Below are positions 1-64,000 of a DNA stretch of 64,000 nucleotides, in pieces. The notes under the pieces are model-generated. The model was not told the DNA's origin, searched no databases, and worked only from the letters and a program-made list of their open reading frames with translations. The stretch spans positions 124,001 through 188,000 of the forward strand of contig NC_007426.1 in assembly GCF_000026045.1 (NCBI RefSeq), given 5' to 3'. Within the stretch, counting starts at the first letter, position 1. Every line of letters begins with the position of its first letter. Origin of the DNA: Natronomonas pharaonis DSM 2160 (GTDB lineage Archaea; Halobacteriota; Halobacteria; Halobacteriales; Haloarculaceae). Position numbers and translations under genes: made by a program.

Positions 1-2
1 CT

Positions 3-578
3 GAACAGCTCGTCAGGCCCGACGGCGCGCGGCCGGGCGACGGACTCTTGCTCGCCGGCGGGCCGGGCCGCGAGGTTGCGGCGCTGTTTGCGACCCTGTT
101 TTCTGATACTCTTGATGTCACCGAAGAGACGTGTCAGCAAGCGGCGGCGCGGCTCGAAGCGACGACCGCAGTCGAAGACGCGCTCGCCGCCGCCGACGCC
201 GCCCCGGTTTCGGCGATGCACGACGCGACCGAATGCGGCGTCAAGGGTGCTCTCGCCGAACTGGCGGCCGCAAGCGGTGTCCACATCGACATCGAAAGCG
301 ACGCAACCCCGTCACAGCCGGATATCGACGCCGTCTGCGAGGCCGTCGGCCTCGACCCGTGGTCTGTCTCCGCCCGTGGAACACTGTTGATTACCGGCCG
401 GCCGGATGCGCTTGCGGCCGTCGCTGACGCACTCGAAGCCCGGGGGACCGATGCGGCAATTGTCGGCGCTGTCACTGCCGGCGACGGCGTTCACATCGAC
501 GGCGAGGCGGTCGACCATCCCGGTGTCGACCCCGCGTGGGAGACGTTCAGGGAGCTTGGAGAGGCGGGAAGTAATTAG
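3..578 (+). CDS. AIR synthase-related (HypE/PurM-like) protein, C-terminal part
   Basis: The reading frame is open to the left edge, so only about the last 190 residues are present. The visible part reads RPGDGLLLAGGPGREVAALF, then an alternating Ala-rich alpha/beta region with MHDATECGVKGALAEL (residues about 64-80) and a Gly-rich end. That pattern matches the C-terminal ATP-binding half of AIR-synthase-related proteins (HypE/PurM/SelD superfamily), which bind ATP and make acyl-phosphate intermediates. The haloarchaeal members usually lack hydrogenase partners and their substrate is unknown. The family call is from motif memory; no partner gene is visible. An inverted repeat follows the stop codon. 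Confidence 0.7.
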   Translation, partial: EQLVRPDGARPGDGLLLAGGPGREVAALFATLFSDTLDVTEETCQQAAARLEATTAVEDALAAADAAPVSAMHDATECGVKGALAELAAASGVHIDIESDATPSQPDIDAVCEAVGLDPWSVSARGTLLITGRPDALAAVADALEARGTDAAIVGAVTAGDGVHIDGEAVDHPGVDPAWETFRELGEAGSN

Positions 579-582
579 CCGT

Positions 583-602
583 GTCTAAACAATTTCTTAG
601 AC
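583..602. repeat. Inverted repeat just after the first gene
   Basis: GTCTAA (583-588) and TTAGAC (597-602) are perfect 6-bp arms around an 8-nt A/T-rich spacer. It lies 5 bp after the stop codon of the AIR-synthase-like gene and could be a transcript 3' end hairpin or a protein binding site. The remaining sequence to 768 holds no gene I can support. Confidence 0.45.
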
Positions 603-768
603 AGAAACTATAAAGTAGTCGGCGCAAAAAGGTCCGATTGCGTTCCGGTGCTGCCGGAGCGCGTGAGCTCCTGTCACGGACGTGGGTCGTGCTCGGGTTC
701 GCGTCCGTACTTCTGTTCCAATGGCTATCGAACGGCAGCAGCAGCGATAAAAAAACAGCGAGAGTGGG

Positions 769-1359
769 TTACTTGCCGCGCTTGTCGTTGGCGCGGATGC
801 TCGGACGGGTGTGTTCAGTACCCTTGCCGCGCTTTTGCTGGCCGCGGCCGCGCTGGCCGGCGGAGGTGCGACCGCGGTAGGCGCGGCCGCGCTGGCTGTC
901 GTCGCAAATCCAGCTCAGGTCGTCGTCGTTCTGGATGGCCCCGTGCTCGGGGTCGAGCAGAATGACTTCGAACCATTTCTGCGAGCCGTCCTCGCCAACC
1001 CAGTAGCTGTTCAGTACGCGGAGGTTGCGGAACTTCCGTCCGGAGCGCTCTTCGGCGATGCGCTGGAGGTTCTTCCGCCGAGTGATCTTGTTGACACCCT
1101 GGCGCTTCGAACGACGGCCGGCCTTGAACCGCTGTTTGCGGGCCGTGCCTTTCCGGACCGACACGCGAGCGACGACAACGCCCTGCTTGGCCTTGTAGCC
1201 GAGCGAGCGGGCCTTGTCGAGTCGGGTCGGCCGTTCGATGCGTTCGATTGCGCCCTGGTCGCGCCATTCCTGCTGGCGCTGCCACTGCAGTTCCGCGAGC
1301 TTTCCTTCCTTGGGCGTCTTCCACGCCTCTCGGATGTGTGAGTAGAAGCTTCGTGCCAT
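769..1359 (-). CDS. rpl15e: 50S ribosomal protein L15e
   Basis: This is the archaeal/eukaryal large-subunit protein L15e, 196 residues, the usual length. It begins [16 protein letters not shown] and contains the basic family stretches [22 protein letters not shown] and [22 protein letters not shown]. It ends in a Gly/Arg-rich tail ([24 protein letters not shown]). An ATG ten codons upstream is in frame but would add residues not found in the family, so the start at 1359 is preferred. The gene stands alone; no other ribosomal protein gene adjoins it. Confidence 0.97.
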
Positions 1360-1614
1360 GATGTTCACCACGGGCGTTTCGTGGTTCAACCGGCGGAGCC
1401 GGTCACATTCCAGCCTGTGTCGACAGGTGCCCGCTGGTGCCCGTCATCCAGCGAGTCGTTTCAACCGTGGCCGCTGGCGTGGTTAAGCGCTTCGGAACGG
1501 TAGCGGCTGTAACGCGAGCGGGTGGTTTCTATATCCCAATATGCAGTTTATCGCGCACCACGGGAGCGAACCAGTGGAAGCACGTGTCTGTCCGGAAAAC
1601 AGCCCGCAGCGGCC

Positions 1615-2523
1615 TTACTGCTCGAAGGCACGCAGCGAATCGAACTCGTCGGCAGCAAGCGCGTCAGCGAGCGCCCGCTCGTCGACAGCCGGCGTCTCGC
1701 TTGGGTACTTCCGCTCAAAGTGGCCGAGCAGGTTCTCAACATCGCGGACCAGCAGTTCGTCGCTGTTTTCGTGTTCGGTCGGGACCGACTGCGGCCAATC
1801 AAAGATCGTCACGCCGTCAGCGGCGACGAAGACGTTGTACTCGCTCATGTCGGCATGGACGTAGCCGGCGTTGTAGGCGGTCGCCATCTCTTCGAGTATC
1901 AGCTCGGCGACGCCGACGACCTGGTCGGCGTCGAGTTTGGCACGAGAGAGCTCGACACCGTCGACTTTCTCCATCACGATGGCGTGGCGGTTCTGGTCGA
2001 CCGGACGGGGAACCGACACCTCCGGATACAGTGTTTCGAGGGCATCGTACTCCCGCTCGGCTGCCTTACGGGCCGTGTAGAACCACGACCGGTGTTCGTT
2101 GTCGGCGGTGTACTCCCGCTCTTTTTGGACCTCACGGAAGTTGGTATACCCCTCGCGGTGGAACTTCAGGGCAAGCGGGCGAAACGACCGGGCCTCGTAG
2201 ACGTCGCTTTCCTTGCCGACGCCGAGCGGGGAGCCGACGCCGTCTATCGACTCCCGTTCGGAGAACGTTCGCAGCGCCAGCGCGTCGTATCCCTCGAAAG
2301 TGAGCCGGTAGCCGGTGTACTGAATCGTCTTCCGCTCGATGAGTTCGCGGTCCATGCAGCGGTCGAGGCGGTAGGTCAACTCTTCTTCGTCAAGCCGAGA
2401 GAACTTCGGTAGCTTCCCCTCGGCGACCCACCGTGAGAACCGCATCCCGTGTTCGATGCCCGAAAGCAGATGGAAATCCGGCTCCTCCAACTCGGCCATC
2501 TGCGTGGCGACGTTCTGGACCAT
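1615..2523 (-). CDS. rio2: RIO-type serine/threonine protein kinase, Rio2 subfamily
   Basis: 302 residues with an N-terminal winged-helix domain (residues about 1-90, LTYRLDRCMDRELIERK, YRLTFEGYDALALRTF) followed by a RIO kinase fold. Visible kinase elements are the glycine-type loop GVGKESDVYEA, the catalytic loop YVHADMSEYNVFV, and the metal-binding IFDWPQS. The N-terminal winged helix defines Rio2 rather than Rio1. Rio2 acts as an ATPase/kinase in maturation of the small ribosomal subunit. A CTTTTGAG element about 25 nt upstream of the start on this strand could be its TATA box, implying a short or absent leader. Confidence 0.95.
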   Translation of the reverse strand: MVQNVATQMAELEEPDFHLLSGIEHGMRFSRWVAEGKLPKFSRLDEEELTYRLDRCMDRELIERKTIQYTGYRLTFEGYDALALRTFSERESIDGVGSPLGVGKESDVYEARSFRPLALKFHREGYTNFREVQKEREYTADNEHRSWFYTARKAAEREYDALETLYPEVSVPRPVDQNRHAIVMEKVDGVELSRAKLDADQVVGVAELILEEMATAYNAGYVHADMSEYNVFVAADGVTIFDWPQSVPTEHENSDELLVRDVENLLGHFERKYPSETPAVDERALADALAADEFDSLRAFEQ

Positions 2524-2621
2524 CTACCACGGCGTAGGAAACCCACACTCAAAAGGGCCTCGCGTGCGCTTTCCGGGAGGCCGGGGGCGCTCGTAAACCA
2601 AACAACGCTATACAGAATGGC

Positions 2622-3140
2622 CTATACGTCGTCGAACGGCCGTGTCCCTTCGTCATCGAAGGCGTAGACGGTAAGCGGGTCGTCGCTCGGTGGGCCCATT
2701 CCGGGTGCGTGTTGGGGCATTCCGGGAATCGCAAGGCCGGCGACAGCGGCCTCGTCGTCGAAGAGACGCTCGATGGCCGACAGTGGTACGTGGCCCTCGA
2801 CGAGATAGGAGCCGAACTCGATAGTATGACAGCTGCGCATCGACTCGGGGACACCGAGGTCGGCTTTCGTCGCGACAAAGGAATCGAAGTCGGGACGCTC
2901 CTCGACGGAGACAGCAATGCCGTTCCGTTCGAGGTAGTCGACGTACTCGCCACAACAGCCACACGACGGCTGGTGGTACTGGACGACGGAGTCTACTGGA
3001 ACGTCGCCATCCCACGTCCAGTCGGCGGTGCCGGTCGACTGCTGTGGCGGGTCAGGGTCACCAGAATCACCGGTACAGCCGGCGAAGCCAGCAGTGGCGA
3101 CGGCACTCGTCGCCAGGAAACTGCGGCGTGAAAGCTCCAT
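2622..3140 (-). CDS. DUF411 family metal-binding lipoprotein
   Basis: 172 residues. The N-terminus MELSRRSFLA...TAGFAGC has twin arginines (5-6) and a lipobox with Cys22, so export by Tat and lipid anchoring are likely. The body carries the DUF411 pattern YHQPSCGCCGEYVDYLERNGI, then RSCHTIEFGSYLVEGHVP and GLAIPGMPQHAPGM. DUF411 proteins are small periplasmic or surface proteins often found beside copper or other heavy-metal genes; their exact biochemical role is unsettled. Here the next gene is nikR and a heavy-metal P-type ATPase lies about 3.4 kb away, which supports a link with metal handling. Confidence 0.88.
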   Translation of the reverse strand: MELSRRSFLATSAVATAGFAGCTGDSGDPDPPQQSTGTADWTWDGDVPVDSVVQYHQPSCGCCGEYVDYLERNGIAVSVEERPDFDSFVATKADLGVPESMRSCHTIEFGSYLVEGHVPLSAIERLFDDEAAVAGLAIPGMPQHAPGMGPPSDDPLTVYAFDDEGTRPFDDV

Positions 3141-3200
3141 AAACGGCTTTCACGCCACAGAATAAAAACTGTCGCGGGGAGTCCAACAGTTCGGGACTGG

Positions 3201-3626
3201 TTAGTGGGCGAGGTCGGCCTCGAAGTCGTCGAGCGGAACGACCGAGTAATCCACAGAGAGGATGTCACTCGTTGCTCTGACCTTTCCGACGAAGGTCGAT
3301 ATCTCGTCCAGTTCGCCTTCGAGGATGAAAAGTTCCATGCAGTAGTGGTCGCCGACGTGGTTGTGAACGTTCGAGACGACCGTGTGTTCGTGGTCGTGGC
3401 GTATCTGCATCATCCGTTCTTCGGCACTGGATGTCTCGTGGTCGAAGACGACGGTGACGACGCCCATCAGTTCGCGGCCCTCCAGTTTCTTATCCTCGAA
3501 CTCCCCGAGCAGGTTGCGGGAGGCCTCCCGGACAACCTCGCTACGGCCGGTGTAGCCGTGTTCTTCCGCGAACTCGTCGAGTCGGTCGAGGAGCGATTCC
3601 GGCATCGAGACGCTTACGACGGTCAT
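3201..3626 (-). CDS. nikR: Nickel-responsive-type transcriptional regulator NikR
   Basis: 141 residues: an N-terminal ribbon-helix-helix DNA-binding domain ([35 protein letters not shown], starting at residue 3) and a C-terminal ACT-like metal-sensing domain. The four nickel ligands of characterised NikR (His76, His87, His89, Cys95 in E. coli) line up with His77, His88, His90 and Cys96. The usual role is nickel-dependent repression of nickel uptake. No nickel transporter is in the window, so its targets are elsewhere or it controls the adjacent DUF411 gene. The upstream region to 3660 is AT-rich and carries the likely promoter. Confidence 0.93.
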
Positions 3627-3825
3627 GTATTAACTGAGCGTCGGAAATATGTTAAAGATTGTGCGTTTGGGGCGATAGTCGACCGTCCTCCGAAGGAGAT
3701 AGCTGTTATCAGGGAATCGAACGGCGGAAAAACGCGGAGGGCGGCAGGTGGATGAAGCGAACTCGACCGCCCGGTAGGATGTGGACACCGGGTAGTTGTG
3801 GGCGTTGTGGTGCACGCCTCGAAGG

Positions 3826-5019
3826 TCAAGCGGGACGGAGACGGACGATGGGGGCGTCACCAGCGTCGACGGCGACGTAAATGAAGTCGGTGTCGGGTGC
3901 GGTCTCGATGGCACGAATCCGCCAGTCGCGGTCGGCCAGCAGTGCCGATGTCTCTTCGACCACAGTCCCGTCGACAGTGAACCGGCCGAGGTATTGGCCG
4001 GCGAGATTTCCGACAAAGAGGTCGCCGCGCCACTCGGGGAAGGCGTCGCCGTCGTAGAACATCGCCCCCGACGGCGGGAATCCGCCGGAGCCACACTCCC
4101 AGTAGTAGACGGGGCCGACAGTGTCGTCGCGTTCGTGGGGCTGTTCGCCGACCGGCTCGTCGGTGCCGTACTCGCAGCCGTAGTGGACGACCGGCCAGCC
4201 GTGATTGCCGCCGCGTTCGATGATGTTGATTTCGTCGCCGTCCCGTTCGCCGTGTTCGCTCTGCCAGATGTCGCCGGTGTCGGGGTGAATATCCATCCCT
4301 TGTGCGTTCCGGTGGCCGTAGCTGAATATCGCGTCGTTGATGTCCGGGTCGTCCGTGAAGGGGTTGTCCTCCGGAACGGTACCGTCGGGCGCGAGCCGGA
4401 GCGTCGCCCCGAGGTCGTTGCTCGGGTCCTGGGAGACGTGGTCAGGGCCGAAGTCCTTGTCGCCGCGGTCGCCGGTCGTCATATACACCATCCCGTCCTC
4501 GCCGAAGACGACGCGGGAACCGTAGTGTTGGGTCGAGTCGACGAACGGTTCGGCGGTGTACAGCCGCTCGAAGTCTTCGAGTCGGCCGTCCGCAGCCGCA
4601 AGACGGCCGCGGCCGAGACAGGTCGTCGACTCTCCCTGACCGTTCGTCGCCGCGTAGGTCAGGTACACCCACGGCTCCGACTCGAAGTCGGGGTCGAGAG
4701 CGATGTCGAGCAGTCCACCCTGTCCGGCGGCGTGGACATCCGGCAGGCCGTCGAGGCGGTCGACATCGCCGCTTTCGCGGTCAAGGAGCGAAAGGGACCC
4801 CTCACGTTCGGTTACGAGAAGCTGTTCGTCGTTCGGGAGGAAGGCCATCCCCCACGGGTGGGCGAACCCGTCTGCGACTGTTTCGACGGTAAACTCAGTC
4901 TCTTCCGGGGCATCCGGCGTCTCTCCGTTGTCATCGAAGACATCGGTACAGCCAGCGAGCGCTGCCGCACCCGCGAGGCCGGCGGCACGGAGATAGTCGC
5001 GCCTGTCAAAACGGGGCAT
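3826..5019 (-). CDS. PQQ-dependent sugar dehydrogenase family lipoprotein
   Basis: 397 residues from ATG 5019 (an in-frame ATG at 5034 is the alternative). The N-terminus MPRFDRRDYLRAAGLAGAAALAGC has Tat arginines at 6-7 and a lipobox Cys24. The rest is a six-bladed beta-propeller of the glucose/sorbosone dehydrogenase family: FAHPWGMAFLPNDEQLLVTEREG, GQGGLLDIALDPDF, DGMVYMTTGDRGD, YGHRNAQGMDIHPDTGDIWQSEHGERDGDEIN and GNHGWPVVHYG. The conserved propeller His and Arg residues typical of PQQ enzymes are present. The enzyme would oxidise aldose sugars at the cell surface; the true substrate and whether PQQ is made are not visible. Confidence 0.92.
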   Translation of the reverse strand: MPRFDRRDYLRAAGLAGAAALAGCTDVFDDNGETPDAPEETEFTVETVADGFAHPWGMAFLPNDEQLLVTEREGSLSLLDRESGDVDRLDGLPDVHAAGQGGLLDIALDPDFESEPWVYLTYAATNGQGESTTCLGRGRLAAADGRLEDFERLYTAEPFVDSTQHYGSRVVFGEDGMVYMTTGDRGDKDFGPDHVSQDPSNDLGATLRLAPDGTVPEDNPFTDDPDINDAIFSYGHRNAQGMDIHPDTGDIWQSEHGERDGDEINIIERGGNHGWPVVHYGCEYGTDEPVGEQPHERDDTVGPVYYWECGSGGFPPSGAMFYDGDAFPEWRGDLFVGNLAGQYLGRFTVDGTVVEETSALLADRDWRIRAIETAPDTDFIYVAVDAGDAPIVRLRPA

Positions 5020-5076
5020 TGTTCTGCCGGCCATTGGGGACGAGTGGGCATGAACGCTGGGACGCGCTGAGTAAGG

Positions 5077-5085
5077 GTTTTTATC
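5077..5085 (+). promoter_or_regulatory. TATA box of the amidase gene
   Basis: GTTTTTATC is centred about 28 nt before the amidase ATG at 5109. That spacing fits a leaderless transcript, the usual arrangement in haloarchaea. Confidence 0.6.
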
Positions 5086-5108
5086 AGCGTGGTACGACAC
5101 TAAACGGC

Positions 5109-6542
5109 ATGGTAAATCTTACGGGGCGGACGGCAACGGCGCTCGCGGCCGCCGTTCGAGAGGGAGAGCTATCAGCAGCCGACCTCGCGTCGGCGTCGCT
5201 TGACCGTATCGACGCCACAACCGACCTGAACGCGTACGTGACGGTGTTGGATTCGGCCGCCCGCGAACGCGCCGCGGCGATAGACGACGGAGAAGCGTCC
5301 GGGCCGTTGGCTGGCGTTCCGGTCGCTATCAAGGACCTCCGGTCGCGGAAGGCCGGCGTCCGAAACACGATGGGGCTAGCAGCACTGTCCGACAACATCG
5401 CCGAGAGCGATGCTATCGTCACCGAACGGCTCGAAGCAGCGGGGGCGAACATCGTCGGCACGACCAACACGCCAGCGCTCGGCCACACCATCAAGACCGA
5501 CAACCGGCTCGTCGGGGCGACGCCGACGCCGTTCGACGAGAACCGCTCGGCCGGCGGCTCCTCCGGGGGGTCGGCGGCCGCCCTCGCCGCCGGCACCGTG
5601 CGGCTGGCGACGGGGTCGGACATCGGCGGGTCGCTACGGGTGCCGGCGTCTTGCTGTAACGTCATCGGCCTAAAGCCCACGCTCGGGGTCGTCCCGGAAC
5701 GCGGCGGGACCGATGCGTTCAGCCCCAATTCGCCGTTCTTTGTCGGCGGCCCGATGGCCCGGACCGCCGAGGAGACGGCGCTGGGGCTGTCGGTGCTTGC
5801 TGGCCACGACAGCAGGGACCCCTACAGCGTGCCGCTCGGCGAGACGGAGTATCTCGCGGCCACTGAACGGCCGACCGAATCGCTCTCAGTAGCGTACAGC
5901 CCCGACCTCGACCTCCAACCGGTCGCTCCGGCGGTCCGGGAAACAGTCGGAAAAGCGGTTTCGGACCTCGAAGCCGCGGGCGCGGCCGTTGAGACGACCG
6001 CAGTGTCGCTGCCGCCGTACGAGGAGCTATCGATGGCCTACGTCACGCAGGTGGGGGCGTTCTTCGCGGCGTTCGCCCAGCAGGTCGAAGCCGAGTACGG
6101 CGTCGACTTCGAGACAGCCGACATCGAGCCGACGGTCGAAGCGACGATTTCGCTGGCCGACGGGCTCGAAGCCAGCGACGAACGAAAACAGAACGTCCCG
6201 CGGACGGCCGCCTACGACGGCATCGAGGCGGCGCTGGCCGGCCACGACGTGCTGATAACGCCGACGCTCACCGTTCCCCCGTACGGCAAGCGGCTTGCCG
6301 ACGGTTACCCGACAGAAATCGACGGCGAGACGGTCCGCGGCGTGCCGACCGACGCGATGTTGACGTGGGTGTTCAACCTGACCGGCCACCCGGCGGCATC
6401 GGTTCCAGCCGGCTTCACTGACGATGGGCTTCCGGTCGGGCTGCAGGTCGTCGGCCGCCGGTTCGGTGAAGCGGACGTGCTGGCGGCGGCGGCGGCGCTC
6501 CAGCGCGTTCGGCCGTGGACGGACGCCTATCCGGACCACTGA
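5109..6542 (+). CDS. Amidase (amidase signature family)
   Basis: 477 residues. The Ser-cisSer-Lys catalytic triad is visible: Lys75 in VPVAIKDLR, the cis-Ser region GGSSGGSAAALAAG (149-162), and the nucleophile Ser175 in GSDIGGSLRVPA. The family hydrolyses amide bonds; members include GatA and stand-alone amidases. There is no gatB or gatC beside it and the C-terminal half is not obviously GatA-like, so a stand-alone amidase is the safer call. The ATG at 5109 was chosen because it sits at the expected distance from a TATA box and begins the family-like segment LTGRTATALAAAVREGELSAADL. Confidence 0.9.
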   Translation: MVNLTGRTATALAAAVREGELSAADLASASLDRIDATTDLNAYVTVLDSAARERAAAIDDGEASGPLAGVPVAIKDLRSRKAGVRNTMGLAALSDNIAESDAIVTERLEAAGANIVGTTNTPALGHTIKTDNRLVGATPTPFDENRSAGGSSGGSAAALAAGTVRLATGSDIGGSLRVPASCCNVIGLKPTLGVVPERGGTDAFSPNSPFFVGGPMARTAEETALGLSVLAGHDSRDPYSVPLGETEYLAATERPTESLSVAYSPDLDLQPVAPAVRETVGKAVSDLEAAGAAVETTAVSLPPYEELSMAYVTQVGAFFAAFAQQVEAEYGVDFETADIEPTVEATISLADGLEASDERKQNVPRTAAYDGIEAALAGHDVLITPTLTVPPYGKRLADGYPTEIDGETVRGVPTDAMLTWVFNLTGHPAASVPAGFTDDGLPVGLQVVGRRFGEADVLAAAAALQRVRPWTDAYPDH

Positions 6543-6548
6543 GCGCCG

Positions 6549-8777
6549 TCAGTCCCGTTCCTCGGGGTCGATGCGTCCGAGCCGGAAGGCGTTGCCCGTG
6601 ACGCCGAGGCTCATCCCCATGTCGCCGACGAGAACGGCGATAATGACGGAGACATAGCCGAACGGAACACCGGCAGCCAAGAGGGCTTTGACCCCGAGGC
6701 TGGCGACGATGTTCTGTTTGATGACGCCGTTTGCGGTCCGCGAGAGTCGGAGACAGTACGGCACTCCGTTGAGGTCATCAGCCATGAGCGCGATATCGGC
6801 AGTTTCGAGCGCGGCGTCCGTTCCGGCGGCACCCATCGCGATACCGACATCGGCTCTTGCGAGCGCGGGGGCGTCGTTGACGCCGTCGCCGACCATCGCT
6901 ACGGTGCCCGCCGCCAGCAGGTCCTCGATGGCGTCGAGTTTCTCTTCCGGTAGGAGTTCCGCTTGAACGTCCTCGATGCCAACGGTGTCGCCGACCGCGC
7001 GCGCGGTGCGCTCGTTGTCGCCGGTCAGCATCACCGTCCGCACGCCGGCATCTGAGAGCGCCTCGATGACACGCCCGGCCTCGGGCCGAACGGTGTCGGC
7101 GACAGCGACGACACCGACTAACTCCGTCTCAGTGCCGACAATCACGACCGTCTTCCCCTCGTCCTGTAGCTCCGCTATCGTCTCTGTGCGGAGGTCGACA
7201 CAACCGGGACGGTCGCAGTCGGCCACACCGGCAGCAGCGCTGACACCGCCATCGGACCGCAGATGGGCGTGGCCGAGGTCGTGGCCGAGGTCGGCAAACA
7301 GCCCCGGCTTGCCGACGTAGTAGGTCTCGTCGAGGTCGCCCCGGACGCCGCGGCCGGTGAGGTTCTCGAAGGCCGTCGCGGAGGGATAGCCGACGTCCTG
7401 TTCGTCGGCGTATTCGACGACCGCCTCACCGATCGGGTGTTCGCTGTACTGCTCGACCGCCGCTGCCGTGGTAAGGACATCCTGCCGCTCGTAGCCAGCC
7501 GCCGGTACGATATCAGTAACGGAGAGTTCACCCGTGGTGAGCGTCCCCGTCTTGTCGAAAGCAACGGTGTCGACCTCGCCCATCCGTTCGAGATGGTCGC
7601 CGCCCTTGACGAGGACGCCGTTGCGGGCCGCGCTCGTGAGCCCGGAAACGACAGTGACCGGCGTCGAGATGACGAAGGCGCAAGGGCAGGCGATGACAAG
7701 CAGTGTCAGCCCACGGACGAACCACGTGTCCCACGGCCAACCGAAGGCCAGCGGCGGGACGAGGAAGGTCAGGACGGCAAGAACGACGACGACCGGCGTA
7801 TAATACCCGGCGAAGCGGTCGACGAACTGTTCGGCCTCCGTCCGTCTGGATTCGGCCTGCTCGACGAGTTCGATAACCCGGGACAGCGTCGTCTCATCGC
7901 CCGGCGCTGTCGCTTCGATTTCGAGGTAGCCGCCCTCGGCGACGGAGCCGGCATACACCTCGTCGCCGTCGTCCTTGTCGACCGGCACCGACTCGCCGGT
8001 TATCGGGGACTCGTCGACCGCTGACGCGCCGTCGGCGACGACGCCGTCGACCGGTATCCGCTCGCCGGGGCGGACGACGACTGTCTGGCCGACCCCAACA
8101 CTCGCTGCCGGGACCGTCTCCTCGTCGCCGTCTGCCCGCTTGACCGTCGCCGTCTCCGGCGACAGCGCCAGCAGTTCACGAATCGACTCGCGGGTGCGGT
8201 CCATCGCATGGGCCTCAAGCAGCTCTGCGGTACTGAAAAGGACCGCCAGCGTCGCCGCCTCGACGTAGTGGTCAGCGACAACGGCAGCGATGATAGCCGC
8301 ACCCATCAGCAGGTCGATATCAAGCTCACGGAGGCGAGCAGAACGGAGTCCCGCACGGACGATTGGCGTACCGGCGACCGCGCCGGAAACGAGGAAGGCA
8401 ACATCGCTGAGGGTTGTCTCGCGGCCGACGGTAGCAAGCGTCGGGTCGGCAAGCGGCCCCCACAGGGACAGAAAGCCAAGCGCCATCGCGACAGCGCCGA
8501 GACCGGTTAGCGTGGCGCGCCGACTCCGCCAGACGTCGGCCCCGCCAGTCATCCGTCCCTCGGTGTCGACCACCTCGTAGCCGGCCGCCTCGACGGTGGC
8601 GACAAGCGATGGAACATCCGTCGCCGAGTCATCGTATTCAACGACAACCACGCCGCTCGTCGGTCGTGTCTCGACGCGCTCGACACCAACAGCATCAGTC
8701 AGCGCCGACTCGACTTTCCCCGCACACGACGAGCAGTCCATCTCCGGCGCCGATAGCTCAACGCGCTCGTGGCTCAT
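6549..8777 (-). CDS. Heavy-metal translocating P-type ATPase, Zn/Cd type (P1B-2)
   Basis: 742 residues. An N-terminal heavy-metal-associated domain has MDCSSC (Cys15, Cys18). The membrane metal site is CPC at 364-366 in a context (ACPCAFVISTPVTVVSGL) typical of ZntA/CadA pumps. The phosphorylation Asp is D408 in DKTGTLTTG, the HP motif is in EHPIGEA, and the hinge is MVGDGVNDAPALARADVGIAMG. The last helices contain GDMG, where ZntA-type pumps carry the metal-coordinating Asp. It should export Zn2+, Cd2+ or Pb2+. An unusual His/Cys-bearing insert occupies residues about 497-526 (GHDLGHAHL, CDRPGC). It converges with the amidase gene. Confidence 0.95.
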   Translation of the reverse strand: MSHERVELSAPEMDCSSCAGKVESALTDAVGVERVETRPTSGVVVVEYDDSATDVPSLVATVEAAGYEVVDTEGRMTGGADVWRSRRATLTGLGAVAMALGFLSLWGPLADPTLATVGRETTLSDVAFLVSGAVAGTPIVRAGLRSARLRELDIDLLMGAAIIAAVVADHYVEAATLAVLFSTAELLEAHAMDRTRESIRELLALSPETATVKRADGDEETVPAASVGVGQTVVVRPGERIPVDGVVADGASAVDESPITGESVPVDKDDGDEVYAGSVAEGGYLEIEATAPGDETTLSRVIELVEQAESRRTEAEQFVDRFAGYYTPVVVVLAVLTFLVPPLAFGWPWDTWFVRGLTLLVIACPCAFVISTPVTVVSGLTSAARNGVLVKGGDHLERMGEVDTVAFDKTGTLTTGELSVTDIVPAAGYERQDVLTTAAAVEQYSEHPIGEAVVEYADEQDVGYPSATAFENLTGRGVRGDLDETYYVGKPGLFADLGHDLGHAHLRSDGGVSAAAGVADCDRPGCVDLRTETIAELQDEGKTVVIVGTETELVGVVAVADTVRPEAGRVIEALSDAGVRTVMLTGDNERTARAVGDTVGIEDVQAELLPEEKLDAIEDLLAAGTVAMVGDGVNDAPALARADVGIAMGAAGTDAALETADIALMADDLNGVPYCLRLSRTANGVIKQNIVASLGVKALLAAGVPFGYVSVIIAVLVGDMGMSLGVTGNAFRLGRIDPEERD

Positions 8778-8849
8778 TAGCCGACAGTAGCATCTACAGC
8801 GGCAAAGCGGTGCGTTTGGTGTGTACCAAACGTCTGGAGGGTCGTGGAG

Positions 8850-9890
8850 TCACTCGGTCTTTGGCTCGTGGCGGACACGGTAGCCACTGTCCGTCTCTGT
8901 GACGGCTTCGGCTGTATAGAGCTGGATTCCCCGTTCCTGCTTCGTCCGAACCGGGAAGTCGTAGTTGTCGGCGCGATATTCGAAGCTCTCGCCCGTCGAG
9001 CGGCGGCGGTCGATGAACGCCCGGTGCTCGTCGAGCCGTTCGTCGGTGACACGACGGGAGAGCGCGGGGACATCGGCCGCGCGGTCGTCGAAGGCTTCGA
9101 CGAGTCCATCATCGAGTTCGTAGCCGACCGAGTTCCGGCCGGCGACCATCGCTGCCAGCGTGGTCGTCCCCGTTCCCCAGAACGGGTCGAGAACGGTATC
9201 GCCGTAGGTGCTGTACATGTTGATGAGCCGATAGGGAATCTCGAACGGGTAGGCAGCCGAGCGGTCCCGGAGGTCCTCGTTGTCGAGTGTCTGCGTCTCA
9301 CCCCGGACATCCGTCCAAACATCGGAGAACCACTGGTTCCGCTCCTCCCAGAAGTAGGCCGCCTCGTAGCGGCGGTCGGCGTTCGGCTCGAAGGCCCGCC
9401 GGCCCCCGTTCCGGAACACGAGGATATACTCGTGTTCGAGAGTGACGTAGGCGTTCGGCGGAACCATCCCGGAGCCCATGAACTTCGCCGTCGAGTTGGC
9501 CGGTTTGCGCCAGAGCACCTCGGGAAGCGGGTCGAAGCCGAGCGACTCGAAGGCCTCGATGATGCGGGCGTGGTTCTGATAGACGCGAAAGCCGTCTCCG
9601 AGCGTCCGGGTCGCGTCGCCGACGTTGACACAGGCAATGCCGCCATCGACGAGGACGCGCGACAGCTCCCGCCAGACCGCATCGAGCTGCTCGTGCATCG
9701 CCTCGAAGGCGGCGTCGCCGTCACCGTCGGAAAGCAGCGATGCCACCGTCCCGTCGAGGTCGGCAAAGAGGTCGTCCCAAAGCTCGACCATCGGGTACGG
9801 CGGCGAGGTAACGACCAGCTCGACCGCATCGTCGTCGAGTTCCTCCAGCCCGCGGGCGTCGCCGGCGACGATGCGATGAGTGGTTTTCAT
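8850..9890 (-). CDS. zim: Orphan DNA N4-cytosine methyltransferase, probably CTAG-specific
   Basis: 346 residues from ATG 9890, starting MKTTHRIVAGDARGLEEL; the 24 codons of upstream open frame are not family-like. The catalytic motif TSPPYPM (28-34) precedes the AdoMet motif DPFWGTGTTTLAAM (235-248), a beta-class order, and SPPY is typical of N4-cytosine enzymes. There is no restriction endonuclease nearby. The N-terminus closely resembles the conserved haloarchaeal orphan methylase called Zim, which marks CTAG; that identification is from memory. Scarcity of CTAG in this window fits. It diverges from the UbiA-family gene. Confidence 0.85.
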   Translation of the reverse strand: MKTTHRIVAGDARGLEELDDDAVELVVTSPPYPMVELWDDLFADLDGTVASLLSDGDGDAAFEAMHEQLDAVWRELSRVLVDGGIACVNVGDATRTLGDGFRVYQNHARIIEAFESLGFDPLPEVLWRKPANSTAKFMGSGMVPPNAYVTLEHEYILVFRNGGRRAFEPNADRRYEAAYFWEERNQWFSDVWTDVRGETQTLDNEDLRDRSAAYPFEIPYRLINMYSTYGDTVLDPFWGTGTTTLAAMVAGRNSVGYELDDGLVEAFDDRAADVPALSRRVTDERLDEHRAFIDRRRSTGESFEYRADNYDFPVRTKQERGIQLYTAEAVTETDSGYRVRHEPKTE

Positions 9891-10000
9891 GGCGACCGCT
9901 TTTCTCCCCGGCCGGATAGTCCCTTCCGTCGCGGCGAGGCCGCGTCCCTGCCCGTGACACAAAGAATCAACCGGCTGGACGGCGTACGCTGAACGGACGG

Positions 10001-10861
10001 ATGGAACGCGGTACCGCCGGGACGCGTCAATTGCGGAGACGACTCCGTGATGTCGCCGTCCTCTTCGTCCACAGCAATCTCCTCATCTCGCTGGCGGCGA
10101 CGAGCGTCGCCTTCTCGACGATGTGGCTCGTCGGCGTGTCTGCCGACCCGGTACCGCTGTTTATCGTCTTCGCGGCGACGCTTTTCGTCTACAGCCTCAA
10201 CCGGTTGACAGACATCGAAGAGGACAGACAGAACGTCCCGCGGCGGGCAGCCTTCATCGAACGCTACGGCAAGCCGCTGTTTGCGGCCGGTGTCGCGCTG
10301 TATCTCGGCGCTATCGCCGTTGCCGTCTGGCTCGGGCTTCCCGGCGCGCCGTTTCTCATCCTTCCTGCAGTAGTTGCAGCGCTGTATTCGACGTTTAAAA
10401 TCAAGCAGCGACTGCTCGTCAAGAATCTCGTGGTCGGCGTCGCGTGGGGCATCATCCCGCTCGGCGTCGGCGTCTACTACGGCGTGCTCTGGACACCGGA
10501 GGTGCTCTTTGCCTTCGTGTTCGTTACTGTCATGCTGACAGTCGCAGCGGCGATTTTTGATATCAAGGACATCGAGGGCGACCGAGCGGAGGGAATTAGG
10601 ACGTTCCCGATTGTTTTCAGCCCGGCAGCGACACGTTGGGGTGCCGCCGTCATCACCGTCCTCGTCGCGGCCGGCGTCGTCGTCGCCGTTGCGACCGGCG
10701 TCGTCTCGCATCGAGCGCTCGTTTTTCTGTCGCTTTCGGCGTACGTCTTCGCCTACATCCCCTTTGCGAGCCGCGACCGCGGGCCGCTGTTTTACGGGTT
10801 CGTCGTCGACGGCGAGCACGTCTTTCTGGGAGCGGTGGTCCTGCTCGTCGAGTGGCTGTGA
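10001..10861 (+). CDS. UbiA-family prenyltransferase (integral membrane)
   Basis: 286 residues with about eight hydrophobic segments. Both Asp-rich motifs of the UbiA superfamily are present: NRLTDIEED (about residues 67-75) for prenyl-diphosphate/Mg2+ binding and [12 protein letters not shown] (about 187-198). These enzymes attach isoprenoid chains to aromatic or other acceptors in the membrane, for example in menaquinone, haem or archaeal lipid synthesis. The acceptor cannot be told from sequence, and no quinone pathway gene is adjacent. The downstream atpD gene has its own promoter-like element, so co-transcription is not required. Confidence 0.9.
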
Positions 10862-10890
10862 ACGGACAAGCCGCCCGCGACGACTGGAAA

Positions 10891-10898
10891 GGATTAAC
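10891..10898 (+). promoter_or_regulatory. TATA-like element before atpD
   Basis: GGATTAAC lies about 28-35 nt before the atpD ATG at 10926, inside the 64-bp gap after the prenyltransferase gene. It suggests that atpD is transcribed separately. Confidence 0.45.
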
Positions 10899-10925
10899 CC
10901 GGTTCGGACTGAAGGGCCGACAAGA

Positions 10926-11621
10926 ATGAGCAAGGACGTCAAGCCGACGCGGAAGAACCTCATGGCCATCGAGGACCGCATCGAGCTGTCCGAGCGGGGC
11001 CACGACACGCTCGAAAAGAAACGGGACGGCCTCATCATGGAGTTCATGGACATTCTCGACCAGGCACAGGATGTCCGGTCCGACCTCGATGAGAACTACG
11101 AGCGCGCTCAGCGGAACATCAACATGGCGCGGGCGATGGAAGGCGATGTCGCGGTCCGGGGGGCCGCCGCAGCGCTGAAAGAACACCCCGAAATCACCAC
11201 GCAGTCGAAGAACATCATGGGCGTCGTCGTCCCGCAAATCGAGTCGACGAAGGTCAAGAAGTCTCTCGACCAGCGCGGCTACGGACTCGTCGGGACGTCC
11301 GCCCGCATCGACGAGGCTGCCGACGCCTACGAGGAGCTGTTGGAGACCATCATTCTCGCCGCCGAGGTCGAGACGGCGATGAAGAAGATGCTCGACGAAA
11401 TCGAGAAGACCAAGCGCCGTGTCAACGCCCTCGAGTTCAAGCTGCTTCCCGAGCTCCACGAGGCACAGGAGTACATCGAGCAGAAGCTCGAAGAACAGGA
11501 GCGGGAAGAGATATTCCGGATGAAGAAAATCAAGGCGAAAAAGGAAGAAGAGGAAGAAGAAAACCCCGTCGCCGACACCGAATCCGCCGCGGAAGCGGCC
11601 GTCACGGAAGCCGGGCAGTAG
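10926..11621 (+). CDS. atpD: A-type ATP synthase subunit D
   Basis: 231 residues. The sequence [41 protein letters not shown] is the classic start of the central-stalk D subunit (V/A-type), followed by a long central segment and a second long coiled coil (about 130-205) ending in a charged KKEEEEEE tail. Subunit D forms the rotor axle with subunit F and couples catalysis in A3B3 to rotation of the membrane ring. None of the other eight ATPase subunit genes is adjacent, whereas haloarchaea normally keep D at or near the end of one cluster. The start follows a short gap with its own promoter-like element. Confidence 0.97.
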
Positions 11622-11779
11622 CTCCGAAACAGCCCGTCAGGCTGCTGCAGCTGTCGTTGATTGAGACTGCGTCGGCGCGTCCGCTTTTGTCCCGAGCACT
11701 GTCGGGTGTCTGTTTCTGACACGACCGCAGCCTATAATCACCCCCGGGTAAATGATACGGTAGCTGAGCGACCGAAACA

Positions 11780-13201
11780 ATGAGCGAACGCGAATCTCTC
11801 TCGGGGGCGGACAACGCGTGGCGGCGGATGGGGACACCGACGAACCTGATGACGATTACGGGGGTGATGATGTTCGACGAACGGATGACCTACGAGGACC
11901 TCTGTAATCGGCTCGAAGAGCGGCTGCTTCGGTTCGAGCGGTTCCAACAGCGTATTGGCGGCCGGAAGCGCCGATTCAGACAACCCTACTGGGAAACCGT
12001 CGACGGCTTCGATGTCGAACCGCACGTCTACCACATCTCGCTGCCGGAGCCGCAGGATAAGGCGACCTTCGAGGCGTTCGTGGGAAAACTGATGAGTCGG
12101 CCGCTCGATGAGTCGCGGCCGCTGTGGGAAGCGTATCTCGTCGATGGAGCGGGGCCGGGAGAAGGAAACGCAGTAGCGTTCCGGCTCAACCACAGCATCG
12201 GGGACGGCTTTGCGCTGCTGTATGTCCTGCTCGGGCTCGTCGACAACCCCGGCGACATCGAACTCCCATCGGGGATGGTGTCGGCACCGGATGATATCGG
12301 CGACGATGCCGACAGCGGAGCGGACGGGGGTAATGGGTCGGACGAAAGCGACGTGGCGAGTGGGGACGGACAGCCCGCCGACACCGATTCGAAATCGGAT
12401 GGAGAACGTGGCTCGTCGGGGCTCCCGAGTCCCGTCAGCGCGGCCGGGACTGCAGCGACGGGCGTTGCGACGGGGTATGACCTCCTGTTCGGCGACGACG
12501 ACCCCGATACCTCGCTCCGCGGCGAGCTGGGGCAAACAAAGCGGGCGGCTTGGACCGACGAGATTCCACTGGAACAGGTCAGGACCGTCTGTGAGGCCCA
12601 GCCGCACAGGGCAACCATCAACGACGTTCTGCTGGCGGCGCTTGCGGGGGCGCTTCGCCGGCTCTTAGAGGACCGCGGCGAACCCGTCGACGGGATGGAA
12701 CTCCACGGGACCGTGCCGGTCAACCTCAAGCCGATGGCGGAGCGGGACGGTTCGCTGGGGAACAACTTCGGGCTGGTGTTCCTGCCGCTGCCGGTCGGTA
12801 CTGAGCCGCTACAGGAGCGAATCAGCATCATCCACGAGTGGATGGACGGCAAGCGGGCAGGGATTCAGGCGTTCCTGATGTACGCGCTGTTGACCATCGG
12901 CGGCCACGTGCCCGAGTACGTCCAAAAGAAGGTGATGACGCTGTTCGAGGACCGCGCGACCGGCGTCGTGACGAACGTCCCGGGGCCGACAGATGCCATC
13001 CAGTTCGCCGGACGCGAGATAACCGACATGATATTCTGGGTGCCGCAGGCCAACGAACAAGGCATCGGCATCAGCATCTTCAGCTACGACGGCAACGTCA
13101 GAGTCGGCGTCGCGGCCGACGAAAACCTGCTCGGAGCGCCCGGAGAACTCGCGGCAGCCTTCGAGGCGGAGATGGAGGCGCTACTCGAAGACGCCGAGTA
13201 G
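11780..13201 (+). CDS. WS/DGAT-family acyltransferase
   Basis: 473 residues. The N-terminal segment LSGADNAWRRMGTPTNLMTITGVMMFD and the condensing motif NHSIGDG (137-143) match the wax ester synthase/diacylglycerol acyltransferase family; the canonical HHxxxDG has Asn in place of the first His, but the catalytic second His (H138) is kept. The C-terminal half has LHGTVPVNLKP, NNFGLVFLPLP and TGVVTNVPGP, also family hallmarks. These enzymes acylate alcohols or diacylglycerol with acyl-CoA. An acidic, Gly/Ser-rich linker at about 167-215 separates the two halves. Because archaeal membrane lipids are ethers, the physiological substrate is uncertain. Confidence 0.88.
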   Translation: MSERESLSGADNAWRRMGTPTNLMTITGVMMFDERMTYEDLCNRLEERLLRFERFQQRIGGRKRRFRQPYWETVDGFDVEPHVYHISLPEPQDKATFEAFVGKLMSRPLDESRPLWEAYLVDGAGPGEGNAVAFRLNHSIGDGFALLYVLLGLVDNPGDIELPSGMVSAPDDIGDDADSGADGGNGSDESDVASGDGQPADTDSKSDGERGSSGLPSPVSAAGTAATGVATGYDLLFGDDDPDTSLRGELGQTKRAAWTDEIPLEQVRTVCEAQPHRATINDVLLAALAGALRRLLEDRGEPVDGMELHGTVPVNLKPMAERDGSLGNNFGLVFLPLPVGTEPLQERISIIHEWMDGKRAGIQAFLMYALLTIGGHVPEYVQKKVMTLFEDRATGVVTNVPGPTDAIQFAGREITDMIFWVPQANEQGIGISIFSYDGNVRVGVAADENLLGAPGELAAAFEAEMEALLEDAE

Positions 13202-13236
13202 TACAATTCATACGGAGCGGGCCGATAACGGGGCGT

Positions 13237-13629
13237 ATGAACTGTCCGAGCTGCGATGTCCCGCTTGTCGTCTTCGATGTCCCCGTCACGTACCGAGATT
13301 ACATTCCAGAAGGTGCCGAACGCGCCGGGCTGTGTCCGGAGTGTCTGGCGCTGGCCGCCGCGGAGGATGCGGCTGCCGAGTCGCGCTTCGAGCGCATCAC
13401 CAGTTCGTTCCCAACCGACGAGGACGCGGCCGTGCCGCTGGCCATCGCTGTCGGGCTGCTCGATTCGCTCGCGCTCAACCGGCAGGCGCTGGAGGAGTTG
13501 CTGACCGATGTCGAGAGCGCCGGCGTCGACCCGCTGTTGGTCTTAGACCGGCTACACGTACAGGGCGGCACCAACCCTGAGTTCGATATTGAGCGACGAC
13601 GACACCAGTTGACACAGCTACTCGATTAA
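13237..13629 (+). CDS. DUF6276-type small zinc-ribbon protein
   Basis: 130 residues. The N-terminus MNCPSCDVPLVVFDVP and LCPECLALA give two CxxC pairs (about 30 residues apart), forming a zinc ribbon. The remainder is helical (VPLAIAVGLLDSLALNRQALEELL) and ends DIERRRHQLTQLLD. It resembles a conserved haloarchaeal family (DUF6276) of unknown role. Its stop codon shares TTAA with the stop of the convergent aRF1 gene. It starts 36 bp after the acyltransferase and may be co-transcribed with it. Confidence 0.75.
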   Translation: MNCPSCDVPLVVFDVPVTYRDYIPEGAERAGLCPECLALAAAEDAAAESRFERITSSFPTDEDAAVPLAIAVGLLDSLALNRQALEELLTDVESAGVDPLLVLDRLHVQGGTNPEFDIERRRHQLTQLLD

Positions 13630-14867
13630 ACGCCGGTCGAGTATCGGAGGATGCCAGCGATGCCGCCGAAGGCGGTCAGTAGCTGTTCGCCCTTCTCGAA
13701 GTCCGTCGAGATGAATTTCACGTCGGAGCCGCGCTGTTCGGCCAGTTCCATCAGGTGGTCGATGGCGTCTTCCCGTTCGACGGCCTCGCCCTCGGAGCCG
13801 TCCTCGCAGGTGTGGTCGGGCGTGTCGGCCCGGCGGTCGATGAGTTCGTACTCTTCGCGGCTGCCGCAATCGAAGGTGACGACATCCTTTCGGAGGTCTT
13901 CGCTGATGAGCAGCCGGTCGACCGACCCCATCATCAGGTTCTGTCTGGTCGCATCGAAGCCGTAGGTCGCCTTCTGGCCGTCGTGGAGCTGCTCGAAGAA
14001 CTCCTCCATTTCGGCCTTATCTTTCATGACCTCCGTCTCGGCGAGGACGTCCTCGGCGGCGTCGACGAGGTCGTACAGCCCCGACTCGTCGGTGTAGGAG
14101 ATGTCGAACTTGCCCAACACCATGTCCTGTAGCTCGTGGTGGAGGTAGTCGCCGTCGAGGAATTCGTCCTTTGTCGGCGAAGGCCCACCGACGAGGATGC
14201 CGTCCATCTCGTGGCGCTTCGGAACGAAGAGGTCGTCAGCCATCTCGGCGACCTCCTGATAGAAGTTGTCGATGGCTTCGAGCCGCAGGCGGGCGAATCG
14301 CTGGGCGGACTGGCCACCTTTCCGCTGCTTGCCCGGCACCAGCGAGGAGGCGGACTTGACCGGCTCGACACGCTTGCCCTTCAGCCAGCCGACGTTGGCC
14401 TCTCGGCGGTCGAGGACAACGAGCCCGTAGAGGCCCTTGTCGCCAAGCATCTCCTGCAGCGGCTCGGTGAGAAAATGCGAGTCACAGTGGTACCGGAACG
14501 ACTGAATCGGGTCCGGCGGCGACTCAAGCACTTCCGTGACCATGTCGGTTTGGCCACCGCCGGCATCGACCGCGCCCGAAAACAGCACCATCCCCCTGTC
14601 CGGCGGGAAGGTATCGTAGTACTTCAGCCGATCCTTGAGACTCTTGAGAGCATCCTGTACCGCAGTCCGGGTCTGCTTTGATTTGATGTTCGCGGCTTCG
14701 CTGTGCTCCTGTGTGACGTGTTGGACCACGTCGCTTATTTGTCGGTCTTCGGGGACGTAAATCGAGACGAGCTGGGTCCCGGAGCCCGAATACTCGTCGA
14801 GTTCCTCGATTACCTTCTGGAACTCGTATTTCTGTTTGTCTGACGGCTCCCCGTCGTCTTCGCTCAT
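13626..14867 (-). CDS. prf1: Peptide chain release factor aRF1
   Basis: 413 residues, the family length. Domain 1 has the stop-codon reading motifs NIKS (60-63) and YxCxxxF (126-132). Domain 2 has the catalytic GGQ (184-186) in KGGQSAQRF, which triggers peptidyl-tRNA hydrolysis. Domain 3 follows to the end. It recognises all three stop codons in archaea and works with aEF1A in place of a dedicated RF3-type GTPase. The gene is convergent with the zinc-ribbon gene, and the two stop codons overlap by two bases. Confidence 0.97.
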   Translation of the reverse strand: MSEDDGEPSDKQKYEFQKVIEELDEYSGSGTQLVSIYVPEDRQISDVVQHVTQEHSEAANIKSKQTRTAVQDALKSLKDRLKYYDTFPPDRGMVLFSGAVDAGGGQTDMVTEVLESPPDPIQSFRYHCDSHFLTEPLQEMLGDKGLYGLVVLDRREANVGWLKGKRVEPVKSASSLVPGKQRKGGQSAQRFARLRLEAIDNFYQEVAEMADDLFVPKRHEMDGILVGGPSPTKDEFLDGDYLHHELQDMVLGKFDISYTDESGLYDLVDAAEDVLAETEVMKDKAEMEEFFEQLHDGQKATYGFDATRQNLMMGSVDRLLISEDLRKDVVTFDCGSREEYELIDRRADTPDHTCEDGSEGEAVEREDAIDHLMELAEQRGSDVKFISTDFEKGEQLLTAFGGIAGILRYSTGV

Positions 14868-14947
14868 TATCCCGCCTTTGCGGGTCAGGGAGTAAAACTC
14901 CGTCCTTTGCGCGGCAGATTTTAACCGCGCGGCGTGCTGTTGGCCGT

Positions 14948-15175
14948 ATGGGTGTATCGCTAAAGTGGGCCGGTACCGCTCTCAAGGCGCTTGTAGCAAC
15001 AGCGGCGGCCGGCATCGCGGTCGTCGGGTGGACGCTGGTCGAAATGGCTCGTCACCCGGAAGCGGGCGGGTCGGTCCCTGTGTTGGCCGCTATTACCGTC
15101 GCCGCCGCGGCGATTGCGGGCGGGCTGGCATGGTGGGTCTGGCGGGACAGCCGCCGCCACCGGCTCAACCGTTGA
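14948..15175 (+). CDS. Small membrane protein with two predicted helices
   Basis: 75 residues with two hydrophobic stretches (about residues 8-30 and 44-64, ending WWVWRD) and a basic C-terminus. I do not recognise a family. It diverges from aRF1 and its last 11 bp overlap the 3' end of serA on the other strand. The start ATG follows a purine-poor leader, and a TTTTAACC element about 28 nt upstream could be the TATA box. Confidence 0.7.
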   Translation: MGVSLKWAGTALKALVATAAAGIAVVGWTLVEMARHPEAGGSVPVLAAITVAAAAIAGGLAWWVWRDSRRHRLNR

Positions 15176-16745
15176 GGCTGATATATTTCGTCTCGATGAT
15201 GCGGTCGTCGGACTCCAGTTCCTCCCGTGCCTCGTCGGGAACCTCTTGGTCGACGTTGTAGACGGTCAGCGCCTCACCGCCGTGTGTCTCGCGGGCGTTA
15301 AACATGCCGGCGATGTTCACGTCGTATGTTCCCATCACGGTCCCGATGTGGCCGATGACGCCCGGCTCGTCGGTGTTTCGGGCGACCATCATTTTGCCAC
15401 CGGGGATGGCGTCGACACGGTAGCCGTCGACGCGAACGATACGGGCATCGTCGTCAGCAAACAGCGTTCCGCAGACGGCGATTTCCTCCTCGCCGTCGCT
15501 GACGGTGACGGTCACAAGCGACTGGAAGTCCTCGGCCTGTCGGCGCTTGGTTTCGGAGACGCCGATGCCGCGCTCCTCGGCGATGCTGGGCGCGTTGACG
15601 GCGTTTACCTGCCATTCGAGCGGCTCGAAGACGCCCTTCAGCGCCGAGGCGGTGACGAGTTCGACATCCTCGCTGGCGATGTCGCCCTCGTAGGTGACCT
15701 CGACGTTTTCGACGCGGCTGTCGAGGAGCTGGACGGCGATTTTGCCGGCTGTCTCCGCGAGGTCGATGTAGGGCTCGACGCGCGGGAACGCCGATTCGTC
15801 CATCGAGGGTGCGTTCAGTGCGTTCATCACCGGCTCGCCGTTGAACGCGGCGACGACCTGTTCGGCCGTCGAGACGGCGACGTTCTCTTGGGCAGCCTCG
15901 GTCGACGCGCCGAGGTGCGGCGTGACGATGACGTCTTCGACATCCAACAGCGGGCTGTCATCGGGCAACGGCTCCTCGGCGAAGACGTCCAGCGCCGCGC
16001 CGGCGACAGTGCCGTCCTCGACGGCTGCCGCGAGGGCCGGTTCGTCGATGATGCCGCCGCGGGCGCAGTTGACGACGTAGCCGCCCTCCATCTTGGCGAG
16101 TTCCGCCTCGCCGAGCATGTTCTCCGTCTCGGGCGTCAGCGGCGTATGAATCGTCAGGACGTCTGCGCGTTCGAGCACGTCATCGAGGTCGGAGAGTTCC
16201 GCGCCGAGCTGTTCGGCCCGCTCTTCGGAGATGTACGGGTCGAACGCGACGAGGTCCATCCCCAGCGAGTCGAGTTTCTTGGCGACCTCTTGGCCGACAC
16301 GGCCGAGGCCGACGATGCCGAGCGTCTTCCCGTTGAGTTCGGTGCCGAGGAACTCGCCCTTTGCCCACTCGCCGCCCTTGAGACGGGTGTGAGCCTGCGG
16401 AATGGAGCGGGCGGTCGCAAACGTCATTGCAACGGTGTGTTCCGAGGCAGCGCGGACGTTGCCTTCGGGCGCGTTGGCGACGATGACACCTGCGTCGGTC
16501 GCAGCGTCGATGTCGATGTTGTCGACGCCGATGCCCGCCCGGCCGACGATGACCAGGTCGGATGCGGCGTCGAGAACCTCCTCGGTGACTTCCGTCCCCG
16601 AGCGGACAATGAGCGCGTTCGCATCCGAGACTGCGTCCAGCAGGTCTTGGCCTTCCGCATCGTAGTTTGTGACGACCTCATGGCCGGCGTCACGCAGCAC
16701 TTCGAGGCCGGCATCCGCGATGGGGTCCGTGACGAGTACCTTCAT
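15165..16745 (-). CDS. serA: D-3-phosphoglycerate dehydrogenase
   Basis: 526 residues from ATG 16745 (MKVLVTDPIADAGLEVL); the longer open frame upstream is not family-like. The N-terminal part is a D-2-hydroxyacid dehydrogenase with NAD motif GIVGLGRVGQEVAKKL and catalytic Arg/Glu/His region (NCARGGIIDE, PHLGAST). An allosteric substrate-binding domain follows, then a C-terminal ACT domain (about 450-526, ARNTDEPGVIGHIGTVMGTYDVNIAGM). It makes the first step of serine biosynthesis and the ACT domain usually gives feedback control by serine. It is divergent from serB with 220 bp between them, so the two may share regulation. Confidence 0.96.
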   Translation of the reverse strand: MKVLVTDPIADAGLEVLRDAGHEVVTNYDAEGQDLLDAVSDANALIVRSGTEVTEEVLDAASDLVIVGRAGIGVDNIDIDAATDAGVIVANAPEGNVRAASEHTVAMTFATARSIPQAHTRLKGGEWAKGEFLGTELNGKTLGIVGLGRVGQEVAKKLDSLGMDLVAFDPYISEERAEQLGAELSDLDDVLERADVLTIHTPLTPETENMLGEAELAKMEGGYVVNCARGGIIDEPALAAAVEDGTVAGAALDVFAEEPLPDDSPLLDVEDVIVTPHLGASTEAAQENVAVSTAEQVVAAFNGEPVMNALNAPSMDESAFPRVEPYIDLAETAGKIAVQLLDSRVENVEVTYEGDIASEDVELVTASALKGVFEPLEWQVNAVNAPSIAEERGIGVSETKRRQAEDFQSLVTVTVSDGEEEIAVCGTLFADDDARIVRVDGYRVDAIPGGKMMVARNTDEPGVIGHIGTVMGTYDVNIAGMFNARETHGGEALTVYNVDQEVPDEAREELESDDRIIETKYISLNG

Positions 16746-16965
16746 AAGCGTATGCTCCCGTCCGGCAGGGATAACGCTTTCCTCATCGGTCCGGCTGCCG
16801 TCCCCCGAAGTAGACATGTTTGTGTATTCCGGCGGCAAAATTCGACTCGAAATAGACACGGGGATGGGTCGTTCGCCGGTGCACGGCCGAGGCATGCCGG
16901 GCGTACGTAGCTCCACCTCGAACAGGAACCGGACGATTTGTGACCCCTCGCTTCCCAGAGCCGGT

Positions 16966-17598
16966 ATGCTCATCGCGTTCGACTTCGACGGGACGCTCTC
17001 GGATTCAGAGATGACGGTGCTGCTCGGCGAGGAAGCCGGCGTCGCCGACGAGATCGACGATATCACCGAGCGGGCAATGAACGACGAACTCTCCTACGCT
17101 GAGAGCCTCTACGCCCGAGCCGAGCTGCTCGATGGACTCGAATCGTCGGCGGTCGACGCCGCCTTCAACCGCGTGGCGCTTCGTCCCGGCAGCGCAGACG
17201 TCATCGAAGCGCTCTCGGAGGCCGGCCACCACGTCGCCATCCTGACCGGCGGCTTCGAGCAGGGCGTCGAGCGCGCACTCGAAACCGAGGGGGTCAGCGT
17301 TGATACGGTCGTCGCCAACCGACTGCCGGCGCGGAACGGAACGCTGACCGGCGACGCCGAGGGACCGCTCATCGAAGGCACCAAGGACGACGCGCTCGCC
17401 GACCTCGCCGACGAAGTCGGCGTCAGCATGGACGACACCGTGGCTATCGGCGACGGAGCCAACGACCTCCCGATGCTGGAGGTCGCCGGGCTGGCGGTCG
17501 GCTACGAGCCGAAGCCGGCCGTCGAGCCGCATTGTGACACCGTCGTCGCCTCGATGGCCGAGTTGCTCGACCTGCTTGAGGCGAAGGCGGTCCTGTAA
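16966..17598 (+). CDS. serB: Phosphoserine phosphatase
   Basis: 210 residues, HAD superfamily. Motif I is DFDGTL (residues 5-10) with nucleophile Asp5, motif II is in ILTGGFEQGV, motif III Lys is in GTKDDAL, and motif IV is AIGDGANDLPML. GANDLPML and the cap domain fit phosphoserine phosphatase. It completes serine synthesis, opposite the divergent serA. An open frame continues upstream of 16966, but the family start is MLIAFDFDGTL. Confidence 0.93.
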   Translation: MLIAFDFDGTLSDSEMTVLLGEEAGVADEIDDITERAMNDELSYAESLYARAELLDGLESSAVDAAFNRVALRPGSADVIEALSEAGHHVAILTGGFEQGVERALETEGVSVDTVVANRLPARNGTLTGDAEGPLIEGTKDDALADLADEVGVSMDDTVAIGDGANDLPMLEVAGLAVGYEPKPAVEPHCDTVVASMAELLDLLEAKAVL

Positions 17599-17643
17599 CT
17601 GGGTTCCGGCCGCTTTATTTCGACAGAGAACATCAACTGGGGC

Positions 17644-17913
17644 ATGGGACTCCGCAGGGTGCTTTTCGCGCCGCTTTACCGCATCGCCGATTGGGCCGAC
17701 AGCAACCCGCTGAGTGCCGTCGGAGCCATCATCGCGCTCGGAGCGCTGGCGATGCTTTTGGTGTCGATGAGCCTCAGCCTCGAAGCAACGGGGGCCGAAC
17801 TGACCACGGAAGCGGAGACAGCGATGCTTCTGGCGGAGCTGGCCGCAGAACGACCAGCATACCTCGTTACCGCGGGTGTGGGGCTGGCTGTCGTGCTGTT
17901 CTACGACGGGTAA
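17644..17913 (+). CDS. Small membrane protein
   Basis: 89 residues with a basic start, a hydrophobic segment at about 24-46 (LSAVGAIIALGALAMLLVSMSL) and another at about 70-85 (AYLVTAGVGLAVVLFY). No family recognised. It begins 45 bp after serB and could be in the same transcript. The C-terminus ends right after the second helix. Confidence 0.65.
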   Translation: MGLRRVLFAPLYRIADWADSNPLSAVGAIIALGALAMLLVSMSLSLEATGAELTTEAETAMLLAELAAERPAYLVTAGVGLAVVLFYDG

Positions 17914-18021
17914 ATGGTGAGCCGACAGTAGCCAAGCGTGCTGGAGCGTGGGTCGGCGTTCGGTGTCGGGGGTCGGTTCGCATGCAGAAAGGACTTATAT
18001 TATCCGATAATTCGGGAGAAT

Positions 18022-18705
18022 ATGCGCCGACGTGCCCTCCTTACATCGTGTGTGACCGTTGCAGCAGTTTCCATCTCAGGCTGTTTTGACGACGGTGAAA
18101 GCCCATCCGGCGGGACCGACCCGGCTGACAACAACACAGAACACAATGGGCGGAACGAAAGCACCGAAACAGATGAAGAAAACCAGAGCGGTGATTACGA
18201 AGACGGCGGCGAGTCGGCTACGTCGGATTCCGGCCCGACATGCGATGTGCCAACACACGAGTTCATTGACGGAGAGGACCCACCCGTCATGGATTTTGTC
18301 GAATGGGAGCCGGTATCCGAAATAGGTGAGACGGGCGCACAGATGACACGAACCATCACACGGGAGCCGAATATTCGAGTGCTCAACGAGGGGGGAGTCG
18401 TTATTTCCGACGGAGAGCCATACGAACTCCGTATCAATAGCGACTCAATAGCACTGAAAGCACCCGACGGAGACCGCCGAACGTACGGCGTCGGTGACAA
18501 ATTGTATTATCGGCATGCCACGTGGCGGGTTGACGATGTAAGCGACGGGAGTGTGAGCATCGAATACGTCGACAGTCCAACCGATCTACAGGTCGACTGG
18601 ACCGAAGGCGATTTTGTTAATGTGGACGGCGGAACCTTCGTCGTTGGCGTTGAACCACACGAACGCCTGTTCCTTTGTCGGTACTCGAAGGAAGAAGGCG
18701 ACTAG
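18022..18705 (+). CDS. Hypothetical lipoprotein
   Basis: 227 residues. MRRRALLTSCVTVAAVSISGC gives a basic start and a lipobox with Cys21, so it is probably exported and lipid-anchored. A low-complexity Asp/Asn/Glu linker (about 25-75) leads to a globular beta-rich domain with no motif I recognise (EFIDGEDPPVMDFVEWEP, YGVGDKLYYRHATWRVDDV). The ATG at 18022 is preceded by a Shine-Dalgarno-like GGGAG. Base composition is more AT-rich than its neighbours, which hints at more recent acquisition. No partner gene is obvious. Confidence 0.7.
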   Translation: MRRRALLTSCVTVAAVSISGCFDDGESPSGGTDPADNNTEHNGRNESTETDEENQSGDYEDGGESATSDSGPTCDVPTHEFIDGEDPPVMDFVEWEPVSEIGETGAQMTRTITREPNIRVLNEGGVVISDGEPYELRINSDSIALKAPDGDRRTYGVGDKLYYRHATWRVDDVSDGSVSIEYVDSPTDLQVDWTEGDFVNVDGGTFVVGVEPHERLFLCRYSKEEGD

Positions 18706-18795
18706 ATGCGACCGGATTCGGCTTCAGTGCCGGTAGTGATACCTCCGGCGGGCGGTACCGCGGGTTGGTTGTCGTAGCGGGTGCCGAGCGCCTGT

Positions 18796-20079
18796 TCAGG
18801 TCGCCTCGTCGATGGCCGCTTCGAGGTCGGCGATGATGCTGTCGGTGTCTTCAAGACCGACCGAGAGCCGCACGAGGTCGTCGGTAACGCCGCTTGCCTG
18901 CTTTTCTTCGTCGGTTAGCTGCTGGTGGGTCGTCGAGGCAGGGTGGATGATGAGCGTCTTCGCGTCGCCGACGTTGGCCAGCAGGCTCGCTAGCTCGGTC
19001 GATTCGACCGTCGTGCGGGCCGCCTCGTAGCCGTCTTCGAGACCGAAGGTAATCATCCCGCCGTAGCCGTCGAGATACTCGCTTGCCTCCTCGTGGGTTT
19101 CGTGGTCTTCGAGGCCGGGGTAGGTGACCCACGAGACCTCCGGATGGTCGTCGAGGAACTCCGCGACGGCTTGGGCGTTCTCGCAGTGGCGCTCCATCCG
19201 CATCGGCAGCGTTTCCAGTCCCTGTACCGTCGTCCACGCGTCGAATGGCGACTGCTGGTTGCCGAGGTCACGGAGTCCGCGCGTCCGGGCGGCGTAGGCG
19301 AAGGCGGCGTCGCCGAACGTCTCGGAGAAGTTGATGCCGTGGTAAGCGGGGTTCGGCTTGGCGATTTCGGGGAACCGGTCGGCGTGTTCGTCCCACGGGA
19401 AGGAGCCGCCATCGACGAGAACGCCGCCGACGGTTGTGCCGGAGCCGTGGATCCATTTGGTCGTCGAGTTCCACACGAGGTCTGCGCCGTGTTCGAGCGG
19501 CCGACACAGCGCCGGCGTCGCAAACGTGTTGTCCACAAACAGCGGCACACCGTTGTCGTGGGCGATGTCGGCGAGGCGTTCGAGGTCCGGCGTCACGAGC
19601 GCCGGGTTGCCGATGGTCTCACAGTGAACAAAGGCGGTGTCCTCGTCGATGGCCTCCTCGTAGGCCTCGTAGTCAAGCGTATCGACAAAGCGCGTCTCGA
19701 CGCCACGGCGTTCGACGGTGTGGGTCAGGTAGGTGTAGGTACCACCGTACAGCGACGACGAGGACACGATGTTGTCGCCCGCCGACGCGAGGATGAACGT
19801 CGCAAGGTCGAACGACGCCATTCCCGAGGAGGTGGCAAGCGCCGCAACGCCGCCTTCAAGCGACGCGATGCGCTCTTCGAGGACAGCGTTTGTCGGGTTC
19901 ATAATCCGGGAGTAGATGTTCCCGGCCTCCCGGAGTCCGAAGAGGTCGGCGGCGTGTTCGGCGTCGTCGAACTCGTAGGATGTCGTCTGATAGATGGGCG
20001 GTGCGCGCGCGCCGGTCGTCGGGTCGGCCTCTTGGCCTGCGTGTAGCGAATCGGTGTACAGGTCGTCTCGGTCGAACAT
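18796..20079 (-). CDS. metY: O-acetylhomoserine aminocarboxypropyltransferase (sulfhydrylase), copy 1
   Basis: 427 residues, PLP-dependent Cys/Met metabolism family. The start DSLHAGQEADPTTGARAPPIYQTTSYEF and the PLP-lysine motif [11 protein letters not shown] are typical of O-acetylhomoserine sulfhydrylases. It converts O-acetylhomoserine and sulfide to homocysteine. It lies 83 bp after metX on the same strand and has an AT-rich stretch (TTAATA) before its ATG that could be a separate promoter. A paralogue sits on the other side of metX, and parts of the two genes are identical at DNA level. Confidence 0.94.
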   Translation of the reverse strand: MFDRDDLYTDSLHAGQEADPTTGARAPPIYQTTSYEFDDAEHAADLFGLREAGNIYSRIMNPTNAVLEERIASLEGGVAALATSSGMASFDLATFILASAGDNIVSSSSLYGGTYTYLTHTVERRGVETRFVDTLDYEAYEEAIDEDTAFVHCETIGNPALVTPDLERLADIAHDNGVPLFVDNTFATPALCRPLEHGADLVWNSTTKWIHGSGTTVGGVLVDGGSFPWDEHADRFPEIAKPNPAYHGINFSETFGDAAFAYAARTRGLRDLGNQQSPFDAWTTVQGLETLPMRMERHCENAQAVAEFLDDHPEVSWVTYPGLEDHETHEEASEYLDGYGGMITFGLEDGYEAARTTVESTELASLLANVGDAKTLIIHPASTTHQQLTDEEKQASGVTDDLVRLSVGLEDTDSIIADLEAAIDEAT

Positions 20080-20162
20080 ATGTTCGAAGCGCGTGCCGGA
20101 GCGTGTTAATACCTACCCTCGATGTCAACTGTAGCCGATACCGACGACACGGCGTACACAGG

Positions 20163-21368
20163 TCAGTCGGAGAACAGACTCGTATGAACGGGGGCAAACT
20201 CGTCGCCGTCGTCATCATCCGGAGTGGTGTCGGAGACCGCCTTGCCGGCGACGCCGTCGACGAGGAAGTCATCGAGCGGCGGGCCGACGCGGTCCGGTTC
20301 GACGAGGAAGGCGTCGTGGCCGTGGTCGGAGTCGACGACGTGATGGGCGGTGTCGGTGCCGCTCTCGCGGAAGGCATCGGCGACGGCTTCGGACTGCTCG
20401 ACGGTGAAATGCCAGTCGCCGGTGAACGAAATCAAGAGCGCCTCGCCGTCGAAGGCCGCCAGCGCATCCCGGTCGGATTCATAGCCCGACGCGAGGTCGT
20501 AGTTGTCCATCGCCCGCGTCAAATAGAGATAGGAATTGGCGTCGAACCGTCGTGCGAACTTTTCGCCTTGGTAGTCGAGGTAGGACTCGACCTCTCGGTA
20601 GGGGAAAAAGCCCGCGGCAGGGTCCATCTCGAAGCTGTCGCGGCCGGCGTCGATGCCCGAGGAGCGCCGGCCGAACTTGTCCTGCATCGAGGACTTCGAG
20701 AGGTACATTACGTGGCCGATTTGTCGGGCGAGCGCGAGCCCCTCGACCGGCGGGTCCTCGCCGTAGTAGTCGCCGCCGTTCCAGTTGGGGTCGGTCGTGA
20801 TTGCGCGGCGGGCGATGGCGTCAAGCGCGAGACACTGCGGGTCAAGCCGAGCGGCGGCGGCAACGACGGCAACCCGGTTGACATGGTCGGGATGGCGCTT
20901 CGCCCAGTCGAGGACGTTCATTCCGCCGACGCTGCCGCCGACGACGGCATGGAGATGTGGCACGCCGAGATGGTCGAGCAGCCGCCGCTGGGCGCGCGTC
21001 CAGTCGCCGACAGTCACCGCGGGGAAGGTAGTCCCCCATGGCTCGCCGGTTTCGGGATTCGTCGACGGCGGCCCCGAGGAACCGTAACAGGAGCCGGGGA
21101 TGTTCGCACAGATGACGTAGTAGTCGGTGGTGTCGACGGCCTTGCCGGGGCCGACGATGTCGTCCCACCACGCGTGGGCCTGCCCCGAGGTGTCGCTGCG
21201 GCGGCGGCCGCCAGCGACGTGGGCGCTACCGGTGAGGGCGTGACAGACGAGGACGGCGTTGTCACCGGTGAACTCGCCGTAGGTCTCGTAGGCGAGTTCG
21301 AGGTCCGGGATTGACTCCCCGCACTCGAACGTAAACTCCCCCAGCGAGGCAGTCTGTTGTTCGCTCAT
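20163..21368 (-). CDS. metX: Homoserine O-acetyltransferase
   Basis: 401 residues, alpha/beta-hydrolase fold. The nucleophile is Ser146 in [14 protein letters not shown]; the oxyanion and substrate segments [22 protein letters not shown] and [14 protein letters not shown] match MetX. The catalytic Asp and His are in [12 protein letters not shown] and [10 protein letters not shown]. It acetylates homoserine with acetyl-CoA. The ATG overlaps the TGA of the upstream metY paralogue (ATGA), so translation is probably coupled. The C-terminus has an acidic DDDDGDE tail. Confidence 0.95.
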
Positions 21369-22648
21369 AGTGTGGCATCAAGGTCCGCGATGATATCATC
21401 TACGTCTTCGATGCCGACGGACAGCCGAATCATATCGGGTGTGACGCCGCTGGCGCGCTGTTCTTCTCCGGTCAGCTGGGCGTGAGTCGTCGAGGCGGGA
21501 TGGATGACAAGCGTCCGGGCGTCGCCGATATTGGCGAGGAACTTCGCGACCTCCGTGTCCTCACAGAGGCGTTTGCCGGCCTCGTAGCCGCCTTCAGGGC
21601 CGAACGCGACCATCCCGCCGTACCCGCCGTCGAGATACTCGTTTGCGAGGTCGTGAGTTTCGTGGGCTTCGAGGCCGGGGTAGGTGACCCACGAGACCTT
21701 CGGGTGGTCGGCGAGAAACTCCGCGACTGCTCGGGCGTTCTCGCAGTGGCGCTCCATCCGCAACGACAGCGTCTCCGACCCCTGCAGCGTCGCCCACGCG
21801 TCAAACGGCGACTGTGGGTCGCCGATGCTCCGGGTCGCGCGGTGTCTCGCCGCCATCGTCACCGCACGGTCGCCGAACCGCTCGGCGAAGACAGTCCCGT
21901 CGAAAGCGGGGTTCGGCGCGGCGATTTCGGGATACTTCTCGGGATACTCCTCGAACGGGAAGGACCCATCCGTGACGAGGATGCCGCCGAGCGTCGTGCC
22001 GGAGCCATGAATCCATTTGGTCGTTGAGTCCCACACGAGGTCTGCGCCGTGTTCGAGCGGCCGACACAGCGCCGGCGTCGCAAACGTGTTGTCCACAAAC
22101 AGCGGCACACCGTTGTCATGGGCCACAGCAGCAATCTCCGACAGCGGCGGTGTTACGAGCGCCGGGTTGCCGATGGTCTCACAGTGGACGTAGGCCGTAT
22201 CTTCGTCGATGGCCTCCTCGTAGGCCGCTGGGTCAAGCGTCTCAACGAAGCGGGATTCGATACCGCGCCGGGCGGCCGTATGCGAGAGGTAAGCGTGAGT
22301 ACCGCCGTAGATGGAAGATGCAGAGACGATGTTGTCGCCGGCTTCGGCCAACACAAGCGTCGCCGCGTCCAACGCCCCCATCCCCGACGCCGTCGCCAAG
22401 GCGTCAACACCGCCTTCGAGCGACGCTAGCCGTTCTTCAAGCGCCCGAACGGTCGGATTCGCAACGCGTGAGTAGACGTTGCCCTCGTCTTCGAGCGCGT
22501 ATCTCGCCGCCGCCGTATCCGCGTCCGGAAACTCATAAGACGATGTCTGGTAGATGGGCGGGGCCGCCGCGCCGGTCTCTGGGTCCGGACCCTGCCCAAC
22601 GTGAAGACACCGGGTCCCGAAGCCCAACTGCCGCTCGTCGTCGTTCAT
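21365..22648 (-). CDS. metY: O-acetylhomoserine aminocarboxypropyltransferase (sulfhydrylase), copy 2
   Basis: 427 residues from ATG 22648 ([22 protein letters not shown]); a start seven codons earlier is possible. It carries the same fold and PLP motif ([11 protein letters not shown]) as the copy at 18.8-20.1 kb and the same segments [22 protein letters not shown] and [10 protein letters not shown]. It is first in a two-gene unit with metX, overlapping it by four bases. Two paralogues around one acetyltransferase suggest different sulfur donors or conditions; sequence alone does not say which. Confidence 0.93.
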
Positions 22649-22761
22649 GTATGCTGTGCATATAGCCATACGTATCTATAACTGCGAGTTACGGCAAGAA
22701 TTGCTGGACGGGGCGGTATCAGGACGCTGCTGCTACGGGGCTAGCGAGAACAGCGGCGGCG

Positions 22762-23661
22762 CTACTGCCGTTTGACCTCGTGGCGGCCGAAGCCATACCG
22801 GAGGCGGTTGGCGAGCCGCCGGGAGAACTTGCCGTCCTCGTCGGTTCTGGAGTCGAAGCGCTCGCCGAGCGCCTCGTAGATGAGCGGGACGGAAACCTCC
22901 TGTTCGAGCGCCTCCTCGACCGTCCACGTGCCCGTCGAGCCGCCGGCGATATGGTCGGCGACATCACCGAGGTCGTTGCCCTCCTCGCGGAAGGCTTCCT
23001 CACAGAGCTCCAGCAGCCACGAGCGAATGACAGCGCCGTTGTTCCACGTCCGGGCGACCGCCTCCATATCGAGGTCGTAGCGGCCCTCGTAGAGGAGTTC
23101 GAACCCCTCGCCGTAGGCCTGCATCAGCGCGTACTCGACGCCGTTGTGGACCATTTTCACGTAGTGGCCCGACCCGGACGGCCCCATCCGGTCGTGGCCG
23201 TCGGGGCCGGTCGCGACGGCGTCGAAGACCGGAGTGAACTCCTCGTAGGCCCACTCGGGGCCGCCGACCATCAGCGAGAAGCCGAGTTCGGCACCGGCCG
23301 GACCGCCCGAGGTACCGCAGTCGAGGTAGGCCGCCGCTGTTGCTGCCGCGCGCTCGACGGAGCGCTCGAAGTGGGAGTTGCCCCCGTCGACGACGACATC
23401 GTCACCATCCAAATGTGGGTCGAGGTCATCCAGTGTGGCGTCGACGGCGTCGCCGGCCGGCACCATCAGCCAGATGCGCTTCTCGTCGGGGAGTCGCGAG
23501 ACGAGGTCTTCGATGGAGTCGGCCGGCGTCGCACCGGCGTCGGCGGCCTGTGAGACGGCCGCGTCGTCGAGGTCGAACGCCACCACGTCGTGGCCGCCGT
23601 CGAGGGTTCGCTCGACGACAATCTGTCCCATCCGGCCGAGGCCGATAACGCCAATTTGCAT
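22762..23661 (-). CDS. gnd: 6-phosphogluconate dehydrogenase (decarboxylating), short form
   Basis: 299 residues. The N-terminal Rossmann motif is GVIGLGRMGQIVVERTL, the substrate motif is DGGNSHFERSVERA and CGTSGGPAGAELGFSLMVGG, and the catalytic Lys/Asn segment is GSGHYVKMVHNGVEYALMQAYGEG. The short length is typical of the GndA-like form in haloarchaea and some bacteria. It oxidises 6-phosphogluconate to ribulose 5-phosphate and CO2. A glucose-6-phosphate dehydrogenase of the Azf type is at 33.6 kb, so both redox steps of the oxidative pentose phosphate route are in the window. It diverges from valS. Confidence 0.93.
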   Translation of the reverse strand: MQIGVIGLGRMGQIVVERTLDGGHDVVAFDLDDAAVSQAADAGATPADSIEDLVSRLPDEKRIWLMVPAGDAVDATLDDLDPHLDGDDVVVDGGNSHFERSVERAAATAAAYLDCGTSGGPAGAELGFSLMVGGPEWAYEEFTPVFDAVATGPDGHDRMGPSGSGHYVKMVHNGVEYALMQAYGEGFELLYEGRYDLDMEAVARTWNNGAVIRSWLLELCEEAFREEGNDLGDVADHIAGGSTGTWTVEEALEQEVSVPLIYEALGERFDSRTDEDGKFSRRLANRLRYGFGRHEVKRQ

Positions 23662-23800
23662 ACCAGCATCTTACGGGGGCGAAAAGTCAGCGTTGTGGTT
23701 CGGCCGGCCGACGACGACACCCACGATTGGGCCACACGGGAGGCAGTGGGTCGCCACGAGTCGATGCCGGCCAGCGGCGGCTCAATTCGGTTAAGCGAAG

Positions 23801-23811
23801 CTTTTTATCCG
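23801..23811 (+). promoter_or_regulatory. Promoter (TATA box) of the valS leader
   Basis: CTTTTTATCC is preceded by purine-rich GCGAAG that could be the TFB element. Its centre is about 26-27 nt before the ATG at 23832, so transcription would begin at or next to that ATG, giving a leaderless short ORF and about 100 nt of leader before valS. Confidence 0.6.
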
Positions 23812-23831
23812 GAACGGTCGACCCAACGGAT

Positions 23832-23867
23832 ATGAGCGCGACCCAGTCGGTAGTAGGCGGACTGTAA
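23832..23867 (+). CDS. Putative 11-residue leader peptide of valS
   Basis: ATG-AGC-GCG-ACC-CAG-TCG-GTA-GTA-GGC-GGA-CTG-TAA encodes [11 protein letters not shown]. The two adjacent valine codons are GTA, a codon seldom used in this GC-rich window where GTC and GTG dominate. The ATG coincides with the transcription start expected from the TATA box, as for leaderless haloarchaeal genes. The codons CAG-TCG-GTA lie inside a 9-nt segment that can pair with 23904-23912. Whether it is translated is inference; the ORF is short enough to occur by chance. Confidence 0.4.
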
Positions 23868-23912
23868 TCGCGCCTTCATTTCGGGCGCAGCACGGAACAT
23901 CCGTACCGACTG
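23844..23912 (+). promoter_or_regulatory. Structured leader RNA with alternative hairpins before valS
   Basis: CAGTCGGTA (23844-23852) is perfectly complementary to TACCGACTG (23904-23912). The first five bases of the same segment, CAGTC, can instead pair with GACTG (23860-23864), so the two structures exclude each other. Between them GCGCC (23870-23874) and GGCGC (23884-23888) form another hairpin. The arrangement ends 19 nt before the valS ATG. No Shine-Dalgarno is obvious before valS. Confidence 0.5.
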
Positions 23913-23931
23913 GTCTACGCGACAGCCAACC

Positions 23932-26550
23932 ATGAGCGAGGTTCCAGACAGCTACGACCCCGACGAGGCAGAACAGAAGTGGCGCGACGAGTGGCTCGAA
24001 AGCGACGTCTACAGCTACGACGGCGACGAAGAGCGCCCCGACTACATCATCGACACGCCGCCGCCGTACCCGACGGGCAACCTCCATATCGGGAACGCGC
24101 TCGGCTGGTGTTATATGGACTACGCCGCCCGCTACCACCGGCTGCAGGGCGACGACGTGCTCTTCCCGCAGGGGTGGGACTGCCACGGCCTTCCGACCGA
24201 GGTCAAAGTCGAGGAAAACCGCGACATCCACCGCACGGACGTCTCCCGCGAGCAGTTCCGCGAGTGGTGTGTCGAACACACCGACGAGCAGATAGCGGCG
24301 ATGAAAGAGACGATGCGGACACTCGGGTTCTCCCAGGACTGGGACCACGAGTTCCGGACGATGGACGACAGCTACTGGCAGGAGACCCAGCGGTCGTTCC
24401 TCCAGATGGCCGATTCGGACTACGTCTACCAGGACGAACACCCGGTTAACTGGTGTCCCCGATGTGAGACGGCCATCGCCGACGCCGAAGTCGAAAACGA
24501 AGACCGAGAGGGAACGCTCTATTACATCACGTTCAGCGGGGCCGACAACGATGACATCGAAATCGCGACGACGCGACCGGAGCTGCTGCCGGCGTGTGTC
24601 GCCATCGCTGTCGACCCGGACGACGACCGCTTCGAGGGTCGCGTCGGCGACCGCTTCGAGGTGCCGATTTTCGGTCAGGAGGTCGAACTCATCGCCGACG
24701 ACGATGTCGACGGCGACTTCGGGACCGGCGCGGTGATGATATGTACGTTCGGTGACAAGCAGGACGTCGACTGGTGGGCCGAACACGACCTCGACCTCCG
24801 GCCGGTTGTCACCGAGGACGGCCACCTCAACGAACGCGCCGGCGAGTTCGAGGGACGCTCCATCGACGAGGCCAAAGACGAAATCGCGACGGCGCTGTCG
24901 AAGTCCGGCCACCTCCACAAAGAGGAACCAACCGAGCAGTCGGTCGGCTGCTGTTGGCGCTGTGATACACCCATCGAGATTCTCTCAAAAGAGCAATGGT
25001 TCGTGAAGGTCGACCAGGAAGAAATCCTAGAGACCGCACAGGATATCGCCTGGTATCCGGACCACATGTACGAGCGGCTGGAAGAATGGACCGAGGGCAT
25101 GGAGTGGGATTGGGTTATCTCCCGCCAGCGCGTTTTCGCGACGCCGATTCCGGCATGGGAGTGTGCCGACTGCGGCCACATCGAACTCGCTGACGAATCC
25201 GAGGTGCCGGTCGACCCGACAAACGACGAACCGGCCGTCGGGTCCTGTCCCGAATGTGGCAGCGACGACTGGGTCGGCGAGACCGACGTGATGGACACGT
25301 GGATGGACTCGTCGATTTCGCCGCTGTACGTCGCTGGCTGGCCCGATGAGACCTTCGAGCCGGTCCAGCTCCGCGAACAGGGCCACGACATCATCCGGAC
25401 GTGGGCCTTCTATACCATCCTCCGGACTGCGGCCGTCACCGACGAAATCCCGTGGGAAGAGGCGCTCATCAACGGGATGGTCTTCGGCGACGACGGCAAC
25501 AAGATGTCCAAATCGCGCGGGAACTTCGTCCAGCCCGAGGAGGTCGTCGAGGAACACTCCGCCGACGCCTTCCGGCAGGCGATGGCGCTTGGCGGCCAGC
25601 CCGGCAGCGACATCCAGTTCCAGTGGAAGGAGGTCACCTCCGCCTCCCGGTTCCAGACGAAGCTGTGGAACATCACGAAGTTCGCCAGCGAGCACATCGA
25701 CGAGTCGACGCCCGACATCGAAGCACCGGCATACCGGGACGCCGACGAGTGGATTCTCGCGAGATGCGCCCGCGTCGCCGATGAGGTCGCCGACGACATG
25801 GACGAGTACCGCTTCGACAGCGCCCTCCGGACGGTTCGGGAGTTCGTCTGGCACGACCTCGCCGACGACTACCTCGAACTCATCAAGGGTCGCCTCTATG
25901 AAGGCCGCCCCGGAGAGCGGAAGGCCGCCGAGCACGCGCTTTTCGTCTCGCTTTCGGCGTCGTTGCGGATGCTGTCGCCGTTTGCTCCCTTCATCACCGA
26001 GGAGGCCTGGAGCCACCTGCCGGCCGACGGCAGCGTCCACAACGCTGCGTGGCCCGACCCGCCGGCAGGCGACGAGGCCGCCGAGGAACGCGGCGAACTC
26101 ATCGCCGAGGTTGCAGCCACGATTCGCGGCTGGAAATCCGACGAAGGCAAGCCGCTGAACGCCGACCTCGAACGCGTCGAGGTCTACATCGACGAGGACC
26201 GTCCGTTGGACACCTACGACCTTGCCGACACCGTCAACGGCCCCGTCTACATCGAGGAAGGGACCCCGAGCGTCGAGCTCGTACCGGTCGGCGTCGACAT
26301 CGAGCACAGCGAACTCGGTCCCGTGTTCCGTGACAAGGCCGGCGAGGTCGTCGGCCGGCTCGAATCTGCCGACCCCGCGGAGCTACAGGCCGAGCTCGAC
26401 ACCGACGGCCACGTCGAATTCGAAGTCGACGGAGAGACGGTCACCGTCGAGCCCGAGATGTTCGACATCGTCGAAGAACAGCGCGCCGAAAGCGGTGAAG
26501 AAGTCGTCGTTCTCGAAGCCGACGACGCGACCGTGCTCGTCTTCGAGTAG
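23932..26550 (+). CDS. valS: Valyl-tRNA synthetase
   Basis: 872 residues, class I synthetase. The HIGH motif is [13 protein letters not shown] (about 43-55) and the KMSKS motif is [11 protein letters not shown] (about 521-531). Between lie the editing domain (about 195-320) and two zinc-type knuckles ([21 protein letters not shown] with CPECGSDDW). The anticodon-binding helical domain and a C-terminal domain follow; the long bacterial coiled-coil tail is absent, as in archaea. It charges tRNA-Val. Its leader of about 100 nt with a valine-containing mini-ORF is unusual (see the leader features). Confidence 0.97.
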
Positions 26551-26644
26551 GCAACCGAGCAGTCGGAGCGAACAGCCGCCCAATGCGGGCGGCAATACAT
26601 CCGCCCTCGGAGGTTTTAGACGGCTGGAGCACCTCGCGGTTGAT

Positions 26645-26926
26645 ATGGTAGACCGTATTATGAAGGTCAACGCGTATACGACGCTTGACCTTCTGGACGG
26701 CGAAGCCGAAGGGCACGGGTTCGAAGAAGACGCCTACGCTGTGTTGAACGTCACCAGCCCAAAAAAGAATCCCGACCACGTCTCGCTGCAGCTGGAGCTC
26801 GATAATACTGAACTGGAAACGCTGCGCCCACACGCCGACAAGGTTCGGCTCTCGGCGTCGGAGGCACGCACGCTCGCGGCTGACCTCGAAAAACACGCCG
26901 AAAAGGTCGAAAACGAATCGGACTGA
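26645..26926 (+). CDS. DUF6360-type haloarchaeal protein
   Basis: 93 residues, MVDRIMKVNAYTTLDLLDGEAEGHGFEEDAYAVLNV onwards, with alternating strands and a final helix (SASEARTLAADLEKHAEKV). It resembles a conserved haloarchaeal family of unknown function (DUF6360); the name is from memory. It follows valS by 94 bp on the same strand. No membrane segment, cysteine cluster or catalytic motif is seen. Confidence 0.7.
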   Translation: MVDRIMKVNAYTTLDLLDGEAEGHGFEEDAYAVLNVTSPKKNPDHVSLQLELDNTELETLRPHADKVRLSASEARTLAADLEKHAEKVENESD

Positions 26927-26935
26927 AAACGTCGG

Positions 26936-27502
26936 TTACAGCAGCAGCCGCGTTACTTCGTCCCACGAGGTGACGACGTGTGCCCCGTCGCAGGCACCGG
27001 GGTCGCTGTAGGGCTGCCGCATAAGCAGGCCAGCCTTCCCGGCCGCGAGGGCGTTTGCGACGTTGCCGTGGTAGTCGTCGATGAGCGCGTCACCGGGAAC
27101 AGCCCCCTTGTTTCGTGGGACCCGCTCGTGGAAGTCGTCGTACGGAATGCCGTGGTCGTCCAGCCACGCTTTCGAGATGTCGTGGGTCTCGGGGATGCGG
27201 TGGGTGGCGATTTCGACCCGGTAGTGCGACTGCAGCGACGAGAGCGCGTCGGCGACGCCCGGCTGGGGGTCCATGCCGCCGAAATACCACTCCGGGCGCT
27301 CGCGCATGAGTCCCTGAATAATGTCGCCGACGTGGCCGTCGGCTTCGGGCACGTCGTAGGACCACTCGTCGATATCGTCGGGGGCGACGTTGTGGTCGTA
27401 GGCCTCCCGGAGATGTGTACAGAGCCGCGGGAGTTGTCGAGCGACGACGCCATCGAGGTCGACAAGCAGCGTCGAGCCCGTCGGAAGCGAACGGTCGGTC
27501 AT
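26936..27502 (-). CDS. HAD-superfamily phosphatase, 5'(3')-deoxyribonucleotidase-like
   Basis: 188 residues from ATG 27502. Motif I is VDLDGVVARQ (nucleophile Asp at about 15, with the second Asp two residues on), a later DDYHGN supplies motif IV, and THRIPETHDISKAWLDDHGIPYD resembles the motif II region of the NT5C group. These enzymes remove phosphate from small nucleotides. The 31-codon extension upstream of 27502 is Arg/Pro-rich and not family-like. Its 3' end is 10 bp from the end of the convergent DUF6360 gene. Confidence 0.75.
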   Translation of the reverse strand: MTDRSLPTGSTLLVDLDGVVARQLPRLCTHLREAYDHNVAPDDIDEWSYDVPEADGHVGDIIQGLMRERPEWYFGGMDPQPGVADALSSLQSHYRVEIATHRIPETHDISKAWLDDHGIPYDDFHERVPRNKGAVPGDALIDDYHGNVANALAAGKAGLLMRQPYSDPGACDGAHVVTSWDEVTRLLL

Positions 27503-27638
27503 CGGGTATTCGTACGCTCTCGACGGGGTTAACCGTTTTCCGCGTGGCACCGGTGCGGCGGGGCGCAGGTCGCTGTCGGCAGACGGCGTGTACACAACCG
27601 TTATTCCGCTGTCAAATGTAGTGGAGACACGTCACCTT

Positions 27639-27658
27639 CTCCGCCCTGAAGGGCGGAG
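27639..27658 (-). repeat. Hairpin at the tnpB 3' end (element right end)
   Basis: Nine-bp arms CTCCGCCCT and AGGGCGGAG enclose GA. In IS605-family elements this position holds the TnpA recognition hairpin and the 3' part of the guide (omega/re) RNA used by TnpB. Confidence 0.65.
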
Positions 27659-27685
27659 CTTGTCGGTGGACTCCCGTTCTGACCA

Positions 27686-28906
27686 CTAGACGGTGGTAGG
27701 CGTGAAAATGCCGTTCACGTTCAACGTCCCCGACTTCAGGGCAAGGTGACTGGTTGCCCCTCCAGAACCAGACTTGTGCCAGTTCTGGAGTAGTTTCCGA
27801 GCGATGTTCTTGGCGGCGTTGTAGTCGGCGTGGTATTCGCGGTCGCATTTGAGACAACAGAACTCGTCGCCGTCTCTGTTGTCGTCGTGGGTGAAGCTAC
27901 AGTCAACGTGACTACACCGCTGACTGGTGTACTGTGGCGCGATTTTCTCGACCGCAATCCCGTACTCGGCGGCTTTGTACTCGGTGTACTCTTGGATGCG
28001 ACGGAACGCCCACTGCTGGAATTTGGAAGCGTTGGAGATGCGTTCGCGGATATGTGTCAGTTTCTCGAATGCGATGTGCGTACAGTCGTGGGCGAGAGCT
28101 TCCTGTACCAATGTCTTCGAGACACGATGCAGGTAGTCTTCGCTCCAGTTGGCGAATCGCCCACCAAGTGATTTCATCGTGAGGTGTGCCGACCGTGTAC
28201 CCGTCTGTTGCATCTGTCCACGCCGCTTCTCGTATTCACGCCGCTTGTGATTGAGATAGTCGGCGTTGCCGATGAACGCGCCAGTCGAAGTGACGGCGAG
28301 ATGTCCGTCCACGTTCAAGTCTACGCCGAGAACCGTTCCGTTCTCGGCATCTTCCGGCTCTGTCTCCGTCTCTCTGACAACAGCGATGTGGAGGTAGTAG
28401 TCGCCGTCGCGGTGATGCAACGTGGCCTCACGTTTCTCCCAGTCTTCAGAGAAGTAGGTTGTCGGTGGTACGTCCTCGTCTGGCAGGACGTATTCAGCTT
28501 CAATACGTCCGTCCACGGTCGCAAGCGTGGCGTAGTCGTCGTAGTAGGTGATTGCGTTGAGGTTGTAAACGACTGAATCGGATGTGAACTGTGGCTTCGA
28601 GGGATTTTTCCCGTCTTTGCGTTTCTCGGCACAGGAATCGAGTGCGTCGGCGGCTCGATTCCGAGCGGCGCATACGAGGTCAGCGTTGAGTTCGTCGGTG
28701 GCTTCGCGTACGTCGTCGTACGTCCGGTCGTGTAGCTCAGTTTTCGACGTGACGATGTAGCCATCTTCTGTCCCGTTCCAGCCGTCGTCTGCAACCATCT
28801 GAGCGGCCTGTTTGAAGCGGTCTATCGTCTCTTGGAGAAGGCGGTGAGCATCGTCGTCTACGTCGAGTTTCACGACGGCAGTACGTCGAAGCTCCACAGT
28901 TGCCAT
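27686..28906 (-). CDS. tnpB: RNA-guided nuclease/transposase accessory protein TnpB
   Basis: 406 residues, apparently intact. The RuvC-like catalytic residues are present: Asp196 in VLGVDLN, Glu281 in IAFEKLTHIRERI, and Asp361 in HADYNAAKNIA. The zinc-finger cysteines are at 331 and 336 (CSHVDC) and 350/351 and 354 (CCLKC). TnpB proteins are RNA-guided DNA nucleases, ancestors of Cas12, that help their element persist at the donor site. The start MATVELRRTAVVKLDVDD fits haloarchaeal relatives. GC content and codon use are lower than in the core genes. The guide RNA would be expected to overlap the 3' end and the hairpin at 27639-27658. Confidence 0.93.
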   Translation of the reverse strand: MATVELRRTAVVKLDVDDDAHRLLQETIDRFKQAAQMVADDGWNGTEDGYIVTSKTELHDRTYDDVREATDELNADLVCAARNRAADALDSCAEKRKDGKNPSKPQFTSDSVVYNLNAITYYDDYATLATVDGRIEAEYVLPDEDVPPTTYFSEDWEKREATLHHRDGDYYLHIAVVRETETEPEDAENGTVLGVDLNVDGHLAVTSTGAFIGNADYLNHKRREYEKRRGQMQQTGTRSAHLTMKSLGGRFANWSEDYLHRVSKTLVQEALAHDCTHIAFEKLTHIRERISNASKFQQWAFRRIQEYTEYKAAEYGIAVEKIAPQYTSQRCSHVDCSFTHDDNRDGDEFCCLKCDREYHADYNAAKNIARKLLQNWHKSGSGGATSHLALKSGTLNVNGIFTPTTV

Positions 28907-29002
28907 ATGAATTTGAGTTGTTATAGAAGTTACTCATATTGTGGCACAACGTTGGGGAGTCAGACATGGTGTAGCCGGTGGATTGCTGTATGGAGCTTAC
29001 GC

Positions 29003-29080
29003 GATTCCCTCCCGCCCTGTTCGCTCCTCGGTTCCGACCAGTCGGAACACTCATCACTCACGGGAAGGGCGGGATTCCCT
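29003..29080 (-). repeat. Nested palindromes at the tnpB 5' side (element left end)
   Basis: A perfect palindrome with 8-bp arms (29031-29048) is enclosed by CCCGCCCT/AGGGCGGG arms (29011-29018, 29066-29073) and a direct repeat GATTCCCT (29003-29010, 29073-29080). It probably marks the left end of the element. Confidence 0.6.
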
Positions 29081-29178
29081 CGCTGTATCAAGATGGCGTC
29101 TATCGTATCACCGAGAAAGGTGAGCAGTATCTCGACGGCGAGTTGGATGCAGAGAAGTTAGAATCCGACGCTGAGTAG
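29081..29178 (+). pseudogene. 3' remnant of a winged-helix regulator gene
   Basis: About 32 codons remain, ending QDGVYRITEKGEQYLDGELDAEKLESDAE. This is the typical C-terminal end (wing plus last helix) of small haloarchaeal winged-helix regulators of the PhiH1-repressor type. The open frame continues upstream only through the hairpins of the IS element, so the N-terminal helix-turn-helix is missing. I see no matching N-terminal part on the other side of the element, so the upstream part was deleted. Confidence 0.6.
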
Positions 29179-29317
29179 TCAATTCAGTCTACGCGCGTGA
29201 GAGGCCGTGAGAGCCGAGTGAGTCGAAGGCCGATGTTTCCCGCTGTGGATTGAGTCAGATTGCTGAGAGTGCCGTGAGAGGCCGAGAATCGGCTGAGAGT
29301 GTCAGGAGGGTTATTTA
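29179..29317. other. Non-coding stretch with short repeats
   Basis: GTGAGAGGCCG occurs twice (29197-29207 and 29274-29284), and GCCGAGAATCGGC (29281-29293) is a palindrome. No gene is supported. It may hold the transcript end of the convergent genes. Confidence 0.4.
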
Positions 29318-29623
29318 TTACGGTGGTTCTTTCTTCGGGAGGATTTTCGCTCTGTGAAGTACTATGTCATCGTAGGTGTCCGCAAGCTCACCACTCCCCT
29401 GCAGGTCATAGTCGTCGATACAGTCTGGACAGAGACCAATCTTGAGCGCAAATGCCCGTGTCACCTCTCCTCTCTTTTTGGGAGGAATTTCCATTTTGGC
29501 TACGTTTTCATCCGATGTAACAACCAATTCCGTTTCTCCTATTCGCTGAGGGTTCCCCTGTGGACCCTTCTCGAATAATCCTTCCCCACAAAGAGCGCAT
29601 TCAACCGGTTTTTCATAACTCAT
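29318..29623 (-). CDS. Unknown small zinc-ribbon protein
   Basis: 101 residues. CALCGEGLF near the N-terminus and CPDCIDDYDL near the C-terminus give two CxxC pairs about 60 residues apart, likely one zinc site. Between them are RIGETELVVTSDENVAKMEIPPKKRGEVTRAFALKIG strands. No family recognised. The gene is clearly lower in GC than the core genes and sits between an IS element and tRNA-Phe, so it is probably acquired. A related cargo or host-range gene is possible but not shown. Confidence 0.6.
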   Translation of the reverse strand: MSYEKPVECALCGEGLFEKGPQGNPQRIGETELVVTSDENVAKMEIPPKKRGEVTRAFALKIGLCPDCIDDYDLQGSGELADTYDDIVLHRAKILPKKEPP

Positions 29624-29833
29624 ACCAATACCTGCATTTTCGAGTGCATTAGTCGTTTCTCTGGAAGGATGAGGTACGAGTAACTACAAGGGAGTGCCGA
29701 GTCAAATGTAGGGTGAAGCGCCCGAAGGCGTCGGGGCGCGAGTGGAACCATGGTCAACTCTAATCGGGAGATATGTGAGAGAATCGCCGTAAGGCGTTGC
29801 TGTCTGTCGAATGTTGTCCGAGTAAAACAACCA
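29624..29833. other. Intergenic stretch with a second IS-like end
   Basis: It contains the second GTCAAATGTAG copy (29701-29711), then a hairpin GCGCCC/GGGCGC (29717-29738) and no open frame I can support. The hairpin and repeat resemble the right end of a TnpB-type element without its gene. Confidence 0.35.
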
Positions 29834-29907
29834 TGCCGCCTCCCGGATTTGAACCGGGGACAGCTCGATCTTCAGTCGAGTGCTCTCCCAGTCTGAGCTA
29901 AGGCGGC
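29834..29907 (-). tRNA. tRNA-Phe (GAA)
   Basis: Read on the minus strand it starts GCCGCCTTAGCTCAG, has anticodon loop CTGAAGA (anticodon GAA), T-arm CCCCGGTTCAAATCCGGG, and closes with AGGCGGC plus discriminator A. The 7-bp acceptor stem is perfect. CCA is not encoded. It borders the accessory patch on its left. Confidence 0.95.
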
Positions 29908-30001
29908 TCGCACGTGAACCGAGGCGCAGGCTATCAAAAAGGGTTTCGAAACCGACCGGCCGCCGACACCGAAACCGGCCACGCTTGCGAATGGCGGCGT
30001 T

Positions 30002-30010
30002 CTTATAGCC
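30002..30010 (+). promoter_or_regulatory. TATA box upstream of the ACT/hom operon
   Basis: TCTTATAGC is centred about 26 nt before the ATG at 30032, which would make the short ORF there leaderless. Confidence 0.5.
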
Positions 30011-30031
30011 GGCGGCACAGAGACACACCTA

Positions 30032-30061
30032 ATGAGCGAACAACCGGAGGTGAGTCGATGA
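30032..30061 (+). CDS. Putative 9-residue upstream ORF
   Basis: Codes for MSEQPEVSR and ends in TGA overlapping the ATG of the ACT-domain gene (ATGA). Its ATG is at the expected transcription start, and a strong Shine-Dalgarno (GGAGGTGA) for the next gene lies inside it. It may serve to deliver ribosomes to the next start. It has no codon enrichment for threonine, methionine or isoleucine. Confidence 0.3.
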   Translation: MSEQPEVSR

Positions 30062-30582
30062 GCGAAGCGACAGTACGCGCGTACACGGTACGTCTCGAAC
30101 TCGTCGATGAGCCAGGCGAGCTGTTGGGCGCACTCGAACCCATCGCCGACAACGGCGGGAACCTGCTCTCCATCTTCCACGAGCGCGGAAACGTCACACC
30201 GAGGGGTCACATCCCGGTCGAGGTCGACCTCGAAGCGACGGAGGCCCAGTTCGAGACTATCGTCGACGCGCTCCGGGAGGCCGGCGTCAACGTCATCCAG
30301 GCCGGCGCGGAGCGATACAGCGAGGAGCTGACAGTCGTGCTTGTCGGCCATCTCGTCGAAACCGACCTGTCGGACACGCTCCAGCAGATACAGGAGTGTG
30401 GCGGCGCGTCCGTCGCCGATGTCTCGCTTTCGGCGGCCGATGGGACCGACGAGGAGTCGAGCGCTCGGCTCCGGCTGGTGGCGAGCGAAGGCCACACTAG
30501 CGATGCGCTGGAGACGATACAGGATGTCGCTGACAAGAAGGATTTGCGTGTGGTCGAGCCGCTGACGGGGGTGCCGGCATGA
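30058..30582 (+). CDS. ACT-domain amino-acid-binding protein
   Basis: 174 residues with two ACT-type domains: RLELVDEPGELLGALEPIADNGGNLLSIFHERG (residues 10-43) and VVLVGHLVETDLSDTLQQIQECGGASVADVSLS (about 98-130). It has no catalytic domain. The last four bases overlap the start of hom (ATGA), so it is translated with homoserine dehydrogenase and very likely serves as its regulatory subunit, sensing an end product such as threonine or methionine. The start at 30058 has an excellent Shine-Dalgarno, GGAGGTGA, with 4-nt spacing. The downstream Hom lacks its own ACT domain, which supports this. Confidence 0.88.
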   Translation: MSEATVRAYTVRLELVDEPGELLGALEPIADNGGNLLSIFHERGNVTPRGHIPVEVDLEATEAQFETIVDALREAGVNVIQAGAERYSEELTVVLVGHLVETDLSDTLQQIQECGGASVADVSLSAADGTDEESSARLRLVASEGHTSDALETIQDVADKKDLRVVEPLTGVPA

Positions 30583-31526
30583 AGCTCTCGGTGCTCGGCT
30601 CCGGCGCGGTCGGAGCCGCTGTCGTAGAGCTAGCTGGCGAATACGGCCACGAGGTCGTCGCCGTCGCCGACTCCGCAAGTGCGGCGGTCGACGAGTCGGG
30701 GCTCGATGCCGAGGCAGTACTGGAGCGGAAGCGGACCGACGGTCGGGTTGGAGATGCCGACGCCGACGCGGCGCTGGAGGCCGACTACGACGTTCTCGTC
30801 GAAGCGACGCCGACAACGCTCGGGGACGCCGAGCCGGGCTTTTCACACGTCAAGCAGGCGCTGGAACGCGACCGGCACGTCGTGCTCGCAAACAAGGGGC
30901 CAGTGGCCGAGCGATACGACGAACTCCGGTCGCTGGAGGCCGACTCCGCCGGAAGCGTCCGCTTCGAGGCAGCGGTCGGCGGTGCGATACCGATCCTCTC
31001 GACGATAGCCGACCTCGACGGGCAGGTCACCGCGGCCCGCGGCGTCCTCAACGGCACGGCGAACTTCATTCTCAGCCGGATGGCTGCTGAGGGGCTCGGA
31101 TACGAGCACGTCCTTGCGGAGGCACAGGACCTCGGTGTCGCCGAGGCCGACCCGACCTTCGACGTTGAAGGGACCGACGCGGCGCTGAAATGCGTCATTC
31201 TCGCGAATGTCCTTTACGAGGACACCTACACGCTTGAAGACGCCTCGGTAGAGGGCATTGCCGACCTCCCCGGCAGCGCGCTGGAGCTAGCCGCCGAAGA
31301 CGGCCGGACCATCCGGCTCATCGGTGACGTCTCCGACGGCGAGGTCAGCGTCGCCCCGCGGCTAGTCCCGGAGAACGGGACGCTGGCTGTTTCAGGGACG
31401 CTGAACATCATCCAGCTCGAGACAGCACACGCTGGCCAGCTGAACATCTCCGGACGCGGAGCCGGCGGTCCGGAGACCGCAAGCGCTGTCCTCGCCGACG
31501 TGGGTCGGCTGCCGCCACTGGAGTAG
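30579..31526 (+). CDS. hom: Homoserine dehydrogenase
   Basis: 315 residues. The NAD(P)-binding motif is LSVLGSGAVGAAVVELA; the catalytic/substrate region is VRFEAAVGGAIPIL followed by GVLNGTANFILSRMAAEGLGYEHVLAEAQDLGVAEADPTFDVEGTDAALK, the family signature with the catalytic Lys at its end. It reduces aspartate semialdehyde to homoserine, feeding metX/metY and threonine. There is no C-terminal ACT domain; the preceding ACT protein overlaps its start codon and probably regulates it. Confidence 0.95.
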   Translation: MKLSVLGSGAVGAAVVELAGEYGHEVVAVADSASAAVDESGLDAEAVLERKRTDGRVGDADADAALEADYDVLVEATPTTLGDAEPGFSHVKQALERDRHVVLANKGPVAERYDELRSLEADSAGSVRFEAAVGGAIPILSTIADLDGQVTAARGVLNGTANFILSRMAAEGLGYEHVLAEAQDLGVAEADPTFDVEGTDAALKCVILANVLYEDTYTLEDASVEGIADLPGSALELAAEDGRTIRLIGDVSDGEVSVAPRLVPENGTLAVSGTLNIIQLETAHAGQLNISGRGAGGPETASAVLADVGRLPPLE

Positions 31527-31693
31527 CGGCGCCAGCGACGCTTCGAACCGAAGACTGACGACAACTGCTTTTTCCGTGGTATCGGCTCGCAAAGGCCCCG
31601 AAGCGGCCGGTTTCAGGTGAATCCCTTTCGAAATCGTTTTACGGGGGACCGACAAAAGACTCCGATACAGCGCCACTGCGCGTGAGAAAACAA

Positions 31694-32962
31694 ATGAGCG
31701 AAGACAAACCCCACCAGAACCTGGCCGTCATCGGCCACGTCGACCACGGAAAGAGTACGATGGTCGGGCGGCTCCTCTTCGAGACCGGGAGCGTACCCGA
31801 GCACGTCATCGAACAGTATCGAGAAGAAGCAGAAGAAAAGGGCAAGGGCGGCTTCGAGTTCGCCTACGTGATGGACAACCTCGCCGAGGAGCGAGAGCGT
31901 GGTGTCACCATCGACATCGCCCACCAGGAGTTCGACACCGACGAGTACTACTTCACCATCGTCGACTGTCCGGGCCACCGCGACTTCGTCAAGAACATGA
32001 TTACTGGCGCGAGCCAGGCCGACAACGCGGTGCTCGTCGTCGCTGCTGACGACGGTGTCCAGCCGCAGACCCAAGAGCACGTCTTCCTGGCCCGAACGCT
32101 GGGTATCGACGAACTCATCATCGCGGTCAACAAGATGGACCTCGTCGACTACGACGAGAACAAGTACAAGGCTGTCGTCGACGAAGTCAACCAGCTCCTC
32201 GAGCAGGTTCGCTTCAACACCGAGGACGCCAAGTTCATCCCGACCTCGGCGTTCGAAGGCGACAACGTCTCCGAAGCCTCCGAGAACACGTCGTGGTACG
32301 ACGGTCCCTCGCTGCTTGAGGCACTCAACGACCTGCCGGAGCCGCAGCCGCCGACGGACGCGCCGCTGCGACTGCCGATTCAGGACGTCTACACCATCTC
32401 CGGTATCGGTACCGTCCCCGTCGGACGTGTCGAGACCGGCATCCTCAACACCGGCGACAACGTCTCGTTCCAGCCGTCGGACGTCTCCGGTGAGGTCAAG
32501 ACCGTCGAGATGCACCACGAAGAGGTCCCGAAGGCCGAACCCGGCGACAACGTCGGTTTCAACGTCCGCGGCGTCGGCAAGGACGACATCCGACGTGGTG
32601 ACGTCTGTGGTCCCGCCGACGACCCGCCGTCGGTCGCCGAGACCTTCCAGGCACAGGTCGTCGTCATGCAGCACCCGTCGGTCATCACGGCCGGCTACAC
32701 GCCTGTCTTCCACGCCCACACGGCACAGGTCGCCTGTACCATCGAATCCATCGACAAGAAGATCGACCCGTCGTCCGGCGAGGTCGCAGAGGAGAACCCG
32801 GACTTCATCCAGTCCGGCGACGCCGCTGTCGTGACGGTTCGACCCCAGAAGCCGCTCAGCATCGAGTCCTCGAACGAGATCCCCGAGCTGGGCAGCTTCG
32901 CCATCCGCGACATGGGTCAGACCGTCGCGGCCGGCAAGGTCCTCAGCGTCAACGAGCGATAA
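31694..32962 (+). CDS. tef1a: Translation elongation factor aEF1A
   Basis: 422 residues. GTPase motifs: G1 [10 protein letters not shown]3 DCPGH, G4 NKMD, G5 TSAFEG. It brings aminoacyl-tRNA to the ribosome and, in archaea, also partners aRF1 and aPelota. An in-frame GTG exists four codons upstream at 31682, but [19 protein letters not shown] is the standard start. CGTTTTACG about 55 nt upstream is a candidate promoter. S10 follows by 3 bp, the classic pairing. Confidence 0.97.
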
Positions 32963-32965
32963 CGC

Positions 32966-33274
32966 ATGCAGCAGGCACGCGTTCGCCTCGCGGGCACGGC
33001 CCCGGAAGACCTCGATGACATCTGCGACGATGTCCGAGAGATCGCCGACAAGACCGGCGTGACGCTTTCCGGCCCGGTTCCGCTCCCGACGAAGACGCTG
33101 GAGATTCCCGCCCGCAAGTCCCCCGACGGTGAGGGGACCGCGACGTGGGAACACTGGGAGATGCGCGTCCACAAGCGGCTCATCGACATCGACGCCGACG
33201 AACGCGCGCTCCGCCAGCTGATGCGGATTCAGGTCCCGAACGACGTCTCAATCGAGATCGTCCTCGAGGACTAA
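32966..33274 (+). CDS. rps10: 30S ribosomal protein S10
   Basis: 102 residues, [32 protein letters not shown], with the conserved loop [36 protein letters not shown] and [20 protein letters not shown]. It is the standard length and follows aEF1A with three bases between stop and start. Confidence 0.97.
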
Positions 33275-33387
33275 CGCGCCGCGCGGGTCGTGTCCGCCGC
33301 AGCACTCACGCGCGACCGCTCCCGGTCGCTTTCCGTAACGCTGCGAATCAGAAGGTTCAAACGACCGAATCGATAACCGATTGATGC

Positions 33388-33459
33388 GGGCTCGTAGATC
33401 AGCGGCAGATCGCTTCCTTCGCAAGGAAGAGGCCCCGGGTTCAAATCCCGGCGAGTCCA
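33388..33459 (+). tRNA. tRNA-Ala (CGC)
   Basis: GGGCTCGTAGATCAGCGGCA start, anticodon stem CTTCC/GGAAG with loop TTCGCAA (anticodon CGC), T-arm CCGGGTTCAAATCCCGG, closing CGAGTCC and discriminator A. G3-T70 in the acceptor stem is the alanine identity pair. Confidence 0.95.
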
Positions 33460-33613
33460 CTATTTTGCGCCGCGAGTCCATTCGTCTCGCTTCGCTCGAC
33501 TCATTCCCTCGCCGACGGAGCTGGAGCGGCCACTAACGCACAGACCCGCAGCCACAATCGCGGCTGCTCCGAACCGCACGTTTCTTACCGGCTTGCCGCC
33601 TGTCTCGACACAA

Positions 33614-34381
33614 ATGGACGAGACCGTGCTGCTCACGGGAGCCAAGGGGTCGGTCGGAACGGCCATCAGAGAAGGATTGGCCGACGAGTACGACTGGCGG
33701 TATCTGTTTCACAACCCACCGCCGTTCGACCCGGACCATCCATACCTTGTCGGGGACGTAAGCGACGAGGAACTCGTCGCCGAGGCCTGTGAAGATGTCG
33801 GGGCAGTCGTCCACCTCGCCGGCGACCCCCGGCGTGACGCACCGTGGGACTCCGTGCTGGAGAACAACATCCACGGGACGAAGGTGCTCTACGATGCGGC
33901 CATCGAGGCCGGCGTCGAGAAGTTCGTCTTCGCCTCCTCGAACCACGCGGTCGGTCACTTCGAGACGGACCGGAAGCCGGAGCTCTACCGCACCGATGAC
34001 GACTTCCGGCTCGACGGCACCGAGTTCCCGCGGCCGGGCAATCACTACGGCATCTCGAAGGCGACCGGCGAGGTTATCGGCCGTTACTACCACGACGAGT
34101 ACGGTATCGATGTCTGCAACATCCGCATCGGAAACCTCACCAAGGGGCATCCACCGAAGGAGTACGAGCGCGGACAGGCCATGTGGCTCTCCTACCGCGA
34201 CTGTGCGCACCTCCACGACCGGGCGCTGCAGGCCGACTACGACTTCGAAATCGTCTACGGTATCTCCGACAACGACCGCAAGTACTACTCGCTGGAGCGG
34301 GCAAAAGACGTACTCGGATACGAACCGAAGGACAATTCCGCAGACTACCACTTCGACGGAACGCCGAAAGACGACGCGTAG
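33614..34381 (+). CDS. azf: NAD-dependent glucose-6-phosphate dehydrogenase, archaeal zwischenferment type
   Basis: 255 residues, extended short-chain dehydrogenase/epimerase fold. It has the nucleotide loop LLTGAKGSVGTAI, the catalytic YxxxK in HYGISKATGEVIGRYYHDEYGI, and VVHLAGDPRRDAPWDSVLENNIHGT. Segments NLTKGHPPKEYERGQAMWLSYRDC and IVYGISDNDRKYYSLERA closely match my memory of Azf from Haloferax volcanii, which oxidises glucose 6-phosphate with NAD+. The start at 33614 (MDETVLLTG) fits that protein. With gnd at 22.8 kb it gives an oxidative pentose phosphate route. Confidence 0.9.
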   Translation: MDETVLLTGAKGSVGTAIREGLADEYDWRYLFHNPPPFDPDHPYLVGDVSDEELVAEACEDVGAVVHLAGDPRRDAPWDSVLENNIHGTKVLYDAAIEAGVEKFVFASSNHAVGHFETDRKPELYRTDDDFRLDGTEFPRPGNHYGISKATGEVIGRYYHDEYGIDVCNIRIGNLTKGHPPKEYERGQAMWLSYRDCAHLHDRALQADYDFEIVYGISDNDRKYYSLERAKDVLGYEPKDNSADYHFDGTPKDDA

Positions 34382-34425
34382 CGCTGGAGCCGTTGGCTGC
34401 TGTGGTCGGGACGCACCGCAGCGAG

Positions 34426-34932
34426 TTAGGTGTCGTCGTCGGTTATCTTCTGCAGGCGCGCAACGCCGCCGATATCGTCGACAGCGGCAGCAACCGGGTC
34501 AGGGACGAGGGGTCGCCACCGGTCACCGGCGACCATTCGACGGCGAATCTCCGAGCCACAGTAGCGGTCCCGCTCGTGGAGTGGTGTCCCGCGAACCTCG
34601 TAGCCAGCCTCCTCGAAGAGCCGCTCGACGAACGGGTTGTTGCTGTAGACAACGTCGAACTCCGGACAGAGGGTTTCGATATGGGTGACCCACATCGCGT
34701 TTCGCTCGATGTCAGCGATGGGAATCAGATACGTCTTGGCGTCCAGTTCTTCGAGAGCATCCTGCACGAGATGGACGCGCTCGCCGGCGGTAAATGGGTT
34801 CTCGCGAGTGTGTGACTGGCCGGCGCTGCCGATGCCGATAACGACCTCGTCGACTGCCTCGTCGATCTGTTCGATGAGATAGCGATGCCCCAAATGGAAC
34901 GGCTGGAACCGGCCGATGAGCAGGCCACGCAT
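34426..34932 (-). CDS. nadM: Nicotinamide-nucleotide adenylyltransferase, archaeal type
   Basis: 168 residues. The nucleotidyltransferase HxGH motif is in GRFQPFHLGHRYLI (residues 7-20), and the second motif region is CGSEIRRRMVAGDRW. The archaeal NadM signature SAGQSHTRENPFTAGERV is present. It joins NMN and ATP to make NAD+. Standard length. It converges with azf and is followed upstream by the DUF309 gene on the same strand. Confidence 0.94.
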   Translation of the reverse strand: MRGLLIGRFQPFHLGHRYLIEQIDEAVDEVVIGIGSAGQSHTRENPFTAGERVHLVQDALEELDAKTYLIPIADIERNAMWVTHIETLCPEFDVVYSNNPFVERLFEEAGYEVRGTPLHERDRYCGSEIRRRMVAGDRWRPLVPDPVAAAVDDIGGVARLQKITDDDT

Positions 34933-34980
34933 ATCCGCAACGCGAGGCCCAAGACAGATAACGTATCGGTCGGTGCGGGG

Positions 34981-35565
34981 TCAATCGAAGAGACCTTCTA
35001 CGTCGTCGTCGCGTCGTGTTCGTTTCTCGACGCGGCGTTCGAGACGGGTCGCGGCGATGGGTGTTCCTTCGGCGACGTACGCGCGAAGCGGCGCAAGAAG
35101 CGGGCTCGTCGCCTCCGAATCGAGGTCGGCAGCGGCGTACGTAAGCGCTGTGTCGACAAAGTCGTCACCGTGGACCGCAGCGAGCGCGGCAGCGGCGCTG
35201 GCGAGCGCCGGGACCCGAAGCGACGAGACGGCGACAACGTTGCCATCGAGCCGTAGCTGTGGCGGCCGCTCGCGTTCGGCGAGTTCGGGGTCGGCAGCGA
35301 GCCGGGCAAGCCAATCGACAAGCGAACCGACAGCGACGCGGTCACAATCGGCGAGGTAGTCGACAGCGCTTTCGGCGAGGCCGACGGCCCCCGACCAGTT
35401 GCCTGTCCGGGCTTTATGAATGGCCGCTGTCGCCTGAATGAGTCCCTGCAAACAGTCCGAGCGGGACTCCGGCGGCGCGTCAAGCCAGCGGTCTTCCCAT
35501 GGCTCGTGTGCGGCGAGAAAGTGGCCGGCATTGTAGAGCGCGAGGCCGGCGCGAAGCGCCTCCAT
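34981..35565 (-). CDS. DUF309 family protein
   Basis: 194 residues. YNAGHFLAAHEPWEDRWLDAPPESRSDCLQGLIQATAAIHKARTGNWSGA (about residues 12-62) is the DUF309 signature, including a His-Glu helix pair that may bind metal. Function is unknown. The C-terminal two thirds is helical and more variable. It is 48 bp upstream of nadM and may share its transcript. Confidence 0.85.
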   Translation of the reverse strand: MEALRAGLALYNAGHFLAAHEPWEDRWLDAPPESRSDCLQGLIQATAAIHKARTGNWSGAVGLAESAVDYLADCDRVAVGSLVDWLARLAADPELAERERPPQLRLDGNVVAVSSLRVPALASAAAALAAVHGDDFVDTALTYAAADLDSEATSPLLAPLRAYVAEGTPIAATRLERRVEKRTRRDDDVEGLFD

Positions 35566-35640
35566 ACAGACAGTCGTGAGTGTGGAGGCGTCAGTCTGTC
35601 GGATGAAGGCACGGCTGTTCGATGAGTTGTCAGTGAAGAA

Positions 35641-35713
35641 CGTCCGGACGGAGATTTGAACTCCGGTCCCTGGCTCCGCAAGCCAAGAGGATAGTCCACT
35701 ACCCTACCCGGAC
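35641..35713 (-). tRNA. tRNA-Arg (GCG)
   Basis: On the minus strand it starts GTCCGGGTAGGGTAGTGG, has anticodon loop TTGCGGA (anticodon GCG), T-arm CCGGAGTTCAAATCTCCG, closing TCCGGAC with discriminator G. Confidence 0.94.
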
Positions 35714-35722
35714 TCACTCACA

Positions 35723-35752
35723 CGTAACCCGGAGTGACGTATAGGGGTTACG
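35723..35752 (-). promoter_or_regulatory. Inverted repeat around the tRNA-Arg promoter
   Basis: CGTAACCC (35723-35730) and GGGTTACG (35745-35752) are perfect 8-bp arms. The TATA-like CCTATACG of tRNA-Arg (minus strand) lies in the spacer and next to it. It may be an operator or a chance palindrome. The rest of the gap to 35957 holds no gene. Confidence 0.4.
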
Positions 35753-35957
35753 ATTCGAGCGCCAGCAAGGAGGGCGACGAACGCCGCCGGAGCGGCCGAA
35801 GCTTCTTGTACGGGGACGGGGGCAGCCGACGTATGCTGACAGCAATTCCGGTTGCGGTGGCAGACGGAGGACGGCTACGGGAGCGACAGACAGTGGAGAC
35901 GACGACGCGACGACAACGACAACGCTTTTCGCGTGGCAGCCGTCAATCAGCCTGACA

Positions 35958-37361
35958 ATGGGCGCTATCGAGGACATCTACGAGGACCTCGACGCGGACG
36001 TATCCGAGTCGGAGTTCCGCGAGGCCGTCGAAGCGAAGGTCGAACAGATGGGCGGGTTGGCCGACGAGGAGACGGCCGCGATGCTCATCGCACACGACCT
36101 CGACGGCGGCGAGGTCGAAACCATCGCCGACATCGAACCGGGGTTAGAGGAGGTGAAGTTCCTCGGTAAGGTAGCAAGCGTCGGCGAACTGCGGACCTTC
36201 GAGCGAGACGGCGAAGACGACGAGGACGGACACGTCCTCAACCTCGATGTCGCCGACGAGTCGGGGACAGTCAGAGTCGCACTGTGGGACGACGACGCCG
36301 TCGCGGCCGACGAGGAGGTCGAACCCGGGCAGGTGTTCCGCATCAAGGGCCGTCCGAAAGACGGCTACAGCGGTGTCGAAGTCAGCGCCGACCGCATCGA
36401 GGCCGACGAAGAAGCCGAAATCGAAGTCGACCTCGACGGACGGACGACGGCCGACTCGCTTTCGATGGGGCAGTCCGACGTGACGCTCCGCGGTGTCGTT
36501 CTTGATACCGACGCAGTCCGTACCTTCGACCGCGACGACGGCAGCGAGGGCCGCGTCTCGAACCTGACGCTCGGCGACGAGACCGGGAAAATCCGGGTTA
36601 CGTTGTGGGACGAACAGGCTGACCGGGCCGAGGCGCTCGAAGCCGGCCAGAGCGTCGAAATCGTCGACGGCTACGTCCGGGAACGCGAGGGCGACCTCGA
36701 ACTCCATGCTGGCTCCAGAAGCGACATCGACGAGCTCGATGAATCCGTCGAGTTCGTCCCCGACGCAACCGACATCGACAGCATCGCCATAGACGAGACG
36801 GTCGATATCGCCGGCGTCGTCCGTTCTGCGGACCCGAAACGGACCTTCGACCGCGACGACGGCAGCGAAGGACAGGTTAGAAACGTCCGGCTGCAGGACA
36901 ACACGGGCGACATTCGAGTGGCGTTGTGGGGTGAAAAGGCCGACCTTGATGTTGGCCCCGGTGACGAGGTGTTCTGTGCCGATGTCGAAATCCAGGACGG
37001 CTGGCAGGACGACCTCGAAGCGTCCGCCGGCTGGCAGTCGACGGTCGTCGTCCTTGACGACGATGACCCGGACCGTGGCGGTGATTCCGCCGGGCTCGAC
37101 GAGTTTAGTGGTGGTTCGGCAGCGGCTCACGACGGGAGCGACGGCAGCGACCCAGCAGCCGACGACGAGGCCGCAAGCGATGCGGGTGATGAACCGGAAA
37201 CGGTTACTGGAACCGTCGTCCAGCCCGCAGACCCGGTTATCCTCGACAACGGCGACGAGACGATTCACGTCGAAACGGACGCCGAAGTCCATCTCGGACA
37301 GGAGGTAACGGTCCGCGGCCGTCGTGACGGCGAGCGGTTCGTGGCCGAAGACGTCTTCTAG
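35958..37361 (+). CDS. rpaC: RPA-family single-stranded-DNA-binding protein with three OB folds
   Basis: 467 residues. An N-terminal helical region (MGAIEDIYEDLDADVSESEFREAVEAKVEQMGGLADEETAAMLIAHDL) precedes three OB folds, each with a strand pattern like RTFERDG...LNLDVADESGTVRVALWDDDA (about 68-150), TFDRDDGSEGRVSNLTLGDETGKIRVTLWDEQA (about 172-255) and TFDRDDGSEGQVRNVRLQDNTGDIRVALWGEKA (about 288-360). An acidic linker leads to a small C-terminal OB-like domain (about 415-467). No zinc finger is present, which fits RpaC rather than RpaA/B types; that assignment is from memory. It binds ssDNA in replication and repair. Histone and HDAC genes follow. Confidence 0.85.
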   Translation: MGAIEDIYEDLDADVSESEFREAVEAKVEQMGGLADEETAAMLIAHDLDGGEVETIADIEPGLEEVKFLGKVASVGELRTFERDGEDDEDGHVLNLDVADESGTVRVALWDDDAVAADEEVEPGQVFRIKGRPKDGYSGVEVSADRIEADEEAEIEVDLDGRTTADSLSMGQSDVTLRGVVLDTDAVRTFDRDDGSEGRVSNLTLGDETGKIRVTLWDEQADRAEALEAGQSVEIVDGYVREREGDLELHAGSRSDIDELDESVEFVPDATDIDSIAIDETVDIAGVVRSADPKRTFDRDDGSEGQVRNVRLQDNTGDIRVALWGEKADLDVGPGDEVFCADVEIQDGWQDDLEASAGWQSTVVVLDDDDPDRGGDSAGLDEFSGGSAAAHDGSDGSDPAADDEAASDAGDEPETVTGTVVQPADPVILDNGDETIHVETDAEVHLGQEVTVRGRRDGERFVAEDVF

Positions 37362-37411
37362 TGCGGCACTGCCTCGCAAAGATTAAGGCCGACTCGCCCC
37401 GCGTGTGGGAT

Positions 37412-37849
37412 ATGAGCGTCGAGTTACCGTTCGCCCCAGTCGATACCATCATTAGACGGAACGCGGGGCAACTGCGGGTCAGTGCCGAGGCTGCCGAAGA
37501 ACTCGCCCGCCGGATACAGGACCACGGTGCGGCGCTCGCGGAAACGGCGGCCGAACGGGCGACGGCGGACGGACGGAAGACGCTGATGGCGGAGGATTTC
37601 GGGTCAACGCCGGGGGATAAAGACGAACTCGAACTGCCGGTTGCGCCTGTCGACAGAATCGCACGGCTCGACATCGACGACCGGTATCGAGTCTCGATGG
37701 ACGCGCGTATCGCCCTCGCGGGCGAGCTTGAGGCGTACGCGGACACCGTCGCAACGGCCGCGGCGATTCTCGCTCGTCACGCCGACCGTCGGACCGTCAA
37801 GGCCGACGATATCGAAACGTACTACGAACTCAAACCACACTTCGAATGA
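37412..37849 (+). CDS. hstA: Archaeal histone, doublet (two fused histone folds)
   Basis: 145 residues containing two histone folds end to end: LPFAPVDTIIRRNAGQLRVSAEAAEELARRIQDHGAALAETAAERA (about 4-50) and LPVAPVDRIARLDIDDRYRVSMDARIALAGELEAYADTVATAAAILARHADRRTVKADDI (about 72-131). Fused doublets are usual in haloarchaea. The start at 37412 omits a 17-codon extension. Its stop codon overlaps the start of the HDAC-family gene (ATGA), so the two are co-translated. Confidence 0.95.
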   Translation: MSVELPFAPVDTIIRRNAGQLRVSAEAAEELARRIQDHGAALAETAAERATADGRKTLMAEDFGSTPGDKDELELPVAPVDRIARLDIDDRYRVSMDARIALAGELEAYADTVATAAAILARHADRRTVKADDIETYYELKPHFE

Positions 37850-38856
37850 GGTTTGGCTACCGCGAGGCCTGTCTGGAACACGACACCGGGTCACGTCATC
37901 CGGAGACGGCAGACCGTCTCCGGGCTATCCGCCGCGGCCTCAAGCGGCGGCACGGCGTCGAATACCGGGACGGCCGGCTCGCGGAGCGGGATGCAATAGA
38001 GGCCGTCCACGACGCCGACTACGTGGCTGACATCGAGGCGTTCATGGCCGACGGCGGCGGGACGTGGGATGCTGATACCGTTGCCGTCGAGGAGACGTGG
38101 GAGGCCGCACTAGCCTCGGCGGGACTGGCCTCGTGGGCAGTTGATGAAGCCATCGGCGGCGCTGACGGTCGACAAACGCCGTTTGCTATCGGTCGGCCGC
38201 CGGGACACCACGCCGAAATCGACGAGGCGATGGGGTTTTGCTTCTTCAACAACGCCGCTGTCGCGGTGCAACAGGCACTCGACGCCGAGGACTCCGGCGT
38301 CGATAGCGCAGTCATCTTCGATTGGGACGTCCACCACGGTAACGGCACACAGGATATCTTCTACGACAGCGACGATGTCTTCTATGCCTCGATTCACGAG
38401 CGGGGGCTCTTCCCCGGGACGGGCGACGTGCTGGAGACCGGCGGGCCGGACGCCAGAAACACGATTCTCAACGTTCCGCTGCCGGGAGGCAGCGGCGACG
38501 CCGAGTACCGAGCGGTGATGGAACAACTGCTGCGGCCGGCGCTCGACCGGTTCGAGCCGGACCTGTTCGTCGTCAGCGCCGGCTTCGACGCCCACAAGCA
38601 CGACCCCATCTCGCGGATGCGCGTCACCACTGAGGGGTACGGCTACCTCACCGCGACGGTCCGTGACATCGCCGCCGACCACGACGCCCCGTTGGCGTTC
38701 GTGCTGGAGGGCGGCTACGGGCTCGACCCGCTTGCCGACTCGGTCGGAATCGTCCACGAAATCTTCGATGGCCGTGAGCCGATGGAGCCGGGCGGCGACG
38801 TTCGCTCGAAATCAAAACGGGTCATCAACGACGTTCGTGACGCCCACGACCTCTGA
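37846..38856 (+). CDS. hdaI: Histone deacetylase-family amidohydrolase
   Basis: 336 residues, class I/II HDAC fold. The tandem catalytic histidines are in RPPGHHAEIDEAMGFCFFNNAA, the zinc ligands in IFDWDVHHGNGTQDIFY (Asp and His) and SAGFDAHKHDP (Asp). The C-terminus has VLEGGYGLDPLADSV with the glycine loop. It would hydrolyse acetyl groups from lysine or polyamines. Its start codon overlaps the stop of the histone gene by four bases, a suggestive partnership, though archaeal histone acetylation is not established. Confidence 0.93.
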   Translation: MRFGYREACLEHDTGSRHPETADRLRAIRRGLKRRHGVEYRDGRLAERDAIEAVHDADYVADIEAFMADGGGTWDADTVAVEETWEAALASAGLASWAVDEAIGGADGRQTPFAIGRPPGHHAEIDEAMGFCFFNNAAVAVQQALDAEDSGVDSAVIFDWDVHHGNGTQDIFYDSDDVFYASIHERGLFPGTGDVLETGGPDARNTILNVPLPGGSGDAEYRAVMEQLLRPALDRFEPDLFVVSAGFDAHKHDPISRMRVTTEGYGYLTATVRDIAADHDAPLAFVLEGGYGLDPLADSVGIVHEIFDGREPMEPGGDVRSKSKRVINDVRDAHDL

Positions 38857-38858
38857 AA

Positions 38859-40205
38859 TTACGGTTTCGGGTCGAAGTAGGCAGCGAGTTCGGTCCCAAA
38901 CGACGGCGCGAGCGATGCGACTTCCTCGCCGGAGAGTATTTCGTAGTCGTCTGCGAGGGCGTCCGCAACGTGCGTGCCGAGCGAGACATCGAAGAGTTGT
39001 TCGCGGAGAAGCGCCGCAGGCGTCCGGGCGTCCCGCGCCCGTTCGACGGCGTAGCGACCGTCTTCGTCGATGAACGGACCGGACACGGCATCGCTGTCGG
39101 CGTAGGCATCGTAAAATCCCTCAGCATGGTCGCGGACCCCGACCGGCGGGCCGGCATGATGCTCTATCGCCGGCCGTTCGGCGACAGCACACTCGACGAA
39201 AAGCACCGCTGACTCGTCAGCAAAGCGGGCGCTACGGAGCGGGTCGAATCCGGCGCGGTCGAGCGCCCCCTCGATGCCGTTGAGAGACTTGTCGAGTTGC
39301 GGATACAGTTGGTCGTCGACGATATCGGGCGCGTCGAACCGAACGGCCACGGGCGTCGTCCCGCGCTCGCTGACGCGTTTTCGAACTGCGGCCGGCGACA
39401 GCGGTTCGGGGTCGGCCGGTTCAAAGAGCGACGCCCGCGGGTCGGTCTGTAGGTCTCTGGCGTAGTGGATGAGCCGGGCGACGTTCGCCGCCGAACAGAC
39501 TGCGGCAACGTTCCGCTCGGGGTCGGTCGGGTCGACGACGACGAGCGGGTCATCGAACGACCGCTGGCCGTGGGATTTGGGGTCGAGTCGCACGGGCGGC
39601 TGCCAATCGGCCGCCGCCTCAACAAGCGCCTCAAATCCCCCGTATTCGACCACCAGAAGCTCCGTCAGAAACCCCGAAAAGCCGCGTGTCCGGAGGTCGC
39701 TTCCGTAGACGCCGATGCCCGTCAGGAACGCCTTCGCTAGCCGCACGTCGTCGGCCAGCCGTTCGATGCGGCCGTCGAGATACTCGGTGTGGAACGGCGT
39801 CCGGTCGACCGCCGACCGGATATCGGTCGCATCCGCAACCGCATAGCAGGGGACACAATCAACATCGAAACCGCGGTAGCTGCCCTTGACGTAGGGGTGT
39901 TCGGCGAACTCCTCGTGGCCGTCCGGCAGCACGGCGTGGCCGACTTCGAGCCCGTAGGTTTCGAGCCGCTCGCGGTCGAGGTCCGGCGGGAACCGCACGA
40001 AAAGGTCGATGTCGCGGTCGCCGGCAAGCCACGTACCGCGGGCCGTCGACCCGACAAGACGCGTGTCCGCCGTGACGGGAAGGTCGGTGATGGCCGCCTC
40101 GGCGCGGGCCGTCAGCTTCGCGACCGCCGCCTGCAGCGCTTCCTGCTCCGACGCCTCGGGGACAACCCGGTCACGAACCGACGACAGCACCGACTCCAGG
40201 GACAT
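38859..40205 (-). CDS. cca: CCA-adding tRNA nucleotidyltransferase (class I, archaeal)
   Basis: 448 residues. The nucleotidyltransferase motif GSTARGTWLAGDRDIDLFVRFP (52-73) carries the catalytic DxD, and VDCVPCY supplies the third carboxylate. The archaeal tail domains follow (TRGFSGFLTELLVVEYG, PAVAVRF region). It builds or repairs the 3' CCA of tRNAs; none of the tRNA genes in this window encodes CCA. Its 3' end is 3 bp from the end of the HDAC gene. Confidence 0.95.
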   Translation of the reverse strand: MSLESVLSSVRDRVVPEASEQEALQAAVAKLTARAEAAITDLPVTADTRLVGSTARGTWLAGDRDIDLFVRFPPDLDRERLETYGLEVGHAVLPDGHEEFAEHPYVKGSYRGFDVDCVPCYAVADATDIRSAVDRTPFHTEYLDGRIERLADDVRLAKAFLTGIGVYGSDLRTRGFSGFLTELLVVEYGGFEALVEAAADWQPPVRLDPKSHGQRSFDDPLVVVDPTDPERNVAAVCSAANVARLIHYARDLQTDPRASLFEPADPEPLSPAAVRKRVSERGTTPVAVRFDAPDIVDDQLYPQLDKSLNGIEGALDRAGFDPLRSARFADESAVLFVECAVAERPAIEHHAGPPVGVRDHAEGFYDAYADSDAVSGPFIDEDGRYAVERARDARTPAALLREQLFDVSLGTHVADALADDYEILSGEEVASLAPSFGTELAAYFDPKP

Positions 40206-40328
40206 ACCTGCGGTTGCGGCGTCGGCTCGTAAAACGTATCGGTGCTATCCGTGGTATGGAATTACACGATGAGGGCGGTGCGAAGCGAAAGCCATATGAA
40301 TCAAATCGGACTACGTTGGGGTGCGAGG

Positions 40329-40401
40329 GCCGCCGTAGCTCAGCTGGTAGAGCACCACGCTGTTAACGTGGTTGTCCCAGGTTCGAGACCTGGCGGCGGC
40401 G
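40329..40401 (+). tRNA. tRNA-Asn (GTT)
   Basis: GCCGCCGTAGCTCAGCTGG start, anticodon stem CCACG/CGTGG with loop CTGTTAA (anticodon GTT), T-arm CCAGGTTCGAGACCTGG, closing CGGCGGC with discriminator G. Confidence 0.96.
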
Positions 40402-40417
40402 CTTTTCCTTCTGACAC

Positions 40418-41404
40418 TCACCGCATCAGTCCGATAGCCACCGCCACAGCAGCCGGCGACGGGAACGGCTTCGACTTGAGCGTCTCGCCGATATCCTGTG
40501 CCTCCCGCTGACGGTCCCGTGCGGTCTGCCGGTCGCCGCTGTCGGCTGCCGCGGCAGCGGTCGCCATGAGTTCGGCCTGCTCGGCCGCAGTGTCGGCCCA
40601 CGCGCGAAGTTGGTCGACGTACTGTGACAGTTCCTCGCGGTCGACGGTGTCACGTCTGGGCATCGATTCGAAAGCCCGAGCCGCCGTCTCTGCCTCGTCG
40701 GCGTGAATCGCAATGTCCCGGTACGTGTCGGCCGCCGCCTCAAACGTCGACTCGGCGGCCGGTGGGTCACCGGAGTCCCAGCGGCTGACGGCCTCGTTGT
40801 AGGTCTCCGTCGCGGCGTTTCTCGTCCGCCATGCCTCCTCGAAGGCGTCCCGGACCGCAATGCGAGCCTCGTACTCCGGCAGGCGGTCTTCGATGTCGTT
40901 GGACATCACGTAGGCCGGGTCGTCGTCGTGGCCCAGCCCGAGCGCATGCCCGAGTTCGTGTTTGAGCGTCACCCGAACGTCACCGAACGGCCGGTCGTCC
41001 ACGACGACTTCGATTGTAACCGGAAACGAGGGGTCGTGGTCAGCCTGGAGCAGGGGCGCACAACCGAGGATGTCGTCAGTCGCGTGGTCGGCACAGCCTT
41101 GTAGCTCGCTCCCGTCATTGAGAAAGATGACCTCAAGGTCCAGGTCGTCAGCCCCGAAGAGGAACGTGGTCTCGAAGCCGGCATAGGTCGGCGCGTTGGC
41201 CTCCCAGAAATCGAAGGCTTCGGTCGACAGCGCCTGCAGGTCGTGGTCGCTCTCGCTCCGGTCGTAGATGGCGACCGACGTCGTCCCGGACAGCGGGTGG
41301 CCGCCAGACGACGAGAGCCGGCGGTCGGCCTGCTCTTCGAGGTCGGCACACCCGGCGAGTGCGACCGCCCCTGCTGCCAGCACTCCCCGTCGGGACAGGT
41401 CCAT
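40418..41404 (-). CDS. Secreted matrixin-like zinc metalloprotease lipoprotein
   Basis: 328 residues. MDLSRRGVLAAGAVALAGC has Tat arginines at 5-6 and a lipobox Cys19. The zinc motif HELGHALGLGH (149-159) is the HExxHxxGxxH consensus of metzincins, with a possible Met-turn at Met167 (DPAYVMSND). The preceding domain has paired cysteines (CADHATDDILGC) that may form a disulfide. After about residue 185 comes an alpha-helical, Ala/Arg-rich region of about 130 residues with no family I recognise. It should act outside the cell on an unknown substrate. Confidence 0.85.
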   Translation of the reverse strand: MDLSRRGVLAAGAVALAGCADLEEQADRRLSSSGGHPLSGTTSVAIYDRSESDHDLQALSTEAFDFWEANAPTYAGFETTFLFGADDLDLEVIFLNDGSELQGCADHATDDILGCAPLLQADHDPSFPVTIEVVVDDRPFGDVRVTLKHELGHALGLGHDDDPAYVMSNDIEDRLPEYEARIAVRDAFEEAWRTRNAATETYNEAVSRWDSGDPPAAESTFEAAADTYRDIAIHADEAETAARAFESMPRRDTVDREELSQYVDQLRAWADTAAEQAELMATAAAAADSGDRQTARDRQREAQDIGETLKSKPFPSPAAVAVAIGLMR

Positions 41405-41493
41405 ACCGTAAATAGTGGCTCAAGTAAGGTATATGCAGCGGCGGCCGATACCCGGCAAACTAAAGAGGGGCGGGCGGTTACTCCGGAGTAGAA

Positions 41494-41600
41494 GGGCCCT
41501 TAGCTTAGTCTGGTTAAAAGCACCCGGCTCATACTCCCGTCGCTGTTCGGCTACGGGATGGGACACCGGGCGAGCGCTGGTTCAAATCCGGCAGGGCCCA
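41494..41600 (+). tRNA. Intron-containing tRNA with CAT anticodon (elongator Met, or Ile2)
   Basis: Exons give GGGCCCTTAGCTTAG...CCCGG-CTCATAA-CCGGG...AGGGCCC with discriminator A. A 31-nt intron (41534-41564) sits after position 37. A canonical bulge-helix-bulge forms: CTCA pairs with TGGG as the central 4-bp helix, with 3-nt bulges TAC and ACA, and TCCCGT/ACGGGA as the intron stem. Intron-bearing CAT tRNAs in haloarchaea are usually elongator methionine. The GGGCCC acceptor end is also seen in isoleucine tRNAs, so tRNA-Ile2 (agmatidine-modified) is the alternative. Confidence 0.9.
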
Positions 41601-41988
41601 TCCACAGTGTATACGCTCCTTGGCCGGCTTTTTGACAACCTAAGGCGTTTACCGCCAGACTAGCTGATTTTACGTTTATTTTTATCACTGTATAGAGGCT
41701 CTGTATCCAGCACAGCGTGAGAACCGTACCCCAAAGCTGGTGGGGGCAACCACCGGCAGACGCCCACCACAACTGATTACTCGGATGCCGTCCGGCACGA
41801 GTAACTTATGATGTATAATCCAGACCTGAATTCAATCCCAGTAAGACAGCCTTCGACTGACTTGCCTGGCTGCAACCGTCGAGTGGCTTTCCATCAACCC
41901 CCCAGGGGTATGGGGTTGATTGGGGGTCGATGGAAATTTCTTTGTATGAACCAGACGTAGAGCTGTTGACACGCCTCTAGCAGGGCTG
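41601..41988. other. AT-rich, structured non-coding region before the CRISPR array
   Basis: No ORF is supported. A strong hairpin lies at 41777-41804 (TTACTCG and CGAGTAA around TGCCG-TC-CGGCA). A second structured block lies at 41888-41936: TTTCCATC pairs with GATGGAAA, and inside ATCAACCCC (41893-41901) pairs with GGGGTTGAT (41912-41920), partly exclusive of the outer pairing. The stretch immediately left of the first repeat is where a leader would be. Confidence 0.5.
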
Positions 41989-42271
41989 GTTTCAGACGAA
42001 CCCTTGTGGGGTTGAAGCTGTTGTATCCAACGCCCTACCGATGAACAATAAATCGTTTCAGACGAACCCTTGTGGGGTTGAAGCGCTCTTGAGACGGCTG
42101 GCTACATCGACGTGCTGCCAGGTTTCAGACGAACCCTTGTGGGGTTGAAGCGGAAACATCCTTGACGAACTGCGGACGTGGGATGGGTTTCAGACGAACC
42201 CTTGTGGGGTTGAAGCAACACGATGTACCGCTATACGCCGGATGGAGTCGAGTTTCAGACAACCCTTGTAC
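41989..42271 (+). CRISPR. Small orphan CRISPR array, four identical repeats plus a degenerate end repeat
   Basis: A 30-bp repeat, beginning GTTTCAGACG and ending GGGTTGAAGC, is perfect at 41989-42018, 42055-42084, 42122-42151 and 42187-42216. Spacers are 36, 37, 35 and 35 bp. A decayed fifth repeat starts at 42252 (GTTTCAGAC then AACCCTTGT with one base missing) and diverges after about 19 bases, which marks the trailer end and places the leader on the left. The repeat is the type I-B kind common in haloarchaea. No cas gene occurs in the window. Confidence 0.95.
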
Positions 42272-42424
42272 GAGCCGAGTGCCCCCCACGGCCGCGACTA
42301 CCGCCGCGACACATGACCCAAGCTACGAGCGAACGTGAACCCGGAGCGACCAAGCTTCGTTTCGCCAGCAGAAACTGAGCCGGGCGTTTAAGACCCGTAA
42401 CTGCTAGAATGTGCCCATGGGCGC

Positions 42425-43975
42425 TTGGCGGACGGTGGGACTGTCGCGCTTGGGGTGGTCTTTGTCATCGTCCTGCTGGCGGCGAACCTCGTCGTCGCCG
42501 TCGATAGGACGGTCCTCGATGAGGAGTACGTAAAGACGACCGCCGAAGAAGAATCTGCCTACGAGGACTTCGCCGACGAGCTGCGCGGGGAGCTACTCGA
42601 AGAGGCAGACATAGAGGAGGCAACCGCGATTGCGGCACCCGAGTCCGGGACAGAAGCAGCCGGGGGAGACGACGGTCCACCAGTCGCAGCGGAAGCCGAC
42701 ACCGCCGATGAATGGCCGTTCGAACGCTCCGAAGAGGAGCTACTGGAGGCGACCGTCAGCGAGGCGTACATCCAATCACAGGTTGAGGCGAATATCGACC
42801 GGCTGTACGCCTACCTCAGCGGCGACACCGAGACACTACAGCTTGAAATCGACCTTGAGCCAGCGAAAGAGAACTTTCTCGACGTCCTCGAAACTGAGGT
42901 AGCGAACATCGACCTCGGCGCGCTCGGCGTGCCGGAAGGCGAGGCCATCGACGCGATGGCGGAAAACGAGACGCGCTTCGAAGTCGAACAGGAGGCGTTC
43001 CGGGCGGAGATAGCGGCAGACATTCGAGCAGAGCAGAAAGCGGCGATACAACAGGAGACGCGACGGGAGTTAAGCGACGAGGAGCTTGAAGCGGCGGTCG
43101 AAGACGAATACGACGAATCCGAACTCGAAGCCGAAATCGACGCCCAGCTCGAAGCACACCGGACGGAGCTCCGCGAGGAGACAGCCGCCGCGCTACGGGC
43201 GAACCTCACCGGTCCGGCCGGTGAGCTAGAGGAGCCGCTGGTGGCGCTCGGGACCGCCTACGCCGACGCGGTGGCCGGCGCGGCCGACCACGACGAGTAC
43301 GTCGAACGGACCGACGCGGCGAGAGACGACCTCGGGGACGCGATGGTCGATATCGCCGAGGACGAACTCGACGAGCAGATGCCGGAGACGGTTGACCTGA
43401 CCGCCGAAGTCGACGAGGAGGCGATGACGGCCGCCGAGACAGCACAGCAAGGCGTGTCGACGGCCGAGACGCTCGCAGTCGCGCTGCCGCTGGCCGCACT
43501 GGCGCTGGCGGCCGTCATCGCGTTGGGGGCCTCCGCAGCAGCGGCCGCGGTGGGCCTCGGAAGCGGGTCGCTGTTCGTTGGCCTCGTCGGCCTCGTCGGT
43601 GGGACGGTCGGTGTCGAGCGGGCGCTCGCGGTACTGGAAGCCGAGGTGGCGCTTCCAGAGGCGGCTGCCGTCGTCACCGCGCTGCTTGCAGGAATCGGCG
43701 AAGCGCTTGCCGTCCAGTCAGTGGCGCTTTCTGTCGTCGGCGTCGGGCTTGTCGGTGCCGGTATCGGGCTTCGACGCGGCGTTATTGACCCCGAGGAGCT
43801 ACGGGAGCACATCGAGCAGCGCATCACGGACGGCGGTGAGGACAGCGCCGAAGATGGCGTCGACCACGGCACCGGCGACGAAACCGGCGACGAAGCCGGC
43901 GACGAAGCTGGCGACGGAACAAAGAACAGTAGCAACGGCGACGACAGCATCGACGCCAGCAACGACGACGCGTAG
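42425..43975 (+). CDS. Unknown acidic membrane protein with long helical ectodomain
   Basis: 516 residues. The start appears to be TTG (42425), because the only nearby ATG, at 42417, is out of frame and leads to a short ORF. A hydrophobic N-terminal segment (about 6-25, VALGVVFVIVLLAANLVVAV) acts as signal or anchor. Residues about 30-340 are very Glu/Ala-rich and helical. Then three or four membrane segments (about 355-460, ALPLAALALAAVIALGASAAAAAVGL; VGLVGGTVG; VALSVVGVGLVGAGIGL), and an acidic tail with GDETGDEAGDEAGD repeats. No family recognised. It lies just right of the CRISPR array. Confidence 0.75.
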   Translation: MADGGTVALGVVFVIVLLAANLVVAVDRTVLDEEYVKTTAEEESAYEDFADELRGELLEEADIEEATAIAAPESGTEAAGGDDGPPVAAEADTADEWPFERSEEELLEATVSEAYIQSQVEANIDRLYAYLSGDTETLQLEIDLEPAKENFLDVLETEVANIDLGALGVPEGEAIDAMAENETRFEVEQEAFRAEIAADIRAEQKAAIQQETRRELSDEELEAAVEDEYDESELEAEIDAQLEAHRTELREETAAALRANLTGPAGELEEPLVALGTAYADAVAGAADHDEYVERTDAARDDLGDAMVDIAEDELDEQMPETVDLTAEVDEEAMTAAETAQQGVSTAETLAVALPLAALALAAVIALGASAAAAAVGLGSGSLFVGLVGLVGGTVGVERALAVLEAEVALPEAAAVVTALLAGIGEALAVQSVALSVVGVGLVGAGIGLRRGVIDPEELREHIEQRITDGGEDSAEDGVDHGTGDETGDEAGDEAGDGTKNSSNGDDSIDASNDDA

Positions 43976-44028
43976 TCTTCGGGGCGAGGTCGGTGGACTT
44001 AGTACGGAGGCGACGAAAGGACGCCGGT

Positions 44029-44880
44029 ATGAACGTCGTAGACGCGATGACGCCGCGGTCCGAGGTCGTGACCGTCGAAATCCCCGGCAAACGGGAAGAC
44101 GTCCTCGAATATCTACAGGAGCGTGGCTTTTCTTCGGTTCCGGTCGTGAAATCGACCGCGGACGGCGAGCTGTTCCGCGGGCTCGTCACCCGCGAGTCGC
44201 TCATCGAACAGCCCGACGAAGACCAGCTGGCGCTGCTGACACGCGAGGTCCCGACCGTCGAACCGTCGGCGTCGATAGCGGCGCTCGCCGAGCTCGTTCT
44301 CGAATCCGGCGAACGCCGCGTACCGGTCGTCGAGGACGACGAGCTCGTCGGTATCGTCACGGTAACCGACATCGTTCGAGCAATCGCGGAAGGCGACCAG
44401 GACGGGGCAACCGAGGTCGGCTCGCTCGCGACCCACGAGGTCAACACGATCTATCAGGGAACGCCGCTGCCGGTCGCCGAACGCCAGCTCTCGTATGCGA
44501 ACGTCCCGTACGCCGTCGTCCTTGACGACGACGGCCGACAGACCGGGATGCTCACCGAAGTCGATATCATCGAGGTCGCCCGTGTCGTGCAGGGCGAGAC
44601 CGACCCCGGCGACGCCGTCGCCAACCAAGACTCCGAATGGATGTGGGAAGGAATCAAGGCCGTCGGGAGCCGCGCGGTGCCGACCCGGAACGTCGAGATT
44701 CCGTCGGCCGCCGTAGCCGAGTTCATGACGGAAGACCTGATTTCGGTTCCCAAGCACAAGACCTCCCGAGACGCGGCCCAGCAGATGATATCGAACGATA
44801 TCGAGCAGATTCCGCTCGTCTCCGGCGACGAACTCGTCGGCATCGTTCGGGACGTTGACCTGCTGGAGGCGCTGGTATGA
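44029..44880 (+). CDS. Protein with four CBS domains
   Basis: 283 residues arranged as two CBS pairs: MNVVDAMTPRSEVVTVEIPGKREDVLEYLQERGFSSVPVV, REVPTVEPSASIAALAELVLESGERRVPVVEDDELVGIVTVTDIV, HEVNTIYQGTPLPVAERQLSYANVPYAVVLDDDGRQTGMLTEVDII, and FMTEDLISVPKHKTSRDAAQQMISNDIEQIPLVSGDELVGIVRDVDLLE. CBS pairs bind adenosine nucleotides. The last four bases overlap the glyS start (ATGA), so the two proteins are made together, and a role in adjusting GlyRS or sensing energy state is a reasonable inference. Confidence 0.9.
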   Translation: MNVVDAMTPRSEVVTVEIPGKREDVLEYLQERGFSSVPVVKSTADGELFRGLVTRESLIEQPDEDQLALLTREVPTVEPSASIAALAELVLESGERRVPVVEDDELVGIVTVTDIVRAIAEGDQDGATEVGSLATHEVNTIYQGTPLPVAERQLSYANVPYAVVLDDDGRQTGMLTEVDIIEVARVVQGETDPGDAVANQDSEWMWEGIKAVGSRAVPTRNVEIPSAAVAEFMTEDLISVPKHKTSRDAAQQMISNDIEQIPLVSGDELVGIVRDVDLLEALV

Positions 44881-46613
44881 GCGAGCTGGAAACGCTCACC
44901 GAACTCGCAAAGCGCCGTGGGTTCTTCTTTTCATCGAACGAGGCCTACGGCGGCACAGCCGGGTTCTACACCTACGGTCCCGAGGGCGCGGCGCTGAAGC
45001 GAAACCTCGAGGACATCTGGCGAGACATCTTCGTGCGCGAGTTGGGGAACATGGAACTCGAAGCGCCGACAGTCATGCCGGAAGCGGTCTTTGAGGCGTC
45101 CGGACACCTCGATGGCTTCGACGACATGATAATCGAATGCCCCGAGTGTGGGGCGACCCACCGGGCCGACCACCTCGTCGAGGACGAAATCGAGGACATC
45201 GAGGACGCGGAGGCCTACGAGCCGACGGAGGTCGCCGAGCTCATCGCGACCCACCACATCGAGTGTCCGTCCTGTGGCGAGTCGCTGGCCGGCGAGTCCG
45301 TCGAGGAGTTCAACCTCATGTTCGGGACGAATATCGGACCGGGGTCGTCCGCGCCCGGCTATCTCCGCCCCGAAACCGCACAGGGCATCTTCGTCGAGTT
45401 CCCGCGGCTCAAGGAGTACGCCCGCAACAAGCTCCCGTTCGGTGTGGCACAAATCGGACGCGCCTACCGCAATGAGATTTCGCCGCGGCGAGCGCTCGTT
45501 CGAGTCCGGGAGTTTACGCAAGCCGAACTCGAACACTTCATCGACCCCGAACGCGACGAGCCGCCCATCGACCGCGTGGCGGATGTCGAACTACCGCTGT
45601 ACTCCGTTGCAAACCAGAACGCCGAGAACGGGGGCGTCGAGACCTACACCGTCGCAGAGGCGGTCGACTCCGGCATCATCGAAAGCGAGTGGGTCGCCTA
45701 CTACTTGGGGCGGTCGATGGACTTCTACGAACGCATCGGCATCGACATGGACCGGTTCCGCTACCGGCAGCACCTGCCGGGCGAGCGGGCCCACTACGCG
45801 GCCGACTGTTGGGACGCCGAGACGGAACTGGGCGGGAGTTGGGTCGAGGTAACCGGCTTCGCATACCGGTCGGACTACGACCTCTCGAAGCACGGCGACT
45901 ACTCCAAAGAAGAGTTCACGCTCTTCCGACAGTACGACGAGCCGAAGACTGTAGAGCGGGCGACCGTCGACCCGGACATGAGCTACCTCGGTCCGGAGTT
46001 CGGCGGCGCTGCCGGCGACATCGCCGCGGCGCTGGAGTCGCTTGCCGGCCGCGACCGGTCGGCATTCGACGGCGACGAGGTCACCGTCGAGGTCGACGGC
46101 GACGAATACACGGTGCCCGTCGAAAGGACCGGCTTCGCCGTCGAAGAACAGACCGAGGCCGGCGAGCACATCACGCCCCACGTCGTCGAACCGTCATTCG
46201 GCGTCGGCCGGCTGGTATACAGTGTTTTGGTCCACTCGCATGGAACCGATACGGTCGACGACGAGGAACGTACCTACCTCGACCTGCCGGCGGAGCTGGC
46301 GCCGACGACCGTGGCGGTCTTCCCGCTGATGACCAAGGACGGCCTCGACGACCGCGCTCGGGAGGTGTCCGAGACGCTCCGTGAAGCCGGATTCGAAGTG
46401 GCCTACGACGATACGGGTAACATCGGCCGCCGGTACCGCCGTCAGGATGAGGTCGGCACGCCGTACTGCGTGACCGTCGACTACGAAACCCAGGAAGACG
46501 GGACAGTGACGATTCGGGAACGGGACTCGACAGACCAGACCCGCGTCCCGGTCGAGGGCCTTCCGGCGGCGATTGCAGAACTCGTCGACGGCGCAACGCT
46601 TGCGGAGTTGTAG
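44877..46613 (+). CDS. glyS: Glycyl-tRNA synthetase
   Basis: 578 residues, class II, alpha2 type. Motif 1 region FYTYGPEGAALKRNLEDIWRD, zinc-like pairs CPECGATHRADH and CPSCGESLAG, motif 2 GRAYRNEISPRRALVRVREFTQAELEHF, and motif 3 EPSFGVGRLVYSVL. The C-terminal anticodon-binding domain spans about 475-578 (VAVFPLMTKDGLDDRAREVSETLREAGFEV). Translation is coupled to the CBS-domain gene. Confidence 0.97.
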   Translation: MSELETLTELAKRRGFFFSSNEAYGGTAGFYTYGPEGAALKRNLEDIWRDIFVRELGNMELEAPTVMPEAVFEASGHLDGFDDMIIECPECGATHRADHLVEDEIEDIEDAEAYEPTEVAELIATHHIECPSCGESLAGESVEEFNLMFGTNIGPGSSAPGYLRPETAQGIFVEFPRLKEYARNKLPFGVAQIGRAYRNEISPRRALVRVREFTQAELEHFIDPERDEPPIDRVADVELPLYSVANQNAENGGVETYTVAEAVDSGIIESEWVAYYLGRSMDFYERIGIDMDRFRYRQHLPGERAHYAADCWDAETELGGSWVEVTGFAYRSDYDLSKHGDYSKEEFTLFRQYDEPKTVERATVDPDMSYLGPEFGGAAGDIAAALESLAGRDRSAFDGDEVTVEVDGDEYTVPVERTGFAVEEQTEAGEHITPHVVEPSFGVGRLVYSVLVHSHGTDTVDDEERTYLDLPAELAPTTVAVFPLMTKDGLDDRAREVSETLREAGFEVAYDDTGNIGRRYRRQDEVGTPYCVTVDYETQEDGTVTIRERDSTDQTRVPVEGLPAAIAELVDGATLAEL

Positions 46614-46711
46614 CGGGACCGGTCGAAGCAGCATTCGCGGTCAGAGGCTCCGTTGAAACGGCTTGTACCGACAGCGTTAATTAGCAGCCACGGCTCGAAA
46701 CGAGTACTTGA

Positions 46712-48493
46712 ATGGTCGTCGAGACGACGCTCACCGTCGACCTAGCGATTATACTTCTCAGCGCCACGCTTCTCGGGTTCGTCGCCCGGCAGACGGGGCA
46801 GCCGACGATTATCGCTTACATCGTTGCTGGGGTACTCATCGGTCCGGTCGTGTTCGGCATCGTTGAGGTTACAGAACTCACCGATACGCTGTCCGACCTT
46901 GGACTGGCGTTTCTGCTGTTCCTGCTCGGCATCAAAATGCGCCTCGACGACGTGCGACACGTTCTCTCACCGATTGTCAAGATATCCATCCCGCAGATGG
47001 TGGCTGTTGCCGCCGTTGGTGGAGGAGCGGCCTACGCGCTCAATTTCGTTCCCATCGGGGCGCTCTCCGGGTTTACCGTGCTCGAGTCGGTCATCATCGG
47101 GCTGGCGGTGATGTACAGTTCAACGGCTGTCGTCATCAAGATGCTGACAGACAGAGACGAGGCGACATCCCTCCACGGGAAGATTGATGTCGGCGTCCTG
47201 CTGGTACAGGACATCGTCGTGGTCATTCTGCTGGCGGTGCTGGCCGCCGGCCGTCCCGAAAGCGCCGGTGAGGTCGCGAGAACGCTCGCGGTCGTTTTGG
47301 TGCTCGTTGCGGTCGTGACCGTCGCCGCGCTCGCGGCATCGAAGTATGCACTCCCGCGGGTGTTCCGCCGTATCGCGGACAACAAGGAGATATTCTTCCT
47401 CGTCGCCATCTCGTGGGCATTTCTCTTTGTCTTCGTGTCCGACAACGTCAACCTCTTTTTAGAGCCGCTTGGGCTGACGGCGTACCTCTCCATCGAGATG
47501 GGGGCCTTCCTCGCCGGACTTGCCATCGCGCAGTTGCCCTACAGCAAAGAGCTGCAAAACCGGGTGAACCCGCTTACTGACCTGTTTGTGATGATATTCT
47601 TTGCTTCCGTCGCGCTCGATATCCAGGCGCGAGAGCTACTGTTCTACTGGCGGGAAGCCATCGTCGTGGCGGTCGTGTTGATGGTGGCGAAGTTCCTCAT
47701 CTTCTTCGTCCTCATCAACTGGCAGCGGTTCGACATCGAGACAAATTTCCTCGGAAGCCTCTACATGATTCAGGTCAGTGAATTCGGTATCGTCGTCGGC
47801 GTCGCGGCGCTGGCTGGTGATTTCATCGGTGTCGAAGTGCTCGGGTTCCTGACGCTTGTCGCGCTGATTACGATGGCCGTCTCGGTGTACTTCATTGAGT
47901 TCGGCGACCGACTCTTCGAGCGGTTCGAGCCGTGGCTGTCGCAGTTCGAACCGAAGGAGACGTTCAGCGAGGGAGGCAAGGCATACAACGGCCACGCCGT
48001 CGCAATCGGCTACGACGACGTGACGCGGAACGTGCTGCCGCTCCTCGACGAGTATTACGACGACGTCGTTGTTATCGACCGCCGCGTCGACCACATCGAG
48101 GCGCTACAGGCAGAGGGCTTCGACGCCATATATGGCGATGTCGCAAGTTCGACGATACGAAAGGACGCGGCGCTGAAGAAGGCCGACTTCGTGTTCTCGT
48201 CGTCGGACCAGCCCGCAGTGAATAAAACTATCATCGACGAGGTCGGCGAGGGGACGACCGTTTTCGTTGAAGCACGAAGCGATGCCGGGGCCGAAATCCT
48301 GTACGAGTACGGGGCCGATTATGTTGTAAACAGCTTCAACCTCGCCGCAGACCGACTCACGGCCTACTTAGAGGCATACCTCGACGGCCGCCCGACGTTC
48401 GACCGTGCCATCGAAACCGACACCGAGCTACTCCGGAACCCGGACCCGTTCCCGAAAACCCACGAGCAGATGGTAGGTGAACTCGATGACTGA
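46712..48493 (+). CDS. CPA2-family cation/proton antiporter with degenerate TrkA-N domain
   Basis: 593 residues. About twelve membrane helices occupy residues 1-390 (QPTIIAYIVAGVLIGPVV, LAFLLFLLGIKMRL, YSSTAVVIKML, LLVQDIVVVILL). The C-terminal RCK/TrkA-N domain (about 425-550) starts HAVAIGYDDVTRNVLPLL, where the usual GxGxxG is reduced to one glycine, while the following VVVIDRRVD keeps the acidic residue. It exchanges Na+ or K+ for H+ across the membrane. A second antiporter follows 68 bp later with an intact motif. Confidence 0.92.
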   Translation: MVVETTLTVDLAIILLSATLLGFVARQTGQPTIIAYIVAGVLIGPVVFGIVEVTELTDTLSDLGLAFLLFLLGIKMRLDDVRHVLSPIVKISIPQMVAVAAVGGGAAYALNFVPIGALSGFTVLESVIIGLAVMYSSTAVVIKMLTDRDEATSLHGKIDVGVLLVQDIVVVILLAVLAAGRPESAGEVARTLAVVLVLVAVVTVAALAASKYALPRVFRRIADNKEIFFLVAISWAFLFVFVSDNVNLFLEPLGLTAYLSIEMGAFLAGLAIAQLPYSKELQNRVNPLTDLFVMIFFASVALDIQARELLFYWREAIVVAVVLMVAKFLIFFVLINWQRFDIETNFLGSLYMIQVSEFGIVVGVAALAGDFIGVEVLGFLTLVALITMAVSVYFIEFGDRLFERFEPWLSQFEPKETFSEGGKAYNGHAVAIGYDDVTRNVLPLLDEYYDDVVVIDRRVDHIEALQAEGFDAIYGDVASSTIRKDAALKKADFVFSSSDQPAVNKTIIDEVGEGTTVFVEARSDAGAEILYEYGADYVVNSFNLAADRLTAYLEAYLDGRPTFDRAIETDTELLRNPDPFPKTHEQMVGELDD

Positions 48494-48569
48494 CAGCGAC
48501 AGCCGACAGCTGGCCGAGGCTGCGGGCATACCGTCGACCAGCCTGAGAGGAGGCGTGGCCAATGAGTGA
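48486..48569 (+). CDS. Possible 27-residue ORF bridging the two antiporter genes
   Basis: MTDSDSRQLAEAAGIPSTSL continuing to the end; its ATG overlaps the upstream stop codon region and its TGA overlaps the start of the next antiporter (ATGAGTGA). Both joints are of the type seen in coupled operons. GAGAGGAGGC near its 3' end is a good Shine-Dalgarno for the next gene. It may be only a reinitiation bridge. Confidence 0.3.
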   Translation: MTDSDSRQLAEAAGIPSTSLRGGVANE

Positions 48570-50223
48570 CCTGTTGACCATCGTCTCGGTGATGTTCATC
48601 GTCGCCGGGCCGTTCCTGCTCCTTGCTAACCGGTATGATATCCCGGCGGTGCCGCTGCTCATCCTTGCTGGCATCGTCGCCGGCCGATTCTTCGAAGAGC
48701 AGGGACTCGTTCTCGAGCTGGCCCGCTACGGCGTTGCCCTCCTCGTGTTCTCGTTTGGTGTCGGCATCCAGTTGGATTCCCTCAGAACGGTCTTGGCCGA
48801 CAGCGAACTCGCCGCGCTGGGTCAAATCGGGGTCGTCGGGGCGCTCGGTACGGGCTTCGGTGTGGTCGTCGGGCTGCCGCCCGTCGAGGCGGCCCTGTTC
48901 GGTATCGCTGCTGCGCTTTCGTCGACGATTGTCGCAACGGCGTTGCTACAGCGGGAGATATGGATGGACCTCGTCCACGGCCGGCTGGCGGAGTCTATCA
49001 ACTTCGTGCAGGACCTGTTTGCGGTCGGCGTGCTTCTCATCATCAGCGCCGAGGCGTTTGCCGCTGACCCGATAGCGACGCAGTTGGGGTACGGACTGGT
49101 GTTGTTCGCGGCCGCGGTGGCTATCAATCGGTATCTCTTTGACGCGCTCGGACGGCTGGCCGGCGGCTCCGACGAACTGATGATAATCGGGGCCGTCTCG
49201 CTGCTCGTCGTCTTCATCGGCGCGGCCGAGGTCTTCGGCGTCTCGATTGCCGTCGGGGCCTTCGCTGCGGGGCTGGCTATCCGCCACGAACCGGGGACGC
49301 ATCTCGGCCTGTTCAACGGTGTCGAGTCGCTGAAGGACTTCTTTGTCGCCATCTTCTTCGTCACCGTCGGGGCGCTCGTCGTCGTCCCGTTCGTCGATGC
49401 CGGAACCGCCGAATCGATAAACAAGCTGTTGCTGGCCGGGGGACTCGTCGTACTGGCCGGGCTCGTAAAGCCGGCCGTCACGATTGCCATACTCATGTAC
49501 AAGGGGTACGAGGCGCGGACGGCGACGCTGACGGGGGCTACCTCGGACCAAGTGAGCGAGTTCGCGCTCATCATCGCCATCGAGGCGTTCCTGCTCGGGC
49601 TCTTGACGCAGATAACGCTCGACGCTGTCGTCCTCGCGGCTGTCGTGACGATGGTCACCTCGAGTCTCACCCAGCGACACGACGAAGCCATCTACCGCTG
49701 GCTCTCCAAGCGAGGGCTGTTGCCGAGCCGTCACGGGAAGGTCGATTCGATGAGTGATGTTCCGGACGACATCAGCGACCACATCGTTGTGGTTGGCTAC
49801 GGCCACACCGGAAAGCCGGTGGTGGCCGCTTGTGAGGAACTCGACGTGCCGTACGTAGTCATCGAAAACGACCCGGCGAGACACGATGCGGTGCAAAGAG
49901 AGTGTGACGCGTATATCTTCGGCGACGCGATGGACCAGTACACGTGGGAGAAAGCAAACGTCACCGACGCAGCGCTTGTCATGTCGATGGTCGACTTCGA
50001 GCCCGTCTCGCAACGACTGCTGTCGTTCGACCTCGAGGCGGACCTCGTCCTCCGGGCCGGCGACGAGCAAACCGCGCTGCGGCTGCTTGATGCGGGGGCG
50101 ACCTACGTCAGCGTCCCGGACCTGCTGGCCAGCGAGGAACTCATCGGCCGCGTTCGCGCGGTGCTCGAAGGCGAGACGACACCGGCGGAGCTACGGGCGG
50201 AGCAACGAGAACGGCTCAAGTAA
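48562..50223 (+). CDS. CPA2-family cation/proton antiporter with TrkA-N domain
   Basis: 553 residues. Membrane part about 1-385 (PFLLLANRYDIPAVPLLILAGIVAGRFF, YGVALLVFSFGVGIQL, IAAALSSTIVATALL, FVQDLFAVGVLL). The RCK-N domain (about 410-525) has an intact GYGHTGKPVVAA nucleotide loop and the acidic VVIENDPAR. It is the second of a tandem pair, and a strong GGAGG lies just upstream of its ATG. Different RCK-N motifs suggest that the two products could form a heteromer in which only this one binds NAD(H). Confidence 0.92.
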   Translation: MSDLLTIVSVMFIVAGPFLLLANRYDIPAVPLLILAGIVAGRFFEEQGLVLELARYGVALLVFSFGVGIQLDSLRTVLADSELAALGQIGVVGALGTGFGVVVGLPPVEAALFGIAAALSSTIVATALLQREIWMDLVHGRLAESINFVQDLFAVGVLLIISAEAFAADPIATQLGYGLVLFAAAVAINRYLFDALGRLAGGSDELMIIGAVSLLVVFIGAAEVFGVSIAVGAFAAGLAIRHEPGTHLGLFNGVESLKDFFVAIFFVTVGALVVVPFVDAGTAESINKLLLAGGLVVLAGLVKPAVTIAILMYKGYEARTATLTGATSDQVSEFALIIAIEAFLLGLLTQITLDAVVLAAVVTMVTSSLTQRHDEAIYRWLSKRGLLPSRHGKVDSMSDVPDDISDHIVVVGYGHTGKPVVAACEELDVPYVVIENDPARHDAVQRECDAYIFGDAMDQYTWEKANVTDAALVMSMVDFEPVSQRLLSFDLEADLVLRAGDEQTALRLLDAGATYVSVPDLLASEELIGRVRAVLEGETTPAELRAEQRERLK

Positions 50224-50255
50224 CGGGCCTGAACGCGGCGTATTACAAGACGTAA

Positions 50256-50540
50256 CTACTTGATGTGGCCTTCGCGGCGCAGCTGGTTCGCGTCGGCTTC
50301 CTCGTACCGCCACTCGATGTCGGCCTTCTCGTCTTGCCAGTCCCACGGTTCGATGAGAACGACATCGTCCTTGTTGATCCACGTTCGGAAGCGCATCCGA
50401 CCGGGAATCCGGCCCATGCGCTCTTTACCATCGTTACACTGGAGGCGAACGCGCTGGCCGCCGAGCATTTCGGTCACCGTCGCAAACATCTCGCTGTCGT
50501 CCGGCATGCGGAGATCCTTCCGCTGTGTTTCCTCTGTCAC
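50256..50540 (-). CDS. eif1a: Translation initiation factor aIF1A
   Basis: 94 residues with an S1-type OB fold: [60 protein letters not shown]. It stabilises initiator tRNA and mRNA on the small subunit. The start is GTG (50540); the downstream ATG at 50507 would remove conserved residues. A GTTAAG element on the other strand at 50564-50569 (CTTAAC on this strand) about 26 nt upstream fits a leaderless start, whereas a TATATA just before the GTG is too close to act as the TATA box. Confidence 0.95.
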
Positions 50541-50635
50541 AAGATATATAGACAGCGTAGACGGTTAAGTGGTCGCTTTTTTCTCACCACTGGCCCGAGT
50601 CCAGACGGATATCACGTCCACCGTGCTGGCCGAAC

Positions 50636-50643
50636 GCTTATCC
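50636..50643 (+). promoter_or_regulatory. TATA-like element of hef
   Basis: GCTTATCC is centred about 28 nt before the hef ATG, consistent with a leaderless transcript. Confidence 0.45.
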
Positions 50644-50667
50644 CGAAACACGCCAAAAAGGCCATAG

Positions 50668-53205
50668 ATGGCGACAGCCGCCGAGGATACGGAGTATATC
50701 GAGGGGCCACTGTTGGCGGAGGGGCTGCTCGAAAAACGACGCTACCAGCTCAAACTCGCCGAGACCGCCGCCGAAGACCACACGCTTGTCTGTCTGCCGA
50801 CCGGACTCGGTAAGACCGCGGTGAGCCTGCTGGTAACCGCCGAACGGCTGGCCGACCGAGGCGGCAAGGCGCTCCTGTTAGCGCCGACAAAGCCGCTGGT
50901 CCAACAGCACGCCGCCTTTTATCGCGAGGCATTGACGCTTGCCGACGACGAGGTCGTTGTGTTCACCGGTGCTGTCCGCCCGGACGACCGTGCCGCGCTG
51001 TGGGAGGACGCCAGCGTCGTCTGTGCGACCCCGCAGGTCGTCGAAAACGACCTCGTCGGCAACCGGGTCTCGTTGCGACCGGTGACCCACCTCACCGTCG
51101 ACGAATGTCACCGGGCGACCGGCGATTACGCATACAACTACATCGCCGAGCGGTACCACGAGGATGCCGCGAAGCCGCTGGTGACGGCGATGAGCGCCTC
51201 GCCCGGCGGCGACAAAGAAGAGATACTCACCGTCTGTGACAACCTCGGGCTCCGTGAGGTGGCGGTGATGACGGAGGCTGATGCCGATGTCGACGAGTAC
51301 ACCCACCACACCGATGTCGAGTGGGAGCGGGTCGAGCTTCCCGAGGCAGTCATCGACATCCGCGACAACCTCAACGAGGTCATCACGGAGCGCCTGACGA
51401 AGCTGAAAGAGCTGGGCGTCACCACATCGACGGACCCGAACATGTCCCAATCGCAGCTCAACGCCATCCGGGCGAAGCTGCAGGAACTCATCAATAACGA
51501 CGACAGTAGCGGCTACAAGGGAATGAGCGCTCACGCCGAGATTATGAAACTCCGGCGGGCCGTCGAACTCGTCGAGACACAGAGCGTCGAGTCGGTTCGG
51601 CGGTATTTCGAGCGCCAGCGCGAGGACGCGAAATCCTCGGGCGCATCGAAGGCCAGCCAGCGGTTCGTCAGCGAGCCGCGGGTACAGGCTGCGATGCGAA
51701 AAGCCACGGCGTTCGATGACCTCCACCCGAAGTTCCGTCGAACGCGGATTCTGCTCGCCCAGACGCTCGGCATCGAGGGCGGCGAGCGAGTCATCGTCTT
51801 CACCGAATCGCGCGACACCGCCGAGAGTCTGACGGCGTTTCTCGGCGAACACTTCGAGACGCGGCGGTTCGTCGGCCAAGGCGACAAGGACGGCTCCGAT
51901 GGGATGACACAGACCGAACAAAAAGAGACGCTCGATGCCTTCCGGAGCGGGGAGTTCGAGGTGCTCGTCTCGACATCGGTCGCCGAAGAGGGACTGGACG
52001 TTCCGGATGTCGACCTCGTGTTGTTCTACGAGCCGGTGCCGAAGGGCATCCGCTCCATCCAGCGGAAGGGCCGCACCGGGCGGGCCAGCGACGGTCGGGT
52101 GGTCGTTCTGCTGGCCGAAGACACCCGCGACGAGGCGTTCTTCTGGATGTCGCGAAACGAAGAAAAGCGGATGGAAGAAGAGCTCCGGAAGCTGAAATCC
52201 ATCGAGGGTGAAATCGAAGCCGAAATCGCACAGGCCGACCTCGGGTCGTTCGCCGAAGCTCCACCGGAAGGAAGCGAGGAAAGCGAACACACAGCAGAGG
52301 ACGAAGCCGAGTCCGGTGAGGCGGAGCCGCCTGACAGCGGGGGCGGAGAATCCAACGACGGAAACCAGGCGGAAACATCGGGCGATACGGCCGAAGTAGC
52401 TCCCGATACGGACAGCAACGGTGGCGACGCGGCAGAGCCCGCGGAAGACGCCGACAGACAGGTTGGGCTAACCGACTTCGCCGCCGAAGCGGACGGGACA
52501 GACACGGACGAAGCGGGCACGGTGGCAACGGCGGCCCCGGAGGGCGAAACGGTCGAAATCGTCGCCGACCAGCGGGAGCTTGACTCACACATCGCCCGGG
52601 ACCTCTCGATGCGTGACGGAGTCGAGACGCGGCTGGAGACGCTCGCGGTCGGCGACTACGTCCTCTCCGATAGGGTCGTCGTCGAACGGAAGGCCGTCGA
52701 AGACTTTCTGGAGACGCTCGTCGGCGGTGACCGCTCGATGTTCGAGCAGGTGGGGGCAGCGGCCCGCCACTACGGCCGCCCCGTTGTCATCATCGAAGGC
52801 GAGGGACTCTACGAGCGACGAAACGTCCATCCCAACGCCATCCGGGGCGCGGTCGCCTCGCTTGCGGTCGACTTCGGTGCGAGCGTGCTGCGAACGACCG
52901 ACACCGACGAGACGGCCGACCTGCTGGAGGTAATCGCAACCCGCGAACAGGAGACCGACGACCGAAGCGTCTCCGTCCACGGCGAGAAAGGCGGCAAGAC
53001 GCTGGCCGAAAAACAGGAGTACGTCGTCAGCGCCGTCGCCGAGGTCGGTCCCGTGACGGCTCGGGCACTGCTCGAACACTTCGGCAGCGTTGAGGCGGTG
53101 ATGAGCGCCGACGAGGAAGCATTACAAGCAGTCGACGGCGTCGGCGACGTGACCGCCGAGCGGATACGCGACGTGACCGGAACCACCTACGCCGACAGCA
53201 GCTAG
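50668..53205 (+). CDS. hef: Hef helicase/nuclease (XPF/FANCM-like)
   Basis: 845 residues. The N-terminal superfamily 2 helicase has Walker A PTGLGKT (44-50), DECH at 145-148, and VLVSTSVAEEGLDVPDVDLVLFYEPVP and QRKGRTGRA in the second RecA lobe. An acidic linker (about 530-625) follows. The XPF nuclease domain has ERKAVED (673-679) with the DQRE motif before it, and helix-hairpin-helix motifs end the protein (VGPVTARALLEHFGSVEAV). It remodels and cuts stalled replication forks. The stop codon lies in a CTAG palindrome shared with the convergent gene. Confidence 0.96.
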   Translation: MATAAEDTEYIEGPLLAEGLLEKRRYQLKLAETAAEDHTLVCLPTGLGKTAVSLLVTAERLADRGGKALLLAPTKPLVQQHAAFYREALTLADDEVVVFTGAVRPDDRAALWEDASVVCATPQVVENDLVGNRVSLRPVTHLTVDECHRATGDYAYNYIAERYHEDAAKPLVTAMSASPGGDKEEILTVCDNLGLREVAVMTEADADVDEYTHHTDVEWERVELPEAVIDIRDNLNEVITERLTKLKELGVTTSTDPNMSQSQLNAIRAKLQELINNDDSSGYKGMSAHAEIMKLRRAVELVETQSVESVRRYFERQREDAKSSGASKASQRFVSEPRVQAAMRKATAFDDLHPKFRRTRILLAQTLGIEGGERVIVFTESRDTAESLTAFLGEHFETRRFVGQGDKDGSDGMTQTEQKETLDAFRSGEFEVLVSTSVAEEGLDVPDVDLVLFYEPVPKGIRSIQRKGRTGRASDGRVVVLLAEDTRDEAFFWMSRNEEKRMEEELRKLKSIEGEIEAEIAQADLGSFAEAPPEGSEESEHTAEDEAESGEAEPPDSGGGESNDGNQAETSGDTAEVAPDTDSNGGDAAEPAEDADRQVGLTDFAAEADGTDTDEAGTVATAAPEGETVEIVADQRELDSHIARDLSMRDGVETRLETLAVGDYVLSDRVVVERKAVEDFLETLVGGDRSMFEQVGAAARHYGRPVVIIEGEGLYERRNVHPNAIRGAVASLAVDFGASVLRTTDTDETADLLEVIATREQETDDRSVSVHGEKGGKTLAEKQEYVVSAVAEVGPVTARALLEHFGSVEAVMSADEEALQAVDGVGDVTAERIRDVTGTTYADSS

Positions 53206-53936
53206 AGTCGGCGAATCGTCTGTAGCGTCTCGGCGGCCTCGCGGGCGGCCGCAAGCAGGTCGCGTTTGCGGCCGATATCGCTGGTCTCTGCGGCCTGTTG
53301 GGTGAGCGCTGCGATTTCGTCGGCGAGCGTCGCCTCCGTGGAATCGAAGCCGCTACCGGTCGGCCGGCGGTCGCGGGGGGCTTTGCGTCGTCCGGTCGAC
53401 TCGTGGGCATCAGGTGTCGACGGCTCCGAGGGCTCGCTCCGTGCCGGGGGGTCGACGCGGGCGGGCCGCCGTTCGTCGGTGGTTGCAGGGCGGCGGTCGA
53501 CATCAGGTTCCGGCTCGGCTTCGGCCGGGGCGTCCGCGCCGGGGTCGCGGCCGCGCTCGGGAGCAGCCTCCGACGCCGATGGCTCGTGGGCGTCAGCCGA
53601 TGGCGCAGGCTCGGCATCCGTGTCGGTTTGCGCGTCGGTGTCGGGTGAGGCGTTCGAGCCCGCCTCGCTGTCGGCCCCAGTGTCCGCGCCAGCACCGGCG
53701 TCTGCCGGGTCCACGAGGTCGCCGTCCTCGGTGACGACCTGCTGGCAGGTCGGGCAGAACTCCTGTCCCTCGTGGCGGAAAACCGGCGAGTGACACTCGG
53801 GGCAGTGTCGGTTCGTCATGGTCGCACCCTGCAAGAGCAGCTCGCTCATCCGCTCTGAGGCCTCCCGTTTTTGCTTGTCCTGCTCGTATTTCTCGCGGAG
53901 CTTTTCGCGTTCTTTCTCCCGGTCGAAGTCGCTCAT
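53202..53936 (-). CDS. Zinc-ribbon protein, Sjogren/scleroderma autoantigen 1 (p27) type
   Basis: 244 residues from ATG 53936. It begins with a charged helix (DFDREKEREKLREKYEQDKQKREASERMSELLLQGATMT) and a CPECHSPVFRHEGQEFCPTC zinc ribbon (about 45-64), the hallmark of the archaeal/eukaryal autoantigen 1 domain. A long acidic/Pro-rich disordered region follows and ends in a helix DLLAAAREAAETLQTI. Function is unknown. It converges with hef; the two stop codons share the palindrome CTAG. Confidence 0.82.
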   Translation of the reverse strand: MSDFDREKEREKLREKYEQDKQKREASERMSELLLQGATMTNRHCPECHSPVFRHEGQEFCPTCQQVVTEDGDLVDPADAGAGADTGADSEAGSNASPDTDAQTDTDAEPAPSADAHEPSASEAAPERGRDPGADAPAEAEPEPDVDRRPATTDERRPARVDPPARSEPSEPSTPDAHESTGRRKAPRDRRPTGSGFDSTEATLADEIAALTQQAAETSDIGRKRDLLAAAREAAETLQTIRRL

Positions 53937-54030
53937 ATACGCACAAAGGCGGCTTTGCCGCAAAAGGACTGCGCTCGGCACCGCCACGGCGACCGGCGGT
54001 TTTTAACCGGTGAGGGACCCACACACCGGT

Positions 54031-54510
54031 ATGCAGGTGAAATCACGTCACCACCTCCGGTCGGACGAAATCGACGCCCTCGAAGAGCGGCTCGCCGACC
54101 GGCTCGGTGTCACCCCGGACGGCGACAGCTACGAGCGCGTCGAGTTCGACGACGTTGACCGCGAGGTCGTCCTCGTCGACGGCGAACCGCTCGTTGCCTC
54201 TTTCGACGACGACCTCTTTTTGACCGTCCGCGGGGCCAACGAGTACGCCCCCGACAGCCACGTCGTGACAGTCGACTCGGGGGCAGTCTCGTTCGTCTCC
54301 GACGGCGCGAACGTGATGCGCCCCGGTATCACGGAAGCGACAGCCGACATCGAGCCCGGCGACCTCGTTGTCATCGTCGAAGAAGCCCACGGCAAGGCAC
54401 TGGGTGTCGGCCGCGCCGAGGCCGACGGCGACGACATGGTCGGCGACTCCGGAAAGGTCGTCGAGACGCTCCACCACGTCGGCGACGACCTGTATGAATT
54501 CCACGTGTAG
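54031..54510 (+). CDS. PUA-domain RNA-binding protein, MCT-1-like
   Basis: 159 residues. The N-terminal pre-PUA domain (MQVKSRHHLRSDEIDALEERLADRLGV, then VLVDGEPLVASFDDDLFLTVRG) and C-terminal PUA domain (VVTVDSGAVSFVSDGANVMRPGITEATADIEPGDLVVIVEEAHGKALGVG) match archaeal relatives of eukaryotic MCT-1/MCTS1. These probably bind tRNA or ribosomes. The start at 54031 follows a TTTTAACC element about 28 nt earlier, so it is likely leaderless. Confidence 0.85.
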   Translation: MQVKSRHHLRSDEIDALEERLADRLGVTPDGDSYERVEFDDVDREVVLVDGEPLVASFDDDLFLTVRGANEYAPDSHVVTVDSGAVSFVSDGANVMRPGITEATADIEPGDLVVIVEEAHGKALGVGRAEADGDDMVGDSGKVVETLHHVGDDLYEFHV

Positions 54511-54642
54511 ACATACCACAGGAATCGGGCCGGCCGTCGACTGCGTTGGGGATGCATTCCGGCCACAAAGTATACCAGACGGCTGGAAGCGGCTGTCACG
54601 TCTGACGTAAGACCTATGCCGCCCGCAGTCGGTTGCTCGTAT

Positions 54643-54999
54643 ATGGGACTCATGAGCAAGCTTCTCGGCGGAAACTCCCACAGCGCCGAGGACTACGTTG
54701 AGCTGGATGTCGACGACTTCGACGCCAGCGAGGCGGGCGCGGCCTCCGTACAGGTCCGCTTCACCGACATCAGCGAGAAAAACGACGTCATCGACATCAA
54801 AGACGCCGTCTACGACGGCGACATCGTCATCGCGGACATCATCCGGCATACGACGAGCGACCGGACGATGGAACACATTCTCGACGAACTCAAGCAGGTC
54901 GCAAACGAGGTCGGCGGCGATATCGTCCAAAAGGAAGACGACCAGCTCATTATTACGCCGGCAGGCGTCGGTATCTCGCGGTCGAAAATCGGCCGATAG
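54643..54999 (+). CDS. sepF: Cell-division protein SepF
   Basis: 118 residues. The N-terminus MGLMSKLLGG is the amphipathic membrane-targeting helix and is followed by an acidic linker and the SepF core (VQVRFTDISEKNDVIDIKDAVYDGDIVIADIIRHT; DIVQKEDDQLIITPAGVGISRSKI). In archaea SepF tethers FtsZ rings to the membrane. The start at 54643 is chosen because it gives the helix; an ATG at 54652 is the alternative. It is monocistronic here. Confidence 0.92.
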   Translation: MGLMSKLLGGNSHSAEDYVELDVDDFDASEAGAASVQVRFTDISEKNDVIDIKDAVYDGDIVIADIIRHTTSDRTMEHILDELKQVANEVGGDIVQKEDDQLIITPAGVGISRSKIGR

Positions 55000-55001
55000 C
55001 G

Positions 55002-55181
55002 TCAGTCGTCGGCGGGGCCATCGTCGCCATCGCTTCGGAACCGGTCCCACAGCCAAATCAGGATGAGAAACGGCGCCAGCGGCACCAATAGCAGCATCGC
55101 GCCGATGCCGATGACGGAGTCGAGTATCTTGTTGCCGAGCGAGGTCTTCTTCGGCGTCACCGGGGTTACGGTGTCGGGCAT
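55002..55181 (-). CDS. Small single-helix membrane protein
   Basis: 59 residues with one hydrophobic stretch (about 24-44, GIGAMLLLVPLAPFLILIWLW) and an acidic C-terminus (DGDDGPADD). It resembles short uncharacterised haloarchaeal membrane proteins. It converges with sepF, two bases apart, and diverges from dnaJ. Confidence 0.65.
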   Translation of the reverse strand: MPDTVTPVTPKKTSLGNKILDSVIGIGAMLLLVPLAPFLILIWLWDRFRSDGDDGPADD

Positions 55182-55273
55182 ACGCGGCGGTAGCACCCGA
55201 TGGGGCAAAACAGTATCGCGGCGTCGTCGACCCGTTCTTTTCAAGTGTCTCAACCGTCTACCGCAGACAACGA

Positions 55274-56416
55274 ATGAGCGAGGACTTCTACTCGGTTTTG
55301 GGCGTCTCGCGGGACGCCGACGAGGACGAGATCAAACAGGCGTATCGGAAAAAGGCCTCCGAGTATCATCCGGACGTTTCGGACGACCCGAACGCCGAGG
55401 AGAAGTTCAAGCAGGTAAAGAAGGCAAAGGAGGTGCTCCTCGACGACGAGAAGCGGCGGATGTACGACCAGATGGGCCACGAGCGCTTCCAGGAGGCCGA
55501 AAAGCGCGGCGCGACCGACACCGACCGCGGCCGCGGCGGCATGGGCGGCATGGGCGGTGGCGGAATGGGAGGCATGAACGACATCTTCGAGCAGTTCTTC
55601 GGCGGTGGCGGGCGCTCCCAATCCCGCTCGGGCCCGAGGCAGGGGTCGGACCTCAAAACGCGGCTGAAAGTCGACCTCGAAGACGCCTACCACGGCGTCA
55701 CAAAGCAATTGACCGTCACCCGGCCGGAGGAGTGCCCCGACTGTGACGGGGCGGGCCATCCGCCGGACGCCGACTCGCGGACCTGTTCGGCCTGCGACGG
55801 TCGCGGCCAGCAGACGACGGTTCGGCAGACCGCGCTCGGACGCGTCCAGCAGACCCGCGAGTGCCCACAGTGTGACGGTAAGGGGACCATCTACTCCGAG
55901 ACGTGTTCGACCTGCCGCGGCGACGGGCAGGTCCGAAACGAGACCACCCTGCAGGTTGAGGTACCGGCCGGTATCCGCGACGGACAGACGCTCCGGATGG
56001 ACGGCGAGGGCGCGCCCGGCGAGAACGGCGGCCGGAAGGGCGACCTGCTCGTCGAAATCCGCATCGACGACCACGAGACCTTCGAGCGGGACGGCGACGA
56101 CCTCCGGTGTCGCCATCCGATTTCGTTCCCACAGGCGGTTTTCGGCGACACCGTCGAGGTGCCGACGCTCGACGGCGCTGTCGAGATGGACGTTCCGGCC
56201 GGCACCCAAAGCGGCGAGACGTTCCGGCTGCGGGGCAAGGGGATGCCGCGGCTCAAACGGCGCGGCCACGGCGACCTCTACGTACAGGTCCGAGTGGTCA
56301 CTCCGGAGAGTCTCAACGAGGAACAGCGGGAAGCGCTTGAGGCCTTCGCCGAAGCCGGCGGCGAGGAAATCGACGTCGAGCAGGGCTTCTTCGAGAAGCT
56401 CAAAAGCAGTTTCTAG
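55274..56416 (+). CDS. dnaJ: Chaperone DnaJ (Hsp40)
   Basis: 380 residues. J domain about 3-68 with the HPD in YHPDVSDDP, a Gly/Met-rich linker (GGMGGMGGGGMGGM), four CxxCxGxG zinc repeats (CPDCDGAG, CSACDGRG, CPQCDGKG, CSTCRGDG), then the C-terminal substrate-binding domain. It stimulates DnaK ATPase and delivers unfolded clients. dnaK and grpE, usually adjacent in haloarchaea, are not in the window nearby. It converges with sppA. Confidence 0.96.
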   Translation: MSEDFYSVLGVSRDADEDEIKQAYRKKASEYHPDVSDDPNAEEKFKQVKKAKEVLLDDEKRRMYDQMGHERFQEAEKRGATDTDRGRGGMGGMGGGGMGGMNDIFEQFFGGGGRSQSRSGPRQGSDLKTRLKVDLEDAYHGVTKQLTVTRPEECPDCDGAGHPPDADSRTCSACDGRGQQTTVRQTALGRVQQTRECPQCDGKGTIYSETCSTCRGDGQVRNETTLQVEVPAGIRDGQTLRMDGEGAPGENGGRKGDLLVEIRIDDHETFERDGDDLRCRHPISFPQAVFGDTVEVPTLDGAVEMDVPAGTQSGETFRLRGKGMPRLKRRGHGDLYVQVRVVTPESLNEEQREALEAFAEAGGEEIDVEQGFFEKLKSSF

Positions 56417-56422
56417 CGGGTT

Positions 56423-57421
56423 TCAGACCCGAAACCGGAACTCGCCTTCGGCGTCGACAAAGCGTCCGGCGAGGCCGGCACCGAAGGCGTAGGCGACGCG
56501 TTCTGCGCCACCCTGTAGTCTAGCGGCGAGGCCCTGCTGTGGTTCGAGTTCGGTCGTTTCGACCTCGGTGCCGAGCACCTCTTCGAGCCGCTCGCAGACC
56601 TCGTCTTTCGTTCCGAGGTCGTCGACCAGCCCGCGTTCGAAGGCCTCCTCTCCGAGGAAGACCTTCGCCTCCGTCTCCCGGACGGCTGACGGCTCCATCT
56701 CTCTGCCCTCGGCGACGGTTTCGACGAACTGGTCGTAGTAGTCGTCGACGATGCCCTGCAGGTACTGCCGCTCGTCGTCGCCGAGGTCGTCGAAGGGAAC
56801 GCCAGCCTCCTTGTACTCGCCGGCGGTGAGCTGTTCGTACTCGACGCCGGCCCGGTCGAGCAGCTCGGCGGCCGTCATGCGGGAGCCACGGACGCCGATA
56901 GAGCCGACGACGCTGCCGCGGCGGGCCCACAGTTCGTCGCAGCCGCTGGCTATCCAGTAGCCGCCGCTAGCACAGGCGTCGGTCGTGTAGGCGACCGTTG
57001 GGCCGTCGAAGGCCTCCGCAGCCAGCCGGATGTCGTCGCTGGGGACGACCGCGCCGCCGGGCGTGTTGAGACGCAAAAGGAGCGCCTCGACGTTGTCATC
57101 AGCGTCGGCGTCCTCGATTTGCTCGACGATATCGTCGGCACCGGGTGACCCGGGGGGCGAAAGCGGCATTCCACCGCCGCCGTCGCGGGTTATCGGTCCC
57201 TCAACGGCGACCTCGGCGACGTTGTACCCCGGCGCGAGGCTGGTGGCGATGTTGCCACCGATGCGGAGTCCAACGGTGGCGGCGACGATGACGAAGACGA
57301 CGCCAACGAGGTCGGCCATCGTCGTGGGCACCTCGATAAAGATGACCCAGCCGGCGACGGCGACGACGGCGGCAACAAAAACACCAAGTACGACTCGGCT
57401 TGCGGTTGCGATACGGCTCAT
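56423..57421 (-). CDS. sppA: Signal peptide peptidase SppA-like protease
   Basis: 332 residues from ATG 57421 (57430 is an alternative). Two hydrophobic segments near the N-terminus (about 11-30 and 39-58) anchor it. The catalytic Ser is in TDACASGGYWIASG and the Lys in LTAGEYKEAGVPFDDL, giving the Ser/Lys dyad of SppA. The conserved LLLRLNTPGGAVVPSDDI and RRGSVVGSIGVRG segments are present. It degrades leftover signal peptides in the membrane. Confidence 0.93.
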   Translation of the reverse strand: MSRIATASRVVLGVFVAAVVAVAGWVIFIEVPTTMADLVGVVFVIVAATVGLRIGGNIATSLAPGYNVAEVAVEGPITRDGGGGMPLSPPGSPGADDIVEQIEDADADDNVEALLLRLNTPGGAVVPSDDIRLAAEAFDGPTVAYTTDACASGGYWIASGCDELWARRGSVVGSIGVRGSRMTAAELLDRAGVEYEQLTAGEYKEAGVPFDDLGDDERQYLQGIVDDYYDQFVETVAEGREMEPSAVRETEAKVFLGEEAFERGLVDDLGTKDEVCERLEEVLGTEVETTELEPQQGLAARLQGGAERVAYAFGAGLAGRFVDAEGEFRFRV

Positions 57422-57467
57422 CGTCTGCATGCAAGGACGGCCACCTGTTAAAACTGGGCGACCGCGG

Positions 57468-57650
57468 CTAGACGCCAGCGCCTTTCTCGGAGAGGCCGAC
57501 AAGCAGCGAGCCGACGGCCATGAGCATCGCCGCGACCCCCGCCGCAGCACCCGGGACGGGCGTGTTGACGAAGCTCGTCGAGAGAATCAGCACGCTGCCG
57601 ACGACGAGCGCGGCGAGCCCGGCTCCGAGCTTCTGTGTATCCGTTGCCAT
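57468..57650 (-). CDS. Small membrane protein with two helices
   Basis: 60 residues with two hydrophobic stretches separated by a short loop (LGAGLAALVVGSVLILSTSFV; GAAAGVAAMLMAVGSLLVGL). No recognised motif. It lies upstream of sppA on the same strand and may be co-transcribed with it. Confidence 0.65.
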   Translation of the reverse strand: MATDTQKLGAGLAALVVGSVLILSTSFVNTPVPGAAAGVAAMLMAVGSLLVGLSEKGAGV

Positions 57651-57759
57651 ATGCGCTTTTCAGTGAGTCTCCAGCATAAAGCCAGCGGAACCGACCGGTT
57701 GGAACCGGCAACCGCTCGACTTCCGAAACGTGTATGCTCGGGACCGCCGAAGGCCGGGC

Positions 57760-58224
57760 GTGAGCGACGAACGCGACGTAGACGCCCTGCGGACCGTCGC
57801 CGACTACCAGTTCGGACGCGGGGCCGGCGAGGCGCTGTTCGACGGCGAGGTCGAAATCCAGCGGACGGGGTCGGGACGCCCACAGCAGGTGCTGGTCGAT
57901 GGCGAGCGGGTCGTCTCCTACGGGACTGACGGACGGGTTACACTGAGTGCCGTCGGCGGAAAACGACTGCAGACAGCGCTGTCGCCGCCTGCCTACCGCG
58001 TCATCGTCGGCGACGACAGCGAGCCGTTCGTCCGCGATGAAAAGAACGTTTTCGCGAAGTTCGTCCGCGAGGTCGACCCCGCGATTCGCCCCGGCGACGA
58101 GGTACTCGTCGAACACTACGACGGCGACCTTCTGGCGGTCGGGCGAGCGGAGCTTTCCGCCGCCGCGATGGCCGACTTCGAAACCGGGATGGCGGTCGCG
58201 GTCCGCGACGGGAATCCGGAGTAA
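57760..58224 (+). CDS. PUA-domain protein
   Basis: 154 residues from a GTG start at 57760 (reads [41 protein letters not shown]); the frame is open further left but without family sequence. The C-terminal PUA domain is [55 protein letters not shown]. It probably binds RNA; a modification target is not visible. It is 62 bp before the NAC gene on the same strand. Confidence 0.8.
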
Positions 58225-58286
58225 ACAGCCGACCACGACGTGGCGGAACATCAGGCTTTTTGCACCGCCGTACCGTCTGTACACGT

Positions 58287-58661
58287 ATGTTCGGAGGAGG
58301 CGGCGGACTGAACCCGCGCAAGATGAAGCAGATGATGAACCAGATGGGTATCGACCTCGAAGAAATCGACGCCGAGGAGGTCGTCATCCGTACAGCCGAC
58401 GAGGAACTCGTCTTCGACGACGCTGAGGTCCAACTAATGGACGCTCAGGGCCAGCAGACCTATCAGGTCGTCGGCGAGCCCGAGAGTCGCGAGCGAGGCG
58501 ACAGCGGCTCCGAAGACGACAGCGAGACCGAAAGCGGCGGCGAGTTCTCCGAGGACGATGTCGAAATCGTCGCCCAGCGGGCCGGCGTCAGCGAATCGAC
58601 AGCCCGGGAGACGCTCGAGGAGACCGGCGACCTCGCGGCGGCCGTCCAGAAGCTGGAGTGA
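58287..58661 (+). CDS. nac: Nascent polypeptide-associated complex protein, alpha type
   Basis: 124 residues. [64 protein letters not shown] is the NAC domain and [36 protein letters not shown] the C-terminal UBA domain. It binds nascent chains at the ribosome exit. Its stop codon overlaps the GTG start of trmI (GTGA). Confidence 0.95.
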
Positions 58662-59410
58662 CACGCGCCGACCGCCGCGTGCTCGTCGTACGCGGCAACC
58701 GCGAGTTCCTGCTTGAGCCGGGCGCGACACAGGAAACAGACCTCGGGGTGCTCGAACTCCCGGAGGACATCGAGCCCGGCACGACCGTCGAGACGCATCT
58801 GGACGAATCCTTCGAGGTCCGCCGGCTCCGCGGCCCGGACCTCTTCGACCATCTCGAACGAACCGGCGCGCCGATGATGCCCCGCGACATCGGCCTCGTC
58901 GTCGGTCACACCGGCGTCGCTGCGGGCGACCGAGCACTCGACGCCGGCACTGGAACGGGCGTGCTCGCGGCGTATCTCGGCCGGCTCGGCGTCGAGGTGA
59001 CGACCTACGAGCGCGACCCCGAGTTCGCCGAGGTCGCACGCGAGAACATGGAGACGGCGGGCGTCGCCGACAATGTCACCGTCGAGACCGGCGATATCGC
59101 AGCCACCATCGACGACCTCAAGGGACCGTTCGACCTGATAACGCTTGATACCGGCGACGCCCCCGAGGTCGTCGCACAGGCCGACGACCTGCTCGCGTCC
59201 GGCGGCTTCATCGCCACGTACTCGCCGTTTGTCGAGACAGCGCGGGCGTGCGCCGAGGCGGCACGTGAGGCTGGCCTCGACGATGTCGAGACGCTGGAGA
59301 CCATTCAGCGGGAGATGGACTTCGACGACCGCGGCTCTCGCCCCTCGACGGCCGGGGTCGGACACACCGGCTATCTCACGTTTGCGCGGTTTCTGCCGTC
59401 GCTCGAATGA
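58658..59410 (+). CDS. trmI: tRNA (adenine-N1)-methyltransferase TrmI
   Basis: 250 residues, GTG start overlapping the nac stop. The AdoMet motif is [39 protein letters not shown] (about 89-127); the N-terminal beta domain ([26 protein letters not shown]) and [15 protein letters not shown] region match TrmI. It makes m1A57/58 in the tRNA T-loop. It converges with the next gene and overlaps it by 35 bp at the 3' end. Confidence 0.93.
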
Positions 59411-59942
59411 GCGACAGGAGCTCCGTTTCGAAGGCGTCGGGCGCAACATCGACCCACCGTTCGACGCCGTCGCTTGGGTACGCACCACCTGCGACGAGGA
59501 ACCCATCCTCGTACCACAGCGCCAACGCGCCGACAACATCGACTGTGGCTCCGTCAGCATCGACGGTCCCATAGAACGGTGTCAGCGCCGCCTCGGCGTC
59601 CGCAACGCGGACCGACCGGGTGTCGCCGGCGGAGACACCCTCGATGCCGCGGGCGCGGAGTTCGGCTGCGAAATCCTGTTTTGATTCTCTGACCGCGTGC
59701 GGTCTGCCAACCGTCTCGAGAAGCGGCGGCGACGGAGAGACGGCGAGCCGTGAACTGAAAAAGAACCGCCAGACACGGTCTGGGCCACCGGCAGCGGCGA
59801 TGCGCTCCCGGAGGTCGGCGTCCTCGTAGATGACGGTCTCAGCACGGACTGAAACGCCGAACCCCTCGAAGACGGTCCGGCTGCGGTTCTTCGCGTGGGT
59901 CCAGCCGCCGTCCAGCGCCGACTCGGGAACGGGCACCGACAT
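59376..59942 (-). CDS. Hypothetical protein
   Basis: 188 residues from ATG 59942 (MSVPVPESALDGGWTHAKNRSRTVFEGFGVSVRAETVIY). Mixed alpha/beta composition with RVWRFFFSSRLAVSPSPP and ALALWYEDGFLVAGGAYP; no membrane segment or known motif. Its 3' end overlaps trmI by 35 bp in the opposite direction, which constrains both coding tails. It lies 53 bp upstream of the direction of fni on the same strand but is not obviously in an operon. Confidence 0.7.
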   Translation of the reverse strand: MSVPVPESALDGGWTHAKNRSRTVFEGFGVSVRAETVIYEDADLRERIAAAGGPDRVWRFFFSSRLAVSPSPPLLETVGRPHAVRESKQDFAAELRARGIEGVSAGDTRSVRVADAEAALTPFYGTVDADGATVDVVGALALWYEDGFLVAGGAYPSDGVERWVDVAPDAFETELLSLIRATAETAQT

Positions 59943-59995
59943 GCAGCCGTATTGGGCTGAGCCGGTCAAAAATGTGAGCAGAGAGGTCGCCAGAG

Positions 59996-61072
59996 TCAGT
60001 CGCCGCGCTGCTCGACGTACTGGCGGGTCCCGCCCAGAAGTACGTAGTCAGTCTCTTGGAGGTCGGCGACTGTCGGCGAACCGGTGACGAACATCGCCGT
60101 CCGGAGTTCAGTTTTCAAATCCTCGATGCGCTCGACGACGGCTTCGGTGCCCGATGCGGCCGGTTCGAGGAACGGCTTGGCGAGACCGCCGGCGCGGGCT
60201 CCCAAGGCGATGGCCTTCGCGACATCGAGGCCCGTTCGGACGCCGCCGCTGGCGACGACGCAGTCGTGTTCGGCGGCGCATTCGAGCGTGCTGACCGCGG
60301 TCGGGACGCCCCACTCGCGGAACAGTTCGCCGACGCGCTCCTGTCTGGAGGCCCCGACGGCGGCCGCGCGGTAGGCTTCGACGCCGGACCACGTCGTACC
60401 GCCCTTGCCGGCGACGTCGATTGCGTCAACGCCGGCATCGGCGAGCCGGCGTGCCGTTTCAGCGGCGAACCCGTTGCCGGTCTCCTTGACGACGACCGGC
60501 ACTGAGAGACCGTCGACGACCCGTTCGATGGCCGGCAAGCATCCCCGAGCGTCGACATCGCCCTCCGGCTGGACCGCTTCCTGCAGGAAGTTCAAGTGGA
60601 CGGCGAGCGCGTCGGCGTCTATCATCTCGACGGCGCGTTCGACGGTTTCGAGGTCGTACTCTTTGAGCTGTGCGGCCCCGAGGTTCCCGTAGAGAAACGC
60701 GTCCGGGGCGGCCTCGCGGACGACGGTGTAGGATTCGAGGACGCCCTCGTCGTCGAGTTCAAGCCCGGCCCGTTGGCTGCCGACGCCCATCGCGATACCT
60801 GTCTCGGCGGCGGCGGCCGCAAGCGCCCGGTTGATATCGGTCGTGTTGGCGTGGCCGCCGGTCATGCTCTCGATGACTATCGGCGCGTCGAGTTCAGCAC
60901 CGAGGAAGGGGATGCTGGTGTCGATATCATCGTAGTGGACGTCGGGCAACGCCTCGTGAACCAGACGGACATCGCCGAGCCCGGTGCCGCCGGATTCGAC
61001 ATCTTCTTCGCGGATGATTCGCACGTGGTCGTCCTTGCGGTCCTCCGTCTCAGACGGCTCCGAGTCCGGCAT
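59996..61072 (-). CDS. fni: Isopentenyl-diphosphate delta-isomerase, type 2 (FMN-dependent)
   Basis: 358 residues, TIM barrel. [16 protein letters not shown] near the start, [106 protein letters not shown] and the phosphate-binding loop identify type 2 IDI. It needs reduced FMN and interconverts IPP and DMAPP for membrane lipids, carotenoids and quinones. Confidence 0.95.
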
Positions 61073-61130
61073 TGTCGCCGGCTACAGGGTCAGGAACGAA
61101 AAGGTTTGCCGATGTAGTCGAAACCGGTGG

Positions 61131-64000
61131 TCAGAGCCCGGCGAAGACGGCGACTCGGCTAGCGAGACTGAACGTGACTAGCCCGCCGGCAGCTACCATT
61201 CCGAGGAAGCCAGTCAGCTGTCCGAAGCTGGTGACGAGGCTGCCACCGTAGTCCTGCTGTGTCTCCTCGGCTGCACCGGTCTCCTCGGATTCGTCGCCGG
61301 CATCACCGCTTTCCGACCCGTCTGCATCGAACTCGACGTCCAGTTCTAGTTCGAACCAGTTGGTTCCTGATTCGGTGACCGGAAGCTCAAGCTGGGAGTC
61401 GATAATCGTGTCACCGGTTGTATCATCGACGAGGAACTCATTGTCCACGAGCGTCGCGGAGCCAGAGTCGTCGCTGAAGGAGCCGTCACCGCTAAGAGCA
61501 CCGCTGTCGCCAGTTGTCGTATCGATTTCGAAGCTGAACGTCGTGTCCGGGTCCCCACCGACGGCGACTTCGAGTTCACCGGTTGCCGTCATCTCACCGG
61601 TTTCTTCGTTGATTTCACCCGAAAGACCGTCGGGTGCGCTGACTTCGGCTTCAACGCCTGAATCAGTCACGAGCGTCGGGAACACCGTCTGCTCTGATTC
61701 CCACGTACCGTCGTCGATTGTGCCGACGATTCGGATGTGACTGTCGTCGTCACCCTGTACTGGGAAGGCAAGTCCCTCCTCAATGGCTTGGTCTTCGCCG
61801 TCCTCGGCAAAGGAGATGAACCCGCCTTGGCTGTGAGCGACAAAGGACTCACCGTCGACTTCGACCTCAGCGGGTTCCGCTGCCGACTCACCGCTGGTGG
61901 ATTCGTCATCGTCAGACGCTTCGGCGGCCGACTGTTCCGGGTCGTCCTCTTTGTCGGCCTCGTCTTCGTCTTCCGCAGCCGCTGTGTCCGGTGTTTCACC
62001 TTCTTCGATATCGACGCTGAGTTCGAGTTCGAGCCAGTTTTCACCCGGAGAGGTCGCCGGAAGGTCAAGCACTGTATCGATCGTATCGTCGCCGCTCTCG
62101 TCGGAAACGAGGTACTCATTATCGACCACGGTAACGGACCCGCCGTCGGCATCGAGGTCTCCGCTTCCGTCGAGCGCACCGCTTCCGTCAGTGGTAAGTT
62201 CGACATCGAAACTGAAGCTCCCGGCGTCAGGGATAGTCACAGTCAGGGTTCCTTCCACGGTCATGTAATCGCTTTCGGGGTCGAGTTCACCCTCCAGACC
62301 GTCCGGAACAGACACCTCGGCTGTGATGCCGTCTGCATCGAGGTCCGGGAAGTCGACCGATGTCGAACGCCACGTGTCGCCGTTGTAGGTTCCTTCGACT
62401 TCGATTGCGCCGTCGTCATCGCCTTCCGCAGGGAGCTCAAGGCCCTCCTCGCGGGCAGTCTCGACGTCGTCGGGCTCAGAGAAGGAGATGAAACCGCCTT
62501 GGCTCGTTACGGAAACCGTATCGGCTCCCTCTGCATCTTCAGCCTCGTCGTCATCCGCCTCGACGACGACCTCGGCGCTTGCAGTATCGTCTTCCGTTTC
62601 TATTTCAGCGGTGTGTTCTCCAACGTCGTCTGTGCTGGTCTCCCAATCGAAGAAGACGGAAGCCTCTTCCTCAACGTCGAGGGTGACCGATTCTGTCATC
62701 GAGTCGTCGCCGACTGACAACACAACATCCTGTGTGCCCGCGCCGTCACCGACGTTTTCGATTGTGGCGACGATTTCGGCCGTTTCACCGGCGGTAACCT
62801 CATCCCCGACGAGGATGGCTTCTAACGCGGGGTCGCCAGCTTCGAGCGCGATATCGCGTTCGGTGGTCTCGTCTTCCTCAATTTCGACTTCAACTGTCGT
62901 CTCGTAGTAGCCATCCGCGTCGACCGCAAGGTCGTACGTACCAACAGGGAGGTCGAACGCATACGAGCCGTCCTCATCGGTTTGGGTTGCATCCAGCTCG
63001 TCGACAACGTTCACATCCGCGTTAGCTATCGGGTCGCCGGCTTCTGATTCGACAGTGCCTTCGACGGAGCCGGTCGGAACGTCAGTGTCGGTTATTTCGA
63101 TATCAAGCGGCAGCTCAATCCAGTTTTCACCTTCCTCCGTCGAAGGGAGCCCCAGTCCGCTGTCGACGGTACTGTCGCCGGTCGTGTCCTCAACGAGGAA
63201 CTCGTTGTCGACGACGGTCACTGCACCGCCGTCGTCGGCGATATCACCACTACCGGACAACGCATTGCTGTCGTCTGTCAGCGAGGCTATCTCAAACTCG
63301 AAGGACGTATCCTCGTCGTTGTCGATGACGACCCGGAACTCACCCTCGGCGGTCATGTGGTCAGCGTCCTCATCAATGTCGCCGTACAGTTTCTCGTCGA
63401 CGTACACGTCAACATCCATGCCGCTGGCCTCAAGCGTGGGGAACGAAACTTCTGTCGACTGCCACGAGCCGTCGTCGAATATCTCGCCACGTATCTGGAT
63501 CGGGGTTTCGTCGTCACTCCGAGCCGGGAACTCAACGCCCTCCTCGCGGGCGTCAGCCTCAGTCTCTTCGTTGAAGGCGACGAATCCACCCTGACTCACC
63601 GCAGTGAATTCACCGACCTGCGGTCCGTCCGGCCCGCTTGGCCCGTCGTCTTCGAGTTCGTCAACGATGTCGACTTTCCCGTGGCCCCACCAGACATCGT
63701 CGCCATCATACGACTCCAGTTCGGTCGTGCCGTGCCACATCTGTGAGTCGTCCGTGACATCTATTTCAGCAGTCTCGCCCGCGTAATCGCTGAGGGACGC
63801 AAACTCAAGCGTGACGAGCGTGACGTTCATATCGGGCGAGGCTTCGCCGTCCGCGACCTCAGCAATCATCTCGTCGTACGCGTTTTCGAAAGCGTTGGGA
63901 TTCCATTCAACCGACACGGTACCATTGTCCTGCTCTACGTCGAGGTCTTCATCCTCCGCGAGGAACGACTCGGCGCTGTCGAAGACGAGTATTTCATCGT
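61131..64000 (-). CDS. Large surface protein with three repeats of an unrecognised domain (N-terminus outside window)
   Basis: The frame is open to the right edge; at least 955 residues are present. An in-frame GTG at 63917 is used here as residue 1 for numbering only. Three related domains of about 170 residues occupy 106-275, 470-638 and 694-863; each begins with SQGGF(V/I)(A/S)F and contains LSGSGD/ALDGSGD, TVVDNE(F/Y)LV and a final NWxELxLDxE. Between copies 1 and 2 are a carboxypeptidase-regulatory-like domain (284-358, GSVEGTVESEAGDPIANADV) and a CARDB-like domain (about 366-455). The C-terminus ends in a hydrophobic helix (about 901-920) with no PGF-type signal seen. A very acidic linker separates copies 2 and 3. 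Probably a cell-surface or secreted, membrane-anchored protein. Confidence 0.85.
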   Translation of the reverse strand, partial: DEILVFDSAESFLAEDEDLDVEQDNGTVSVEWNPNAFENAYDEMIAEVADGEASPDMNVTLVTLEFASLSDYAGETAEIDVTDDSQMWHGTTELESYDGDDVWWGHGKVDIVDELEDDGPSGPDGPQVGEFTAVSQGGFVAFNEETEADAREEGVEFPARSDDETPIQIRGEIFDDGSWQSTEVSFPTLEASGMDVDVYVDEKLYGDIDEDADHMTAEGEFRVVIDNDEDTSFEFEIASLTDDSNALSGSGDIADDGGAVTVVDNEFLVEDTTGDSTVDSGLGLPSTEEGENWIELPLDIEITDTDVPTGSVEGTVESEAGDPIANADVNVVDELDATQTDEDGSYAFDLPVGTYDLAVDADGYYETTVEVEIEEDETTERDIALEAGDPALEAILVGDEVTAGETAEIVATIENVGDGAGTQDVVLSVGDDSMTESVTLDVEEEASVFFDWETSTDDVGEHTAEIETEDDTASAEVVVEADDDEAEDAEGADTVSVTSQGGFISFSEPDDVETAREEGLELPAEGDDDGAIEVEGTYNGDTWRSTSVDFPDLDADGITAEVSVPDGLEGELDPESDYMTVEGTLTVTIPDAGSFSFDVELTTDGSGALDGSGDLDADGGSVTVVDNEYLVSDESGDDTIDTVLDLPATSPGENWLELELSVDIEEGETPDTAAAEDEDEADKEDDPEQSAAEASDDDESTSGESAAEPAEVEVDGESFVAHSQGGFISFAEDGEDQAIEEGLAFPVQGDDDSHIRIVGTIDDGTWESEQTVFPTLVTDSGVEAEVSAPDGLSGEINEETGEMTATGELEVAVGGDPDTTFSFEIDTTTGDSGALSGDGSFSDDSGSATLVDNEFLVDDTTGDTIIDSQLELPVTESGTNWFELELDVEFDADGSESGDAGDESEETGAAEETQQDYGGSLVTSFGQLTGFLGMVAAGGLVTFSLASRVAVFAGL
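61329..61838 (-). repeat. Domain repeat copy 3 of the surface protein
   Basis: Encodes residues 694-863 of the numbering used for the surface protein. It starts HSQGGFISFAEDG and ends NWFELELDVEF. Best conserved core: ATLVDNEFLVDDTTGD. Confidence 0.8.
62004..62510 (-). repeat. Domain repeat copy 2 of the surface protein
   Basis: Encodes residues 470-638: TSQGGFISFSEPDD to NWLELELSVDIE. It follows the CARDB-like domain. Confidence 0.8.
63093..63602 (-). repeat. Domain repeat copy 1 of the surface protein
   Basis: Encodes residues 106-275: AVSQGGFVAFNEET to NWIELPLDIEI. It is followed by the carboxypeptidase-regulatory-like domain. Confidence 0.8.

Follow-up and report, generated by a model that had tools for sequence, protein, structure and literature searches.

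Haloarchaeal envelopes contain many acidic secreted proteins without assigned function. At one edge of the DNA analyzed here (the window, a stretch of 64,000 nucleotides corresponding to bases 124001 to 188000 of a 2,595,221-base contig in the 2.75-Mb genome of Natronomonas pharaonis DSM 2160) lies a gene that an earlier note had read as coding for a surface protein with three copies of an unrecognised domain. Here we ask what this repeated unit is, in which proteins it recurs, and what it might do at the cell surface.

The window gene and the architecture of its product

The ORF listing gave the gene as a minus-strand frame (61131 to 63998) cut short by the window edge. The complete frame in the host genome begins at an ATG 379 bases past the window (window-equivalent 64379) and encodes 1082 residues, of which the window holds the C-terminal 955; the protein is termed P0001. 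The N-terminal part, which the earlier note had proposed to obtain from the neighboring sequence, was recovered there as 127 residues that take in the signal together with part of the cohesin-like domain. The repeats originally placed at residues 106-275, 470-638, and 694-863 of a 928-residue form starting at GTG are residues 256-432, 620-794, and 844-1020 of the full protein (Table 1). Read by eye, the flanking genes are idi2 downstream (59996 to 61072, minus strand) and a gene for a TFIIS-like zinc protein upstream.

TABLE 1 Features of the P0001 gene and its protein in window coordinates
Feature	Position	Strand	Basis
Gene for 1082-residue putative membrane-anchored surface protein, window part	61131..64000	-	Open ORF; full ORF in host genome
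Cohesin-like N-terminal domain, residues 83-240, window part	63660..64000, on to window-equivalent 64133	-	Weak profile matches
Repeated domain copy 1, residues 256-432	63084..63614	-	Alignments; AlphaFold model
CarboxypepD_reg domain, residues 438-513	62841..63068	-	PF13620, E 4.9e-18
CARDB-like domain, residues 523-606	62562..62813	-	E 0.56 here; 9e-6 and 1.1e-4 in paralogues
Repeated domain copy 2, residues 620-794	61998..62522	-	Alignments
Acidic linker, copy 2 to copy 3	61851..61997	-	Sequence comparison with paralogues
Repeated domain copy 3, residues 844-1020	61320..61850	-	Alignments; AlphaFold model
Predicted membrane helix at the C terminus (residues 1048-1076), small residues conserved	61152..61238	-	Hydropathy; tail alignment

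All three copies proved to be full length, with pairwise identities of 47, 51, and 48%. Smith-Waterman scores between copies ranged from 413 to 454, far above those of shuffled controls (mean of about 54, maximum of 99; z = 39 to 46). The common motifs described before, SQGGF, VDNE(F/Y)LV, and NWxELxLD, were found in similar form in 3/3 copies, and seven copies taken from three paralogues show no variation at the S, G, W, VDNE, LP, and NW positions.

Between copies 1 and 2, the carboxypeptidase-regulatory-like domain claimed earlier is a clear Pfam match (65.7 bits versus a cut-off of 32.3 for PF13620). The CARDB-like domain claimed alongside it was borne out in part: PF07705 scored 10.9 bits in P0001, below the cut-off of 22.7, and reached the cut-off in the paralogues P0002 (26.3 bits, above it) and P0003 (22.7 bits, at it). 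The assignment in P0001 leans mainly on these paralogues, which carry a second CarboxypepD_reg plus CARDB where P0001 has the linker between copies 2 and 3. Matches of the paralogues to the Kustd1514 S-layer model of NCBIfam lay mainly over the CarboxypepD_reg/CARDB stretches, far below the cut-off, and were rejected. P0001 resembles CARDB/CarboxypepD_reg multidomain surface proteins in having both domain types, CARDB weakly, but its repeated unit belongs to neither family. When a profile of the N-terminal domain was searched against the PDB, four matches were obtained at E≤10, all to short endoglucanase or scaffolding-protein (scaffoldin) chains, which we take to be cohesins. The similarity to cohesins is weak and not significant (E 0.36 to 0.91), and PF00963 (cohesin) was absent from the Pfam search of P0001.

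Hydropathy alone marks two hydrophobic segments in P0001, residues 36-54 (the signal) and 1052-1070, and the same combination of an N-terminal signal and a C-terminal helix was predicted for 8/8 long proteins of the family examined. A second acidic linker separates copy 3 from the C-terminal helix, whose small residues are kept across orthologues in the tail alignment; such conservation would suit helix packing.

Rare relatives of the repeated domain in haloarchaea

When Pfam, NCBIfam, PHROGs, and PDB sequences were searched with the extracted copies, nothing significant was retrieved, in keeping with the earlier note, which did not recognise the unit. Scanning IMG/VR with the domain yielded no relative, tblastn with copy 3 found nothing in plasmids, and a literature search brought up no paper in which the domain is named. 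Within the haloarchaeal class, close profile matches occurred in 15/391 genomes and matches to a divergent profile in 17/391, including those 15. Eleven genomes of the same genus, that of N. pharaonis included, were among those searched, and it alone was positive.

Of the ten copies in the N. pharaonis genome, nine are spread over P0001, P0002, and P0003, three per protein, and the tenth belongs to a Tat lipoprotein of 383 residues (L011, 6771-7922) whose gene lies beside two S-layer-glycoprotein-type genes. P0004 and P0005, encoded beside the lipoprotein, match S-layer glycoprotein, BGTF, and PGF-CTERM models and contain halo_surf_dom and PGF-CTERM, whereas NCBIfam detected neither of the latter two in P0001. 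The adjacent S-layer-type genes of L011 span 8278-11460 and 12203-13771; the second ORF begins within sequence that corresponds by homology to the central part of the first and seems to have lost its N-terminal portion. P0002 (L009, 8614-12273) and P0003 (L010, 7394-11119) share a DNA block of about 2.6 kb that is 88% identical, and at the protein level their copies 2 and 3 are 98-100% identical and their copies 1 59% identical. This uneven identity suggests a recent duplication or gene conversion.

The number of copies per protein ranges from one to three across the family. Natronorubrum texcoconense and Natronolimnohabitans innermongolicus encode two-copy proteins, and a Halovenus MAG encodes a protein with one copy (L014, 5038-6510), in which the domain comes last and the N-terminal part weakly matches ABC_transp_aux/DUF4350 (GldG-like). 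Genome G064 encodes a fusion of the domain with DUF7827, halo_surf_dom, and S-layer sequence (L045, 6358-10947). Divergent relatives carry single copies after CARDB repeats, of which there are up to eight, and some single-copy relatives are small secreted proteins or lipoproteins. The surface location proposed earlier thus fits the signal and membrane helix of P0001, the Tat-lipoprotein relatives, and the S-layer-fused relative. Haloarchaeal S-layer glycoproteins (NF041335, halo_surf_dom NF045517, DUF7827) are likewise acidic and exported, and the domain is fused to such sequence in G064 and adjoins such genes in N. pharaonis; P0001, however, has neither those domains nor PGF-CTERM and appears to use another C-terminal anchor.

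Profile comparison by hhalign joined the close and divergent groups over their full length (E 1.5e-25). The divergent group also aligned, in its C-terminal part alone, with actinobacterial secreted hypothetical proteins from Rhodococcus (WP_030537611.1, WP_058228201.1) and Embleya (E 2.6e-8, against 0.17-0.76 for reversed and unrelated controls), with which it shares the motif D..F.VP..sGCG ... P...G.N. The similarity spans 45-98 columns. The actinobacterial proteins are missing the N-terminal motif and have no Pfam entry, and compared directly with the close family they gave an E value of 0.59, which is not significant. We regard this link as provisional.

In a tree of the copies, copies 1 and 3 grouped with the first and last copies, respectively, of the two-copy Natrialbaceae proteins, with support of 94/87 for the copy-1 group and 94/95 for the copy-3 group, both just under the strict threshold of the tool. 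The copy-2 group (99/98) passed this threshold; copy 2 was seen in the N. pharaonis paralogues alone and has no Natrialbaceae counterpart in the tree. By this tree, each of copies 1 and 3 has its ortholog among the Natrialbaceae copies, the first and the last, respectively, at a support just below the strict threshold.

These data bear on an alternative in which the repeated domains are inert spacers that lengthen an acidic stalk and are conserved for folding alone. CARDB and CarboxypepD_reg domains are frequent spacers, and the repeated unit sits beside them in varying number and shows no catalytic pattern in the close family. Still, length can hardly be the point in single-copy relatives that are small secreted proteins or lipoproteins, about 38 columns of the close family alignment are at least 90% conserved, and copies 1 and 3 have stayed distinct across two families. 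We therefore consider the spacer alternative unlikely, though worth keeping in view beside the one that we prefer, namely, that the unit is a binding or packing module.

Predicted fold and its structural neighbors

Two AlphaFold models were built from eight sequences, the first with copy 3 and the second with copy 1 as the query. Both are all-beta, with about 12 strands and two short helices, in line with the beta-rich domain anticipated before, at a pLDDT of 62-65 (61.7 and 64.9, respectively; pTM 0.60 and 0.62), and the C-terminal third of each is largely below a pLDDT of 50. The repeated unit is thus predicted to be a beta-sandwich of about 175 residues with two short helices.

Foldseek returned no match at E≤0.001 with either model, and the OmpA, secretin, and photosystem matches were taken as generic beta matches. 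The top match of the second, better model was the HtaA C-terminal domain 6jsc (probability 0.96, E 0.023, TM of about 0.4), and 8smu, HtaA CR2, was also among its matches. The repeated unit might then be a remote version of the heme-binding HtaA/CR fold and the protein might capture heme or another tetrapyrrole at the surface. CR domains are about 165-180 residues long, form a beta-sandwich of 11 strands with two helices, carry an axial tyrosine in helix 1, and occur as multiple copies in surface proteins (PMC12494546). The repeated unit is like them in size and in its multi-copy occurrence, and the two low-confidence models correspond to the sandwich in outline. Yet the match is weak, with a TM below 0.5 on a model at pLDDT 65, and the other model prefers YceI. 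PF04213 (HtaA) found nothing in 116 haloarchaeal genomes and had no match at E≤10 to the repeated domain in 13 members, a search in which the HMMER filters drop most weak matches. Moreover, the close family has no conserved His/Tyr/Cys pattern, and none of its columns reaches 50% Tyr or His in 20 rows. Since the axial tyrosine has no counterpart, heme binding is unlikely even if the HtaA fold is shared, and we hold this reading to be improbable.

More improbable still is a YceI/lipocalin-like barrel binding isoprenoid lipids at the membrane face: YceI 3q34 was the best-probability match of the first model (0.91, E 0.03, TM of about 0.38), and the neighboring idi2, identified by eye, serves isoprenoid synthesis, which may be coincidence, but YceI ranks lower for the second model (probability 0.51), PF04264 (YceI) gave no match to the repeated domain in Pfam, and the paralogues lie away from isoprenoid genes.

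A four-helix membrane protein encoded beside family genes

Reading of the flanks revealed, beside the genes of long domain proteins, a gene whose product has four hydrophobic segments in 160-203 residues; this protein belongs to no Pfam or NCBIfam family. A match to heliorhodopsin (E 0.0043, 16.6 bits versus a cut-off of 100), given by one of four members, was rejected. Eight strong sites (E≤1.5e-50) were found in 7/391 genomes, and 7/7 of these genomes also carry the repeated domain. At 7/8 sites the four-helix gene adjoins a domain gene (P0003 in N. pharaonis, whose four-helix neighbor lies at L010, 6876-7358, and sites in G115, G119, G352 (two sites), G370, and G386), and the eighth, in G377, lies on another contig than the domain gene. 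By eye, the flanks fall into five distinct contexts (hisS, L012, L054, guaA-like, and N. pharaonis). Chance estimates for the co-occurrence are very small, although they assume independence, which shared ancestry breaks. With one exception the paired genes are convergent, and they therefore do not form one operon. The window gene adjoins idi2 and the TFIIS-like gene rather than a four-helix gene, which its paralogue P0003 does adjoin; the pairing may thus hold for only part of the family.

Several further arrangements were noticed. Fusions in L110 and L111 (G386 and G370) combine, as judged by eye, the four-helix domain with a helical module and a stretch resembling CarboxypepD_reg, and a similar helical module is seen by eye close to the end of the S-layer fusion protein of G064. 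Distant four-helix proteins, detected as weak matches, are encoded directly beside lipoprotein genes in L098 and L101, and the gene context looks common to the two genomes. Weak four-helix profile matches (E 1e-4 to 1e-11), with no domain gene alongside by eye, were left uncounted.

Discussion

The repeats, the domain architecture, the family relations, and the conserved neighbor were established by sequence comparison, and from them we infer a surface location, a binding role, and a physical interaction with the four-helix protein. P0001 would be exported by its N-terminal signal and anchored by one C-terminal membrane helix, as a highly acidic stalk projecting a series of beta domains (cohesin-like, repeated unit, CarboxypepD_reg, CARDB-like, and two further repeated units). 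Most likely, the repeated unit is not an enzyme but a module that binds or packs, in contact with other proteins or with the envelope in the S-layer zone, and the membrane end of the stalk probably assembles with the small four-helix protein encoded beside many family members. We give this account as a whole a slightly better than even chance of being right. A bolder version, in which the domain and the four-helix protein make up an undescribed two-part envelope system of certain haloarchaea, handed from one lineage to another as a gene pair, perhaps tied to life in soda lakes, and docked through the C-terminal helix of the stalk on the membrane protein, is speculative and on present evidence rather doubtful.

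Taken together, the repeated unit is found in none of the searched libraries, occurs in putative membrane-anchored envelope proteins, and possibly works with the four-helix protein. Because its rare relatives are in cell-surface proteins, often by a four-helix gene, the domain may represent a hitherto undescribed component of the archaeal envelope. A recurring domain has now been delimited, its copies have been sorted into orthologous positions, and it has been tied to S-layer genes and a small membrane protein. Transformation of N. pharaonis has reportedly been achieved recently (PMC12963326). The gain is a defined profile with which to annotate the domain and, in this organism, a protein pair that can be tested.
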